A DNA stretch of 64,000 bases, taken from contig JAJDER010000070.1 in NCBI GenBank assembly GCA_029259725.1, positions 1 to 64,000 on the forward strand, in the 5' to 3' direction. The notes under the pieces were generated by a model. The model had not been told where the DNA came from. It saw only the letters and a list, made by a program, of their open reading frames with translations, and made no database searches. Position numbers and translations under genes: made by a program. Of this stretch, positions 1-64,000 are shown in pieces. Every line of letters begins with the position of its first letter. Within the stretch, counting starts at the first letter, position 1. Source of the stretch: Planctomycetota bacterium (GTDB lineage Bacteria > Planctomycetota > B15-G4).

Positions 1-1
1 C

Positions 2-1996
2 GTCGCCGTCGTCGGAGCGGCGGTGTCGGGGTTCCACGTCGGCCTGCACGCGACGGCGGCCGACGGCCTGCTGGTCGAGGACGCCGACGTCTCCGACAAC
101 ACCCGGCAACACCTGGCCTCCACGCCCGAGGCCGCCGACGACGGCGCCGACTGGCTGAACCCCCACGACAACGACGAGCAGCAGTGGCGGCAGCGCTACG
201 GCGCCGGCCTGTGCATCGAGTCCAGCCGCGACGTCGTCGTGCGCCGCTGTCTCGCACGCCGCGTGCAGAACGGACTGATCCTCGACCGCGTCGAGGGCGC
301 CCAGGTCTACAACAACGACTTCAGCTTCCTCTCGGGCTGGGGCCTGGCGCTGTGGCGCAGCAGCGACAACGTGATCACGCGCAATGCCCTCGACTTCTGC
401 GTGCGGGGGTACAGCCACGGCGTCTACAACCGCGGGCAGGACAGCGCCGGGCTGCTGCTGTTCGAGCAGTGCCACCGCAACGTGATCGCCGAGAACTCGA
501 TCACCCACGGCGGCGACGGGATCTTCGGCTTCGCGGGTCGCGAGGCGCTGGGCGAGACCGACGCCGACCTCGACCTGCTGCGGCGCGGCTGCAACGACAA
601 CCTGTTCGTCGGCAACGACTGCTCCTGGGCCGCGGCGCACGGGCTGGAGCTGACCTTCTCCTTCGGCAACGTCGTCGAGGACAACCTCTTCCGCGGCGAC
701 GCCATCTGCGGGATCTGGGCCGGGTACAGCAAGGACATGCTGATTCGCGGCAACCGCTTCCTCTTCAACGGGGACGCGGGCTACGGCGTCGAGCGCGGCG
801 GCGTGAACATCGAGCACGGCGAGCGCAACGTGATCACCGGCAATCGCTTTGAGGGCAACGCCGCCGGCGTCCATCTCTGGTGGGACGAGGACCCGCACCT
901 GGTCGGCACGCGCTGGGCCCTGCTCAACGGCGCCGCCTGCGCCGACAACGCGCTGGTCGGCAACGTCTTCGAGCGCGACGAGGTGGCCGTGCACCTGCGC
1001 CATGCCGAGACCACCCTGCTGGCCGACAACGACATGCGCGAGGTCGGCGTGGAGATCGAGGCGGTGCACAGCCCGGTGCGCACGACGGGGAGGTTGCCGA
1101 CAGCGAGCGCCGGGGCCGGGCGCCGTGGCGGCGGTGACCGCCGCGTCCCCGAGCTGGTCGTCCTCGGCGAGAGCGAGCCGATCGGCGCCCGCGTCTGGAT
1201 GTGGGGCCGCGAGTGGATCGTGATGACGCCCTGGGGCCCGTGGGACCACGACTCGCCGCTGCTGCATCGCACGTCGGCGGCGCCCGACGTCCACGCGTTC
1301 CAGCTCACGCTGCTCCCTCCGGGCGCGCGGGTCCTGGTCACCGGCACGGGCGTGGCCTACGCGCTGCGTCGACGCGGCACCGAACTCGAGGTCTTCCTCC
1401 CGCCGGACGCCCGCGGGTTGTTCCCCTACCGCGTCGAGGTCCGCGGCACCGACGAACCGCTGGTCGTCGAGGGCGTGCTGCAACGCCTGGGCTGGAACGT
1501 GACCGTGTTCCCGTGGAGCATCGACCCGCGTGAGGACCTGCGGGCCTGGCGCGCCGAGGCGTTGGCGGACGCGGCCGTGACGACCACGACGGATCGGCTC
1601 GACCTGCGTTACGCCATGGGCGGCCCCGGCGACCTGCCGCTGTTCACCGACGAGCTCGACGCCGCGCTGCGGCCCCCGACCGCCGCAGCCCTCGGCACCG
1701 ACCGCTTCGGCACCCTGGCCCGCGCCGAGGTCCCGCTCACCGTGGGGCGCTGGCAGGTCACGACGTTGAGCGACGACGGGGTCCGCGTCCTGATCGACGG
1801 CGAGCCCGTGATCGACAACTGGACCTGGCACGGGCCGACGACCGACATCGGCACCTTCGACGTGACCAGCACCGCGCCGGTCGCCATCACGGTCGAGCAC
1901 TTCGAGCTGGACGGCTACGCCACGCTCTCGGTCGAGCTGGTGGCGCTCCCCTCGCCGCCCACGACCCCCTCGCCGCCGGCCACCTCCAACCGGTAA
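2..1996 (+). CDS. Right-handed parallel beta-helix (NosD/pectate-lyase-like) repeat protein with C-terminal PA14-like domain; 5' end truncated by window
   Basis: Repeating N-x-[IV]-x-x-N-x-[FL] rungs (e.g. NVVEDNLFRGD, NVITGNRFEGN, NALVGNVFERD); C-terminus 'GRWQVTTLSDDGVRVLIDGEPVIDNWTWHG' resembles PA14. Frame stays open to the left edge. Confidence 0.8.
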   Translation, partial: VAVVGAAVSGFHVGLHATAADGLLVEDADVSDNTRQHLASTPEAADDGADWLNPHDNDEQQWRQRYGAGLCIESSRDVVVRRCLARRVQNGLILDRVEGAQVYNNDFSFLSGWGLALWRSSDNVITRNALDFCVRGYSHGVYNRGQDSAGLLLFEQCHRNVIAENSITHGGDGIFGFAGREALGETDADLDLLRRGCNDNLFVGNDCSWAAAHGLELTFSFGNVVEDNLFRGDAICGIWAGYSKDMLIRGNRFLFNGDAGYGVERGGVNIEHGERNVITGNRFEGNAAGVHLWWDEDPHLVGTRWALLNGAACADNALVGNVFERDEVAVHLRHAETTLLADNDMREVGVEIEAVHSPVRTTGRLPTASAGAGRRGGGDRRVPELVVLGESEPIGARVWMWGREWIVMTPWGPWDHDSPLLHRTSAAPDVHAFQLTLLPPGARVLVTGTGVAYALRRRGTELEVFLPPDARGLFPYRVEVRGTDEPLVVEGVLQRLGWNVTVFPWSIDPREDLRAWRAEALADAAVTTTTDRLDLRYAMGGPGDLPLFTDELDAALRPPTAAALGTDRFGTLARAEVPLTVGRWQVTTLSDDGVRVLIDGEPVIDNWTWHGPTTDIGTFDVTSTAPVAITVEHFELDGYATLSVELVALPSPPTTPSPPATSNR

Positions 1997-2023
1997 CGTC
2001 TCGGCCTCGGAACTCCCGAGACG
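1997..2023 (+). terminator. Hairpin between the beta-helix gene and mfd (possible terminator)
   Basis: Perfect 8-bp inverted repeat CGTCTCGG...CCGAGACG immediately after the stop codon; no clear T-tract. Confidence 0.35.
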
Positions 2024-2066
2024 CGATTGCCCCGTCCGGCGTCGCGACCCGGGGGCCCGTTGCACC

Positions 2067-5000
2067 ATGCCGCGACCGAAACGCCCGCCGACCGATCCCT
2101 TCGCGCTCCTGCGCGACGCGCTCGGGGTGCGCCCGGCCCTCGCCGCCGCCCTGGACGACCCGCGCGGACGGCACCTGCTCACCGGGCTCTGGGCCAGCTC
2201 GGGCGCCCTCGCCACCGGGCTCATCGCGCGGCGCCGCGACAGCCACATCCTGGCCCTGGCCCCCACCGTGGAGCTGGCTGAAGCCCTCGCGCTCGACCTC
2301 TCCACGCTGCATCCGGACCTGCCCGTCGCGCTGCTGCCGGTGGAGGAAGAAGGGCTCGAGGAGGGCCCCGAGCTCCGCGCCAACCGCTCCGAGCGCCTGG
2401 TCGCCCTGGCCACGCTGATCCAAGGCGGGCCGGGCGTGCTCGTCGCGCCCTCGCCGGTGCTGCTCGAGGACCTGCCGTCGGCCGAGCCCGAAGGCCGGCA
2501 CCTGGCCGTCGGGGATCGCCTCGATCGCGAAGCGCTGCTGTCGGACCTCGTGGATCGCTTCGGCTACAACCGCGCGCCGATGGTCGCCGCCCCGGGCGAG
2601 GTCTCGAGCCGCGGCGACATCCTCGACATCTACCCGTGGGTGGCCGCGTCCCCGGTGCGCGTCGAGCTCTTCGACGACGAGATCGAGGAGCTGCGCCGCT
2701 TCGACATCGAGTCCCAGCGCTCGGTGGAGCTGCTGCAACACCTGGATCTGGTCCTCGGCGGCGGCGACCTCACCCGCACGCGCCGCATGCTCGACGTGCT
2801 CGAGGACGACACGACGATCGTGCTGCACGACCCGCCGCGCGTGCGCGACCGGCTGGTCGAGGTGGCCTTCGAGCACGACCGCGCCCCGCGCGAGGTGGAG
2901 GCGGCGCTGACCGCCCTGGCCGGCCGACCCGGCGCCGACCTGCACCCGCTCGACGTCGGCGACCCGGCCACCGATCTCTCGGTCCAGTCCACCGGCAGCG
3001 ACCCGCGGCCCGTGGACGAGGTGCTCGGGGACTGGCGCCTCGACGGCCGCGACGTGCTGCTGCTCGGCGACAGCGACGGGGAGATCGAACGTCTCGCCGA
3101 ACTGCTGGCCGAACGCGGCGTGCCCGTGGACACCGGCCTGCGCCTGGCCGTGGGCCGCGTCACCTCCGGCTTCGCCCTGCCCGACGGCGGCCCGGTGGTC
3201 ATCAACCACCACGAACTGCTCGGCCGCCGCGCGATCCGCCGCCGCCGCCCGCGCCGCGTGGTGCTCAGCCGCGCGCTCGAATCGCTGGCCGAACTCGAGC
3301 CCGGCGACTACGTCGTGCACCTGACCCACGGCGTGGGTCGCTACCGGCGCATGGAACGCCGCGAGCGCGAACAGGGCGAAGAGGACTTCCTGATCCTCGA
3401 GTTCGACGGCGAGACCATGCTCTTCGTGCCGGCCTCGCGCATCGACCTGGTGGAGCGCTTCATCGGCGCCGACGGCGCGCCGCCCAAGCTGGACAAGATC
3501 GGCGGCAAGAGCTGGCGGCGCAAGAAGGACAGGGTGGCGCGCGCCGTCGCCGACCTGGCCAGCCAGCTGCTCGAAGTGCAGGCCATCCGGGCCGCCGGCG
3601 AGGGCTTCGCGTGCCCGCCGGACGACCCGCACCAGGCGCGCTTCGAGGCGGCCTTCCCGTACGAGGACACGCCCGACCAGCACACCAGCTGGGGCGAGGT
3701 GCGCGACGACATGGAGCGCCTGCGCCCGATGGACCGGCTGCTCATCGGCGACGTGGGTTTCGGCAAGACCGAGGTCGCCATCCGCGCGGCCTACAAGGCG
3801 GTGCTGGCCGGCAAGCAGGTCGCCGTGCTGGTGCCGACCACGATCCTGGCCGAGCAGCACTTCGACACTTTCAGCCACCGCATGGCCGAGGAGCCCGTGC
3901 GCATCGAGGTGCTCAGCCGCTTCCGCACGGCGGGCAACACCAGGCAGGTCCTGCGCGACCTGCACGAGGGCAAGGTCGACATCGCCATCGGCACGCACCG
4001 GCTGCTGGGCAAGGACGTCGAGTTCCTCGACCTCGCCCTGGTCATCGTGGACGAGGAGCAACGCTTCGGCGTGGCGCACAAGGAGCGGCTCAAGCAGCTG
4101 CGCTCGTCGGTGGACGTGCTCACGCTCTCGGCCACGCCGATCCCGCGCACGCTGCACATGGCCATGAGCGGGATCCGTGACATCAGCTCGATCAAGACGC
4201 CGCCGCCGGGTCGCCGCTCGGTCCTGACGCGCGTCGCCCTGGACGACGACAAGGTGCTGCGCGACGCGATCCGTCACGAGGTCGGGCGCGGCGGGCAGGT
4301 CTTCGTGCTCTACAACCGCGTGCAGACCATCGCCCACATGCTCGCTCGCGTGCAGCGGCTGGCACCCACGGCGCGCTCGGCGTGCGCGCACGGGCAGATG
4401 CAGGCCACCGAGCTGCGCTCGATCGTGGAGGCCTTCGCGCGCGGCGAGATCGACGTGCTCGTGTGCACCACGATCATCGAGTCGGGCGTCGACATCCCGC
4501 GCGCCAACACGATCGTGGTCACCGACGCGCACCGCTTCGGCCTGGCCGACATGCATCAGCTGCGCGGCCGCGTCGGACGCGAGAACGTCCAGGCCTACGC
4601 GTGGTTCCTGGTGCCCGCGGAGCTGCCGCTGCCGGACCTGGCCAAGCGGCGACTCAAGGCGATCGAGGAGTTCCGCTCGCTCGGCGCGGGACTGCCCATC
4701 GCCCTGCGCGACCTGGAGCTGCGCGGCGCCGGCAACCTGCTGGGCAGCGAGCAGTCCGGACACATCCTGACCGTCGGCTACGACATGTACTGTCGCTTGT
4801 TGCGCTCGGCCGTGGCCGTGGCGCAGGGCCGGCGGGTCGAGGAGGAGCCCGGCGAGATCGAGGTCGAGCTGGGCCTGACCGCGTTCCTGCCGACCGACTA
4901 CGTGCCCGACGAGACCCTGCGCATGAACCTGCTGCGTCGGCTCGCGGCCGCCGGCAAGCGCAAGCTCGACGGCATCGACAAGGAACTGGTCGACCGCTTC

Positions 5001-5294
5001 GGCCGCATGCCCGGGCCGGCCGTCGATCTGCTGGACCTGTTCCGGCTGCGGCGCCTGGTGCGCCTGGCGGGCGTGACCTCGGTGCTGATCGACGGCCTGG
5101 GCGGCGTGATCCTCACGGTCGGCAACGAACGCGAGTATGGGCAGCGCGGCCCGTTCGTGCCGCCCGAGGTGACCCTGGTGGATCCCACCCGCATGCGCCT
5201 GGCGTGGCCCGCGGGGATCAAGACACCGAGGGATCGCCTCAGGTACCTTCTGGAGCGCTTCACCCGCGCCTCGCGCCCGGTTCCTGCTCGCTGA
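2067..5294 (+). CDS. mfd: Transcription-repair coupling factor Mfd
   Basis: CarD/RID region (LEPGDYVVHLTHGVGRYRRM), GDVGFGKTEVAIRAAYKAV, DEEQRFGV, LSATPIPRTLHMAMSG, QLRGRVGR, C-terminal TRCF domain. Confidence 0.97.
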   Translation: MPRPKRPPTDPFALLRDALGVRPALAAALDDPRGRHLLTGLWASSGALATGLIARRRDSHILALAPTVELAEALALDLSTLHPDLPVALLPVEEEGLEEGPELRANRSERLVALATLIQGGPGVLVAPSPVLLEDLPSAEPEGRHLAVGDRLDREALLSDLVDRFGYNRAPMVAAPGEVSSRGDILDIYPWVAASPVRVELFDDEIEELRRFDIESQRSVELLQHLDLVLGGGDLTRTRRMLDVLEDDTTIVLHDPPRVRDRLVEVAFEHDRAPREVEAALTALAGRPGADLHPLDVGDPATDLSVQSTGSDPRPVDEVLGDWRLDGRDVLLLGDSDGEIERLAELLAERGVPVDTGLRLAVGRVTSGFALPDGGPVVINHHELLGRRAIRRRRPRRVVLSRALESLAELEPGDYVVHLTHGVGRYRRMERREREQGEEDFLILEFDGETMLFVPASRIDLVERFIGADGAPPKLDKIGGKSWRRKKDRVARAVADLASQLLEVQAIRAAGEGFACPPDDPHQARFEAAFPYEDTPDQHTSWGEVRDDMERLRPMDRLLIGDVGFGKTEVAIRAAYKAVLAGKQVAVLVPTTILAEQHFDTFSHRMAEEPVRIEVLSRFRTAGNTRQVLRDLHEGKVDIAIGTHRLLGKDVEFLDLALVIVDEEQRFGVAHKERLKQLRSSVDVLTLSATPIPRTLHMAMSGIRDISSIKTPPPGRRSVLTRVALDDDKVLRDAIRHEVGRGGQVFVLYNRVQTIAHMLARVQRLAPTARSACAHGQMQATELRSIVEAFARGEIDVLVCTTIIESGVDIPRANTIVVTDAHRFGLADMHQLRGRVGRENVQAYAWFLVPAELPLPDLAKRRLKAIEEFRSLGAGLPIALRDLELRGAGNLLGSEQSGHILTVGYDMYCRLLRSAVAVAQGRRVEEEPGEIEVELGLTAFLPTDYVPDETLRMNLLRRLAAAGKRKLDGIDKELVDRFGRMPGPAVDLLDLFRLRRLVRLAGVTSVLIDGLGGVILTVGNEREYGQRGPFVPPEVTLVDPTRMRLAWPAGIKTPRDRLRYLLERFTRASRPVPAR

Positions 5295-5327
5295 CCGGCC
5301 CTCTCGCTGACTGGCCCTGCTCGCCCG

Positions 5328-6347
5328 ATGACCGTCGACTCGCTGCTCACCTCGACCCTGCTCCTGCTCGCGCTGGCGGCTGCCGCTCCGGGCCAGACCC
5401 CGCCCGCGCCCGACCCGCGCGCGCCCGACCCGCGCGCTCCGACCGCCGATCCGCGCGACTCGAACATCCCGCAACACGGCCTCGTCGCCACCGTGAACGG
5501 CGAGGCCATCACCATGGGCGACGTGCGCCTGCGCATGGAGGTCCTGAAGGCGACGATGGTGCCCGACGAGACGGTCACCGAGGAGGAGCTGGCCCTGCGC
5601 GCGCGGCGCGAACTGGCCGAGGAGATCCTGCTCGCCGCCGAGGCCACGCGCCTCGGCCTGATCCTGAGCGACCTCGAGGTGAAGGACTACTGGGCCGCTC
5701 GGCTGGGCCACGAGCCCGACTTCGAGACCAGCGCCCAGGCCGCCGGCACCACCGTCCCGCGGCAGATCGAGCTGGCCCGACGCGCGGCCCTCTCCAAGCT
5801 CTACATCGACCACCGCTCGGGGTTGGCGAGCCGCTACACCGGCCGGGTGCCGCCCGATCCGGTGCTGGTGCGGCTGGTCAACGTGACCCCGGGGCAGCTG
5901 CGCGAGGCCTTCACGTCGCAGCGCGACTACTACGTGCTGCCCGAGCTGGTGCACTTCGACGTCTTCCTCTGCCGCGACACCGAGACGGCTCGCGAAGTGG
6001 CCGGCACGCTGCGCAAGGGCGAGTCGCCCACCAGCACCCGCATGGAGTCCGACACGGCGGCGGTCCCGGCCCTGGACGAGCTGTTCACGCCGCAGGCCGC
6101 CGAGTTCCTGAGGACGGCCTCGGGGGGCGACATCAGCGACCCGGTCGAGGTGGTCGGCAACGGCCGCCTGCTGGGGGTGCTCGTCTTCCGCCTCGGGCGG
6201 CGCGAGCCGGGCCGGCCCGCCACCTGGGAAGAGGTCCAGAACGAGATCCGCTTCCGGGTCCAGCGCTCCCGGCTCGAGGAGGCCCGCGCGTACCTGGTGC
6301 GCGGCCTGATCTACAGCGCCCTGTACGGCCCCGACGACCTGTTCTAG
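5328..6347 (+). CDS. SurA/parvulin-like exported peptidyl-prolyl isomerase or chaperone
   Basis: Signal peptide-like N-terminus, SurA-N-like 'LVATVNGEAITMGDVRLRMEVLKA', C-terminal 'ATWEEVQNEIRFRVQRSRLEEARAYLVRGL'. Confidence 0.65.
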   Translation: MTVDSLLTSTLLLLALAAAAPGQTPPAPDPRAPDPRAPTADPRDSNIPQHGLVATVNGEAITMGDVRLRMEVLKATMVPDETVTEEELALRARRELAEEILLAAEATRLGLILSDLEVKDYWAARLGHEPDFETSAQAAGTTVPRQIELARRAALSKLYIDHRSGLASRYTGRVPPDPVLVRLVNVTPGQLREAFTSQRDYYVLPELVHFDVFLCRDTETAREVAGTLRKGESPTSTRMESDTAAVPALDELFTPQAAEFLRTASGGDISDPVEVVGNGRLLGVLVFRLGRREPGRPATWEEVQNEIRFRVQRSRLEEARAYLVRGLIYSALYGPDDLF

Positions 6348-6537
6348 AGGCGTCGCTCGTGCTCCTGCTCGTGCTCCTGCTCGTGGCGCTCGGTCGTCCC
6401 GGAGCCGGGACACGACCGTGGGCCCGGGCGGGTGCCGTTGCCACCCTTCCGGTCAGGGCCTAGAATCGCCTGTTGGCACCCCGCGACCCCGCAGGTCCCC
6501 ATGGACCGCCGGGCCCCCCCGCGCAGGAGTCTTGGCC

Positions 6538-8097
6538 GTGGCCGAGCACTACCCCGAACTCGTCACCCAGCACCAGCACGGCGTCGGCATGCACGAGCCG
6601 AAGTCCTTCGAGGACACGCTGCGCGACCTGGTGCGGAACTCGCCGTACTTCTTCTTCTCGCTCGTGCTGCACGGCGCGGCCATCGGCGTCTTCATGCTGA
6701 TGCCCACGGACAACATCTCGGGCGAGGACGCGCGCATCATCCAGGCGACGGCTGAAGAGTTCGAGGAGCCGATCCCGCCGGAGCCGCCGCCGGAGGAGGA
6801 GATCGAGGAGGTCGAGGAGATCATCGAGGACCCGGTCGTGACCGAGGACGAGGTCACCGAGGTGATCGAGATCGTCGACAACGTCTCGACCGACGCGCCC
6901 TTCGACAGCACCGGCCTGAACGACGTGATCGGCGTGGGCGGCGGTGGCGGCGGGCAGTTCGGCAAGCTGGGGGGTCGCGGCCGCGCCGGCAAGGCGGGTG
7001 GTGAGGCCACCCAGCGCATCGTCGACGACGCCCTGCGCTGGCTGAAGAACCACCAGGACCCCGAGGGCTTCTGGTCTTGCGGCGCGTTCGACCTCGAGTG
7101 CGGCAAGCAGGGCGAGGACGTGATCTGCTCCGGACCCGGCAGCACGCAGCACGACGTGGGCGTGACCGGCCTGGCCCTGCTCGCCTTCCTTGGCGCCGAC
7201 AACACCGACAAGCGCGGCAAGTACAAGGACACCGTCCGGAACGCGCTGAAGTGGCTCAAGGACGTGCAGGAGCCCGACGGCAACTTCGGCTACATGCAGA
7301 ACGCCGACTACACCTACGACCACATCATCGCCACCCTGGCGATGGTCGAGGCGTACGCCATCACGCAGCGCAACTATCTCAAGAAGCCCGCGGAGAAGGC
7401 GCTCGAGTACATGTACTCGATCCGCAACCCCGGGGCGGCCTGGCGGTATGCGGACTTCCACCCGGAGATGCTCACGCACCAGAACGACGTGTCCGTGAGC
7501 GGCTGGGCCGTGCTGGTCATGTCGCTGGCCAAGGAGTACGACCTGCCCTTCGACGAGGTCGCGATGGACGACACCATGTTGTTCATCGAGGAGATGACCG
7601 ACGAGACCGGCAAGACCGGCTACTTCGAGCGCGGCGGCGATCCGGCGCGTCTGGAAGACAAGGGCGTGATCTGGGACAGCGGCCTCTCCGAGTCGATGAC
7701 CGCGGTGGGCATCCTGTGCCGCATCTTCGCCGACCCCGAGCTGGACAACTACCCGGGCAACAAGGCCATGGTCGAGAAGGGCATCAAGCTGATCGAGGCC
7801 AAGCCGATCGTCTGGGACGAGAACGAGATCGGGAAGATCGACTTCTACTACTGGTACTACGCGACCTACGCGCTGTACCAGTACAGCGAGATCGACTCCA
7901 AGCCGTGGAAGGCCTGGGAGAAGCGCATGGTCGATGCCATCGCCGAACAGCAGGTCAAGGAAGGCGAGGAGAAGGGCAGCTGGGACCCGTCGGTGGATCC
8001 GTGGGGCAACGTCGGTGGGCGCGTGTACAGCACGGCCACGCTGGCGCTGTGCATGGAGGTCTTCTACCGCTACGAAACGGTCATCGGCAGCCACTAG
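6538..8097 (+). CDS. Squalene-cyclase/prenyltransferase-repeat protein, copy 1, with N-terminal TM segment and acidic/proline stalk
   Basis: GTG start inferred by alignment to copy 3 (VAEHYPELV / MVATHPELV). TM 'SPYFFFSLVLHGAAIGVFML', stalk 'EEPIPPEPPPEEEIEEVEEIIEDP', then alpha/alpha-barrel-type repeats 'RWLKNHQDPEGFWSCGAFDLECGKQ...VGVTGLALLAFLG'. Confidence 0.8.
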   Translation: MAEHYPELVTQHQHGVGMHEPKSFEDTLRDLVRNSPYFFFSLVLHGAAIGVFMLMPTDNISGEDARIIQATAEEFEEPIPPEPPPEEEIEEVEEIIEDPVVTEDEVTEVIEIVDNVSTDAPFDSTGLNDVIGVGGGGGGQFGKLGGRGRAGKAGGEATQRIVDDALRWLKNHQDPEGFWSCGAFDLECGKQGEDVICSGPGSTQHDVGVTGLALLAFLGADNTDKRGKYKDTVRNALKWLKDVQEPDGNFGYMQNADYTYDHIIATLAMVEAYAITQRNYLKKPAEKALEYMYSIRNPGAAWRYADFHPEMLTHQNDVSVSGWAVLVMSLAKEYDLPFDEVAMDDTMLFIEEMTDETGKTGYFERGGDPARLEDKGVIWDSGLSESMTAVGILCRIFADPELDNYPGNKAMVEKGIKLIEAKPIVWDENEIGKIDFYYWYYATYALYQYSEIDSKPWKAWEKRMVDAIAEQQVKEGEEKGSWDPSVDPWGNVGGRVYSTATLALCMEVFYRYETVIGSH

Positions 8098-8142
8098 ACG
8101 ACGTCGCCTGATCGAACCACCGGCGCCATGCGCGTCGGTGAG

Positions 8143-8181
8143 CCGCGGCCCCGGTATCCCTTGCGGATGCCGGGGTCGCGG
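8143..8181 (+). terminator. Hairpin downstream of cyclase-like copy 1 (possible terminator)
   Basis: 12-bp inverted repeat CCGCGGCCCCGG / CCGGGGTCGCGG with one G-U type pair and 15-nt loop. Confidence 0.35.
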
Positions 8182-8444
8182 TGGTTCCGGCCGCATGCGC
8201 TCCCTCCCGGGCGGAGGCACGGGGCGGGAAAACGACCAGGTGCCCCGTGCTCAAACAGGCGCTTCGCTAAACTGCCCGCGGGACACCTGGACTTTTCCCC
8301 GTCGCCGATACATCGGAGGCGGGTGGGAGCGCCTGCGGGGGCCGGGGTGAAAGGGGCGGGACTCTGGCGCGCTTCGGCCCTGGTGGCGGTGGGCCGGACC
8401 GGCGGTATGGTGGCAAGCAGGGAGCCTCGGGGGAGTCGCCGACC

Positions 8445-9674
8445 ATGCCGTCCATTCGCGTCCTGCAGCACGTCCTGTTCTCGTTGGTCATCGTCGGCAT
8501 CGCCGCGCCCTGCTGCGAAGCCCAGACGGACCCTCCACCCGACAAGACCGATCCGAAGGCCGCCGTCGGTGGTATTGGCGGGGGCGGCAACTTCGGGAAG
8601 ATCGGCAGGCTTGGACCGATCGGTGCCAACGGCGTCAGTACCATGCGCATCACGGATGACGCACTGACGTGGCTGAAGAACCATCAGCGCCCGGACGGCT
8701 CCTGGTCAAGCGCCCACTTCGACCTGGAGTGCGGCAAGCAAGACGACGACGTGATTTGCTCCGGCAAGGGCAGCCCACAGCAGGACGTGGGTGTGACCGG
8801 GCTGGCGCTACTCGCCTTTCTCGGTACTGGCAACACCCACAGGGTGGGCAAGTACAAGTACACCTGCATGGGCGCACTGACCTGGCTCGTGGACATCCAG
8901 GATCCCGACGGCAACTTCGCCGACTCGAAGAGCAGCGACCTCGCCTACGGCCACATCATCGCCACCGTGGCCATGTGCGAAGCGTACGCAATCACGCGCG
9001 ATGACGACTTCGAGTTGCCAAGCCGGAAGGCAGTCGAGTTCATGTCCGTCGTCCTCGAGGACAAAGACGACATCACCCTCATCGGGTGGGCCGTGGTGGC
9101 CATGACCGTGGCCCGCGAATACGACATCGCGATCGATCAGTCCTCGCTGGATCGTTGCATGCGGATCCTCGTGGAACGGACCGACGAGTCCGGCCGCACC
9201 GTCGCCTCGGGTCTTGGTGCTCGGGACCAGACAGGGGGCGAGCCCGGTGCCGAGCATGCCGACCGCCACGAGCGGCCGACGGCACTCGCCCTGCTGGCTC
9301 GCATCTTCGCCGACCCCACGCTGAGCACGTACCCAGGCAACCGCGAGATGATCGACAAGGGCGTCGAGCTGATCGAGGCCAGGCCGATCGCGTGGGACAC
9401 AAGCGATCCCGGCGAGATCGACTTCCACTACTGGTACTACGGGTCCTATGCTCTCTATCAGTACAGCGTGATCGACTCCAAGCCCTGGAAGGCCTGGGAG
9501 AAGGGGATGCGCGAGGTGCTCTCCGAACATCAGGCCAAGGAAGGCGAAGCCAAGGGCAGCTGGGACCCGTCGGTGGATCCGTGGGGCAACGTCGGGGGTC
9601 GCGTCTACAGCACGGCCATGCTGGCCCTGTGCATGGAGGTCTACTACCGCTACGACACGGTGCTCGATCGCTAG
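8445..9674 (+). CDS. Squalene-cyclase/prenyltransferase-repeat protein, copy 2, secreted form without anchor/stalk
   Basis: Signal peptide 'MPSIRVLQHVLFSLVIVGIAAPCCEAQ', then 'LTWLKNHQRPDGSWSSAHFDLECGKQDDDVICSGKGSPQQDVGVTGLALLAFLG'; extended near-identity to copy 1 at the C-terminus. Confidence 0.8.
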   Translation: MPSIRVLQHVLFSLVIVGIAAPCCEAQTDPPPDKTDPKAAVGGIGGGGNFGKIGRLGPIGANGVSTMRITDDALTWLKNHQRPDGSWSSAHFDLECGKQDDDVICSGKGSPQQDVGVTGLALLAFLGTGNTHRVGKYKYTCMGALTWLVDIQDPDGNFADSKSSDLAYGHIIATVAMCEAYAITRDDDFELPSRKAVEFMSVVLEDKDDITLIGWAVVAMTVAREYDIAIDQSSLDRCMRILVERTDESGRTVASGLGARDQTGGEPGAEHADRHERPTALALLARIFADPTLSTYPGNREMIDKGVELIEARPIAWDTSDPGEIDFHYWYYGSYALYQYSVIDSKPWKAWEKGMREVLSEHQAKEGEAKGSWDPSVDPWGNVGGRVYSTAMLALCMEVYYRYDTVLDR

Positions 9675-9902
9675 ATCGTCGTCGGGAGCAGCGGCAAGCG
9701 ACCGTCTCGGTCCCACGCAGGCCGCCCATCGCTAGATTGCGGGACGCGCCCCCCCATCCGTGACCGGCCTCGGCCGTTGCTTGCGCGCCCCCTGCTCCTA
9801 GAGCCTCCTGCTCCGCCCGGACCGTGAGCGACCGACGGCACGCGAACGCCGCGCCCCGCGCTCCACCCCTGAACCGCCCGGGCGGCGGCGAGGAGGTGGA
9901 CC

Positions 9903-11471
9903 ATGGTCGCGACCCATCCCGAACTGGTCGTCCAGCGCCCGCACGAACGCAGCTTCGAGGACACGCTGCGCGAGCTGGTCCGCGACGCGCCGTACCTCTT
10001 CGTGGCGCTGGTGCTGCACGCCGTCGTGATCTTCGTGTTCGCGATGATCGAGACGCCGGCGATGGTCACCGACCCGATCCGCCAGATCACGATGACTCCC
10101 AAGCCCGAGGTCCCGCCGCTCCCGCCCGAGCCGATTCCGCCGGAGCCCGTGATCGAGCCTCCCACCGAGCCGATCATCGACCCCGTCATTGCCAAGGAGG
10201 ACGTGCCCGACGCCGAGCCGGACCTCCCGCTCGCGCCCGATACGGGCCCCGTCGACGACAACCCGCTCCCCATGATCCTCGGCCCGGGGCCGGGAGGCGG
10301 GAGCACGCACTATGGCGACCGCCCGGGGCCAGGCATAGGAGGCCCTCCCGGCGCCGGCGACGCGACCAACGAAGCGGTGAACCGAGGCCTGCGCTGGCTC
10401 GCGAAGCACCAGACTTCCGAAGGGCACTGGTCCACGGCCGCCTTCGACCTGGAGTGCGGCAAGCTGGGCGACGACACGATCTGCGACGGCGTGGGTAGCC
10501 CGCAATACGACGTCGGCGTCACCGGCCTCTCGCTGCTGGCCTTCCTGGGCGCCGGCCACACCGACAAGCGCGGTGACTTCCGCAAGACCGTCAAGGCCGG
10601 CCTGCGCTTCCTCGTGGACGTGCAGGACGGCGACGGCGTCTTCGCCGGCGGCACGGGCAGCCAGTACCCCTACGATCACGCCATCGCGACGCTGGCCCTG
10701 GTCGAGGCCACGGCGCTCAGCGGTTCGTATCCGATCAAGCAGGCCGCCAAGCGCGCGCTCGAGCACCTCTACCTGCTGCGCCAACCCGGCGCCGGCTGGC
10801 GCTACGCGGACTTCCATCCGGAGATGACCGACCCGCGGCACCGCAGCGACACCTCGGTCACCGGCTGGGCGATCCTCGCCATCACTTCGGCCAAGGAGAT
10901 CCCCGGGCTCCCGTACGACGCCGTGGCCCTCGACGACGCCATGCTCTTCCTCGAAGAGATGACCGACCGCGACACGGGGCGCACCGGCTACATCGAAGCG
11001 GGCAGCTACCCGGCGCGCGAGGCCGACCGCGCCGAGTTCTGGCCCGACCGCCAGAGCGAGTCGCTCACCGCGGTCGCCGTGTTGTGTCGCGTGTTCGCCG
11101 ACCCCGACCTGGAGATCGCCGGCAACCGCGACATGATCGAGAAGGGCGCCGCGCTGATCGGCGCCCTGCCCCCGCTCTGGAACGACGACGAGCCCGGCCG
11201 CCGCGACCTCTACTACTGGTACTACGGAGCCATGGCCCTCTACCAGGCGCAGGAACTGGACCAGAAGCCGTGGAAGCGCTGGGAGCAGGCGATCGTGTCC
11301 GAGATCGTCCCGCACCAGCACCTCCAGGGCGAGCGCACCGGCTCCTGGGACCCGCAGGTCGATCCGTGGGGTCACCTCGGCGGCCGCGTCTACAGCACGG
11401 CGATCATGACCCTGACGCTCGAGGCCTACTACCGCTACGGGCGGGTGCTCACGCCGGGGCGCGGCAGGTAG
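9903..11471 (+). CDS. Squalene-cyclase/prenyltransferase-repeat protein, copy 3, with N-terminal TM segment and proline-rich stalk
   Basis: 'RSFEDTLRELVRDAPYLFVALVLHAVVIFVFAM', stalk 'PKPEVPPLPPEPIPPEPVIEPPTEPIIDP', then the same repeat architecture 'RWLAKHQTSEGHWSTAAFDLECGKLGDDTICDG'. Confidence 0.8.
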   Translation: MVATHPELVVQRPHERSFEDTLRELVRDAPYLFVALVLHAVVIFVFAMIETPAMVTDPIRQITMTPKPEVPPLPPEPIPPEPVIEPPTEPIIDPVIAKEDVPDAEPDLPLAPDTGPVDDNPLPMILGPGPGGGSTHYGDRPGPGIGGPPGAGDATNEAVNRGLRWLAKHQTSEGHWSTAAFDLECGKLGDDTICDGVGSPQYDVGVTGLSLLAFLGAGHTDKRGDFRKTVKAGLRFLVDVQDGDGVFAGGTGSQYPYDHAIATLALVEATALSGSYPIKQAAKRALEHLYLLRQPGAGWRYADFHPEMTDPRHRSDTSVTGWAILAITSAKEIPGLPYDAVALDDAMLFLEEMTDRDTGRTGYIEAGSYPAREADRAEFWPDRQSESLTAVAVLCRVFADPDLEIAGNRDMIEKGAALIGALPPLWNDDEPGRRDLYYWYYGAMALYQAQELDQKPWKRWEQAIVSEIVPHQHLQGERTGSWDPQVDPWGHLGGRVYSTAIMTLTLEAYYRYGRVLTPGRGR

Positions 11472-11516
11472 GCCGTGTCCGGTACGACCGGCACCCCGTG
11501 CCGGCATCCCACCGCG

Positions 11517-11870
11517 ATGCCCATCAGCCTGAAGCGTGTCTACGAACCCGCCGCCCCCGAGGACGGCCTGCGCATCCTGGTCGAACGCCTCTGGCCGCGC
11601 GGCCTCAGCAAGGTCGACGCGAAGCTCGATCACTGGTCCCGCGACCTGGCCCCGTCCCCCGACCTGCGCAAGTGGTTCGACCACCGCGAGGACCGCTGGC
11701 TGCAGTTCCAGAAGCGCTACCACGCCGAACTGGATGCCCGCCCCGAGGCCGTGGAAGAACTGCTCGCAATCCTGCGAGGCGCGAAGCGCTCCACCTTCGT
11801 CTTAGCCTCCCGCGAAGAGCAGATGAACAACGCCGTCGCCCTCCGCGCCTACATCAGCAAGCGCCTCTAG
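11517..11870 (+). CDS. DUF488 family protein
   Basis: MPISLKRVYEPAAPEDGLRILVERLWPRGLSKVDAKLDHWSRDLAPSPDLRKWF is typical of DUF488. Confidence 0.9.
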   Translation: MPISLKRVYEPAAPEDGLRILVERLWPRGLSKVDAKLDHWSRDLAPSPDLRKWFDHREDRWLQFQKRYHAELDARPEAVEELLAILRGAKRSTFVLASREEQMNNAVALRAYISKRL

Positions 11871-11889
11871 CCAGCGGCCCCCCCGCCCG

Positions 11890-12035
11890 AGGCCTCGCAC
11901 CCGACGCACATCGCCCGACGCACATCGCCCGACGCACATCACCCGAGGCGCATCACCCGAGGCGTCGCGCCCGAGGGCCACCCGAGCCCCAGCCGAGGGC
12001 CGCCAGCGGGCCACCCGAACCCCAGCCGCGGCAGG
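11890..12035. repeat. Short direct repeats (14-bp CATCGCCCGACGCA-type units, then ~21-bp GGGCCACCCGAGCCCCAGCCG duplicated)
   Basis: Read directly in the intergenic region after the DUF488 gene. Confidence 0.7.
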
Positions 12036-12368
12036 TACTGAACAGCCTCCGCTCGCAGCGCCCGCGCCGGCACCACCAGCGCGCCCCCACCCCCAGGCTG
12101 GTCACCCGCGCCGTTCCTCGCCACCTGCGACCTGTCCGCATCCCCGCCCCATCCCCGCGCCCACCCGCACTCAGGTCCACGGCGTGTCAGGGAAAAGACA
12201 GTGATGCTGCCCGCGCAGTTAGCGCAGCGCGGTCCGAGCACGGGAGCCTCACGGTAGATTGCCGGGCGCCCCCGCCCCCACCTGCACCTGCGTGGACAGA
12301 CCCCGTCCGCCAGGATTCCCGAGCCGACGTTCTCGCGCGCGAGCTCCACGCCCGCACAGCGGAACCGT

Positions 12369-12629
12369 CTACTTGAGCGCCGCCGTCCGCGCCACGAGCG
12401 CCTTGCGACGCGCGGCGGTGTTGGCGTGGATGCTGTGCGCCTTGGCGGCCTTGTCGATGGCCTTGAACGCCGCGCTGACGGCGGTCTTCACGGCCTCGGC
12501 GTCACCCGCCTCGACGGCCGTGCCGACGTGCCGCATGGCCGTCTTCATGTTGGACTTGCGGGCACGGTTCGCCATCCGACGGTTCGCGGCCTGGCGCACG
12601 CGCTTGGCGGCCTGCTTGTTGTTCGGCAT
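12369..12629 (-). CDS. rpsT: 30S ribosomal protein S20 (bS20)
   Basis: MPNNKQAAKRVRQAANRRMANRARKSNMKTAMRHV..., 86 aa, basic, typical S20. Confidence 0.95.
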   Translation of the reverse strand: MPNNKQAAKRVRQAANRRMANRARKSNMKTAMRHVGTAVEAGDAEAVKTAVSAAFKAIDKAAKAHSIHANTAARRKALVARTAALK

Positions 12630-12672
12630 CGTTCCTGGTGATTCCTGGGGGGGTCGGCGATCCGGCCCCCGG

Positions 12673-14001
12673 CTAGCGGTTCAGGGCCTCGATCTTGGAG
12701 GCGACGTCCTTGAAGTTGATGTCGACCTCGTAGATCTGGAGGTATCGCTCGAGGGCCCCGGAGGCATCTCCCTGGCGCTCGGCGACGAGCCCCAGATGGT
12801 AGCAGATCTCCTTTCCGCGGTCCCCGGCCACACCCCCGGAGGCTTCCAGCGCCCCCTCGAACTGCCGGGCCGCCAGCGGGAGCAGGCCCTTCTTGAAGAA
12901 GCAGGCCCCGAGGCCCTCCTGGCTCTCGATCTGGGTGCGCGGGTCCTTGACCGACAGCTGGAAGCTCTCGATGGCACCGTCCACGTCTCCGGCGCGATAC
13001 AGGGCCCGGGCCAGCTTCAGGCGCAACTCGGCGTCCCCGGGCGCCCGGCGGGCTCGGCGCCCGAACTCCTCCGCCTCCAGCACCGCCCGCTCGTCCTTCA
13101 GCCGGCGCGCCGCCTCGGCGTCCCCGGCGGCGGACTCGATCGCGGCCCGGTTGACGGCCAGCGCGAGGTCCCCGCGGGCATCGAGCAGCTCGTCGTCCTC
13201 GGGCGAGGCGGTCAGGGCCTCGTCGACCACGCCGCGAGCCCGATCCAGCTGCCCCGACGAGCGCAGCGCCGCCACGAGCTGCCGACGGAGCGCCGCCGTG
13301 GGGGCCTCCGCGTAGGCCGCGGTCAGGGACTCCACGTCCGCGGCCAGCTCACCCCCGGTCCGGTGCAGGCGCTGCTGCCGCTCGGCCTTCTGCATCGCGT
13401 CCTTGTCGCGCACCAGTTCCTGGGACGACGTCGCCGAGGCGTAGCGGGTCGACTTGAGCGTCCCCTCGGCCGCCAGGTTCTTGCGGAGCTTGCCGATCTC
13501 CGGGTCCCGCGGGTCGAGCCGGTGTGCGCGCTCCAGGCAGTCGATGGCCTGGTCGATCTCGCGCAGGGCCCAGTGCAGCTTCCCGGCTGACTTGAGCGCC
13601 TCGACATCACCGTCGTCGAGTTCGAGCCGGTAGCGCCAGGCCGCCAGCGACGAGCCCTGGTAGCCCAGCTCGTCGAGAGCCCCGGCCAGCACGGCCACCA
13701 GCGCCAGATCCGTGGGGTCGCGCTCCAGCCCGGCGTCGCAGGTCTTGACCACCGCCTCGAGCTTGCGGCTGCCGCGCAGGGCCAGGGCCGTGGCGCGCAG
13801 ACCCTTGGCCGCCAGGCGATCGGGGAGCTTCGGCCCACCCCGCAGCTCGGCCTTGCGACGGTAGGCCGACAGCAGTCCGCCGCGGGCCTCGGGGTGTCCC
13901 GGCTTGGCCAGCAGCACCTGCTTGTAGAGGGCGATGGCCTGGGCCGGATTGCGCTTTCTCAGCGCCTGGGTGGCACGCGAGATGAACTTGTCCACGTCCA
14001 T
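12673..14001 (-). CDS. Tetratricopeptide repeat protein
   Basis: ATG at 14001 (MDVDKFISRATQALRKRNPAQAIALYKQVLLAKPGHPEARGGLL); repeated TPR helices through the C-terminus. Confidence 0.85.
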   Translation of the reverse strand: MDVDKFISRATQALRKRNPAQAIALYKQVLLAKPGHPEARGGLLSAYRRKAELRGGPKLPDRLAAKGLRATALALRGSRKLEAVVKTCDAGLERDPTDLALVAVLAGALDELGYQGSSLAAWRYRLELDDGDVEALKSAGKLHWALREIDQAIDCLERAHRLDPRDPEIGKLRKNLAAEGTLKSTRYASATSSQELVRDKDAMQKAERQQRLHRTGGELAADVESLTAAYAEAPTAALRRQLVAALRSSGQLDRARGVVDEALTASPEDDELLDARGDLALAVNRAAIESAAGDAEAARRLKDERAVLEAEEFGRRARRAPGDAELRLKLARALYRAGDVDGAIESFQLSVKDPRTQIESQEGLGACFFKKGLLPLAARQFEGALEASGGVAGDRGKEICYHLGLVAERQGDASGALERYLQIYEVDINFKDVASKIEALNR

Positions 14002-14214
14002 GGCCGAGACCTTATCACGGGGGGCGGGCCACCCGCCTCGAAGCGAGACGCGCCCGACGCGCCCAAGGGCGCACCTGGCACGAGGTCCGGGAGCACCCGC
14101 CCCCCACTGCGTCACCGAGCCCCGCGGCGTCCTCCCGCCGCGTCCTCCCGGCTCGTCCCGGCGGCTCGTTGCGGCGGCTCGTGCCGGCCACGGAGGCTGT
14201 GCCATAATCGGCGC

Positions 14215-14751
14215 ATGCAGATGGAGCTCCGCCTCTACCCCGATCCGGTCCTGCAGAGACCCGCGGACCCGATCACCGACTTCGACGACGCCCTCCGCGA
14301 GCGCGTCGCCGAGATGTACCGGATCATGTACGAGGAGGGCGGAGTCGGCCTCGCCGCTCCCCAGGTGGGCTGGTCGGCGCAGGTGCTCGTGATCAACCCG
14401 GCAGCCGACAAGGACGACAGCAGCCGCGCGCTGACCGTGATCAACCCGCGCCTGCTGAAGAAGTGGGGCAAGACCACCGATCAGGAGGGCTGCCTCTCGT
14501 TCCCCGAGATCTTCGTCGAGGTGGAGCGCCCCGTGGGCGTGCGCCTCGCGTGGCAGGACGAGCACGGCGAGTCCCACGAGGACGACCTCACCGACTTCGC
14601 GGCGCGCATCGTGCTGCACGAGAAGGACCACCTCGACGGCGTGTTGCTCGTGCACCGCATGAGCCCGGTGGACCGGATCCAGCACCGCGACGCCCTGGAC
14701 GAGCTGATCGACCTCTTCGCGCGCAAGCAGGCCCGGGCGAACGCGGGCTGA
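14215..14751 (+). CDS. def: Peptide deformylase
   Basis: Motifs GVGLAAPQ, EGCLS, HEKDHLDG all present in order. Confidence 0.96.
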   Translation: MQMELRLYPDPVLQRPADPITDFDDALRERVAEMYRIMYEEGGVGLAAPQVGWSAQVLVINPAADKDDSSRALTVINPRLLKKWGKTTDQEGCLSFPEIFVEVERPVGVRLAWQDEHGESHEDDLTDFAARIVLHEKDHLDGVLLVHRMSPVDRIQHRDALDELIDLFARKQARANAG

Positions 14752-14773
14752 GCCCGCCACGCGCGGCGCGACC

Positions 14774-15745
14774 ATGGAGCGCCATCACCTCACGAGCCTG
14801 GATGACGCTCCGGCCGTGCTGCCGGCCGCCGTGGTCACCATCGGCGTCTTCGACGGAGTGCACCTCGGACACCAGACGATCCTCGACCGGCTCGTGGACA
14901 TCGCGCGCGAGCGTGGGCTGCCGTCGGTCTGCGTGACCTTCTCGGTGCACCCGCGCGAGGTCCTCGCGGGCGAGGCGCCCCACTCGATCCTGTCGCTCGA
15001 GCACCGGCTCGAACTGCTCGAACGCCGCGGGGTGGATCACGCCGTGATCGTGGAGTTCTCGCGAGCCTTCGCCGAGGTCGACGCCGAGACCTTCGTCGAC
15101 CGGCTGCTCGTGCGGGCCCTGGGCGTGCGCGAACTCGTCCTCGGCCACGACACCGCCGTGGGCAAGAACCGCCGGGGCGACGCCGCCTTCCTGGCCGACG
15201 CGGGACGTCGCCACGGGTTCGGCGTGGTCACCGTCGGCGGCGTGACCGTCGACGGGGCCGTGGTCTCGTCGAGCCGCGTCCGCGCGGCCATCTCCCGCGG
15301 CGACGTCGAGACCGCTCGGCGCCTGCTCGGCCGCCCGCCCAGCCTGCTCGGCACGGTCGTCCATGGCGACGGCCGCGGCACGACGATCGGCTTCCCGACC
15401 GCCAACCTCGAAGTGCTCAGCGAGGCGTTCCCGCCCTACGGCGTCTACGCCGTCACGGCGCGCTGCATCCCATCCGGCGGCGGCGCGGCGCCGGTCGACC
15501 TGCCGGCCGTCATGAACTACGGCACGCGCCCGACCTTCCATCAGGACGACACCCACGCCGTCTTCGAGATCCACGTCCTCGATCGCGACGACCTGCAGCT
15601 CTACGGCCTGCGCATGGAGGTGTTCCTGCACGCCTTCCTGCGGCGCGAGCGGCGCTTCGAAGGGGCCGACGATCTCGTGGATCAGATCGCACGGGACTGT
15701 GCGGCCGCGCGGCTCGTCGAGCGTTCGCTACCCGACGCCTCCTGA
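14774..15745 (+). CDS. ribF: Bifunctional riboflavin kinase / FAD synthetase RibF
   Basis: 'AVVTIGVFDGVHLGHQTIL', 'SSSRVRAAISRGDVETARRLLGRP', 'GTTIGFPTANLEV', 'GVYAVTARC'. Confidence 0.95.
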   Translation: MERHHLTSLDDAPAVLPAAVVTIGVFDGVHLGHQTILDRLVDIARERGLPSVCVTFSVHPREVLAGEAPHSILSLEHRLELLERRGVDHAVIVEFSRAFAEVDAETFVDRLLVRALGVRELVLGHDTAVGKNRRGDAAFLADAGRRHGFGVVTVGGVTVDGAVVSSSRVRAAISRGDVETARRLLGRPPSLLGTVVHGDGRGTTIGFPTANLEVLSEAFPPYGVYAVTARCIPSGGGAAPVDLPAVMNYGTRPTFHQDDTHAVFEIHVLDRDDLQLYGLRMEVFLHAFLRRERRFEGADDLVDQIARDCAAARLVERSLPDAS

Positions 15746-15764
15746 GCCACGGTCCGCTCCCGGC

Positions 15765-15828
15765 GGGTTCAGGGCGCGGCGGGTTCAGGGCGCGACGGGT
15801 TCAGGGCGCGGCGGGTTCAGGGCGCGAC
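15765..15828. repeat. Four tandem 16-bp units GGGTTCAGGGCGCG[GA]C
   Basis: 15765-15780, 15781-15796, 15797-15812 and 15813-15828; units alternate GGC/GAC at the 3' end. Confidence 0.95.
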
Positions 15829-16392
15829 GGCCCAGCCGCCCTCGGCCCGCTCCAGCCAGAACCACTCGCGCACCGCCGGGATCGCCTTCAGGTCCACCAG
15901 CGAGACCACGGCCACCGTGCGCTGGGCGTCGAAACCCGGCCGGGACAGGTACACCATGGGGCCGATCTCGGTGAGCACGCCGACCTCGGCCTGGGCCACG
16001 GCCCGCGCGCCGCCGGGCGCGAGCAACGGTCCGTACTCCCCTTCCCCGAGGATGCGCAGCGGAGCCTGGGCCGCGAAGTCGGCGGGCAGCCAGGCGAGCG
16101 TCTCGTTGCGCTCCCGATAGGACTGTGCAGCCTGGGCGACGGCATCGGTGTCGAGCGTCGCGGCACCGCCGCGGCCGACCTCGTCGACACCGACCACGAG
16201 GCCTCGCACGACCTCGGCGATGCCGAGCTCCCGCTCCGTCACGTCGAAGCGGTAGTCGAGCACGGTCGAGAGCACCCGCGTCTCCTCGTCCGCGAGCAAC
16301 GGTCGATCGACGAGCAGGCTCGAGACGGTGTCCAGATTGAGCACCGCGTAGGCCACCGCCGCAAGGATCACCACCACCAGGATGCGTCGCAC
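15817..16392 (-). CDS. Hypothetical membrane-anchored/exported protein
   Basis: GTG start at 16392 gives VRRILVVVILAAVAYAVLNLDTVSSLLVD (N-terminal hydrophobic anchor); no family recognised. Confidence 0.6.
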   Translation of the reverse strand: MRRILVVVILAAVAYAVLNLDTVSSLLVDRPLLADEETRVLSTVLDYRFDVTERELGIAEVVRGLVVGVDEVGRGGAATLDTDAVAQAAQSYRERNETLAWLPADFAAQAPLRILGEGEYGPLLAPGGARAVAQAEVGVLTEIGPMVYLSRPGFDAQRTVAVVSLVDLKAIPAVREWFWLERAEGGWAVAP

Positions 16393-16408
16393 CAGTCCGT
16401 CCCTTTCC

Positions 16409-16699
16409 TCACTCGCGTCCCGCGGCCACAGCGTCGCGATCCAAGCCGAAATAGTCCAGCAGGGAGCGCCGCAGGTCCTCGGCATGCGCGAGCTCGACCA
16501 CGTCGAGCAGGCGCTCGAGGTCCCGGTTGCGCTTGTCCGCGAGCGCCTCGACGTCCAGCTCGGCCGGCCCCAGCGGACGGACGAAGCGCCGGTGTTCCAG
16601 AACGGGCCCGGGCTCGATCACACCGAGCTTGTCCAGGGTGATCAGGCAGGCCTCGGCGCGCCGATCGTTCGCAGGATCGTGTCGAGAGTCATGCCGCAC
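16409..16699 (-). CDS. Small hypothetical protein, C-terminal half weakly resembling the RecQ zinc-binding region
   Basis: Ends '...ADKRNRDLERLLDVVELAHAEDLRRSLLDYFGLD'; start codon uncertain (GTG 16699 proposed). Confidence 0.4.
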   Translation of the reverse strand: MRHDSRHDPANDRRAEACLITLDKLGVIEPGPVLEHRRFVRPLGPAELDVEALADKRNRDLERLLDVVELAHAEDLRRSLLDYFGLDRDAVAAGRE

Positions 16700-16759
16700 C
16701 CCGGAACAAGGCGAGCCACGAGGCGCCGACGCGCGCCTCGTGGCTCGGATCAAGTGCGG

Positions 16760-16835
16760 TGGTGGGCAGACCCGGACTCGAACCGGGGACACCTGCATTT
16801 TCAGTGCAGTGCTCTACCACCTGAGCTATCCGCCC
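16760..16835 (-). tRNA. tRNA-Phe (anticodon GAA), CCA encoded
   Basis: Reverse complement GGGCGGATAGCTCAGGTGGTAGAGCACTGCACTGAAAATGCAGGTGTCCCCGGTTCGAGTCCGGGTCTGCCCACCA: acceptor GGGCGGA/TCTGCCC, anticodon loop CTGAAAA, GGTTCGAGTCC T-arm. Confidence 0.95.
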
Positions 16836-16917
16836 GCGCGCCTCGGGAATGGAACCCGGTCGCTTGGGGGGCAGTCTCCAATTCCCCGTGCAGGTCGTCA
16901 AGCAAGGCCCATCGGGC

Positions 16918-19900
16918 TCACATCGAGTCGGGGATCTCGACTCCGTCCTCGGACTCGGCCCCGGTGACATCGGCTCCTTCGGCGCGACGGATCTCCTCGA
17001 ACGTCTGGCGCGCCTGCTGTTCGATCTCCTCGAAGTGCCGCTGGGACTCCTCCAGCTCGCGCTGCACGGCCTTGCGCTGCTCGATGGCCTCGTCACTCGC
17101 CTGGCGCTGACTGGCCAGGGCCCGGGCCATCATGTCTCCGGCCTCCTTGACGGCCGACTGGGCGTCCTCGCGCTGCCGGTTGATCTGGTCGAGGATCCCG
17201 TGCTGCGCCTGCTCGGCGAGGTGCAGACGTTCCTTGGCGAGCCGCAGCTGATCCTCGGCGGCGATGCGCTTCTCGCGAGTCCGCGCCTCGAAGCGCAGGC
17301 GCTCCTCGATCAGCTCGCGCCGCCGCGTCTCGGCCGCGGCGAGACGCCGCATCGTCTCGCGCGCCAGGAGCTCGTGGTCCGACAGCTCCTGGCGTGCCTC
17401 GACCAACGCCTCTCGCGCCTTGCGAGCGTGGGCCACGGACTGCTCGGCGGTCTCCCGCGCCTCGGCGATCTGCCCGTCGAGATCCGCCAGCTCGCGCCGC
17501 GCCTCGCCGCCGGTCTCGATCAACGAATCCGCCTCGGCGCGCAACTCGACCACACGCGTCTCGAGCGCCGTCTGCTGCTCGGCCAGCCGCTTGATCCGGC
17601 CCGAGGTCTCCTTGGCGGTCTCGTCCGCCTGCTCCCGCAGGGCCTCGACCTCGCGCTCCAGCGCCTCCTTCTCGATGCGCAGCGTCTCGACCCGTTCCTC
17701 ACCGCGCGAGACGAGCTCGTCGTGCGTGCGCCGTGCCGCTTCGAGCCGCTCCGCGCTGGCGGTCTCGGCGGCCTCGGTCTCGGCCAGCTGACTCGTGGCC
17801 ACGCGCAGGTGATCCTGGGTGGTGTCGACGTCGCGCCGCAGCGTCTCCAGCGCCGCGTGCTGCTCGGCGGTCTGCTCGCGCATCTCGCCCTGACGCGTCT
17901 CCAGCACCGCGACATCCTCGGCCACGCGCGCCTGGCGCGCCCCCGTGATCGCCAGCTCCTCCTCGATCTCGGCCCGCTCGGTGACCAGCTCGGCCAGATG
18001 CTCCTCGAGCGCCTTGCGATCCGCCTCGAGGCGTTCCACCTGGCTGCGCGAACGCTCCACCAGTTCGGACTGCTCGGCACGCACCGTCGCCAGGGCGGAG
18101 GTCGCGTCCTCGTGCTGGAGATCGACGCTCGCCAACGCCTCGCGGGTCTGCCCAAGCAGGGCATCCGTCGTGGCCAGCTCCTCCTGCAGCGAGGCCAACT
18201 CGGTCTCGGACTCACCGACCCGACCACGCAGTGACGCCAACACCGCTTCCAGCTCGGTCTCGGCCGCAAACGCCCGGGCCTCGCTCTCAGCCCGCTCGAC
18301 CGTCGCCGCCTCGCGCTCGTCGGCGAGCTGTCGCTCGAGCTGCGCGCGCGCTTCGGCCGCCTCGCGAGCCCGCGTCTCGGCGGTGGCGAGATCCGCCGAG
18401 ACCTGCTCGAACCGCACCAACGCGCTGTCGTGTTCCTGGTGCAGACCGACCAGCTCTTCCTGCAACTGGTTCCGCGCCGACTCGCTGGCCGCGCGCTCCT
18501 GGCCCAGGACCGCGAGTTCACCGTTGAACGCGTCGATCCCGTCGCGCAGCTCGCTCTGCTCGGCCTTGATCCGGTCGGCCTCGGTGCGCAACTCCTGGTT
18601 CCCGACCTCGAGCGACTCGCGCTGCGCCTTGAGCTCGGCCAACTCGGCCTTGCGCCGCTCGATCGTCGCGCGCGCCTCCTCGACCTTGGTGGTGATGCGC
18701 TCCTCGACGTCCCGGTGCCGCGTCTCGGTCGCCGCCAGCTTCTCCTCCAGGGCCGCCAGGGCCTCGGTCCGCTCGCGGGTGCGCTGGCCCAGGTCATCGG
18801 CCGCCGCGGCCAGCGTGTCGCGCCGATCACCCAGCTCCAGGACGACCACCTCGAGCCGACCCGATTCCTCGCGGGCAACGCGAGCGCGTTCCTCGAGTTC
18901 GAGCGCCTCGCCTTCGGCAGCCCCGGCCCGCGCGCGCGCGTCATCGACCCGCTTCTGGGTGTCCTCGGCCTCGCTGGTGAGCGCAGAAAGGCGAGCGCCC
19001 TCCGCGTCGAGCAGCCGCTGCGTCTCGTTCAGGTTGACCGTCAGCGTCTTGAACGCCGTCTCGGTCGCGCGGGTGCGGTCCTCCTTCTCGCGCAGCGCCT
19101 CGTCGGTGGCGACGAGATGCCTGTCCAGCTCGGTGACCTTGCCCTGCAACTCCTGCAGGGTGGCCTCGAGTTCGGCCCGCTGCGTGCGCGCGCCCTCCAC
19201 CTCGAGGGCCAGCTCCTCGGCCGTCTCGCGCGCCTTGCGACCGCGTGCCTCGGCGTCGCGGACGTCGGCCTCGGCCTCGGCGAGCTGCCCGCGCGCGCCA
19301 TCGACGCGCTCCTCCAGCGTGCGCACCTCGGTCGACAGCCGCTCGGCGCGCAGGGTCGCGCGGCGCTCGGCCTCGTCCCGCACCGCCGCCGCGGTCTCGG
19401 CGTCGGCGCGCTGGGTCTCCTCCTCGCGGCGCGTCTCGGCCAGGCGCTCGGTGGCGCTCTCGACCTGCTCCTTGACGTCCTTGAGCTGGCTCCGCCACGC
19501 GGCGGCATCCCGCTCGGCCGCGCTGGCCCGCGACTGGGCGTTGGCGATGGCGTGCTCGATCTCGTTGAGCTTCTCCGCCGCACCTGCGGCGTCCGTCTCG
19601 GCCGCCTGCTGGCGGCCCACGGCGGCGGCCAGGGATTCCTCGACCCGGCGCAGCTCGGCCAGCCGGACGCGCTCGTCGTCCCCCGTCGAGCGCACCCGCT
19701 CGCTCACCCGGGCCAGCTCGGACTCGGCTTCCACCAACGCCGCGTCCAGCCGCTGGCGACGCGTCTCCATGCTCGCGCAGGCGGTGACGGATTCCTCGCG
19801 TTCATCGCGAGCCGCCGTGATCTCATCCTCGATGCCGGCCAGTTCCTCGCGCGCCCTGACGATGCGCGACTCCTGCGCCTCGGCCCGACCCGCGGCCTCG

Positions 19901-22212
19901 GTCGCCGCACGCTCGGCCTCCTCGGCGCGGCGGCGCGCTTCCTCGACCTGCCGTTCGGCCACGGCCCGGTCGTCGTCGAGCTCGCGCAGCGCTCGCTCCA
20001 ACTCACCACGCCGCTTGCTGCCCTGCTCCTCTTCCAACACCAGGGCCGCGACGCGCGCCTCCGACTCGCTGCGCTGGAGCTGCTGCTCCTCCTCGAGCTT
20101 CTGCAACTCGAGCGCCGTGCCGTCGGCCTTCTGCCGCAGCTGATCGACCCGTTCCTGCCAGGTCTGGTGGTCACCCTTCACGCTGCGCAGTTCATCGCGC
20201 GCGTCGGTGATCTCACCGCGCAGGCGCTCCAGCCGCTCCGACGCGGTGGCCACGACCTTCTGCGCTTCCTCGCGGCGCTCCTCGGCGGCCACCTGGCTCG
20301 CCGCGGTCTCCTCGAGACGCTTCTGCGCCGCCTTGGCCTTGGCCATGGTCCCGCGCACCAGTTCCTCGCTGCGCTCGAGACGCATGTCGACATCGGCCTG
20401 GTTGGTGGACAACTGCCGCGCCTGCGTCTCCAGCTCGACGATGCGCTCCCGCACCTCGGCGTGCTCGCGCTCGGCCGCCTCGATGTCCTCGTCGATCTCG
20501 GCGGCACGCTTGCCCAGCTCGTCCAGCAGGGACTCGCGCTGCTCGACCAGGGCACGCGCAGCCTCGGCACGCTGCTCCAGGTCAGCCACTTCCGCGACCG
20601 CCTGACGGGCCTTGTCCACGGCGCGCTCGCGACGCGTCTCGTCCTCGGCCAGACGCGTGCTCGCCTCGACGACCCGCTCCTCGAACGCCGCCAGGTCGGC
20701 CTGGGTCAACGTGTGACGCTGCTCGGTCTCGTCCGCCATCCGCTGCAGGTCGGCCACCCGCTGCTTGGCGACGCGCACCCGCTCCACGGCGTCACGCACA
20801 TGCTTCACGGCGGTCCGCGCCCGCTCCTCGGCGTCCACCGCCTGGCCCTCGAGCTCGGCGACGCGCGCCACGGTGGCGCGCTCCTCCTCGGCGGCGGTCT
20901 CGGCCCGGGTCACGGCCTCGGCGGCACGCGCCTCCGCCAGCCGCCGATCCGCCTCGATCTTGGCCAGGCCCGCTTCGATCTCGCTCGCCTGCGTGGCCGC
21001 ATCCGCCAAGGCCTGCTCGCGTTCGGAAGCGGCCGCCTCCGCCGCTTCGGCACGCGCTTGCGCCGCGTCCAGGCGACTCTTCACGTCGTCGAGCCTGGCC
21101 TGCACGCGCTGCTTGGTCTTCTCGACGTGCGCGCGCGCCTCGGCCTCGGCCACCTCGCGCTGCTCGTCGGAGCGGCGCTGCGCCTCGGCGCGGACCTCAG
21201 CCAGCTCGGCCTCGGTCGACGCTCGCAGCTCGGCCAGCTCGGCGGCGAGCGCCTCACGCTGGGCGGTCAACTCGGACACGACCGCCTGCTGCTCCTCGCG
21301 GGCCGCGCGTTCGGCGTCCTTGCGTTCCGCGTCCCAGGCCGCACGAGCCGTCTCGAGCTCAGCCTCGGCCTGCGCGCGCAAGGTGGCCAGCTCGGCCTCG
21401 ACCGCGTCCCGGCGGGCGGCGAGGTCGGCATGCAGCGCCGTCTCGGCCTGCGCGCCGAGCGCAGCGCGCTGGTCCGACAGCGCCTCCAGTTCGCCCTCCA
21501 CCTCGGCACGCCGGGCCGCCAGCTCGGCGGCGACCTCGTCCTGCCGGCGAGCCCCGTCCTTCTCGGCCGAAGCGCGGGCGTGTTCGACGATCTTCTTCGC
21601 CGCGGCTTCCGCCTTCGCCTTCAGCTTGACGATCTGGGCTTCCAGCTGCGCCTTGCGCGCCGCGCCGGCCGCCTCCGCATCGGCCTGGGCGGCCTCGAGC
21701 GCGGCCCGTTCGGCGTGGGCCACCTCCGCCAGCCGTTGCTCGGCTTCGGCCCGGGCCTCGGCGACGATCCGCTCGGCCTCGGCGCGAGCCTCCTCCTCAC
21801 GTTGATCGGCGCGCTCCCGCGCGCGACGCATCTGCTCGGTCGCCTCGCGCTCGGCTTCCTCGAGCCGCTCCTGCGCACGGGACGCGGCCTCCTGTTCCGT
21901 GTCGCGAGCCAGGGATCGGGCCGCGTCGGCCTCCTCGCGAGCCCGCTGCGCGCCCGCGGCCACCTCGTCCGCCGACACCCGCGCCTCGTCGAGGATGCGT
22001 CGCGCCATGTCCTCGGCCTGCCGCACCACGGCTGCGTGCCCCGCCGCCGTGGCCTCGGCATCCGCCGCCTCGTCCACGTCCGCTGCTTCCCCGGTGAACG
22101 CGATCTCGAACGACTCGCCGCACCCTCCACAGCGTGCGCGCCGACCCGCGTAACTGTCCGGCACCCTGAACGACTTGTCGCAATGGCTGCAAGTCGTGAG
22201 CCGCGTGGCCAT
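16918..22212 (-). CDS. Giant (~1764 aa) coiled-coil protein with N-terminal MJ0042-type zinc ribbon
   Basis: ATG at 22212: MATRLTTCSHCDKSFRVPDSYAGRRARCGGCGESFEI (two CxxC), followed by ~1700 aa of Ala/Glu/Arg-rich heptad sequence; no Walker motifs seen. Confidence 0.85.
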   Translation of the reverse strand: MATRLTTCSHCDKSFRVPDSYAGRRARCGGCGESFEIAFTGEAADVDEAADAEATAAGHAAVVRQAEDMARRILDEARVSADEVAAGAQRAREEADAARSLARDTEQEAASRAQERLEEAEREATEQMRRARERADQREEEARAEAERIVAEARAEAEQRLAEVAHAERAALEAAQADAEAAGAARKAQLEAQIVKLKAKAEAAAKKIVEHARASAEKDGARRQDEVAAELAARRAEVEGELEALSDQRAALGAQAETALHADLAARRDAVEAELATLRAQAEAELETARAAWDAERKDAERAAREEQQAVVSELTAQREALAAELAELRASTEAELAEVRAEAQRRSDEQREVAEAEARAHVEKTKQRVQARLDDVKSRLDAAQARAEAAEAAASEREQALADAATQASEIEAGLAKIEADRRLAEARAAEAVTRAETAAEEERATVARVAELEGQAVDAEERARTAVKHVRDAVERVRVAKQRVADLQRMADETEQRHTLTQADLAAFEERVVEASTRLAEDETRRERAVDKARQAVAEVADLEQRAEAARALVEQRESLLDELGKRAAEIDEDIEAAEREHAEVRERIVELETQARQLSTNQADVDMRLERSEELVRGTMAKAKAAQKRLEETAASQVAAEERREEAQKVVATASERLERLRGEITDARDELRSVKGDHQTWQERVDQLRQKADGTALELQKLEEEQQLQRSESEARVAALVLEEEQGSKRRGELERALRELDDDRAVAERQVEEARRRAEEAERAATEAAGRAEAQESRIVRAREELAGIEDEITAARDEREESVTACASMETRRQRLDAALVEAESELARVSERVRSTGDDERVRLAELRRVEESLAAAVGRQQAAETDAAGAAEKLNEIEHAIANAQSRASAAERDAAAWRSQLKDVKEQVESATERLAETRREEETQRADAETAAAVRDEAERRATLRAERLSTEVRTLEERVDGARGQLAEAEADVRDAEARGRKARETAEELALEVEGARTQRAELEATLQELQGKVTELDRHLVATDEALREKEDRTRATETAFKTLTVNLNETQRLLDAEGARLSALTSEAEDTQKRVDDARARAGAAEGEALELEERARVAREESGRLEVVVLELGDRRDTLAAAADDLGQRTRERTEALAALEEKLAATETRHRDVEERITTKVEEARATIERRKAELAELKAQRESLEVGNQELRTEADRIKAEQSELRDGIDAFNGELAVLGQERAASESARNQLQEELVGLHQEHDSALVRFEQVSADLATAETRAREAAEARAQLERQLADEREAATVERAESEARAFAAETELEAVLASLRGRVGESETELASLQEELATTDALLGQTREALASVDLQHEDATSALATVRAEQSELVERSRSQVERLEADRKALEEHLAELVTERAEIEEELAITGARQARVAEDVAVLETRQGEMREQTAEQHAALETLRRDVDTTQDHLRVATSQLAETEAAETASAERLEAARRTHDELVSRGEERVETLRIEKEALEREVEALREQADETAKETSGRIKRLAEQQTALETRVVELRAEADSLIETGGEARRELADLDGQIAEARETAEQSVAHARKAREALVEARQELSDHELLARETMRRLAAAETRRRELIEERLRFEARTREKRIAAEDQLRLAKERLHLAEQAQHGILDQINRQREDAQSAVKEAGDMMARALASQRQASDEAIEQRKAVQRELEESQRHFEEIEQQARQTFEEIRRAEGADVTGAESEDGVEIPDSM

Positions 22213-22526
22213 CGACGTCCCTCCCACCGTCGGGTGATGCCGCGTCGCGCCCCTTCCCACCGCCATGTCGCGCAGGGCGCCGCCGTCCCGATCGAGGACC
22301 CGAAGATACAACGAACTCGCGGACACTGGGGAGGGGTTGACAGCAACGCGCGCAAATCACCCGCGCGCGGTGGCGAGGAATGGGCGTCGTTTCGCGGAAC
22401 GACGAGCGCGCGCCTCGCGCCGAGACGACGAACGCGCCTCGTGAACTCCGCGATGGAGCAAATCCGAACGCCCCCGCGCGGCCGCCCACGCTGCGATCGG
22501 CCCCGGTTCGCCGTCGTCGGGCGGGT

Positions 22527-23825
22527 TCAGCTCGTCCGGGCGGCGCGCGGAGCGCCCTTCCGCATCGACTCGGGATCGCTGAGCTGGCCGCTGATCGAGG
22601 CCGCCGCGGCCACCGCAGGGCCCACAAGCACGTCGTCGTCGTCGAATCGGGTCGTCGTGGCCCGGCGTTCGCCGCGACTCAGGGCCGGCGGGAGCGTTCC
22701 GGGCGACAGCAGCTGGCCGCCGGCACGGAGCAGGTCCGCGACCAGCCCCTCCTCGACGGCGTGCAGCAGGTGCCGATGGCTCGCGGGGCGCCAGTAGAAG
22801 GCCAGATCGAGCTTCACGCGCCGTTCCCGGGCCACATCCACGGCCACCCGCAGGTCCTCGACCCGACCGGACAGCACCACCTGCTGGACGTGGATGGCGC
22901 GGCCCTTGCCCACTTCGACCACCCGCCCGGTGAGCAGATTGGTCACGGCGGTGAAGCCCAGCTGGCGGGCTGCGACGGTGACCCGGCGCTCGGCCGGCCC
23001 TGCGCCACCCTCGGGGTCCTCGTCCGTGCCGGGCTGAGCGGCCGCCTTGGCCTGCGTGGCCCGATCGGCCGAACTGGCCCGGGCCCGGAGCCAGACCTCG
23101 GTCGCATCGTCGGGCGGGACGATGCCGGCCACACCGACGCAGGCCAGCGTCTCGCAGAGGTTCAGGCGCTCGGGGATGGTCAGTCCGGCGATGGTCGCGC
23201 CGGAGAACTCGAGCACACAGCCGGAAAGGGTCTCGATCCCGCCCGCGGCATCCACGCCGGCCAGGGCCAGCTCCGTCGGCCCGACCCAGCGCGGAAGGCG
23301 GCCTTCCACCTCCACGTAGATCGTGTTCGGCACGGGCACGGGCAGGGTCCTGGCGCCCATCAGCGCGGCCAGCGCGTCGATCGGCGGGCGCAAGGCGACA
23401 CAGCCGAGGCCACCCAGGCCGCCCACGTCCGTGCCGCGCCCGGCCACCACGTCGTCGGCGCCGACCAGCCCGAGGTCGGCGGCGACCACACCGGGCAGCC
23501 CGCATCGATCCGGATCGAGGGCCAGCTCCAGGTTGTGCTTGCGGGCGAAGTCGATGACGGTGCGCGCCTCCTCGCGGGGCTGCGGGGCGCCACCCACGAA
23601 GACGAGCCGCCGCGCCGCCTTGAGCGCGGCCGACTCACCCTGGATGCGGAGGCTCTCGCGCGTGTCGAGCACGGCATGCGCGCCGGGACCGTCGAGCACG
23701 ACGCGGTGGATGCGCGCGTCGACCAGGTCCCCCACCGCCAGACGCCGCCGCCCCGAAGCGGCCGCGAGCACGGCCGCCACGCGGCTGCGCGTCAGGGGCG
23801 CGGCGATCGGGGCCGGATCGGACAC
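22527..23825 (-). CDS. Degenerate aconitase/LeuC-like protein lacking the Fe-S ligand cysteines (putative pseudoenzyme)
   Basis: 'VPVPNTIYVEVEGRLPRWVGPTELALA', 'LEFSGATIAGLTIPERLNLCETLA', 'SGRVEDLRVAVDVARERRV', 'EEGLVADLLRAGGQLLSPGTLPPAL', 'LVGPAVAAAASISG' align to conserved LeuC/aconitase segments; GSCT and GCxxC motifs replaced. Confidence 0.7.
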   Translation of the reverse strand: MSDPAPIAAPLTRSRVAAVLAAASGRRRLAVGDLVDARIHRVVLDGPGAHAVLDTRESLRIQGESAALKAARRLVFVGGAPQPREEARTVIDFARKHNLELALDPDRCGLPGVVAADLGLVGADDVVAGRGTDVGGLGGLGCVALRPPIDALAALMGARTLPVPVPNTIYVEVEGRLPRWVGPTELALAGVDAAGGIETLSGCVLEFSGATIAGLTIPERLNLCETLACVGVAGIVPPDDATEVWLRARASSADRATQAKAAAQPGTDEDPEGGAGPAERRVTVAARQLGFTAVTNLLTGRVVEVGKGRAIHVQQVVLSGRVEDLRVAVDVARERRVKLDLAFYWRPASHRHLLHAVEEGLVADLLRAGGQLLSPGTLPPALSRGERRATTTRFDDDDVLVGPAVAAAASISGQLSDPESMRKGAPRAARTS

Positions 23826-23829
23826 CGCG

Positions 23830-24911
23830 TCACTCCGCCACGGCCTCGGCGACCAGGTCACCGAGGACATCGGTGGGCTGGACCCCGGCCGAGAGCGACT
23901 CGATCTTCCGTTCGCGGATCAGGCGCGCCACGGTGTCCTCGATGTCCCGCGCGGCGGCGGCGTGCCCGAGGTGGTCCAGCATCATCGACACGGCCATGAT
24001 CGAGGCCACCGGGTTGGCCACGTTCTGCCCCTTGTACTTGGGGGCGCTGCCGTGGATCGGCTCGAACAGCGAGACCTGACCCGGGTGGATGTTGCCCGAA
24101 GCGGCGATGCCCAGGCCCCCCTGCAGCATCGCGCCGACGTCGGTGATGATGTCGCCGAACAGGTTGGTCGTGACCGCCACGTCGAACCACTCCGGGTTCT
24201 TGAGCATCCACATGCAGGCCGCGTCGATGTAGGCGTGATCCCGCTCGATGTCCGGGAACTCGGCGCCGACTTCCTCGAAGGTGCGGGTCCACAGGTCCTG
24301 GGCGCGGACCGCGTTGGCCTTGTCGATCATCAGCAGCTTGTGGCTTCGGGCCCGTTTGCGAGAGAGTTCGAAGGCGTAGCGGATCACGCGCTCGGTGCCG
24401 TGCCGCGTGTAGCGCATGGGCTGACTGGCGACCTCGTCGGGAGTGCCCTTGGCTTCGAAGGTGGGCTGGGCGGTGTACGCGTCCTCGGTGTTCTCGCGCA
24501 CGAAGACCATGTCGACGTCGGCCGGGCCCTTGTCCTTGAGCGGGCACAGGCGCTGGTCGTAGAGCTTGACCGGACGCAGGTTCACGAACAGATCCAGGCC
24601 GACGCGCAGGGTCATGATCACGCCGTGCTCGACCAGGCCGACGGGCGCGCGCGGGTCGCCGATGGCGCCGAGCAGTACCGCGTCCATCTGCTGGATGTCG
24701 GCGAAGGCGGAGTCCGGCAGGGTCTCACCGCCCTCGGTGCCGCCGGTCCGCAGCCAGTGGTCGGTGCCGAAGGGATACACGACCGGCTCGAACTCCAGCC
24801 CGTGCTTCTCGCTCGTGGCGGACAGCACCTTCAAGCCCTGGTCGAGGCACTCGGGGCCGATGCCGTCGCCACCGATCACCGCGATGGTGTGGGACGTGGT
24901 GGCGGCGCCGC

Positions 24912-24915
<4 letters not shown>
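23830..24915 (-). CDS. Isocitrate/isopropylmalate dehydrogenase-family protein
   Basis: '[13 protein letters not shown]', '[13 protein letters not shown]', '[14 protein letters not shown]', '[28 protein letters not shown]', '[23 protein letters not shown]'. Confidence 0.9.
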
Positions 24916-26924
<2,009 letters not shown>

Positions 26925-27008
26925 GGAGCGCGAGCGCGCCGGGGTGGGGGCGCGCCTCCTTCAGTGGGTGTGCGGTGGCTGCGGAATGCCTCGCGCGGAC
27001 GCGACGGC

Positions 27009-28217
27009 TCAGCTGCGCTCGATCAGCATGGCAATGCCCTGTCCGCCACCGATGCAGGCCGAGGCCACACCGTAGCGCGTCCCGCTGCGCTCGAGCTCGT
27101 GGGTCAGCGTGAGCAGCAGCCGCGTGCCGGTCGCGCCCAGCGGGTGGCCCAGCGAGACGGCACCCCCGTTGACGTTGACCTTCTCGCGGTCGAGTTCGAG
27201 TTCCTTCTCGACCGCCAGGTATTGGCCGCTGAAGGCCTCGTTGATCTCGAAGCGGTCCACGTCGCCCAGCCCGATCCCGGCCTTCTCGAGGGTGTTGCGG
27301 ATGGCCGGGGCGGGGCCGATGCCCATCTCGGTCGGATCGACGCCGCAGGCGTTCCAGGCCACGATGCGCGCGCGGGGCTTCCAGCCGTTGGCCTTCGCCT
27401 CGTCCGCGGTGGTGACCACCAGCGCCGCCGCGCCGTCCACGATGCCCGACGCGTTGCCGGCCGTGACCGTGCCGTCCTTGCCGAAGGCCGCGCGCAGCTT
27501 GGCGAGACCCTCGAGCGTGGTGTCCGGCTTGACGTGGTCATCGGTGTCGACCACACCCACGACCTGGTCGCGCTTGATGATCTCGACCGGCGCGATCTCC
27601 TCCGCGAAGCGACCGGACTTGACCGCCTCGGCGCCGCGCATATGCGACTGGTACGCGAACTCGTCCTGGGCCTCGCGGCTGATCCCGTAGCGCTTGGCCA
27701 GCTTCTCCGTGGTCTGCGCCATGTACAGCCCGCAGTGGGTGTCGTAGAGGCTGCCCATGAGCATGTCGACCAGCTCCCAGGGCTTCTGGCCGAAGCGGTA
27801 GCCCTTGCGGCCGTCCCACATCACCATGGGCGCCTGGCTCATGTTCTCGGTGCCGCCGGCGACCGTCGTCTTGGCCTCGCCGGCCAGGATCATGTGACAG
27901 GCCGAGACGACCGACTGGATCCCCGAACCACACAGGCGGTTCACGGTCAGCGCGCCGACCTCCTGGGGCACGCCCGCGCGCAGCGCGATGTGGCGCGCGC
28001 CGTAGAGCGCATCCTGGCTGGTGTAGAGCACGTTTCCGAACACGACGTGATCGACCTGTTCCGGCTTCACGTCGGTGCGCTCCAGCGCGGCCTTCGTCGC
28101 GTGGACACCGAGGTCCAGCGCCGTGAGGCCGGCCAGCTTGCCGTGGCCGGGGGTGCCGAGGTACTCGGCCATCGGGGTGCGGGCGCCGCCGAGGATGACG
28201 AGGTCAGGGTTGGTCAT
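27009..28217 (-). CDS. Thiolase (acetyl-CoA C-acyltransferase) 1
   Basis: 'LTVNRLCGSGIQSVVSA', 'FEINEAFSGQYLA', 'NVNGGAVSLGHPLGATGTRLLLTL', 'GVASACIGGGQGIAMLIE'. Confidence 0.93.
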   Translation of the reverse strand: MTNPDLVILGGARTPMAEYLGTPGHGKLAGLTALDLGVHATKAALERTDVKPEQVDHVVFGNVLYTSQDALYGARHIALRAGVPQEVGALTVNRLCGSGIQSVVSACHMILAGEAKTTVAGGTENMSQAPMVMWDGRKGYRFGQKPWELVDMLMGSLYDTHCGLYMAQTTEKLAKRYGISREAQDEFAYQSHMRGAEAVKSGRFAEEIAPVEIIKRDQVVGVVDTDDHVKPDTTLEGLAKLRAAFGKDGTVTAGNASGIVDGAAALVVTTADEAKANGWKPRARIVAWNACGVDPTEMGIGPAPAIRNTLEKAGIGLGDVDRFEINEAFSGQYLAVEKELELDREKVNVNGGAVSLGHPLGATGTRLLLTLTHELERSGTRYGVASACIGGGQGIAMLIERS

Positions 28218-28326
28218 GGGTCAGCCTTGTTGGGGGTGTGTCCGGGTCCGGTGGTGTGCGCCGACGCCCGCCGGGAACGCCGCGGCGACGCCGACCGAGG
28301 TCGTGCCGGGAGCCGATCGCTCGGGA

Positions 28327-29109
28327 TCAGTGCCCCTGGAAGTGGGCGGGCCGCTTCTCCAGGAAGGCCGTCATGCCCTCCTTGACGTCGTCGGTCGCGG
28401 CGAGCAAGCCGAAGAACGTGGCCTCGTAGTCGAGGCCGTCCGCGAGGGGCATCTCGCTGCCGTGGTTCACGGCATCGAGCGCGAAGCGCATCGCGACCGG
28501 GCCGTGACCGAGCATCTTGCGCAGCGCCTTCTCGGTGGCGGGGATCAACTCGGCCTGCGGAAAGACCTTGTTGACCAGACCGATGCGGTGGGCTTCGGCG
28601 GCATCGATCGGCTTGGCGGAGAGGATCAGCTCCATCGCGCGGCCCTTGCCGACGAGGCGCGGCAGGCGCTGGGTCCCGCCATAGCCGGGGATGATGCCGA
28701 GCGTGACCTCGGGCAGGCCGAGCAGGGCGTTGTCGCTGGCGAAGCGCAGGTGGCAGGCCATCGCCAGCTCGCAGCCCCCGCCCAACGCGAACCCGTTGAC
28801 GGCCGCGATGACCGGCTTGGGCAGGCCCTCGATGGTGTCCATCAGGTGCTGACCCTTCTGGGCCAGCGGGCGCGCCTGGAGCGGCGTCTGCTTGGCGAGC
28901 TCGCCGATGTCGGCCCCGGCCACGAAGGCCTTCTCACCCGCACCGGTGAGGATCACGGCGCGCACGCTGTCGTCGTCGCGCAGGGCCTCGAAGCAGTGCT
29001 GCAGCTCGCCGATCACGGCGTCGTTGAGCGCGTTGAGCTTATCGGGGCGATCGACGGTGACGCGGGCGATGCCGCCCTCGTCCTCGCGCAGGATGTTCTC
29101 GTAGGCCAC
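28327..29109 (-). CDS. Enoyl-CoA hydratase/isomerase (crotonase family)
   Basis: 'VTVDRPDKLNALNDAVIGEL', 'AFVAGADIGEL', 'AAVNGFALGGGCELAMACHLRFAS', 'LGIIPGYGGTQRLPRLVGKGRAMELILS'. Confidence 0.93.
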   Translation of the reverse strand: MAYENILREDEGGIARVTVDRPDKLNALNDAVIGELQHCFEALRDDDSVRAVILTGAGEKAFVAGADIGELAKQTPLQARPLAQKGQHLMDTIEGLPKPVIAAVNGFALGGGCELAMACHLRFASDNALLGLPEVTLGIIPGYGGTQRLPRLVGKGRAMELILSAKPIDAAEAHRIGLVNKVFPQAELIPATEKALRKMLGHGPVAMRFALDAVNHGSEMPLADGLDYEATFFGLLAATDDVKEGMTAFLEKRPAHFQGH

Positions 29110-29112
29110 GGG

Positions 29113-29943
29113 TCAGTCCTTCTTGGCGCGCTTGGTCGTCGCCTTCTTCTTGGTGGTGGTCTTCTTGCCCGCCGGCTTCTTGGCAGCGGACGCGGCCGAC
29201 TTGGCCGACGCGGCCTTCTTGGCCGGCGCCTTCGTCGAGGCCGAGCTCTTGGCCTTGCCCCCCGAGGAGCCGGACCGCGAGCTCGAGGCGGCCTTCTTCC
29301 GGGGCGCCGGCTGCTCCTCGGGCGCCTCGACGTCCTGCTCGGTCTCGACCTCGGCGCTCGACTCGCGCTGGTCCCCGCCCTTGGACTCGGACCGCGAAGT
29401 GGACCGACCGCCGTCGCGCGCGCTCTCGGGCATGTCGGTCTCGTCGAACTCCGCGCCCTCGATCTCGATGCGGTTGATGTAGATCGGGAAGCGCGGCGAG
29501 CTGCACTCCTTGTAGCGGTTCTCCTCGACCGCGACCTCGCAGATCTTGGCCAACACTTCGTCACCGTCCAGCAGCCGGGCGAACGCGCTGTACTTGTAGT
29601 CGAGGTAGCGCGCGTCGTTGGTGCAGACGAAGAACTGGCTGCCGGCACTGTGCGGATCGTTGTTCCGGGCCATCGACACGGTGCCGCGAACGTGCGGCGT
29701 GTCGTTGAACTCGGGACGGATCGTGTAGCCGGGGCCACCCGTGCCATCACCCTTGGGGCAACCGGCCTGGATCATGAAGTCGGCCAACACCCGGTGGAAC
29801 GTCAACCCGTCGTAGAAGCCCTGGTGCGCGAGACGGGCGAAGTTCTCGCAGGTGCGCGGGGCCTTGTCGACGAGCAGCTCGAGCGCGAACTCGCCCATCG
29901 ACGTGTGCAGCCGCGCCTGGGCCGACTTCTGGAAGATGACCAT
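29113..29943 (-). CDS. Cyclophilin-type peptidyl-prolyl isomerase with C-terminal Lys/Ala-rich (histone-H1-like) tail
   Basis: 'FHRVLADFMIQAGCPKGDGTGGPGYTI', 'GTVSMARNNDPHSAGSQFFVC'; tail 'KAPAKKAASAKSAASAAKKPAGKKTTTKKKATTKRAKKD'. Confidence 0.9.
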   Translation of the reverse strand: MVIFQKSAQARLHTSMGEFALELLVDKAPRTCENFARLAHQGFYDGLTFHRVLADFMIQAGCPKGDGTGGPGYTIRPEFNDTPHVRGTVSMARNNDPHSAGSQFFVCTNDARYLDYKYSAFARLLDGDEVLAKICEVAVEENRYKECSSPRFPIYINRIEIEGAEFDETDMPESARDGGRSTSRSESKGGDQRESSAEVETEQDVEAPEEQPAPRKKAASSSRSGSSGGKAKSSASTKAPAKKAASAKSAASAAKKPAGKKTTTKKKATTKRAKKD

Positions 29944-30003
29944 GATTGCCCTTTGAGGGCTGACCCTCGGGGGAGGGTTCGCCTCGGCAGGAGGTGGGTC
30001 GCG

Positions 30004-31200
30004 CTACTCGGCGACCTTGATGTCGTCCGCGCTACGCGGGCGGATCGTGACCTTTTCCATGAGGACCCGCTCGCTCGTCGCACCCGAACTCGAGCCCACG
30101 GCGGTGAGCGCGTCGATCGCCTCCCAGCCGCTCAGGACCGAACCGAAGACGGTGTAGTTCCCATCGAGGTGCGGCGCGGTGGCGTTGCAGATGAAGAACT
30201 GGCTGCCGGCGGAATCCGGGTGCTGGCTGCGAGCCATCGACAGCGTACCGCGCGTGTGCGGACGGTCGTTGAACTCGGCATCGATCTTGTAGCCGGGGCC
30301 GCCGGTGCCGTTCCCGTCCGGGCAGCCGCCCTGGATCATGAAGCCGGGGATGACGCGGTGGAACAGCAGCCCGTCGTAGAAGCCCTTCTGCGCCAGGTCG
30401 ACGAAGTTCTTCACGTGCCCGGGGGCCACGTCGGGGAAGAACTCGAGCACGATCGTGCCCTTGTTGGTCTCCATCACGGCGACCATCTCGTCGCTCTCGT
30501 AGGTGCTCATCCAGAACTCCTTGCTCGCCTCGTCGACGATCGCCTCGGCGGCGACCTCGACTTCGGCCGGGGTGGGTTGGGCCTCGATCACCGCGCGCGC
30601 GGCCGCTGCGGCCTCGGCGCGGGTGGAGAGGTCGGCGGCCTCCTCGAACAGGTCCGTGCAGGCGGCGGCGATCTGGGCCGCCCCCTCCTCCAGGGCGACG
30701 AGTTGCGCGCCGTCCTGCGCGGCGGCGGCCTGGGCCAGGTCGCGCTGCGCCTTGCCGGCCTGGCGCGTGAGCAGCCCGGCGCGGGTCATGAGCTGACTGG
30801 CCTGCTTGCGGATCTCGGGCACGCCCGAGGCACCGGCCTTGCCGACGAGCCCGCGCGCGGCCGCCTCGGCCTGCTTCGCGCGGTCGAGAGCGGTGCTGAC
30901 CGCGACCCCCACGTTGCCGGCCAGGTCGGCCACCGGCGTCGACAGGCGCTCCATGCGCACGGCTTCGGCGGCTTCCGCCACGGGGTCGTGGTCCTCGATG
31001 GCGCTCTCACGGGCCCGGAACGCCTCGGCGTCGGCGATGGCGCGCTGCGCCTGCTCACGCGCCGCGTCGGCCTCGGCCTGACTGTCGGCCAGGGACGGGG
31101 TCGCCGTCGCGGCAGCGGTGCTCTGGGCCACGTCGTCGGTCGCGCAGCCCGCGGCGATCAGGAGCACACCCGCGGTCAGACTCCGGATGACGGTGTTCAT
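30004..31200 (-). CDS. Lipoprotein with helical N-terminal region fused to cyclophilin-type peptidyl-prolyl isomerase
   Basis: Lipobox 'LLIAAGC', Ala-rich helical segment, then 'FHRVIPGFMIQGGCPDGNGTGGPGYKI', 'GTLSMARSQHPDSAGSQFFIC'. Confidence 0.88.
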   Translation of the reverse strand: MNTVIRSLTAGVLLIAAGCATDDVAQSTAAATATPSLADSQAEADAAREQAQRAIADAEAFRARESAIEDHDPVAEAAEAVRMERLSTPVADLAGNVGVAVSTALDRAKQAEAAARGLVGKAGASGVPEIRKQASQLMTRAGLLTRQAGKAQRDLAQAAAAQDGAQLVALEEGAAQIAAACTDLFEEAADLSTRAEAAAAARAVIEAQPTPAEVEVAAEAIVDEASKEFWMSTYESDEMVAVMETNKGTIVLEFFPDVAPGHVKNFVDLAQKGFYDGLLFHRVIPGFMIQGGCPDGNGTGGPGYKIDAEFNDRPHTRGTLSMARSQHPDSAGSQFFICNATAPHLDGNYTVFGSVLSGWEAIDALTAVGSSSGATSERVLMEKVTIRPRSADDIKVAE

Positions 31201-32066
31201 GCGCGCTTGTCTCCTTGCCAGTCGTAGAAGCCCTCGCCGCTCTTGCGGCCGAGCTTGCCCTCGGCCACCTTCTGCTTCAGGAGCGCTGGCGGCACGAAGA
31301 GCGGGTTGGACGGGTCCTCGGCGTGCCACCCCTCCAGGATCGACAGGGTGGTGTCGAGACCCACGTAGTCGGTCAGCGTGAACGGGCCCATGGGGTAGCC
31401 GCAGCCGAGCGTCATGCCCGCGTCCACGTCCTCCACGGTGGCATCGCCGCGCTCGACCATGCGCATGGCCTCGGCCATGTAGGGCACGAGCAGGCGGTTG
31501 ACCACGAAGCCCGGGGTGTCGGAGGCCGACACGGGCACCTTGCCCACGGCCTCCCCGAAGGCCTTGGCCTCGGCGAACACCTCGTCGCTGGTCTTGTCGG
31601 TCTTGACCACCTCGACCAGCTTCATCAGCTGGACCGGGTTGAAGAAGTGCAGCCCGACCATGCGCTCGGGGCGGCCGCTGGCCGCGCCCATGTCGCCGAC
31701 GCGGAACGAGCTGGTGTTGCTGGCCAGGATCGTCGCCGGCTTGCAGATCCGGCCGAGCTCGGCGTACAGCGTGTTCTTGATGCCGAGGTCCTCGATGATG
31801 GCCTCGACCACGAGGTCGCAGTCGGCCAGGTCGGCGAGGTCCAGGGTGCCGGTGATCCGCCCGAAGGCGCCGTCGGCGACGTCCTGCGTGAGCTTCTCCT
31901 TCTCCACCAACTTGGCGAGGCTCTTCCGGATGCGGCCGAGGCCCTTGTCCAGCGCGCCCTGCTCGGTCTCGCGGACGACGACGTCGTGCCCGCTCGCCGC
32001 GGCGATCTGGGCGATGCCGTGGCCCATCAGGCCGCAGCCGATCACGCCGACTTTCTGGATGGTCAT
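31197..32066 (-). CDS. 3-hydroxyacyl-CoA (3-hydroxybutyryl-CoA) dehydrogenase
   Basis: 'KVGVIGCGLMGHGIAQIAAASGHDVVVRE', 'LASNTSSFRVGDM', 'GLHFFNPVQLMKLVEVV', 'GFVVNRLLVPYMAEAMRMVE'. Confidence 0.94.
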   Translation of the reverse strand: MTIQKVGVIGCGLMGHGIAQIAAASGHDVVVRETEQGALDKGLGRIRKSLAKLVEKEKLTQDVADGAFGRITGTLDLADLADCDLVVEAIIEDLGIKNTLYAELGRICKPATILASNTSSFRVGDMGAASGRPERMVGLHFFNPVQLMKLVEVVKTDKTSDEVFAEAKAFGEAVGKVPVSASDTPGFVVNRLLVPYMAEAMRMVERGDATVEDVDAGMTLGCGYPMGPFTLTDYVGLDTTLSILEGWHAEDPSNPLFVPPALLKQKVAEGKLGRKSGEGFYDWQGDKRA

Positions 32067-32345
32067 CGGAGTCTGGTTTCCTCGGAGGATGGAGTGCGGT
32101 CGGTCTGGACGGGTGCCGCCTGGGGACGGCCTCCGGCGGCGCCCGCGGGGAAGTGGGGGCGCCCGGATCCCCGCTGGCGGGGACCAGTGCCGCGCCCCTT
32201 CGGGGGGCGGCGGCAAACGGGGGGATTATGGCAATCCAGGGGGCCTCAGGGCAAGCGATCCCGGCCTCAGGGCCGGCCGGCGAAACGGCCCAGGAGCGCC
32301 TCGAACGGACGCTCCGGACCCGTCGCGGAGGGCTCGCCGCCCGGG

Positions 32346-32466
32346 GTGCGGAACGGGGTGCGGCACCGGGCATGCCAGCGGGCATTGCAGCGGGCATTGC
32401 AGCGGGCATTGCATCGGACATTGCATCGGGCCTGGCACCGGGCCTGGCACCGGGCGCCGTACCGGG
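32346..32466. repeat. 12-bp tandem repeat array (GCATTGCAGCGG / GCCTGGCACCGG variants, ~8 or more units)
   Basis: Contiguous 12-bp units read directly from 32370 to 32465, flanked by related sequence. Confidence 0.93.
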
Positions 32467-32477
32467 CCGGGGTCGGC

Positions 32478-32951
32478 TCAGTCGTCCTCGGCGCCCTCGG
32501 CGTCCGGTCGCGGCATGTCCGGCGCCTGCCAGGTCATGACCACGTGACGGCCGATCCCGGGCAGGTCGAACTCGTCGCCGTCACGGACCAGGCCGAACCG
32601 GGCGTAGAAGGGCTCGACGTCCGTGCGGGCATGGCACCAGAGCCCGCCGCCACGGTTGCCGGCGATGGCCAGGAGTCCCTTGAGCAGGATCGCGCCGAGG
32701 CCCTTCCCGCGCTCCTCGTCGAGCACCGCCATCCCGCGGATGCGCCACTGCTCGGGGCCGTCCGGCCGCGGATCGGGGAAGACCGACCCGACGCCGAGCA
32801 CGGCCTTGCCCCGCTTCATGGCGAAGTGGACCGCCCGCGGGTCGTCATCGAGGGGGTAGACGTTCTCCTCGGCGGGTCGGCCCGGGCGCAGGATCTGGGA
32901 GCGCAGGGGCCGGCAGGCCTCCGCGTCGACGAGGATCAGTTCGGCAGCCAT
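32478..32951 (-). CDS. GNAT-family N-acetyltransferase
   Basis: 'WRIRGMAVLDEERGKGLGAILLKGLLAIA...CHARTDVEPFYARFGLVRDGDEF'. Confidence 0.85.
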   Translation of the reverse strand: MAAELILVDAEACRPLRSQILRPGRPAEENVYPLDDDPRAVHFAMKRGKAVLGVGSVFPDPRPDGPEQWRIRGMAVLDEERGKGLGAILLKGLLAIAGNRGGGLWCHARTDVEPFYARFGLVRDGDEFDLPGIGRHVVMTWQAPDMPRPDAEGAEDD

Positions 32952-33025
32952 GGCCGGCAGTCTAACCGCGGCGTGGCCGCACCCGCGCCCGTCGACCGCT
33001 CGCGGACTAGCTAGAGTTGCGCTCC

Positions 33026-34099
33026 GTGCCCACGCCTGCCGTCCCACCCGCCATCGACGTCCTGCTGCCGGTCCTGCGCGCCCTCGACACGCTGCCCGAC
33101 GCCGTCGGTGACGTCCTCGCCCAGCGAGACGTGGACGTGCGGCTGATCGCGATCGTGGACACCGCGCCCGCCGAGGGTCCCGACGGTGAGGACGACGGCT
33201 CGCGAGCCTGGCTGCTCGCGCGCGCCGCGGAGCAGCCGCGCCTGCTCGTGATCGACGGCCCCGGCGCCGGCGCGGGGGCGGCCCTGCACGCGGGGCTTGC
33301 CGCGGCCGACGCGCCCTGGCTGTCGCACATGGAAGCCGACGACCGCTGTCCGGCCCACCGGCTGGCCACGCTCCACGCCGCGCTCCAGTCCGCGCCCGCG
33401 GGCGCCCCCGCCTGGTCCGGCGTGACCAGCGCCGTCGAGCAGGTCGGCGCGGTGACCGACGGCATGGCCCGCTACCTCGCCTGGCAGAACGGGCTGCGCA
33501 CCCACGCGGCCATGGCCGCCGAGCGCTTCGTCGAGATCCCGGCCCTGCACCAGACCGGGCTCTACCGCACCGAGGTCCTGCGCGCGATCGGCGGCTACGC
33601 GACGCGCGGGCCCTGGCCGCCGGACATCGACTTCTGGTTCCGCTGGTTCGAGCACGGCGCGCGGGTGGTGAAGCTGCCCGAGGTGCTCTACCAGTGGCGA
33701 CAACACGACGGCCAGTCCACCCGCGGCGGCGGGCAGCACGGTCTCGAGGCCCTGCGCGCTGCCAAGGTCGATGCGCTGGAGCGGCTGCACGGCCGGACCG
33801 GTCGACAGCCGCGCGAGGTGCTGCTGCTCTCGGTCGGGGCCACGCTCGAGGCGTGGCGGCGGGATCTCGAAACCTCGACGGTCACGCTGGCCGACGCCGT
33901 CGAGTGGCGGCCGGGAACGACGCTGCCCCCGACCCTGGCCGCGTGCATCGAGCCCACGCCACCCCCATCGTCCGGCGCCGCAGGCGTCGAGCGCGCGACG
34001 CCGCTCGTGCTCGCCGCCTACGGAAGCGCCGCGGTCCGACAACGAGTGCGCGGCGCGCTCGGCCTGCGCGAACCCGACGCGCTCCTGTTCACGGCCTGA
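33026..34099 (+). CDS. Glycosyltransferase family 2-like protein
   Basis: 'IDVLLPVLRALDTLPDAVGDVLAQRDVDVRLIAIVD', 'LSHMEADDRCPAHRLATL', 'GGYATRGPWPPDIDFWFRWFEHGARVVKLPEVLYQWRQHDGQST'. Start may be GTG 33026. Confidence 0.8.
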   Translation: MPTPAVPPAIDVLLPVLRALDTLPDAVGDVLAQRDVDVRLIAIVDTAPAEGPDGEDDGSRAWLLARAAEQPRLLVIDGPGAGAGAALHAGLAAADAPWLSHMEADDRCPAHRLATLHAALQSAPAGAPAWSGVTSAVEQVGAVTDGMARYLAWQNGLRTHAAMAAERFVEIPALHQTGLYRTEVLRAIGGYATRGPWPPDIDFWFRWFEHGARVVKLPEVLYQWRQHDGQSTRGGGQHGLEALRAAKVDALERLHGRTGRQPREVLLLSVGATLEAWRRDLETSTVTLADAVEWRPGTTLPPTLAACIEPTPPPSSGAAGVERATPLVLAAYGSAAVRQRVRGALGLREPDALLFTA

Positions 34100-34133
34100 A
34101 TCGCGGCACCGATCGCGCCGGGCGTCTCAGCGT

Positions 34134-36989
34134 TCAGTCCTCGGTGACGATCTCGAGCTCGCGCACCTCGCCCCGCGACAGCGTCAACTCGCCGCGCCAG
34201 TGGATCCAGGCCTCGCTCCCGAAGTGTTCGGCCTGGGCGACGTTCCCGACGACCAGCTCGTAGTCCCCGGGGTCGATGCCCTCGAAGGCGAAGGCCCCCC
34301 CGAGCAGGTCGGTGCGGCCCGCCAGGCCACCGCCCGGCCGAAGCAGGTTCACGTAGGTCCCGTCGGCCACCGGCACGCCCGAGGGCGTGAGCACCGTGCC
34401 CGAGAGCCTCGCGCCGTACTCGCCTTCGAGCACGAGACGCAGGTCCTCGACATCGGTGCCGGCGCCCAGGGACACCGTGGCCGTCGCGCCCCGGTAGCCC
34501 TGCAGCCCCGCGCTCAGGACGTGTTCCCCCGGCGCGAGGTGGTTGACGACGAAGCGGCCGTCCTCCCCGGCGGGCACCGACACCGGCTCGCGACCGACCA
34601 GCACCCGCGCGCCCGGCAGCGGACGACCGTCGTCGTCCATGATCCGCCCCGTGATGCGCCCGCCCGGGAAGGCGATGTCCACGATCTCGTGTCGGTTCCA
34701 GTCCAGCCGCGCCGGACGCGACACCCGCGACCCGCCTGGGGCCGTGGCCACCACGTCGACGTTGCCGGGCGAGTTCACCTCGAGGACGTAATCACCGCGC
34801 TCGTCGGAGTGCCGCGTGTTGCTGGAGAGCTGCCGCTCGGCGCCGTCGCGCAGCACGGTCCACACGGCCTTGACCCGCACCCGGGCCAGGGGCGCGCCGA
34901 GGTGATCCGTGATCCGCCCGGTGAGTCGGGGATCGTCCCGCTGCTGGATGACGAGTTCGGCGATCTCATCAGCAGCCACATGGACATCGAAGGCCGCGCC
35001 GGGGTCGCACTGGACGTGGTAGTCGCCGGGCACCAGGCCGAGGAGCTCGAAGCGTCCCTCCGCGTCGGCGCTGAGCACATGGAACGAGGCGAAGGGATCG
35101 GGCCCCTCGGTGGCGCGACGCCAGAGGGCCGCGCTGCCCCCGGCCGCCGGGCTGCCGTCCGGGAGGCGGATGACGCCGGACACTCCGCCGCCCAGGCCGA
35201 GAGTGAGGATCAGGTCCTCGCGTCGCTCGCCCGCCGCGAGGACCACCGGCTCGTCCTCGAGCGGGGCGAAGGGCGACGCGCTCACGCCGATGCGTCCGTC
35301 GAGCGCGGGGAGACCGACGAAGCGGAAGCGCCCGTCGGTCGCGGTGAGCTGCACGAGCGGATCGGGAGCGTTGGCGTCGCCCGGGTCGATGGACCCCACG
35401 GTCAACGACACGCTCGCCCGGGAGAGGGGCGCCCCGTCGGGGCCGACCACCGTGCCGGCCAGCACCGCCTCCGGGGACAACGACACGGTGTGCTCCCGCA
35501 CGCCCGGCGCCTCGATGCCGGCCGTGCTCGTGCGCAGGGTGGCCCACCCGTCGGCTGCCACGACCAGCCGCGTCGCCACCCGTCCCGGCCGGGCGACGAG
35601 GAAGGTCCCCGGCTCGTCGCCGGCGACCACCTCCAGCGCGGGATCCTTCCAGTGCGCCACGCCCCCGGCGCGGAAGGCCTCGACCCGCGCGGACGGCACG
35701 GGCTCTCCGGTGACCCCGTCGACCACGGTGAGCCGCAGGGTCGCCTGACGAGTCAGCCGCACGACCACGCCCGTCGCGCCGGGCGCGACGTCGTCCGTCC
35801 TTCCCGGCTCGTACCCGGTCCGCGCGGCCAGCACCGTGAAATTCACGCCGTCCAGCCCTTCGATCCGGAAGCGCCCGGCCTCGTCGGTCACCGGGAGGTC
35901 GGGCCGCTCGGTGGCATTGCCGACCAGGTGCAGGATCGTGTCCGACCCCATGTCGGCCGAGCTCCGCCCCCCGGGGCGCGTGAAGACCGTGGCGCCGGCC
36001 AGGGGCAGGCCCTCGGCGTCGTGGACCACGCCCGAGATGCTGCCGCCGCCGGAGAGCACCAGGGTGCCGAGATCCCGGGTCTCCGCCGCCGCGAGCTGGA
36101 TGCGCTCGGTGGTCGTCTCCACGCGGCCGGGCCGGCTCAGCAGGAAGGCGCCGGCGCCCTCGTCCAGGCCGCCGAACAGGAAGCGTCCGTCGGAGCCGGT
36201 GACGGTCCGCAGGAACACGCGCGGGTGGCCCTTCTGGCCGACGTCGTCCGAGGCCGTGGACCACTCCACGCGGAAGCTGAAGCGCGACGCATCGACGGTC
36301 ACGCCGGACAGCGGAGTCCCGAGGTCGTCCACCACCAGGCCGGTGACCACGGCCGCGGGACGCAGCACGATGTCGCCGGTGGACCAGTCGCCGCGCTGGA
36401 AACCGCGACAGACGTGCGCGGCGGCGGCGAACCCCTCGGCCATGACCAGCACTTCGGGGAAGCGCAGCGGGTTCATGTAGCGATCGGGGTGCGGCTCGCC
36501 GGGGCGCGCCGGCTCGTGGTGGACGTCGAGCACGAAGCGGCCGGCGTCGTCGGTGAGGGTCTCGACCGTGTCGGCGGGATCGAGCCGGCCGGGGACCAGC
36601 GGCAGGTCGCGGGCCTCGAGCGTCCAGCCGTCGGGATGCCAGATCACCCGCGCGCCGGGGACGGGTCGGCCGCCGAGGTCCACGACGCGTCCGTCGAAGC
36701 GGGCGGGCACGCCGGCGGGGCGAGCCTCCGCTGCGACCTCGGCCGCGGTGTCGGCGTCGGTGTCGGCGATGGGCTCGAGGACTTCGGCGCCGTCGCGCTC
36801 GATCGGTGACCCGACGGGACCGCCCGGCCCGCTGTCCCCGCCCGACGATCCGGGTGCCTCGGTGACTTCGCGATCCCGCGGCGCGAACGCCGCGTCGTCG
36901 TCGGGTCCCAGCGCCAGCCAGACCAGGGTCACCACCGCCACGACGGCCAGCAGCACCAGCCCGCGTCGCCTGCCCCGACCGTGACTCAA
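34134..36989 (-). CDS. Large membrane-anchored protein with multiple carboxypeptidase-regulatory-like (CarboxypepD_reg/Ig-like) repeats
   Basis: N-terminal TM 'GLVLLAVVAVVTLVWLAL'; repeated 'G.V.D..G.P..GA.V......G......TD..GRF...GL..G...L......G' pattern. Confidence 0.85.
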   Translation of the reverse strand: MSHGRGRRRGLVLLAVVAVVTLVWLALGPDDDAAFAPRDREVTEAPGSSGGDSGPGGPVGSPIERDGAEVLEPIADTDADTAAEVAAEARPAGVPARFDGRVVDLGGRPVPGARVIWHPDGWTLEARDLPLVPGRLDPADTVETLTDDAGRFVLDVHHEPARPGEPHPDRYMNPLRFPEVLVMAEGFAAAAHVCRGFQRGDWSTGDIVLRPAAVVTGLVVDDLGTPLSGVTVDASRFSFRVEWSTASDDVGQKGHPRVFLRTVTGSDGRFLFGGLDEGAGAFLLSRPGRVETTTERIQLAAAETRDLGTLVLSGGGSISGVVHDAEGLPLAGATVFTRPGGRSSADMGSDTILHLVGNATERPDLPVTDEAGRFRIEGLDGVNFTVLAARTGYEPGRTDDVAPGATGVVVRLTRQATLRLTVVDGVTGEPVPSARVEAFRAGGVAHWKDPALEVVAGDEPGTFLVARPGRVATRLVVAADGWATLRTSTAGIEAPGVREHTVSLSPEAVLAGTVVGPDGAPLSRASVSLTVGSIDPGDANAPDPLVQLTATDGRFRFVGLPALDGRIGVSASPFAPLEDEPVVLAAGERREDLILTLGLGGGVSGVIRLPDGSPAAGGSAALWRRATEGPDPFASFHVLSADAEGRFELLGLVPGDYHVQCDPGAAFDVHVAADEIAELVIQQRDDPRLTGRITDHLGAPLARVRVKAVWTVLRDGAERQLSSNTRHSDERGDYVLEVNSPGNVDVVATAPGGSRVSRPARLDWNRHEIVDIAFPGGRITGRIMDDDGRPLPGARVLVGREPVSVPAGEDGRFVVNHLAPGEHVLSAGLQGYRGATATVSLGAGTDVEDLRLVLEGEYGARLSGTVLTPSGVPVADGTYVNLLRPGGGLAGRTDLLGGAFAFEGIDPGDYELVVGNVAQAEHFGSEAWIHWRGELTLSRGEVRELEIVTED

Positions 36990-37028
36990 GCCTCGGCCCT
37001 CCCCGACGTCTCCTCGCCCGGGCGCTCC

Positions 37029-38222
37029 CTACCGCTCGAACAGCGCCGAGATGCCCATCCCGCCGCTCACGCACAGCGAGGCCAGGCCGCGCCGGGCGTC
37101 CCGCTTCTTCAACTCGTGCAGCAGCGTGACCACGATGCGGGCGCCGGTGCAACCGATGGGATGGCCCAGGGCGATCGAGCCGCCGTTCACGTTGAGTCGC
37201 TCGGCATCCAGGCCCAGCTCGCGATCGCAGGCGATGACCTGCGCGGCGAACGCCTCGTTGAGCTCGATCAGGTCGATGTCGGCCAGCGCCGTGTCGGTGC
37301 GGCCCAGCAGCGCCTCGGTGGCGGGCACCGGGCCGATGCCCATGACCTTCGGGTCCACGCCGGCCATGGCGCCGCCGCGCAGGGTGGCCAGGATCTCCAT
37401 GCCGCGGCTGTCGGCGAAGGCGCGCGTGGTGACCAGCACCGCCGCCGCGCCGTCGGTGATGCCCGAGCTGTTGCCCGCGTGCACGCTGCCGTCCTTGCGG
37501 AAGACCGGCTTCAGCCGGGCCATGGACTCCAGGTTCGCGTCGGGCCGCGGGTGCTCGTCGGTGTCGAGCACCGTCTCGCCCTTCCGCGTCTTCACCGTGA
37601 CCGGGACGATCTCGTCCTTGAAGCGCCCGGTCTCCATGGCCACGCCGGCCTTGCGCTGGGACTCGACCGCGAAGGCGTCCTGCTCGTCGCGCGAGATCTC
37701 GTAGCGATCGGCCAGGGTCTCGGCGGTGCGGCCCATGGGCACGTCGGCCAGCGGACAGTGGAAACCGTCCTGGTAGTTGCCGTCGAGCAGGTCCGCGTGA
37801 CCCATGCGGTAGCCGGCGCGCATCTGCGGCATGAGGAACGGGATGCGCGTCATCGACTCGGTGCCACCGGCGATGATCGCGGTGGCGTCGCCGCTGCGGA
37901 TCTCGTTGCCGGCCATGAGGATCGCGCGCAGGCCGCTGGCACAGGCCTGGTTGATCGTGATCGCCGTGCCGGTGTCGTCGATGCCGGCGCCGATCTGCAC
38001 CTGACGCGCGACGTTGGGGCCCGAGCCCGCCTGGCGCGCCATGCCGAAGATGACCTGGTCCACGTCGCCGGGCCGGCAGCCGGAGCGCTCGAGCACGCCG
38101 CGCGTGGCGATCACCCCCAGCTCGACCGCACTCACGCTCGACAGCCCACCGTTGAAGCGGCCGATGGGTGTGCGCGCCGCTCCGGCGATGACGACGTCGG
38201 TGGCTTGGGGCTGGGCACTCAT
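37029..38222 (-). CDS. Thiolase (acetyl-CoA C-acetyltransferase) 2
   Basis: 'TINQACASGLRAILMAGNEI', 'LNEAFAAQVIACDRELGL', 'NVNGGSIALGHPIGCTGARIVVTLLHEL', 'SLCVSGGMGISALFER'. Confidence 0.94.
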   Translation of the reverse strand: MSAQPQATDVVIAGAARTPIGRFNGGLSSVSAVELGVIATRGVLERSGCRPGDVDQVIFGMARQAGSGPNVARQVQIGAGIDDTGTAITINQACASGLRAILMAGNEIRSGDATAIIAGGTESMTRIPFLMPQMRAGYRMGHADLLDGNYQDGFHCPLADVPMGRTAETLADRYEISRDEQDAFAVESQRKAGVAMETGRFKDEIVPVTVKTRKGETVLDTDEHPRPDANLESMARLKPVFRKDGSVHAGNSSGITDGAAAVLVTTRAFADSRGMEILATLRGGAMAGVDPKVMGIGPVPATEALLGRTDTALADIDLIELNEAFAAQVIACDRELGLDAERLNVNGGSIALGHPIGCTGARIVVTLLHELKKRDARRGLASLCVSGGMGISALFER

Positions 38223-38362
38223 GGGGTCTTCCGTTCCGCGGGGTGTCGACCGGCCCCGATCGGTGGCCCCGATCGGTGGGCCCGGCGTGGAACCGGGGAC
38301 TGTAGCGCAAAGGGCGGGGCGCCCGCATCCGGCTCCCGGACCCACCCGCTACACTCGGACTC

Positions 38363-40268
38363 GTGACGCCGTCGCCCGATTCCTCGCCGCCCGTGTCCCC
38401 GTCGGCCGGCACCTCCGCGCCCGAGGCGGGGTCGCGCAGACCGACGGTGTCCAAGGCGACGGCGGCCGGCACGCGGGCGGCAGGCACGGCGGCGGCCGGC
38501 ACGACGGCGGCCGGTTCCTCCGGCGATGCGCTGCAGGACCGGACCATGCGCGTCGACACGCCGGAGAACGTGGCGCTCGACTACCCCCTGGCCGGCCTCG
38601 GCTCGCGCTACGCCGCGCTGTTCGCCGACGCCCTGATCATGGTGCTGGTCGGACTGGGCGTGCCGCTGCTCCTCGCCCTGTTCATGGGCCTCGGCGGCTT
38701 CGCCGACGGCGGGCTGCTGACGGGCCTGTTCGTGCTGTGGGTCTTCCTCGTCTTCTGGGGCTACTTCTTCGCCTACGAGGCCTTCCGCGACGGGCAGACG
38801 CCGGGCAAGCGCTGGCTCTCCCTGCGCGTCGTCATGGCAGGGGGCTACCCGCTCACCGTGCAGGCCGCGGCGATCCGCAACCTGGTGCGAATCGTGGACC
38901 TGCAGCCGATCCCCGCCTGCCTGCTGGGCGGTTTCGTGATGCTGCTCACTCGCCAGGGCCAACGCCTCGGCGACCTGGCCGCGGGCACCGTGGTGGTGCG
39001 CGAGCTGCCGATCGCGTTTCCCGAGGTGGACGCCGCGACCCACGCCACCGTCGGGCTCCCACGCCTCTCCGACGCGGGCTACGCGGCGCTGGAGTCGTTC
39101 GCCGACCGCCACGGCGCGCTCGACGCGGACATCGCCCGCACGCTCGCCACGCGACTCTCTCGCAAGCTCGCCCCGGTCGTGCCGCGCGAGACCCTCGAGC
39201 ACCAGATCACGCACGTGCTGCGCGTCCAGGCCGACGAGATGCAACGCCGACGCGCCGCCCGCCTGCGCGTGGCCGGCGGCTCGGCGGCCGCCACCGCGTT
39301 GCTCGCGGCCAAGCGCGAGCGCTGGCTCGGTTTTCACGAACAGGTCGGCGACGTGCGCCGGCGGGGTCTGCGCAAGCTCGGCGAGGACCAGGTCGGCGAG
39401 TTCGCCGCGCGCTACCGCGAGGTGTCCGCGGACCTGGCCCGGGCGCGCACCTATGGCGCGTCGGCCGGCACGGTCTTCGCGCTCGAGCGGCTCACCGGCG
39501 CCGCGCACAACCTGTTCTACCGGCCCGCTCGCCGGGAACTCGGTCGGCTCGGAGCCTGGATCACCGGCGGCTACCCGCGGCTGCTGCGGCGACTGTGGCG
39601 CCCCATCGGCCTGGCCTTCGTGCTGCTCTACGGCCCGGGCCTGATCGTCTACCTGTTGATGACCTCCGACCCGAGCCTGGAGACCCTGCTCTCCACCCCG
39701 GACATGATCGCGCGGGCCGAAGCCGCCACCGAACCCGGCGTGGACTACCGCGACACCTGGGACTCGCCCTGGATGGGCAGCACGGCGTTGAGTTCGGTGC
39801 TCATCGCGAACAACGTCCAGGTGGCCTTCCTGGCCTTCGCATCCGGCATCCTCGCCGCGCTCGGGCCCGTGTTCGTGCTGATCTTCAACGGCATGCACCT
39901 GGGCAGTGCCCTGGCGGTCTTCGCCAACCGCGGCGTGCTCGACGTGATCGGCGTGTTCGTGCTGCCCCACGGCGTGATCGAGTTGACCGCCATCGTCATC
40001 GCCGGCGGCGCGGGCCTGTGGCTCGGGAGCGCGATCCTGTTGCCGGGGCGCCAGACGCGGTTGGCGGCCCTGGCGACCCGTGCGCGCGACGCGGTGCAGC
40101 TGGTCTTCGGCGTCGCGCTCATGTTGCTCGTCGCGGGCCTGATCGAGGGGCACATCTCCCCGGCGCGCATCCCCGACGAGGTCAAGCTGAGCTTCGCCGC
40201 CGTCGCGGCGGCGGGGCTGGTCTGGTACCTGACGCTGGCCGGGCGCGCGCCGGCGGCGAGCGGAGCTC

Positions 40269-40291
<23 letters not shown>
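38363..40291 (+). CDS. RDD-family membrane domain fused to SpoIIM (stage II sporulation M-like) domain
   Basis: RDD: 'LAGLGSRYAALFADALIM...GQTPGKRWLSLRVV...GDLAAGTVVV'; SpoIIM: 'LIANNVQVAFLAFASGILAALGPVFVLIFNGMHLGSALAVFANRG...FVLPHGVIELTAIVIAGGAGL'. Confidence 0.88.
38455..38517. repeat. In-frame ~15-bp repeats (GCGGCCGGCACG-type) encoding Ala/Gly/Thr-rich N-terminal linker
   Basis: Encodes 'TAAGTRAAGTAAAGTTAAG'. Confidence 0.8.
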
Positions 40292-41671
<1,380 letters not shown>

Positions 41672-41675
<4 letters not shown>

Positions 41676-42658
41676 CGCGGCGCCTCGACGCTCTCGACCA
41701 CGGCCGCCACGCGCGCGTCGGCGGTGACGCCCTCCACCTCGGCCTCCGCCGTGAGCATCACGCGGTGGCGCAGCACGGGGATGGCCATCGCCTTCACGTC
41801 CTCGGGCACCACGAAGTCACGGCCCTGCACCAGCGCGCGTGCCTGCGCCGCCCGCGACAACGCCACGCTCGCGCGCGGGCTGGCCCCGAGCGCGAGGCTC
41901 GGATCCTGACGCGTCCGCCTCACGAGTGCGACGACGTAGCGGCGCAGTTCGGGGTCGAGGCGCACACGACGCGCATCCCGGCGCAGCGCCAGCAGTCCCT
42001 CCCGCCCCAGGCTCGCCGACAAGCCGAAGGTCTCCGGGTCCGCGGCGTCGAAACCCATGGCATGTCGATCGAGGATGGCCACCTCGGCTTCCTCGGCCGG
42101 ATAGTCCACGCGGATCTTGAGCAGGAAGCGGTCCAGCTGCGCCTCGGGCAACGGATAGGTGCCCTCGTACTCCACCGGGTTCTGGCTGGCGAAGACGCTG
42201 AACGCCGCGGGGAGCTTGTGCGACCTGCCGTCCACGGTGACCTGCCGCTCCTCCATGGCCTCGAGCAGCGCCGCCTGGGTCTTGGCCGGGGCACGGTTGA
42301 TCTCGTCGGCCAGCAGCAGGTCGGCGAAGATCGGGCCGGGCTGGAACACGAACGCGCGCTGCATCTCGTCGAGCATGTTCACGCCGGTCACGTCGGTGGG
42401 CATCAGGTCGGGCGTGAACTGGATGCGGCCGAACTCCGCGTGCAGGCTGCGCGCCAGCCCGCGGATGGCCAGGGTCTTCGCGGTGCCGGGGACGCCCTCG
42501 ATCAGCGCATGCCCCCCGGCGACCAGGGTGACCAGCATCTGCTCCAGCATGTCGTCCTGTCCGAGGACGACCTGACCGAGCTCGGAGAGCAGCTGGTTGC
42601 AACGCTCGCCGGCGGCCTCGGCTTCCTCGGGCGACAGCGGCAGCGGTGGCTCAGGCAC
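41672..42658 (-). CDS. MoxR-family AAA+ ATPase
   Basis: 'GGHALIEGVPGTAKTLAIRGLARSL', 'LLADEINRAPAKTQAALLEAMEERQVTVDG', 'ASQNPVEYEGTYPLPEAQLDRFLLKI'. GTG start overlaps upstream stop. Confidence 0.96.
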
Positions 42659-43856
42659 GGGACGTCTCCGGTCGGGTGGTGGATGCCGGGTCGGCGAACA
42701 CGACGAGCAGGCGATCGATGGCGGCGCTCAGGGCGACGAGGTCGGGCACACCGCCGGACCCGGCGTCGCCCTCGCGCGCGGCGAGGATGGTGGTCACGTC
42801 ACCGTCGCGGTCCGGCCGCGCGGCGCCGAGGGCGTGCAGCCGTTGCTCGAGCGCCGCGGCGTCGGGCAACTGCAGGTGCTGGCGCAGACCCTCCACCAGC
42901 AGACGCGCGGGGCGCGAACGGGCGGCCGCGCCCTGGTAGGCGCTGGCCAGGGCCTCGACGTGCTCGAGCGAAGAGCGCCCCGGCACGGGCGGCGCCGGCA
43001 GCGGCGGCCCGAAGCGCACGCCGGCGAACACGAGCGTGGCGAGCAAGAGCACGATCGAGCCGATCACGGACCAGCCCGCGTGCGTCCCGGCCAGCCACCG
43101 GCCGGTCGTCGCGAAGAGCCCGGCGCCCTCCTCGTAGCCGTGGTGGAACTCGTCGAACCACACGGCGTCCTCGGGCGCCAGCGCCAGCAGCGCACGGATC
43201 GCCACGGGGCCCAGCCGCGACGACCGGAGGCCGCCGTTGGTCAGCACTCCGGTGTCGCTCAGCATCAGGATGTGGCCCGCGCCGAGAGCCAGGCGCACCA
43301 GGGGCGAGCCGCCCTCGTCATCGATGAGCAGGGGTTCGATCCCGTCGGCCTGCAGCCCGGCCAGCTCGAAGACCTGGTCGACGCCGGCGATCTCCGTCGG
43401 CGCTCCCTCGAGCACCGACAGCGCCCATTCCCCGGCGCGCGCGCCCGTCCGGCAGCGGCCGGCGGCGTCGACGACGGAGACACCCAACCGGCGGGCCAGG
43501 GTCTCCTGCGGGGCGCCCGGTGGCCGCGGCGCGTAGAACAACCGCCCGCCGCGCGCGACCCAACCGAGCAGGGCATCCGCGTCCGGCTCGGTGATCTCCT
43601 CCTCCGCGTGCAGCAGCACCAGCACCGACACGTCGCGCGGGTCGAGTGCATCAACCGGTCGCATCCAGCGTGCGACCGGCCGGCCGAGCTGCTCCAGCAC
43701 CTCGTACAGCGCGCGGGCACCACCGTCACCGACGAAGAAGGTGCTCGGGCGCAGCCTCTCGCTGCGCTCCACGGCCCCCGGGTTGAGCAACGCCACCACC
43801 GCGGTGAAGAGCCCGACGATGAGCAGCGCGCGTCGTTGGAGGCGTGCCTCGTTCAC
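42651..43856 (-). CDS. DUF4350 domain protein
   Basis: 'FFVGDGGARALYEVLEQLGRPVARWMRPVDAL...LLGWVARGGRLFYAPRPP'; position in MoxR/DUF58 cluster. Confidence 0.82.
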   Translation of the reverse strand: MNEARLQRRALLIVGLFTAVVALLNPGAVERSERLRPSTFFVGDGGARALYEVLEQLGRPVARWMRPVDALDPRDVSVLVLLHAEEEITEPDADALLGWVARGGRLFYAPRPPGAPQETLARRLGVSVVDAAGRCRTGARAGEWALSVLEGAPTEIAGVDQVFELAGLQADGIEPLLIDDEGGSPLVRLALGAGHILMLSDTGVLTNGGLRSSRLGPVAIRALLALAPEDAVWFDEFHHGYEEGAGLFATTGRWLAGTHAGWSVIGSIVLLLATLVFAGVRFGPPLPAPPVPGRSSLEHVEALASAYQGAAARSRPARLLVEGLRQHLQLPDAAALEQRLHALGAARPDRDGDVTTILAAREGDAGSGGVPDLVALSAAIDRLLVVFADPASTTRPETSRA

Positions 43857-44521
43857 TCCGGCACCCCCATCGCGCTGGCCGACGCGCGCATCTCCCGAAA
43901 CGCCTGCGCCTGCGCGATCCGGCCGCCGAAGGCCACCGGGTAGAAGACCGCCAGGATGCGTCGGAAGAAGGGTCGATGCGGCGAGGCCGAGAGTTCCCGC
44001 ACGTAGTCACCGCCCGTCTTGCTCTCCTCGAAGCGCAGCTGCCCGGCCGTGTCGAGCCAGTGCAGCGTGCCCGCGTAGAGCGCGTGCATGGCGTCGGCGA
44101 AGCGTCCCGACGCGGCGAGGGCGCGCGCGTCGTCCAGCGCCGACGACGCGTCCGGCAGCTCGTTCACCGGCGGCCCGCCCGCCCCGCCCGGCCCGCCCGC
44201 GGTGGCCGTCCTGGGTTGGCGCAGCTGGAGCAGGGTCCAGACGAAGTGCCCGACGATCGCCGCGAGCACGAGCACCATCCACCAGAACACCAGGCGCGCG
44301 AGCAAGCCGTCCCCGCCGAGGAACTCGGCCGCGCTGGAGAACAGCCCCCCGAAGACATCGTCGAGCAGCTCCAGCACGCCGTTCCAGAGCCGTTCCATCA
44401 GGCCCTCCGACTCGGGCCGGAATTCCGGCCGCGCGAGCACCTCGTCGACGGCGCGCGAGATGCTCGAGGTGTCGGGCAGGTCCGACGGACCCGCCGCCGG
44501 CGGTGGTGTCGGGACGGCCAC
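43853..44521 (-). CDS. DUF4129 domain membrane protein
   Basis: 'RFADAMHALYAGTLHWLDTAGQLRFEESKTGGDYVRELSASPHRPFFRRILAVFYPVAFGG' is typical of DUF4129. Confidence 0.85.
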   Translation of the reverse strand: MAVPTPPPAAGPSDLPDTSSISRAVDEVLARPEFRPESEGLMERLWNGVLELLDDVFGGLFSSAAEFLGGDGLLARLVFWWMVLVLAAIVGHFVWTLLQLRQPRTATAGGPGGAGGPPVNELPDASSALDDARALAASGRFADAMHALYAGTLHWLDTAGQLRFEESKTGGDYVRELSASPHRPFFRRILAVFYPVAFGGRIAQAQAFREMRASASAMGVPE

Positions 44522-44524
44522 GCG

Positions 44525-45295
44525 TCAGCCCTCGACCGGGACGCTCCAGGTCTCGTCGTCCTCGGCCGCCTCCATCGCCACGGCCACGTCGAGGCCGTCC
44601 TTGCGCACCCGCATGTCGAAGTAGAGCAGCACCCAGGCCAGGGCGTAGAACGGCTCGGTCAGCACGCGCACGAGCAGCCCCGAGAGGAACAGCCACAGGG
44701 GTTGCCGGAAGGCCTCGGCGAGACTCTGCGGTTCCCGCGAGAACTGCTCGAAGTTCGTGATCCAGCTGCCTGCGGCGAGGGCGAGCCCCGGTGCGTAGGT
44801 GATCAGCATGCAGATGAACAAGGTCACGGCGATCTTGGCCCACGCGTCCCGCGCCAGCGCGCGCGAGCGGCCGAAGAAGTCCCACTGGTCCTCGATCACG
44901 AGGATCGGTGCCCAGGCGAACCAGAGGATCCAGAGGATCACGGCCGGCACCACCAGCAGGACGAAGCCGAACGCGAACGCGAACCTCGTGAACACGAACA
45001 CCGTGAAGAGCGGGAACGCCTTGCGCAGCCCCTTCCTCAGCGACGCTCCCAGCGTGGCCTCACGACCCTGGACCACTTCCGACGACATCCAGACCAGTGC
45101 GCCGAGGTAGATCCAGTAGGTGAAGAACTCCATCAGGAAGGAGAACTCCTGCCCGAACACGAGCCCGACCACGGCCTGCGCTCCGAACACGAGCAGTCCC
45201 AGCAACATGAACCGGGTGAAGTGTCGCCGGAAGAGGCTGAAAGCCCCGTCGAGGATCTCTCCGATGGAGAGCGGACGCAGCGCAGAGGACGCCAT
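44525..45295 (-). CDS. Multi-pass membrane protein of the MoxR/DUF58 cluster
   Basis: 'MASSALRPLSIGEILDGAFSLFRRHFTRFMLLGLLVFGAQAVVGLVFGQ' and several further TM segments. Confidence 0.75.
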   Translation of the reverse strand: MASSALRPLSIGEILDGAFSLFRRHFTRFMLLGLLVFGAQAVVGLVFGQEFSFLMEFFTYWIYLGALVWMSSEVVQGREATLGASLRKGLRKAFPLFTVFVFTRFAFAFGFVLLVVPAVILWILWFAWAPILVIEDQWDFFGRSRALARDAWAKIAVTLFICMLITYAPGLALAAGSWITNFEQFSREPQSLAEAFRQPLWLFLSGLLVRVLTEPFYALAWVLLYFDMRVRKDGLDVAVAMEAAEDDETWSVPVEG

Positions 45296-45435
45296 GGTCG
45301 GACGGGTCTCCTCCGGGGCGTCGAGTGCGGGCCGCACGGCTTGCGCGACCGTATCCCCCGTGGGCGCAGTCTAGCGGCGGTCTCCGTCCCAACGCAACGC
45401 GCGCCGCCCGAACGGAGTCGGACGACGCGCGTCTC

Positions 45436-45477
45436 GGCAGATCGTCGCGGCAGATCGTCGCGGCAGATCGTCTGCGG
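45436..45477. repeat. 13-14-bp direct repeats (GGCAGATCGTCGC) ending in a small hairpin (GCAGA-TCG-TCTGC)
   Basis: Three near-identical units read directly. Confidence 0.8.
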
Positions 45478-45486
45478 TCGGCGGGA

Positions 45487-46245
45487 TCAGCCGCCGCGGC
45501 CACCGCGGCCACCGCGCTCGCCGGCGCCACCTTCACGGGCGGGCTCCTGCTCGCGTTCGGGGGCGGCGTCGCGCGCCGGCGCGGCGTCACGCCCCGGCGA
45601 GCGTGCCGACGCGCGCGCGTCGGCCAGCGCCTTCAGGGTCGGCCGCGGATCCGCGTCGAAGGCCTTGACGCAGTTGCCGCAGCAGAACTGCACGAGCGTG
45701 TTGCCGTAGAGCACCTGCCGGGGGTTGTCGCCGAGCGCCTTGCCCTTCACCAGGCAGGTGGTGACCGGATAGTCGGCCGCCTGCGCGGTGATGTAGGCCT
45801 GGTCGAGGCGCGCCATCGCCGCGGTCGGGTCGGCCGTGAGCTTCTTGGCGCAGCTCTTGCAGCAGGTGCGGGCGAGACGGGTGCCGACCACGACGTCGAC
45901 GGGCGCATCACCGAGAGCCTCGCCCGGCTGGAACAAACAGGTCTCGAGCGGGTAGCTGGCGGCCTGGGCCTCGATCACGGCGCGGTCCACCTTGGCGATG
46001 GCGGCGGCGGGCTCGGCGTGCACCTTCTTGACGCAGCCGTTGCAGCACAGCTTGACGAGGCGGCCCTCGACGACGACATCGATCGCATCGCCCATCGAGC
46101 CGAGCTCCTCGCCGCTGATCACGCAGGTGGTCAACGGGTACGAGGGGGACTGGGCGGCGATCACGTCGGCGTCGCCGGGCGTGGCCGCGGTGAGGAGGAC
46201 GGTGAGAACGGGCAGGGCCGCAAGGGCCAGCAGGCGGGTGAGCAT
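45487..46245 (-). CDS. Secreted protein with three tandem YHS/TRASH-like Cys repeats (C-x~24-27-CCxxC) and RG/AP-rich tail
   Basis: Repeats: 'YPLTTCVISGEELG...LVKLCCNGCVKK', 'YPLETCLFQPGEALG...LARTCCKSCAKK', 'YPVTTCLVKGKALG...LVQFCCGNCVKA'; signal peptide at N-terminus. Confidence 0.8.
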   Translation of the reverse strand: MLTRLLALAALPVLTVLLTAATPGDADVIAAQSPSYPLTTCVISGEELGSMGDAIDVVVEGRLVKLCCNGCVKKVHAEPAAAIAKVDRAVIEAQAASYPLETCLFQPGEALGDAPVDVVVGTRLARTCCKSCAKKLTADPTAAMARLDQAYITAQAADYPVTTCLVKGKALGDNPRQVLYGNTLVQFCCGNCVKAFDADPRPTLKALADARASARSPGRDAAPARDAAPEREQEPAREGGAGERGGRGGRGG

Positions 46246-46487
46246 GGTCACGAGTGCTCCTTGGATGGTGGGTTCGGCGCGGTCTTGTCGTTCACCGGCC
46301 GGGCGCGGCTGATTATTCCAGGTTGGGCGGCTCGGCGGGGGAACTTCACGGCGACTTGCCGTGCGCCGGCGGCGGCGATGCGGCCATCATGTCCGGGGCG
46401 CACGCCCGCAGGGGCCTCTCGCCGGGCCCGTATCCACGCGGCCGAGGCCGATCCCGCCAGGAATCCCGATCTCCCGGAGAACGACCC

Positions 46488-47204
46488 ATGCCCTCGATCA
46501 CCACCACGCGGACGTGGCATCGCCGCCTCTCGATCCTCGTGGGCCTGCAGCTCCTGTTGTGGACGACGAGCGGGCTGATCTTCTCCTGGGATCCGATCGA
46601 ACGCGTGCGCGGCGAGGACGCGCTGGCCGAGCCGGCGGGCGAGTCGCTCGCGGCCGGGCGGTTGGTCTCCCTGTCGGTCGCGGCCGACACCGCCGGCGTC
46701 ACGCGGCTGGAAGGCGCCTCGCTCACCGCGGGGCGCGGCGGCTGGCTCTGGGTCCTGCATGACGACGAAGGCGCGCGACACGTCGTCGACGCGCTGGCCG
46801 GCGGCGTCGCGGCCGAGCTGTCCTCCGAGGAGGCCGCCGACCTCGCGCGGGGCCGCTTCCTCCCCGCCGCGGCCGGCGCCGCCGTGACCGGGGTGCGGCG
46901 CGTGGCCGTCGCCGACGGCGAGTACCGCCACAAGCCCGTGCCCGCCCTGCGCGTCGACTTCGACGATGGCGACGAGACGCACCTCTACCTGGACGCACTC
47001 ACCGGCGAGGTCACCGCCGTGCGCCACGACCTCTGGCGGCGCTTCGACTTCTTCTGGATGCTGCACATCATGGACTACGCCGACCGCACCGACTTCGGAA
47101 CGCCCTGGCTGAAGCTCTTCGCGCTGCTCGGCGTGGCCACCTCGTTGAGCGGGCTGGTGCTCGCCGTGCAGGTCCTCAGGCAACGGCGATCGAGCACGGA
47201 GTGA
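46488..47204 (+). CDS. PepSY-type membrane protein
   Basis: 'RTWHRRLSILVGLQLLLWTTSGLIFSWDPI', 'ALRVDFDDGDETHLYLDALTGEVTAVRHDLWRRFDFFWMLHIMDY', C-terminal TM. Confidence 0.8.
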   Translation: MPSITTTRTWHRRLSILVGLQLLLWTTSGLIFSWDPIERVRGEDALAEPAGESLAAGRLVSLSVAADTAGVTRLEGASLTAGRGGWLWVLHDDEGARHVVDALAGGVAAELSSEEAADLARGRFLPAAAGAAVTGVRRVAVADGEYRHKPVPALRVDFDDGDETHLYLDALTGEVTAVRHDLWRRFDFFWMLHIMDYADRTDFGTPWLKLFALLGVATSLSGLVLAVQVLRQRRSSTE

Positions 47205-47274
47205 CCCGCGACCCGCAGGCCGCCCCGGCCCGGTAGGATGGGCCCACCCCTCTCCTCTTCCCGAGGAGCCTCTC

Positions 47275-48657
47275 ATGCGTTCGCCGTCCCACACCCTCGC
47301 CGCGGGCCTGTGCCTGGCCGCCATGCTGTCGGCGCTGATCGGACTGACGGTCCACACCCGCGCGGTCGCTGCTGGCTTCCCACCCTGGGTGACGCCACTC
47401 CCGCTCACGCAGCGCGACTTCCGCGTGTTCCCCAACTTCACGGACTCGAGCGCGAACGACAACGTCGTCCCGCATCCGCACTTTCCCGGCGCCACCGGGG
47501 CGGCTCTCGCGATCTGGAAGGCGCACACCGAATGGAGTGCCGTCCCGCGGGGTGGTGATGGTGCCGGGGACGGCTGGGCGGGCAATCCGGTGCTCGGCGA
47601 CGGAGGCGCGCTCTTCGAGACCCACTACCAGGGCCTGGCCGTGATGCCCGGCGGAACCAACGACAACGTCCACTCGGCCATCGACGGGGGGATCTGTGGC
47701 GGCGGCACCTTCGCCTTCACCGAGACACCGACGCACGACGGCTGGCGGATCCGCTATTGCGACGGAGGCCTGTTCCAGCTGGCGTGGCACGACGGGCCGG
47801 GCGCACCGACGAACGGCTGGGACCTGCAGGGCGTCTCCACGCACGAGGTCGGACATGCGCTCGGCCTGGGCCACAGCAACGCCGCCGGGAATCCGACCAT
47901 GGCGCCGGCGTTCGCCGGGACGGGTGTCGAGTGGCGTTCGATCGAAGCCGACGACATCGAGGGCGTGCAAGCCATCTACGGGATCGCCACGAGCGTCAAG
48001 CCGGTGCTGCTCGGCGCGGACGGCTCGAGCGAACCGGGCGGCACGCTGGTCCTGACGGGCACCGGCTTCGCGGACACGGGCAACGAGGTGTGGTTCACCT
48101 CGGCCGGCACGGTCGGCGACGCGCTCGTCGTGTCGGGCGTCCCGGCGGATCTCGGGGGAACGCGGCTCAGCGTCGCCGTCCCGCTCGCGGCCGAGTCCGG
48201 AGAGGTCCTGGTGCGGAGCGGGACGACCGCGACGTTCGCCGGGTTGTCGAACCCGCTGCCCCTGGACGTCGGTGGGTTTCCGGGGACCTTCGCAGGCTCG
48301 GGTCAGGGCGTGGCGGGCGCCAAGGGCTTCCCGGTCCTGTCCGGAAGCGGAGACCTGACGCCGGGCGGACCCGGGTTCACGCTCCATCTGCAACTCGTGA
48401 AGAACCTGGCGAGTGGACTGCTCTTCGTGAGCACCGAGGTCGGAGCGTTGCCCTTCAAGGGCGGTACGTTCGTGCCCGTCCCGGTCCTCGCCGCAGTGCC
48501 CGTCAGCGTGGGTGGCGGCGGCAAGCTCGACCTGCCGGGAGCCCTTCCGGTCGGCCTGCCCGCCGGCACCACGATCGTGCTCCAGGCCTGGTTCACCGAC
48601 AGCGCGGCGATCCTGGGCGTGAGCGCGACCAACGGCCTGCAACTGACGACGCCTTGA
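47275..48657 (+). CDS. Secreted matrixin-like (metzincin) zinc protease with IPT/TIG-like and conserved C-terminal module
   Basis: Zinc motif 'THEVGHALGLGHSNAAGNPTMAP' (HExxHxxGxxH + Met-turn); signal peptide; C-term 'LPAGTTIVLQAWFTDSAAILGVSATNGLQLTTP'. Confidence 0.88.
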   Translation: MRSPSHTLAAGLCLAAMLSALIGLTVHTRAVAAGFPPWVTPLPLTQRDFRVFPNFTDSSANDNVVPHPHFPGATGAALAIWKAHTEWSAVPRGGDGAGDGWAGNPVLGDGGALFETHYQGLAVMPGGTNDNVHSAIDGGICGGGTFAFTETPTHDGWRIRYCDGGLFQLAWHDGPGAPTNGWDLQGVSTHEVGHALGLGHSNAAGNPTMAPAFAGTGVEWRSIEADDIEGVQAIYGIATSVKPVLLGADGSSEPGGTLVLTGTGFADTGNEVWFTSAGTVGDALVVSGVPADLGGTRLSVAVPLAAESGEVLVRSGTTATFAGLSNPLPLDVGGFPGTFAGSGQGVAGAKGFPVLSGSGDLTPGGPGFTLHLQLVKNLASGLLFVSTEVGALPFKGGTFVPVPVLAAVPVSVGGGGKLDLPGALPVGLPAGTTIVLQAWFTDSAAILGVSATNGLQLTTP

Positions 48658-48932
48658 CTCTGCAGGCCTTCGCGTGACTCGCGACATCTCGCGGGAGGTG
48701 GCCACGACACTTCGTGATCGACGAGATCCCGCGCCGGCAGGATCCGGCGGCGTAGGGCCCAAGTCGTTCGGGGGCAACGACTTGGGCCGTCGGCCTGGAT
48801 TGGCACAGGACGTGCGGTGCGGAAGGCATGTCGCTCCTGCTGCTCCCGCCGGAGACCGCCGCACGTCGCCCCCCACCCGAAGCGACGCGCGCCACTGTCC
48901 CGCAGGCCCGCCCGCGGCGGCGGCCATCCGCC

Positions 48933-50438
48933 CTACGGGATCTGCAGCTCGATCGGGTTGGTGACCGCGAGCCCGCCCGAGGCCGCCGGATCCCGCAGGA
49001 TGGCCTGGAGATTGACGGTCAACCCCACGAGCCCGTGAGGCAGCGTTGCCGTCAGGCTGAGCGAGCCGTCCGCCGGGCCTCCGCCGGTGAGCACGAAGGG
49101 GATGCCGGCCGTCAGCAGCGGGAGGTTCTGGAGCGCGCTCCCCGGCTTCACGTCGGCGACGCCGGTCCCGCTGCCGAAGGTCAACAGGCCGAGTTCGCCA
49201 CCGGCCCCGTTGACGGCGGTCAGCGTGAGGGCTCCGTCAGGGAAGCCCTGGCCGCGCAACCTCGGGACCAGGCCCGCCCCACCGACACTGCCTTCACCGT
49301 AGACGGTGAAACCACCCTCTCCGTCCGGAACGGCGACGAACGGATGCACGCCGCCGCCGAAGAACCCGTCGCCGGTGATCGCACCGTCGTTCGTGATCGA
49401 GTAGGCGTTGGCGAGGATCCAGCCCGTCGCCGGGTCGATCAGGTCATTCAGGTCCGTCATCACGCCGTCCTCGTAGACGATGGCGTGGACGCTGGAGCCG
49501 TTGGACGAGCTGGTCCCGACGATGGTCCCGTGCTCGTTGATGTCGCGCGCCCAGCTCATGCCCGCGCCTCCCAGCAGCGTGCCGAGGTTCTCGGGCACAC
49601 CGTCGACCCAGACCGTGGCGGTCTCGAACTGGCTGCCGTCCTCGATGAAGTCCGCGATGCCGACGATCACGCCGGACTCGTTGATCGCGCGCGCCTCACT
49701 CACGCCGCCGAGGATCACGGCCGGGTCGTGCAGGTCTTCGATCTGGCCGTCGACCCACCTCACGGCGTGCCGGGCCGCGCCCGCGAAGCCGGCTCCCACC
49801 ACGACGCCCTGCTGGTTCCGATCGAAGGGGAAGGCGGTCCCCGACATCGGGCCGGACAGCGAGCCGAGGTCCTGCGAGAGGCCGGTGGCGAGATCAAGCA
49901 CGAAGGGCCGCGCCGTACCCGTCGCGGCCTGGCGACCGAGGCCGAGGACCACGCCGTCGTTGCTGATGCGGTGCGCCTCGAGCAGATCCAGGTGCACGGC
50001 ACCGCCCGTGACGAGACCATCGAGCGCCTGCACCTCGCCCGCGATCCAGACCACCGCGTCCGGCGTGAAGGTGGGAAAGGGGCCGCTGAGGTCTACGAGG
50101 TAGGACTCGCCCACGGCGTCCCCGAAATCGTTGACGTCGCGCCCGTTGCCGGCCTCGTGGCCCGGCAGGGTGGGCAGCAGCGTGGTCGTGCCGTCGAAGC
50201 TCCACAGCCCGGCTTGCGCGAAGCCCGGGCCCGGCGGGAACGCGTTGCCGACGGCCAGGCCGAAGTCGTTGGTCTGCAGCGCGACGCCGCCGGACGCGCC
50301 CCCATCGGCATCGAGCTGACGCGGCGAGAAGTCGAGGTCGGCGAGTTGGGCGCCCACGACGGGCGCCAGCGCGGTCAGGACGAGGACGAGGCTGACAGCC
50401 CTGAGGAAACCCGAAGTGGCATTCGAGAGGTGTGACAT
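48933..50438 (-). CDS. Secreted HAF-repeat protein with conserved C-terminal module
   Basis: Repeats 'VNDFGDAVGES', 'ISNDGVVLGLG', 'INESGVIVGIA', 'INEHGTIVGTS', 'ITNDGAITGDG'; C-term 'GLTVNLQAILRDPAASGGLAVTNPIELQIP'. Confidence 0.85.
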   Translation of the reverse strand: MSHLSNATSGFLRAVSLVLVLTALAPVVGAQLADLDFSPRQLDADGGASGGVALQTNDFGLAVGNAFPPGPGFAQAGLWSFDGTTTLLPTLPGHEAGNGRDVNDFGDAVGESYLVDLSGPFPTFTPDAVVWIAGEVQALDGLVTGGAVHLDLLEAHRISNDGVVLGLGRQAATGTARPFVLDLATGLSQDLGSLSGPMSGTAFPFDRNQQGVVVGAGFAGAARHAVRWVDGQIEDLHDPAVILGGVSEARAINESGVIVGIADFIEDGSQFETATVWVDGVPENLGTLLGGAGMSWARDINEHGTIVGTSSSNGSSVHAIVYEDGVMTDLNDLIDPATGWILANAYSITNDGAITGDGFFGGGVHPFVAVPDGEGGFTVYGEGSVGGAGLVPRLRGQGFPDGALTLTAVNGAGGELGLLTFGSGTGVADVKPGSALQNLPLLTAGIPFVLTGGGPADGSLSLTATLPHGLVGLTVNLQAILRDPAASGGLAVTNPIELQIP

Positions 50439-50618
50439 GGTGTCGACTCGGATCCGAGGAGGAAGAGCGCGGCGACATCCGGATCGCCGCGGGGAAGGCG
50501 CAGTGAGTGCGCGCGAAACACGCTATCTCCCGATGCCGCGTTGGCCCGACGGCGTCGCGACGCCCGTGATCGCCGACATGTCGCGACTTCCGCGGCCCAC
50601 CACGATCGGAATCTGCCC

Positions 50619-51293
50619 ATGACGACCCACGACGAGTCCACACGCGACCTGCGCCTGTGGCGAATGCTCTTCGAGCGAGCGGGCTGGGGCATCGCCATCG
50701 GTGACGCCGAGCGTGTCAGCATCGCGCTGATGAACCCGGCCTTTGCGGCCATGCACGGCTACTCCGTGGATGAGCTCTTGAACCAGCCCGTCGAAGTCGT
50801 CTTCGCCCCCGAGGAACGCACGACCACTCTGCCCGGTCATCTCCGTCGCATCGAACGCGAGGGACGTGCCCGCTTCCAGAGCATGCACGTGCGCAAGGAC
50901 GGCACGCGGTTCCCCGTCCTCGTGGATGCCACGGGCGTCCGCGACCCGGACGGTCGCGTGCGCTACCGCGCCGTCCACGTGCTGGAGCTCGATCCGACGG
51001 GCCCTGCGGACATCGAGATCCCGAGCGCACCGAAGCCCCCCGACCTCGGAGCGTTGCTCGCCGATGTCCGCCAGGTCGTGGCGGCGCTCGAGGCGCTCGT
51101 GGACGACGACCCTCCCGAGATCCTGTCGCTACGGGAGAACGAGCGCCGACACATCCTCACCACACTCGAGTCCACGCGCTGGCGCGTGGCCGGTGCACGC
51201 GGCGCCGCCCGGCTGCTCGGTGTGCCGCCGAGCACGCTGAGCTCACGCATGAAGAAGCTGGGGATCTCGAAGCGCCCCTTGGACCAGGGCTGA
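50619..51293 (+). CDS. PAS-domain transcriptional regulator with C-terminal Fis-type helix-turn-helix
   Basis: PAS: 'NPAFAAMHGYSVDELLNQPVEVVFAPEER...VRKDGTRFPVLVDATGVRDPDGRV'; HTH: 'ERRHILTTLESTRWRVAGARGAARLLGVPPSTLSSRMKKLGI'. Confidence 0.9.
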   Translation: MTTHDESTRDLRLWRMLFERAGWGIAIGDAERVSIALMNPAFAAMHGYSVDELLNQPVEVVFAPEERTTTLPGHLRRIEREGRARFQSMHVRKDGTRFPVLVDATGVRDPDGRVRYRAVHVLELDPTGPADIEIPSAPKPPDLGALLADVRQVVAALEALVDDDPPEILSLRENERRHILTTLESTRWRVAGARGAARLLGVPPSTLSSRMKKLGISKRPLDQG

Positions 51294-51336
51294 ACGACTC
51301 CCGCCGCGGGCGCGCGCGCGAGAGCGGCCAGGGCGT

Positions 51337-54300
51337 TCAGGTGCTCGCCCTTGCCAGACGCCGCTCGCGCACCCAGCAGAAGAGCACCGGCACCACGAAC
51401 ATGGTCATCAGCTCGATGGCCATGCCGCCGAAGCTGGGGATCGCCATCGGCACCATCACGTCGGCGCCGCGGCCGGTGGAGCTGAGCACGGGGAGCAGCG
51501 CCAGCAGCGTGGTGGCCGTGGTCATCAGGCACGGGCGGCAGCGACGGGTGCCCGCCGAGACCACCGCCTCGCGCACGCCGGCCACCGAATCGGGCTCACG
51601 CCGATCGAAGGACTGCTTGAGGTAGGTCGCGATGACCACCCCGTCGTCGGTGGCGATACCGAACAGCGCCAGGAACCCGACCCACACGGCGACGCTCAGG
51701 TTCACGGTGTCCATGTGGAACAGCTCGCGCAGGTTCTCGCCGAGCAGCGAGACGTCACCGAACCAGGCCTGCCCGTAGGCCCACAGCAGCAGGAAGCCGC
51801 CCGACCAGGCCACGAAGACGCCGGTGAAGATCATCAACGTGGTCGAGACCGCGCGGAACTGCAGGTACAGGATCAGGAAGATCAGGAACAGCGCGACGGG
51901 CAGCACGACGCGCAGGGTCTTCGTGGCGCGGAGCTGGTTCTCGTAGCTGCCGGCGAAGACGAAGCTGACTCCGGCGGGCAGCTCCCACTCGCCGGACGCC
52001 CGCTTGGCCTCGAGGTAGCGCTGGCACTGCTCGACGACGTCCACCTCCGCCCAGCCCTGCTGCTTGTCGAAGACGACGTAGCTGGTCAGGAAGGTGTCTT
52101 CGGTCTTGATCACCGCGGGCCCACGGACGTAGCGGATCTCGGCCAGTTCGCTGAGCGGGATCTGCGCTTCGCCCGGCGTGGGCACCAGCACGCGCTCCAT
52201 GTCCTCGAGCGTCGTGCGCAACTCGCGCAGGTAGCGCACGCGTACCGGGTAGCGCTCGCGCCCCTCCACGGTGGTGGTGATCTTGCGGCCGCCCAGGGCG
52301 ATCTCGATCACGTCCTGCACGTCGGCGACGGACACGCCGTGGCGCGCGGCAGCGCGGCGGTCGACGTCGAACTCCAGGTACGGCTTGCCGACCACCCGGT
52401 CGGCCAGCACCGCGGCGGGCTCGACGCCGGGGACCTCCTTCAGCAGGCGCTCGAGCTCGAGGCCGACGCGTTCGATCGTCTCCAGGTCCGGCCCGCGCAC
52501 CTTGATGCCCATGGGCGCGCGCATGCCGCTCTGGAGCATGACCAGGCGCGCGGCGATGGGCTGCAGGCGCGGCGCCGAGGTCGTGCCCGGGAGCCGCGCC
52601 GCGCGCACGATCTCGTCCCAGATGTCGTCCGGGCTGGTGATGTGGTCGCGCCAGTTGCGATACGGCCGGCCGTCCTCGTCGGGCACGAGCCGGTCCGCGG
52701 CGTCGCGCAGGTGGACGTCGTGATCGTCGTCCCAGGCGAAGCGCTCCCGGTGGCCGTTCTCGTCGACGATGTACTCGGGCGCGTAGTTGACGACCGTCTC
52801 GATCATCGACACCGGCGCGGGATCCAGCGCGGTCTCGGCCCGGCCGAGCTTGCCGACCGCCATCTCGACCTCGGGCACGCTCTCGATCGCCTGGTCGAGG
52901 CGCGCGAGCACGTCGAGCGCCTCCCCCAGGGACGCGTGCGGCATGGTCGTGGGCATGAACAGGTAGCTGCCCTCGTCCAGCGGCGGCATGAACTCCTTGC
53001 CCAGCCCGGGGAAGGCGTGCCGGCCGTCGGCCCACAGCCCGGTCCGATATACGCTCGTCGCGTCGCCGCCGAGGCCCGCCCAGGTCGCGGGAACGAACGC
53101 GAACACGCGGTCCCAACCGAGCCAGACCAGGAGTCCGAGCAGCACGGTCACGATCGGCGCCAGCAGGAACGTGCCCTTGTGGTCGAGGCACCAGCGCAAC
53201 AGGCGCGGATAGACGCGCTGGAAGAACCAGAACAGCAGCAGCAGCCCGCCCACGGTCAGCGCGACGAAGAGCAGGTTCGCGAAGTCGCCACGGCGAGGGC
53301 CGAGCGGCTCCCAGGCGCCCGCGAGCACGACCGCGACGACGGCCATCGCCCCCCACAGCAGCAGCCGGTTGCCCAGCTTGCCCCAGACGCGAGGCGTCGC
53401 CGACGGCCGCCGCGGGAACAGCCAGAGCGCGAAGGCCGGGATGATCAACAGGGCCACGACGATCGACCCGACCAGCGCGAAACTCTTGGTGAAGGCCAGC
53501 GGCCGGAACAGCTTGCCCTCGGCCCCGATCATGGTGAACACGGGCAGGAAGCTGACGATGGTCGTGGCCACCGCCGTGAGCACCGCCGAGGCCACCTCCA
53601 TCGTCGCGGCGTGGATCGTCTCCAGCGCCGAGGACCCCGGCGCCGCCTCGTCGAGTCGGCGCAGGATGTTCTCGCTGAGCACGATCCCGACGTCGACCAT
53701 GGTACCGATGGCGATCGCGATGCCCGACAGGGCGACGATGTTCGCGTCCACCTCGAACAGCTTCATGGCGATGAAGGTGAACAGCACGGCCGTCGGCAGC
53801 AGCACCGACACGAGCACCGACGCGCGCAGATGCCGCAGCATGAACACGACGACCAGGATGGTGACCAGGATCTCGAGGCGCAGCGCCGTGTCGAGCGTTC
53901 CGAGCGTCTCCTGGATCAGCCCCGTGCGGTCGTAGAAGGGCACGATCGTGAGCTGGGAGACGGTGCCGTCCTCGAGCACGCGCCGCGGCAAGCCCGGGGA
54001 GATCTCCGCGATCTTCGCCTTGACGGACTCGATCACCGCGAGCGGGTTCGCCCCGTAGCGCGCGACGACCGAGCCGCCCACGGCCTCGGCCCCGCCCTTG
54101 TCCAGCGCGCCGCGCCGCAGCGCCGGGCCGAGCGCCACGTGCGCCACGTCCTTCACGCGCAGGGGCACGCCATCGACCGAGGTGATCACCGACTCCTCGA
54201 TGTCCTCGAGCGACTCGAACCAGCCCGTGCCGCGCACGAAGTACTCGACGCGGTTGATCTCCACCGTGCGCGCGCCGACCTCCAGGTTGCCCTCGCGCAC

Positions 54301-54981
54301 CGCGCTGAAGACCTGGTCCAGGCTCACGCGATGGGCGCGCATGGCGTCGGGGTCGACGTCGATCTGGTACTCGCGCACGAAGCCGCCGACCGACGCGACC
54401 TCGGCCACGCCGTCGGCCGCCATGAGCGCGTAGCGCACGTACCAGTCCTGCGCCGAGCGCAACTCGTCCAGGTCCCAGCCGCCGGTGGGGTCGCCGTCCT
54501 GGTCACGCCCCTCGAGCGTGTACCAGAACACCTGCCCCAACGGCGTCGCGTCCGGCCCGAGCGACGGACTCACGCCCTCGGGCAGGGTGTCGGGCGGCAG
54601 GCTGGCGAGCTTCTCCAGCACGCGCGAACGCGACCAGTAGAAGTCCACGTCCTCCTCGAAGATCATGTAGATCGAGGAGAAGCCGAAGTAGCTGAACGAG
54701 CGCACCGTGCGCACGCCGGGCACGCCCAGCAACGACACCGTGAGCGGATAGGTGATCTGGTCCTCGACGTCCTGCGGACTGCGCCCCATCCACTCGGTGA
54801 AGACGATCTGCTGGTTCTCGCCGATGTCCGGGATGGCGTCGACCGGGATCGGGTCGCGTGGCAGGCCGGTCGCGTCCCAGTCGAAGGGCGCGACGGCCAC
54901 GCCCCAGCCCAGGAGCGCGACGCACAACAGCACGACGATCAGCCGCTGTTCGAGGAAGAAGCGGACGACGCTGGACAGCAC
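51337..54981 (-). CDS. cusA: CusA/CzcA-family heavy-metal RND efflux transporter
   Basis: 'VDAIPDIGENQQIVFTEWMGRSPQDVEDQITYPL', 'GTMVDVGIVLSENILRRLDE', 'FGIATDDGVVIATYLKQSF', 'AGTRRCRPCLMTTATTLLALLPVL'. Confidence 0.94.
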   Translation of the reverse strand: MLSSVVRFFLEQRLIVVLLCVALLGWGVAVAPFDWDATGLPRDPIPVDAIPDIGENQQIVFTEWMGRSPQDVEDQITYPLTVSLLGVPGVRTVRSFSYFGFSSIYMIFEEDVDFYWSRSRVLEKLASLPPDTLPEGVSPSLGPDATPLGQVFWYTLEGRDQDGDPTGGWDLDELRSAQDWYVRYALMAADGVAEVASVGGFVREYQIDVDPDAMRAHRVSLDQVFSAVREGNLEVGARTVEINRVEYFVRGTGWFESLEDIEESVITSVDGVPLRVKDVAHVALGPALRRGALDKGGAEAVGGSVVARYGANPLAVIESVKAKIAEISPGLPRRVLEDGTVSQLTIVPFYDRTGLIQETLGTLDTALRLEILVTILVVVFMLRHLRASVLVSVLLPTAVLFTFIAMKLFEVDANIVALSGIAIAIGTMVDVGIVLSENILRRLDEAAPGSSALETIHAATMEVASAVLTAVATTIVSFLPVFTMIGAEGKLFRPLAFTKSFALVGSIVVALLIIPAFALWLFPRRPSATPRVWGKLGNRLLLWGAMAVVAVVLAGAWEPLGPRRGDFANLLFVALTVGGLLLLFWFFQRVYPRLLRWCLDHKGTFLLAPIVTVLLGLLVWLGWDRVFAFVPATWAGLGGDATSVYRTGLWADGRHAFPGLGKEFMPPLDEGSYLFMPTTMPHASLGEALDVLARLDQAIESVPEVEMAVGKLGRAETALDPAPVSMIETVVNYAPEYIVDENGHRERFAWDDDHDVHLRDAADRLVPDEDGRPYRNWRDHITSPDDIWDEIVRAARLPGTTSAPRLQPIAARLVMLQSGMRAPMGIKVRGPDLETIERVGLELERLLKEVPGVEPAAVLADRVVGKPYLEFDVDRRAAARHGVSVADVQDVIEIALGGRKITTTVEGRERYPVRVRYLRELRTTLEDMERVLVPTPGEAQIPLSELAEIRYVRGPAVIKTEDTFLTSYVVFDKQQGWAEVDVVEQCQRYLEAKRASGEWELPAGVSFVFAGSYENQLRATKTLRVVLPVALFLIFLILYLQFRAVSTTLMIFTGVFVAWSGGFLLLWAYGQAWFGDVSLLGENLRELFHMDTVNLSVAVWVGFLALFGIATDDGVVIATYLKQSFDRREPDSVAGVREAVVSAGTRRCRPCLMTTATTLLALLPVLSSTGRGADVMVPMAIPSFGGMAIELMTMFVVPVLFCWVRERRLARAST

Positions 54982-54984
54982 CGG

Positions 54985-56997
54985 TCAGTGCTCCTCGGAC
55001 CCGGTCCCGGCGACCTCCGGAGGCGCCACGCGCAACGCTCGCGTCGCGTCGCCACACCGGAGCATCGACAGGCCCAGGTACGGATTGGCCGTGGGCCCGA
55101 CGACCTGGAGCCAGTCCGCACCCTGGTCACCGAACGCCATGGGACAGTGGTACACGGCCAGCTCGGTGGCAGCCTGCCCGTGGCCGAACACACCGGCGGC
55201 CACGGTCACCGCCCGGCCCAGCTGCTCGAACGCCGCGCGCGCGGGCAGGAGCGCTTCGGCCGACGCCAGCGCGGTCGCCGTCGATCGGGCGATCGCGGAC
55301 TGCTCGCCCCAGATCGCGCGCACGGGTTCCGACAGGCCTTGCCGGGGCACGTCCGCCACACGCGCGCGCAGGACGCGCGCCGCCGCGCGAGCCGCCTCCA
55401 GGTCATCCCCCGCGAGGGCGCGCTGGATCTCCAGGTAGCTCGCGACGACCTCGGCGAGAGCCGCGCCGAAGGCCTCCGGCGCCACGAGCATCTCCGGCTC
55501 CGCCGCCGCGTCGGTGGCGTCGGTGGCGTCGGAGACAGGACTCATCATGCTCGCCTGACCTCGCAGCTGGAGCTCGGCGTCGATCTTGAACGCCCCCTGG
55601 GTGACCACGAGTTCGCCTTCCCTGAGACCCTCGACGACGACGTAGTCGTCACCGGCCCGCGGCCCCAGGACGACCTCGCGCAGCTCGAAGGTCGGGCGCT
55701 CGGCGTCGGGGCGCTTCACGAAGACGACGGCACGCTTGCCGGTCACGAGCGGCGCGCTACCCGGCACGACCAGCGGATCCGGTCCCGGCGGCGCGGCCCG
55801 GTACCCCAGCGAAGCCGCGGGCACGAGCTGCATGCCGCACAGTTCACACTCGATCTGCGCATCCGCCACGATCTCCGTGTGCATCGGGCACATCCAGGCG
55901 TCCGCCAGGTCGGGTTCGATCACGCGGCCGCCGTCGCCGAGTTCCGCATCCACGATCGCTCGCACGAACATGCCCGGCCGCAGCCGACCGTCGGGATTGT
56001 CGACGTTCACGCGCACGCGCACGGTGCGCGTGGTCTCATCGAGGATCGGCGCGATGAACGCGACGGTCCCGTGCTCGACCACGCCTGGGTAGGCGTCCAC
56101 CTCGAAGGTCACGTGCTGACCGAAGCGGATCCAGGGCAGGTCAGGCTCGTACGCGTCGAGCATCAACCACACGTGCGAGAGGTCCGCGATGGTGTAGATG
56201 TGGTCGCCGGTGTTGACGTAGGTCCCTTCGGCCACCGGCTTCGCGATGACCGTCCCCGCCGTCTGCGCGAAGATGGTGACGTGCGTACTCGGCTCCAGCT
56301 GCTGCTCGATACCGGCGATCTGCTCGTCCTTGAGGCCCCACAGCCGCATGCGTTCGCGGGCCACCTCCAGCGACGCCTGCTGACGAGTGGGCACTTCCTC
56401 GCCACGCTCCAGGTAGGCGTTCGCGGCTGCCACGGCCTGCAGCAGCTCGCGTTGGGTCGTCAGCAGGTTGGGGCTGTAGATCTCGCCGAGATGGTCGCCG
56501 GCCCGGACCCGTGCGCCCACGTAGTCGACGAAGAGCTTGTCGAGACGACCGGACACCCAGGCCGTGATCGTGTCGACGCGGGTCTCGTCGTGGGAGACGC
56601 GCCCGAACAGCCGCAACGGGCGCGCGACCGCGCGGCGCTGCACGACCGAGGTCGCGACGTCGGCCAGGGCGGCGGCCTGCGGCGAGAGGGACAGCACGCC
56701 GGGGCCGAGGTCGTCGCCGTCGTCCTGGTTGGCGGGGATCAGGTCCATGAAGCAGATCGGGCACTGACCGGGATCGGGCAGGCGGATCTGTGGATGCATC
56801 GAGCAGGTCCAGGCCGTCACGCCCGCGTCGGGGGCACCCATCCTGTGCGCCGGCCCACCGTCGCAGGACCGGCCGATCACGATGCCGAGCAACAGCGCGA
56901 CGAGGATCGCGAGCACACCGGGTCGCCGTCGCGGCGCGGGGGCCTGCGGTGCGGCGGTTGCCGGCGGCTGCGCTTGCGAGGCGCTCGAGGACGTCAT
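54985..56997 (-). CDS. cusB: CusB-type RND periplasmic adaptor with two heavy-metal-binding (HMBD-like) motifs and DUF3347-like C-terminus
   Basis: 'WTCSMHPQIRLPDPGQCPICFMDL', barrel-sandwich 'RVRAGDHLGEIYSPNLLTTQRELLQA', second 'WMCPMHTEIVADAQIECELCGMQL', C-term 'YHCPMAFGDQGADWLQ...NPYLGLSMLRCG'. Confidence 0.92.
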   Translation of the reverse strand: MTSSSASQAQPPATAAPQAPAPRRRPGVLAILVALLLGIVIGRSCDGGPAHRMGAPDAGVTAWTCSMHPQIRLPDPGQCPICFMDLIPANQDDGDDLGPGVLSLSPQAAALADVATSVVQRRAVARPLRLFGRVSHDETRVDTITAWVSGRLDKLFVDYVGARVRAGDHLGEIYSPNLLTTQRELLQAVAAANAYLERGEEVPTRQQASLEVARERMRLWGLKDEQIAGIEQQLEPSTHVTIFAQTAGTVIAKPVAEGTYVNTGDHIYTIADLSHVWLMLDAYEPDLPWIRFGQHVTFEVDAYPGVVEHGTVAFIAPILDETTRTVRVRVNVDNPDGRLRPGMFVRAIVDAELGDGGRVIEPDLADAWMCPMHTEIVADAQIECELCGMQLVPAASLGYRAAPPGPDPLVVPGSAPLVTGKRAVVFVKRPDAERPTFELREVVLGPRAGDDYVVVEGLREGELVVTQGAFKIDAELQLRGQASMMSPVSDATDATDAAAEPEMLVAPEAFGAALAEVVASYLEIQRALAGDDLEAARAAARVLRARVADVPRQGLSEPVRAIWGEQSAIARSTATALASAEALLPARAAFEQLGRAVTVAAGVFGHGQAATELAVYHCPMAFGDQGADWLQVVGPTANPYLGLSMLRCGDATRALRVAPPEVAGTGSEEH

Positions 56998-58400
56998 GGG
57001 TTCTCCTCCGGAAGCAGTTCGGCCCCGGACAGGCCGCGAAGGCGGTAGCGCGCACGACCGGCGTCGGCGCGGGCACGGGCGACGGCGTGCGCGAACTCCA
57101 GCCAGACGCGCTCGGCGTCCACCAGGTCGAGGAAGGAGGCGTCGTCGTTCTGGTACGCCGTGAGCGTGGTGTTCACGTTCACCTCGGCGAGCGGGATCAG
57201 CTCCTCCTGGTAGAGCGACACGCGCCTGATCGCGTCCCCTAGCCGGAACAACTCCATCTCGATCTCCGCCGCCGTCCGGTTGCGCGCCGCGGCCAGATCG
57301 CCGAGGGCGGCGGAGAGGTTGGCGCGCGCCTCGTGGCCCATGGCCTCGTCGCGGCTGCGGAAGATGGGCAGGTCCACACCGAAGCTCACGGCGATGGCGT
57401 CGTTGCCGGAGTCCTTGATGGCCGGGCCGCTCGCCGCACTGATCGCGGTGTAGTCCACGCCCAGCGCGAAGCCGGGGTAGCCGGCGAGGTCCGCGAGGGA
57501 GACGCCCAGCTCCGCCGCCTCCACGGCCAGGCGGCGAGCGCGCAGGTCCGGGCTGGTCTCTTCGAGCCGCGCGAGCATCGCCGCCGACTCCGGGACGTGC
57601 CTCGGCGCGGGCAGCTCATCGCGGGGCTCGAGCGGGGCCCCGGTCGGTCGGTCGAGGATGGTGTTGACCCGCGCGCGCAGCGGTCGCTGCAACTCCTCAC
57701 TGGCACGCAGGCGGTCCTCGAGGATGCCCAGCTCGACCTGGGCGCGCGTGAGATCGTGATGCGTGCCGACGCCGGCGGCGTAGCGTTGGCGCGCGATCGG
57801 CTCCCACTGCACGAGCAGGTCGCGGTGGTCCCGCGCGATGGCGGCGTCGGCGCGGGCGTGCAGGAGTTCGATCCACGCCTCGCCGAGCTCGACCTCGACC
57901 GCGAGGCGCGTGAGGATGAACTGCTCGCGGGCGACCTCGGCCAGGGCCACGGCCTGTTGTCCAGCGAGATCGAGCGTGCCGAACCAGGGGAAGCCCTGGG
58001 TCAGGCTCGCGCGCCAGTCCATCGCGCCGCCCCGCGTCTGGACCTCGTCCAGGTAGGGCGAGAAGGTCAGCCGCGGGTCGGGCAGGCTGGTGACCTGCGG
58101 GATGCGCTCGAGGGCCGCGCGCCAGCGCTGGTGCGCGGCGCGTACGCGGGGATTGCGGCTCACGGCCACGGCCAGGGCGCCGTCGAGGTCGGCCGTCGCA
58201 AGGTCAGCCGTCGCAAGGTCAGCGGTCGCTGCGTCGGCGGTCGCTGCGTCGGCCCGGGCCGCGTCAGCAAGAGGCCCGCCGCGAGGCGTGCCGGACGCCG
58301 CCGCCCAGTGCTCCATGCGGGAGCGGTACTCCGGCGACGTCGTGTCGCAGGCCGCCAGCGACACCAGCAGGACCATCGGGGAGAGCGTGGAGATGCGCAT
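56994..58400 (-). CDS. cusC: TolC/CusC-like outer-membrane efflux lipoprotein
   Basis: Lipobox 'LLVSLAAC'; 'RIPQVTSLPDPRLTFSPYLDEVQTRGG', 'TLTAYQNDDASFLDLVDAERVWLEF'. Confidence 0.9.
   Translation of the reverse strand: MRISTLSPMVLLVSLAACDTTSPEYRSRMEHWAAASGTPRGGPLADAARADAATADAATADLATADLATADLDGALAVAVSRNPRVRAAHQRWRAALERIPQVTSLPDPRLTFSPYLDEVQTRGGAMDWRASLTQGFPWFGTLDLAGQQAVALAEVAREQFILTRLAVEVELGEAWIELLHARADAAIARDHRDLLVQWEPIARQRYAAGVGTHHDLTRAQVELGILEDRLRASEELQRPLRARVNTILDRPTGAPLEPRDELPAPRHVPESAAMLARLEETSPDLRARRLAVEAAELGVSLADLAGYPGFALGVDYTAISAASGPAIKDSGNDAIAVSFGVDLPIFRSRDEAMGHEARANLSAALGDLAAARNRTAAEIEMELFRLGDAIRRVSLYQEELIPLAEVNVNTTLTAYQNDDASFLDLVDAERVWLEFAHAVARARADAGRARYRLRGLSGAELLPEENP
58186..58262. 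repeat. In-frame 15-bp repeats encoding (ATAD[AL])n near the N-terminus of the CusC-like protein
   Basis: Encodes 'ARADAATADAATADLATADLATADLDGA'. Confidence 0.9.
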
Positions 58401-58457
58401 GGGATCAAGGGCCGCGGGTCGGCGCCCCGGCAGAGCGCCGACCCGACAGCACGGGGC

Positions 58458-58742
58458 TCACTTGGGGAGTTCGGCTCCGGCCTCGGCCAGCGCCGCCACC
58501 TTGCCGGCGTCGTCGAGCGCCGCGAAGTCCTCGGAGCAACCGTCGCAGCAGAAACCGATGGTCGCACCGGCGTACTCGAACGTGCCGCCTTCGGGCTCCA
58601 CGTCACCGCCCATGATCGGGCACTTGGAGTTGAGCGTGAGGCTGACGACCTCGGCGACCGGCGAGGCGTCGTCACCCCCGGCCGTGCAGCCGGCGGCCAC
58701 GAGGAGCAGGCAGGAGGTCAGGATCAGGGTGATGCGGGACAT
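58458..58742 (-). CDS. Small lipoprotein with YHS-like metal-binding motif
   Basis: Lipobox 'LLLVAAGC'; 'NSKCPIMGGDVEPEGGTFEYAGATIGFCCDGCSEDF'. Confidence 0.85.
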   Translation of the reverse strand: MSRITLILTSCLLLVAAGCTAGGDDASPVAEVVSLTLNSKCPIMGGDVEPEGGTFEYAGATIGFCCDGCSEDFAALDDAGKVAALAEAGAELPK

Positions 58743-58907
58743 GCGTATTCTCCGGGCATCGGGTCCGGGCGGACCCATGGGGTGAGGGGTGCAAGGGAGA
58801 CGGAGGGATTCCGTCGTCCCGGAAGACAGGGGTGGCTCGGGGAGGAGCCGGGCGGACGCAACGAGCCGGGATGCGCGACGGAGCGAGCCGTCACACGACA
58901 CGTCCGC

Positions 58908-59318
58908 TCAGAGCAACATCACGCAGCAGCGCAGCCGTGTCGTCGCATCGGCGAACGCCGCGCGGGACCCGGAGCCGGACGGCTTACGGATCGGTTCCGG
59001 CGACACCGGACGCGCCACCGACTCGGACCAGCTCGGGAGCACGGGCGGGTCGAGGGGCAGCACGGTCACGTCGCGCGAGGGTGCGGGAGGCGCGGTCGGA
59101 AGTGGCTCGACGTGGCAGGCGCAAGGCGGACGCTCGAGGGACAGAGCGCCCGCGCTGGTCCCGCACCCGCAACAGCACTCCTCGAACACCGGGTCGGACC
59201 CGGCGCAGGTGGCTTCCGCCGCCACCGGCCCCGCGATCAGCGCCACGACCACGAGGAGCAGGACACCGCGCACCGGGGCGCGGAGGTCTCGGGCGGTTCG
59301 CACGGTGTGGTGCCGCAT
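58908..59318 (-). CDS. Small exported Cys-rich hypothetical protein
   Basis: N-terminal TM/signal 'GVLLLVVVALIAGPVAAEA', then 'EECCCGCG...PPCACH' and C-terminal 'RCCVMLL'. Confidence 0.6.
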   Translation of the reverse strand: MRHHTVRTARDLRAPVRGVLLLVVVALIAGPVAAEATCAGSDPVFEECCCGCGTSAGALSLERPPCACHVEPLPTAPPAPSRDVTVLPLDPPVLPSWSESVARPVSPEPIRKPSGSGSRAAFADATTRLRCCVMLL

Positions 59319-59482
59319 GGGGATCACTTCCGCGGGCTCTCCGGTGCCCGCTGGACCGTCCAGCTCGCTCGATGCAGGATACGGACCCGGCGCGGATGAG
59401 GCCAACCCCTGAACCCTCCGCCACGAGCCGGCCACCCGACCAGGCCTGATCGGGCCCTATCGGCACCCGGAGCCCTCATCCT

Positions 59483-60652
59483 TTGCTGTGCACCGTCGCC
59501 ACCAACACACATGCCGATGGATCGATGGCGATCGAGCCACTCTGCGAGCAGGTGCGCGCGTCCCTGGGCGGCCGATCGCCGGACGTGGTCGTGATCTTCT
59601 TCACGGCCCACCATCGCCCCCACGTCGAGCGCTTCCGCGAGCGCGTGCTGCGCCTGCTGCGGCCACGCATCGTTCTCGGCTGCCCGTGTTCGGGCGTCAT
59701 CGGCGGCGAGACCGAGGTGGAGGGCCGGCCCGGCCTGACCCTCTGGGGTGCCCGCTGGGCCGAGGCCGACGTGGTCCCGTTCCACCTCGAACTCGATGAG
59801 GTCGACGGGCAGCCGGGCCTGGTGGGCTGGCCCTCGTCGCTTCCCGAGGGCGCCGGCTTCATCGTCCTGGCCGATCCGTTCTCCACGCCCGGCGACGAAC
59901 TCGTGGCCGGTTTTCGCGAGCGCTATCCGGGCGCGCCCGTGGTCGGCGGACTCGCCAGCGGCGCGCGGCAGGCCGCCGAAGCACAGCTGATCACGACCCA
60001 CGGCGTGGCTGACGAGGGCGCGGTGTGCCTCGCCATCGGCGGCGGCACGCGGCTCGATGCGGTGGTCAGCCAGGGCTGTCGTCCCATCGGCCGGCCCTTC
60101 GTGATCACGAGCGGCGAGCGCAACGTGATCGCCACCCTGGGCGGCAAGCCCGCGTTCAAGCAGCTCGTGTCGGTGCTGCGCTCGATCGACAAACGCGACC
60201 GCGAGCTGACCCAGGGCGGCGCGATCCACGTCGGGCGCGTCGTCGATGAGCGCAAGAGCCGCTTCGGCCCCGGCGACCTGCTGGTGCGCTCCATCACCCA
60301 CATCGACACCGACTCGGAGAGCATCGCGCTGAGCGACTTCGTGCGACCGGGCCAGACGATCCAGTTCATGGTGCGCGATGCCCAGGCGGCGTCGGCCGAA
60401 CTCGAGACCATGCTCGCCGAAGAAGCGGCGCGGGGGCCGGCGTCGGGAGCGCTGCTGTTCTCGTGCAATGGCCGGGGTGAACGCTTCTTCGGCGCGCCAC
60501 ACCACGATCTCGGCCGGGTGCGTGACGGCCTGGGGGACATCCCCGTGGCCGGCTTCTTCGCCGCCGGCGAGATCGGCCCTGTGGGTGGCGAGCCCTTCAT
60601 GCACGGGTACACGGCCTCGTTGGCGCTCTTCCGAGACGCACCACGAAGCTGA
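59483..60652 (+). CDS. FIST (F-box and intracellular signal transduction / bacterial sensor) domain protein
   Basis: 'VLGCPCSGVIGGETEVEGRPGLTLWGA', 'VVGGLASGARQAAEAQL', 'GALLFSCNGRGERFFGAPHHDLGRV...IPVAGFFAAGEIGPVGGEPFMHGYTASLALF'. Confidence 0.92.
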   Translation: MLCTVATNTHADGSMAIEPLCEQVRASLGGRSPDVVVIFFTAHHRPHVERFRERVLRLLRPRIVLGCPCSGVIGGETEVEGRPGLTLWGARWAEADVVPFHLELDEVDGQPGLVGWPSSLPEGAGFIVLADPFSTPGDELVAGFRERYPGAPVVGGLASGARQAAEAQLITTHGVADEGAVCLAIGGGTRLDAVVSQGCRPIGRPFVITSGERNVIATLGGKPAFKQLVSVLRSIDKRDRELTQGGAIHVGRVVDERKSRFGPGDLLVRSITHIDTDSESIALSDFVRPGQTIQFMVRDAQAASAELETMLAEEAARGPASGALLFSCNGRGERFFGAPHHDLGRVRDGLGDIPVAGFFAAGEIGPVGGEPFMHGYTASLALFRDAPRS

Positions 60653-60710
60653 GCAGCAGGCCCTCGGTGAACGCGAGTCGCGCGGGCCTCCAGCGGTCGC
60701 GGCCTGCGTG

Positions 60711-62366
60711 TCAGCCGTCGTTGCCCAGGGCGATGCGGATGCGTTCGCGCACGCCGGCATCGGACTCGTTGTGCAGCGCGGCCCGGAGCGTGTCCAGCGC
60801 GCGGCTGGCCGCGGGCTCGGTCGCGAAGTCGCGCAGCGCCAGGGCCGCGAGCGCGCGGTGCTGGGGGCGCAGGTCATGCAGCAGGCGCTTCTCCAGGGCG
60901 ACGCGCACGCGCTCCTCGTGTGCCGACGAGGGCGCCTCGGCGCTCCCGAAGCCGATCGAGAGCCCGCGCGACAGGCGGTCGTACTCCAGGCTCATCGACA
61001 GCGCGCCCAGCTCGGCGAAGGCCAGCGCGTCGTCCTTCTCGTCGGCCAGCGCCCCGGCCAGCACCGCTTGCGCGGCGCGCGCCTGATCGAGCTGGTCCCG
61101 CTCCACCTGGGTCAGGCCGAGCAGCGAGACCACGGCGCGCAACCGATCGTCGACGCTCGCCGACGGATCGCGAAGCGTCGCGGCCAGCTCGTCGAGCGCG
61201 GGCGGATCGTGGGCCAGGGCCCTGGCGAACCCGACCAGACGCACCATGCGGTCCGCCGCCTCTCCGGGCGCGAGGCCCTCGACGTCGGCCGTGTCGCGCA
61301 GCAGGGCACCCAGCGCCGCGCGGGCCTCCGGGCTGCTCCCGCGCGCGAGGACCCACAGAGCCGCGTTGGCCGTGGTCCGGTCGCCGCGCTTGTTGCCCAC
61401 CTGCAGGCCCGACTCCAGGTTGGACCACACGGTCTGCGGGCCGGCCCCGGCTCGCGACTCACCGACTCCGGCTCCGGTTCCGGGCTCACCGCGTCGGATC
61501 GCGTCGCGCAATATCGGCACCACCACGTCGGGTCGGCGGTCGAGTCCGGTGCCGAGGACCAGCAGCGCCGCGGCCTTGATGCGACGCTCCGCCGACGAGT
61601 CCGCGGAGGTCTTCAGCTCCCCGCGCGCCCAGGCGACGACGGTCGGGTCCGGCGGCCGCGTGACCTCGAAGGAGAGGAGTTCCTCGCGCCGCTCGAGCAC
61701 CGCGAGCGAGAACTCATGGGTCGGCATGGACAGCCCGGGCTGCGCGAGGCGCAGCGGATCCCAGGCCGCAGCCGCGATCACGTCCGCCTTCCAGTCCCAG
61801 GACAGCCGCTCGATGTCGGCCAACAGCACGGCGCCCCCGCCGAGGGCCGCGCGTGCCAGGGCCACGCCGGCCCGGGCTTCATCGGCGCGGGCGCGGGCCT
61901 CGGCCAGGAAGCCGGGCGCCTCGTCCACCTGTCCCGCCGCGAAGGTCTCGTCGAGGAAGGTCTTCACGCGCTCGAGCACCAGATCGCGGCGGCGCGTGCG
62001 CGGCATGAGCACGTCATCGAGGCGCTCGAGGTCGCCGACGAACTCGACGACGCGCTGGGAGATCCCGAGGCCATCGTCGACGACCGCGCGGTGTGCTTCC
62101 GCCACGGTCGGGATCTCGAGTCGACGCGGCGCGTCACCCGCTGCCGTCGACGTGAAGTTCGTGGCGGGGTGGTCGGGCAGGCCCTCGCGAACCCCAGGCG
62201 TGGCCGACGCGGAGCCTGGGGCCAGGTCGGACGTCGCGAGGTGCGTCGGGTCTCCCTCGGTGCCTTCCGAAACACCGGGCGTCTCGATCAGCACCCAGAC
62301 GGCGCCCAGCGCCACGAGGGCGGTGACGGCCAGCCCCGCCCCCATGACTCCACGCGAGCGCTTCAC
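60711..62366 (-). CDS. Membrane-anchored HEAT-like helical repeat protein
   Basis: GTG start 62366; TM 'GAGLAVTALVALGAVWVLI'; Ala-rich helical repeats to C-term 'LDTLRAALHNESDAGVRERIRIALGNDG'. Confidence 0.7.
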   Translation of the reverse strand: MKRSRGVMGAGLAVTALVALGAVWVLIETPGVSEGTEGDPTHLATSDLAPGSASATPGVREGLPDHPATNFTSTAAGDAPRRLEIPTVAEAHRAVVDDGLGISQRVVEFVGDLERLDDVLMPRTRRRDLVLERVKTFLDETFAAGQVDEAPGFLAEARARADEARAGVALARAALGGGAVLLADIERLSWDWKADVIAAAAWDPLRLAQPGLSMPTHEFSLAVLERREELLSFEVTRPPDPTVVAWARGELKTSADSSAERRIKAAALLVLGTGLDRRPDVVVPILRDAIRRGEPGTGAGVGESRAGAGPQTVWSNLESGLQVGNKRGDRTTANAALWVLARGSSPEARAALGALLRDTADVEGLAPGEAADRMVRLVGFARALAHDPPALDELAATLRDPSASVDDRLRAVVSLLGLTQVERDQLDQARAAQAVLAGALADEKDDALAFAELGALSMSLEYDRLSRGLSIGFGSAEAPSSAHEERVRVALEKRLLHDLRPQHRALAALALRDFATEPAASRALDTLRAALHNESDAGVRERIRIALGNDG

Positions 62367-63883
62367 GGCGCGGGCTCCGGCGCGGGGTCCGGCGCGGGGT
62401 CCGGCGCGGGGTCGCGCGGCTTCGTCACCAGGCTCACGACGATCATCAGCACCACGGCCACGATCACCGAGGGCACGACCGCGTCCACCGACGAACCCTC
62501 GGGCAGGCCCATGCGCGCGGCGGCCCAGGGGCCCAGCTCGAGGTTGCGCCAGGTCACCGCGCAGGTGACGGCGGCGAGCATCGACGTCACCGCCCCCGCC
62601 GGCGTGGCCCGCTTCCAGAACAGCGCGGCCAGCAGCGGCGGCGTGATCCCGACCCCATAGATCGTGTAGGCGAAGAGGGCCACGCTGAAGAACTCCTCGT
62701 CGCCGAGGGCCACCACCACCGCGATCAACGCCAGCAGTCCGACGACGACGCGCGCGGCCCGGAGCAGTTCCGCCTCGCTGGCGGTGCGGCGCACGAAGCG
62801 CTGGTAGACGTCGCGCACCAGCGAGGTCGACGACGCCAGCAGGTAGCTGTCGGCGGTGGACACGATGATCGCCAGGATGCTCGCCACGAGCACGGCGCCC
62901 AGCAGCGGCGGCAGTACGGTGAGCCCCAGTTCGAGCACGATCGGCCCCGGGCTCTCGAGCCCCGGCAGGAGCACGCTGCCGCCGACCGCGACCAGGATGA
63001 TGATCGCGTCCAGCACCAGCACCGAGGGGATCAGGCACAGCACCGCCAGGCGCGCGGCGCGGTCGCTCTTCGCCGCGAGGAAGCGTTGGTGCAGGTTCGC
63101 GTCGCCGATCACGAGCAGGAACAGCGGCAGGGTGCGCGAGAGGATGTCGAACAGCGAGTAGTGCCCGCCGAGTTGCCGCGCGCTCTCGGGCAGGGCGCCG
63201 AGCGGCGCGAAGACCAGGCCGGACGTGCCCGCCCCCGTGGCCGAGGCCACGACCTGCGGCGCGTCGGCCACCGCGCTCCACACGACCGGCAGGGCCAGGA
63301 TCAGGCCGAGGCCCATGAGCACGCCGTTGAAGGTGTCGGTCAGCGCGATGCTCATCAGCCCGGCGAGGGCCGTGTAGCCGGCGATGGCCACGGCCACGAG
63401 GATCAGCAACGTCGTCGTCGACACCTCGCCCGCGCCGAACATGCCGGAGGTCTCCAGGGTCCGGCGCAGCACCGACTCCGCCGCGCGCAGCTGGTAGCTG
63501 ACGATCACCAGGTAGGCCAGCACGAGGGTCAGCGTGCCGAGCACGCGCGCCGCCGGGCCGAAGCGTTCCTCCAGGATGTCCTGCAGGGTGTAGCGGCCCC
63601 TGGCGCGCACGCGCGTGCACAGGAACGCGAGCACGACCAGGCCCAGCGCCGTGGACAGGGGCACGAGCAGCGCCGGCAACCCGACGGTGTAGCCCTCCTC
63701 GGCCAGGCCGAAGATGGACCCGGTGCCGGTCCAGGTGGCCAGCAGCGTGCCGGTCAGCACGAAGGGGCCGAGACCGCGACCGGCCAGGCTGAACCCGGCC
63801 TGGGTCGTCACCTGACGCGACTTGACCAGCCCCACGCCGAGGAGGCCCAGCAGGTAGATCAGCAGGACGGCCGGAAACAGCAC
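62363..63883 (-). CDS. Sodium:solute symporter (SSS) family transporter
   Basis: 'QVTTQAGFSLAGRGLGPFVLTGTLLATWTGTGSIFGLAEEGYTVG', 'ASILAIIVSTADSYLLASSTSLVRDVYQRFV'. Confidence 0.93.
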   Translation of the reverse strand: MLFPAVLLIYLLGLLGVGLVKSRQVTTQAGFSLAGRGLGPFVLTGTLLATWTGTGSIFGLAEEGYTVGLPALLVPLSTALGLVVLAFLCTRVRARGRYTLQDILEERFGPAARVLGTLTLVLAYLVIVSYQLRAAESVLRRTLETSGMFGAGEVSTTTLLILVAVAIAGYTALAGLMSIALTDTFNGVLMGLGLILALPVVWSAVADAPQVVASATGAGTSGLVFAPLGALPESARQLGGHYSLFDILSRTLPLFLLVIGDANLHQRFLAAKSDRAARLAVLCLIPSVLVLDAIIILVAVGGSVLLPGLESPGPIVLELGLTVLPPLLGAVLVASILAIIVSTADSYLLASSTSLVRDVYQRFVRRTASEAELLRAARVVVGLLALIAVVVALGDEEFFSVALFAYTIYGVGITPPLLAALFWKRATPAGAVTSMLAAVTCAVTWRNLELGPWAAARMGLPEGSSVDAVVPSVIVAVVLMIVVSLVTKPRDPAPDPAPDPAPEPAP

Positions 63884-63925
63884 GGCGCCAGTCTATCGCC
63901 GGGATCCGACGAGGGGCGCCGCCAC

Positions 63926-64000
63926 GTGAGGCACCTCCGTGTCGCCGCCGCGCTCCTCGCGGGCCTCGCCGCCGCGCTCCTCGCGGGCCTCGTCGCTGTC
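63926..64000 (+). CDS. 5' end of a secreted-protein gene (signal peptide), truncated by window
   Basis: GTG start gives VRHLRVAAALLAGLAAALLAGLVAV; frame open to the right edge. Confidence 0.45.
   Translation, partial: MRHLRVAAALLAGLAAALLAGLVAV
63944..63991. repeat. Perfect 24-bp tandem duplication in the signal-peptide-encoding region
   Basis: GCCGCCGCGCTCCTCGCGGGCCTC x2 (63944-63967, 63968-63991). Confidence 0.95.

Follow-up and report, generated by a model that had tools for sequence, protein, structure and literature searches.

What role might be left to a protein that resembles aconitases along its whole length, is encoded in one operon with an intact aconitase, and has itself lost the cysteines of the iron-sulfur site? 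The question is raised by a gene in the window, that is, the whole stretch of 64,000 nucleotides analysed here, which comes from a contig of a Planctomycetota bacterium. With a probability of roughly 0.45, we favor the reading that its product, hereafter the Cys-less protein, is of LeuC-type descent and acts not as a catalyst but as a partner that binds or regulates the dehydrogenase/aconitase module encoded beside it.

Fold and lost active site of the Cys-less protein

The gene occupies positions 22527-23825 of the minus strand and encodes 432 aa from a GTG at 23825, which lies 4 bp past the stop of the upstream dehydrogenase gene (TGA CGCG GTG) and directly behind which the homology to aconitases starts. 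An alternative in-frame ATG at 23870 would yield 447 aa and an overlap with the dehydrogenase gene. Given the GTG as start, the coordinates reported in the earlier note, which had assigned no strand, are right. The codon-position G+C (0.81/0.55/0.90) points to coding on the minus strand and, together with homology, ruled out an overlapping plus-strand ORF of 539 aa (22380-23999) as the true gene.

Profile searches and predicted models indicate that the Cys-less protein has the LeuC/aconitase large-subunit fold, comprising domains 1-3. It matched Pfam PF00330 (Aconitase) with 64 bits against a gathering cut-off of 28.7, as well as the NCBIfam model PRK00402 (archaeal-type LeuC/homoaconitase; residues 34-434, E 5.7e-31), where its 107.6 bits are far under the curated cut-off of 385. 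A single-sequence phmmer search retrieved MJ0499 (PDB 4nqy, 4kp1) over residues 31-434 with E about 1e-13, and a profile built from ten Cys-less members did so at E about 3e-62. Furthermore, a template-free AlphaFold model based on three Cys-less sequences only was of low confidence (pLDDT 52), and its top 17 Foldseek matches were all aconitase superfamily structures. A second model, for which three intact aconitases from the same operons were added to the alignment, reached a pLDDT of 79, a pTM of 0.83, and a TM-score of about 0.75 to 4kp1 and 4kp2. Since the latter alignment is biased towards the aconitase fold by construction, the first model represents the independent test; the fold of domains 1-3, which the sequence homology also covers, was present in both. 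Thus, the fold assignment of the earlier note was confirmed by full-length profile, PDB, and Foldseek matches, and the segments it had quoted do align with aconitases. The best structural match is the archaeal-type LeuC/homoaconitase large subunit (PRK00402, TIGR01343, TIGR02086; 4kp1, 4nqy, 4kp2), which the Cys-less protein resembles in full-length homology, in length, and in possessing domains 1-3 without domain 4, but from which it differs in lacking the cysteine ligands, DSHT, and NRNFxGR, and in having no small-subunit gene adjacent.

Aconitase-family dehydratases need three cysteines for their 4Fe-4S cluster. In the window protein, all three (of GSCT and GCxxC) are missing: QVVLSGR (22863-22883, minus strand) takes the place of the GSCT loop, with GSCT deleted next to VVLSGR, and PGTLPPAL (22680-22703, minus strand) that of the GCxxC loop; compared with the operon aconitase, this loop lacks five residues, and GCxxC falls within the deletion at SPGTLPPAL. 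NRNFxGR falls in a nine-residue deletion, the DSHT position reads GTDV, and the N-terminal half has also lost the conserved DH pair and a later His. The loss of GSCT, GCxxC, DSHT, and NRNF, as described previously for this one protein, extends to every member of the clade, with the full cysteine set missing in 22 of 22 genomes. Relative to 35 canonical rows of the alignment, the clade has changed or deleted both the cluster-ligand motifs (GSCT, CxxC) and the catalytic ones (the DH pair, the later His, DSHT, NRN, and the R of GR). Shared by the two groups are residues that maintain the fold, namely VP, the ExxG strand, several glycines, a D/E position, and single R and D residues. Possible vestiges of the ligand loops were seen in a few members: L073 and L074 (genus g7 of family f2) read PTCG at the CxxC site, and L084 (G279, family f24) has GSCA in place of GSCT. 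Domain 4 (the swivel) is present neither in the Cys-less chain nor as an orphan domain 4 or small-subunit gene beside it, and the PF00694 matches in genomes of the window's family (f1) sit at canonical aconitase/LeuC loci.

Classical members of the superfamily share a single conserved cluster site and are identical at more than 15 of 20 active-site residues (PMC8184944). Loss of the canonical residues does not by itself preclude catalysis: AcnX, the nearest precedent of a branch devoid of most of them, is nonetheless a dehydratase with a three-cysteine site of its own (PMC8184944, PMC5144071). By analogy, the Cys-less protein could be a catalyst in which the aconitase scaffold supports new chemistry, either metal-free or with a differently ligated metal, as would fit its conservation, its place among metabolic genes, and the R, H, and E residues that do not vary among the f1 and f2 proteins. 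We consider this unlikely, however, as the clade alignment contains no cysteine conserved clade-wide and no new polar residue invariant across the whole clade, domain 4, from which aconitases and AcnX derive their catalytic serine, is absent, and the divergence is fast relative to the neighboring genes. The lack of replacement cysteines and of domain 4 renders a pseudoenzyme likelier than a new enzyme. Hence AcnX (PDB 7cnp, 7cnq) is comparable as a superfamily branch without canonical active-site residues (PMC8184944), but is unlike the Cys-less protein in being catalytic and in having its own cluster site and domain 4. Membership in AcnX itself was rejected, as no AcnX family model was among the Pfam and NCBIfam matches and no clade-wide cysteine exists; in the matches of the models, AcnX structures rank under all LeuC and aconitase structures.

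Iron regulatory proteins (IRPs) provide a second comparison, since IRP1 devoid of its cluster is an RNA-binding protein, and IRPs clamp RNA with domain 4 together with domains 1-3. IRP1 and IRP2 were indeed among the structural matches of our models, and both they and, presumably, the Cys-less protein are aconitase-fold proteins with a non-enzymatic role. A sensor of this kind, in which the open, cluster-free cleft would bind RNA or a metabolite, nevertheless appears improbable, given that IRPs keep the domain 4 required for RNA clamping, which is missing here, and that they matched worse than LeuC-type structures.

Distribution, descent, and selection

Homologs without the three-cysteine site were detected in 22 genomes belonging to three GTDB families of Planctomycetota, with 5 of 6 genomes carrying the gene in f1, all four in f2, and 13 genomes in f24, but none of four in f3, a family of the same order as f1; contig ends truncate some of the copies in f2 and f24. 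This search covered Planctomycetota and, by means of short peptide patterns, one genome collection, and yielded no orthologue with intact sites; relatives in viral contigs were not found. Against a collection of genome contigs, a profile of three Cys-less members matched the Planctomycetota MAG contigs JAJDEO010000016.1 and JAQWOM010000002.1, while the single protein as query gave no match there and a ten-sequence alignment was too diverse to serve as one. The f24 proteins (L076-L088) are further marked by conserved ends of their own, an N-terminal MPHTPQTAV and RDSK near the C-terminus.

A maximum-likelihood tree separated the 22 Cys-less proteins, as a single clade with 99/96 support, from 36 canonical rows. 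When long-branch attraction was checked with leave-out trees, the f1/f2 and the f24 proteins each had a long stem and branched outside the whole set of canonical rows, and the attachment point of neither subgroup was placed. A joint origin of both subgroups is supported by character states they have in common, for example a Gly that precedes the ExxG strand in 22 of 23 Cys-less rows and in 3 of 35 canonical ones; in view of the long stems and the lacking attachment point, it is likely but not certain. The origin itself would have been a free-standing large subunit of the LeuC/homoaconitase type (domains 1-3), whose fold was kept while cluster loops and catalytic residues were lost. A 695-aa single-chain aconitase from G059 (L027/L137; contig C240:881-2965) is likewise devoid of DSHT, GSCT, CxxC, and NRNF. 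Unlike the Cys-less clade, it possesses domain 4 and has canonical relatives at about 40% identity, which indicates that it probably represents a separate, single loss of cluster and catalytic motifs; it was not accepted as a clade member.

Where close pairs permitted the measurement, i.e., in f2 and f24 (f1 has none), dN/dS of the Cys-less gene was 0.15-0.32, compared with 0.05-0.20 in neighboring genes, demonstrating that it is under purifying but weaker selection than its neighbors. Among f1 orthologues, the Cys-less protein retains only 35-45% identity, as opposed to 73-84% for the aconitase, dehydrogenase, thiolase, and enoyl-CoA hydratase. Such fast evolution, the elevated dN/dS, and the single cysteine left near a ligand site in a few members might be expected if the gene were a relic that is almost neutral or in slow decay. 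This explanation is very unlikely, though, as none of the ORFs in the 22 genomes contains a frameshift or internal stop, dN/dS is well under 1, and the gene has kept its position within one old, deeply diverged clade. The same 22 genomes, intact ORFs, and dN/dS values ruled out sequencing error or recent decay. None of the three refuting conditions set out in the earlier note (no match to the aconitase fold, orthologues with intact sites, and relaxed selection of the pseudogene type) was borne out, selection having been gauged in f2 and f24. Its suggestion of a non-catalytic paralogue is accordingly well supported at the sequence level, where the sites are lost throughout the clade and the gene is conserved; the protein would hold no Fe-S cluster and display no activity of the family. 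Judged in this way, it is a pseudoenzyme, its catalytic motifs having been lost while the gene remained conserved under purifying selection (f2, f24).

Gene neighborhood and candidate partners

The Cys-less gene lies in a same-strand run comprising 3-hydroxyacyl-CoA dehydrogenase, two cyclophilins, enoyl-CoA hydratase (28327-29109), thiolase (27009-28217), aconitase (24912-26924), dehydrogenase (23830-24900), the Cys-less gene itself, and, some 200 bp further on, the gene of a long coiled-coil protein (16918-22326), all on the minus strand. The aconitase-family hydratase begins with the swivel domain and is intact (DSHT, GSCT, GCGAC, and NRNF are present); it scores under every NCBIfam equivalog cut-off. 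Profile matches place the dehydrogenase among the beta-decarboxylating enzymes of the isocitrate/isopropylmalate dehydrogenase family; the name isocitrate dehydrogenase was rejected, as its best NCBIfam model is 3-isopropylmalate dehydrogenase. The genome additionally has an aconitase of the mitochondrial type, which scores above its cut-off, and a LeuC/LeuB-type locus, each separate from the operon, which makes the operon aconitase and dehydrogenase a third set. The two cyclophilin-type peptidyl-prolyl isomerase genes (29113-31050, minus strand) are consecutive within this beta-oxidation/aconitase run and are also found in f1 relatives. Elsewhere in the window, we noted its sole tRNA, tRNA-Phe (gaa), at 16760-16835 (minus strand), and three tandem plus-strand ORFs of about 470-595 aa at about 6310-11470, which belong to a single BLAST family and have a relative in G001 (locus L068).

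In f1 (the window, L068, L069, L070), thiolase is followed by aconitase, dehydrogenase, and the Cys-less gene, in this order; in f2, the Cys-less gene stands between thiolase and dehydrogenase, without an intervening aconitase. The f2 Cys-less gene hence occupies the operon place held in related f1 by the active hydratase, from which it may be that a subunit of catalytic type turned regulatory. Across these two gene orders, a dehydrogenase orthologue (59-84% identity) adjoins the Cys-less gene in 8 of 9 f1 and f2 carriers. The exception is G005 of f1, where the Cys-less gene is found on a short contig apart from the dehydrogenase and is still followed by the coiled-coil gene. The sole f1 genome without the Cys-less gene, G003 (one incomplete MAG), is also without orthologues of the dehydrogenase and the operon aconitase. 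Both the pairing in f1/f2 and this joint absence suggest a partnership. On the other hand, four observations count against it: f24 has the gene beside purL and no dehydrogenase orthologue, so that the partner cannot be identical in all families; f3 has the dehydrogenase (3 of 4 genomes) and the aconitase, unlinked, without the Cys-less gene; the two genes are on different contigs in G005; and the Cys-less gene varies far more than its presumed partner.

Alternatively, the protein could be a structural partner of something else, its adjacency to the dehydrogenase being incidental. A related coiled-coil gene follows it in 5 of 5 f1 carriers, including G005 with the dehydrogenase elsewhere, and in f24 it lies, by gene-family comparison, downstream of purL in 12 of 13 genomes. 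We regard this as rather unlikely, since the dehydrogenase pairing outlasts the change in gene order, purL is not a neighbor in f1 or f2, and no coiled-coil neighbor was present in the f2 stretches examined. The coiled-coil protein itself has 1802 aa and a zinc-ribbon-like N-terminal start (CxxC...CxxC). With purL as neighbor and the dehydrogenase orthologue missing in f24, the partner would differ between families; in genus g32 of f24, moreover, genes for enoyl-CoA hydratase and 3-hydroxyacyl-CoA dehydrogenase converge on the Cys-less gene. On the operon evidence, a protein partner, the dehydrogenase first, is favored over RNA or the aconitase.

Proposed role and meaning

We hypothesize that the Cys-less protein binds the dehydrogenase, alone or jointly with the aconitase, in a structural or allosteric capacity, by means of a surface that has become fixed in f1 and f2, where the pairing is retained, and that it may thereby exert a regulatory effect on the module. 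Five residues (E349, R366, H370, E374, and R382 in the 447-aa numbering) are invariant in f1 and f2 and vary in canonical enzymes and in f24, three of them being spaced by four (366, 370, 374); possibly, they form the interaction surface for the shared neighbor, the dehydrogenase. PDB 9a4j, which appeared among the structural matches of both models, is titled as an integrative model of an ACNA-IDH complex, and by this title suggests that aconitase-dehydrogenase contacts exist elsewhere. In having lost its motifs and kept its fold, the Cys-less protein also resembles the pseudoenzymes that serve other protein families as regulatory partners; a review of these, in which aconitase goes unmentioned, documents allosteric and scaffold roles (PMC10211241). 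The broader proposition, that a lineage-wide pseudo-aconitase gave up its Fe-S chemistry for the role of a regulatory or structural subunit in the dehydrogenase/aconitase module, is put forward only tentatively.

No description of a Cys-less aconitase family was found in the open-access literature or in the libraries searched, and the clade is apparently an undescribed pseudoenzyme family. Annotation by fold only would mislabel its genes as hydratases. With the fold kept, the ligands lost, and an active cousin in the same operon, the clade constitutes a natural experiment on the passage from an Fe-S enzyme to a non-enzyme, and its members are candidates for a bacterial regulatory subunit of an isocitrate/isopropylmalate-type dehydrogenase.
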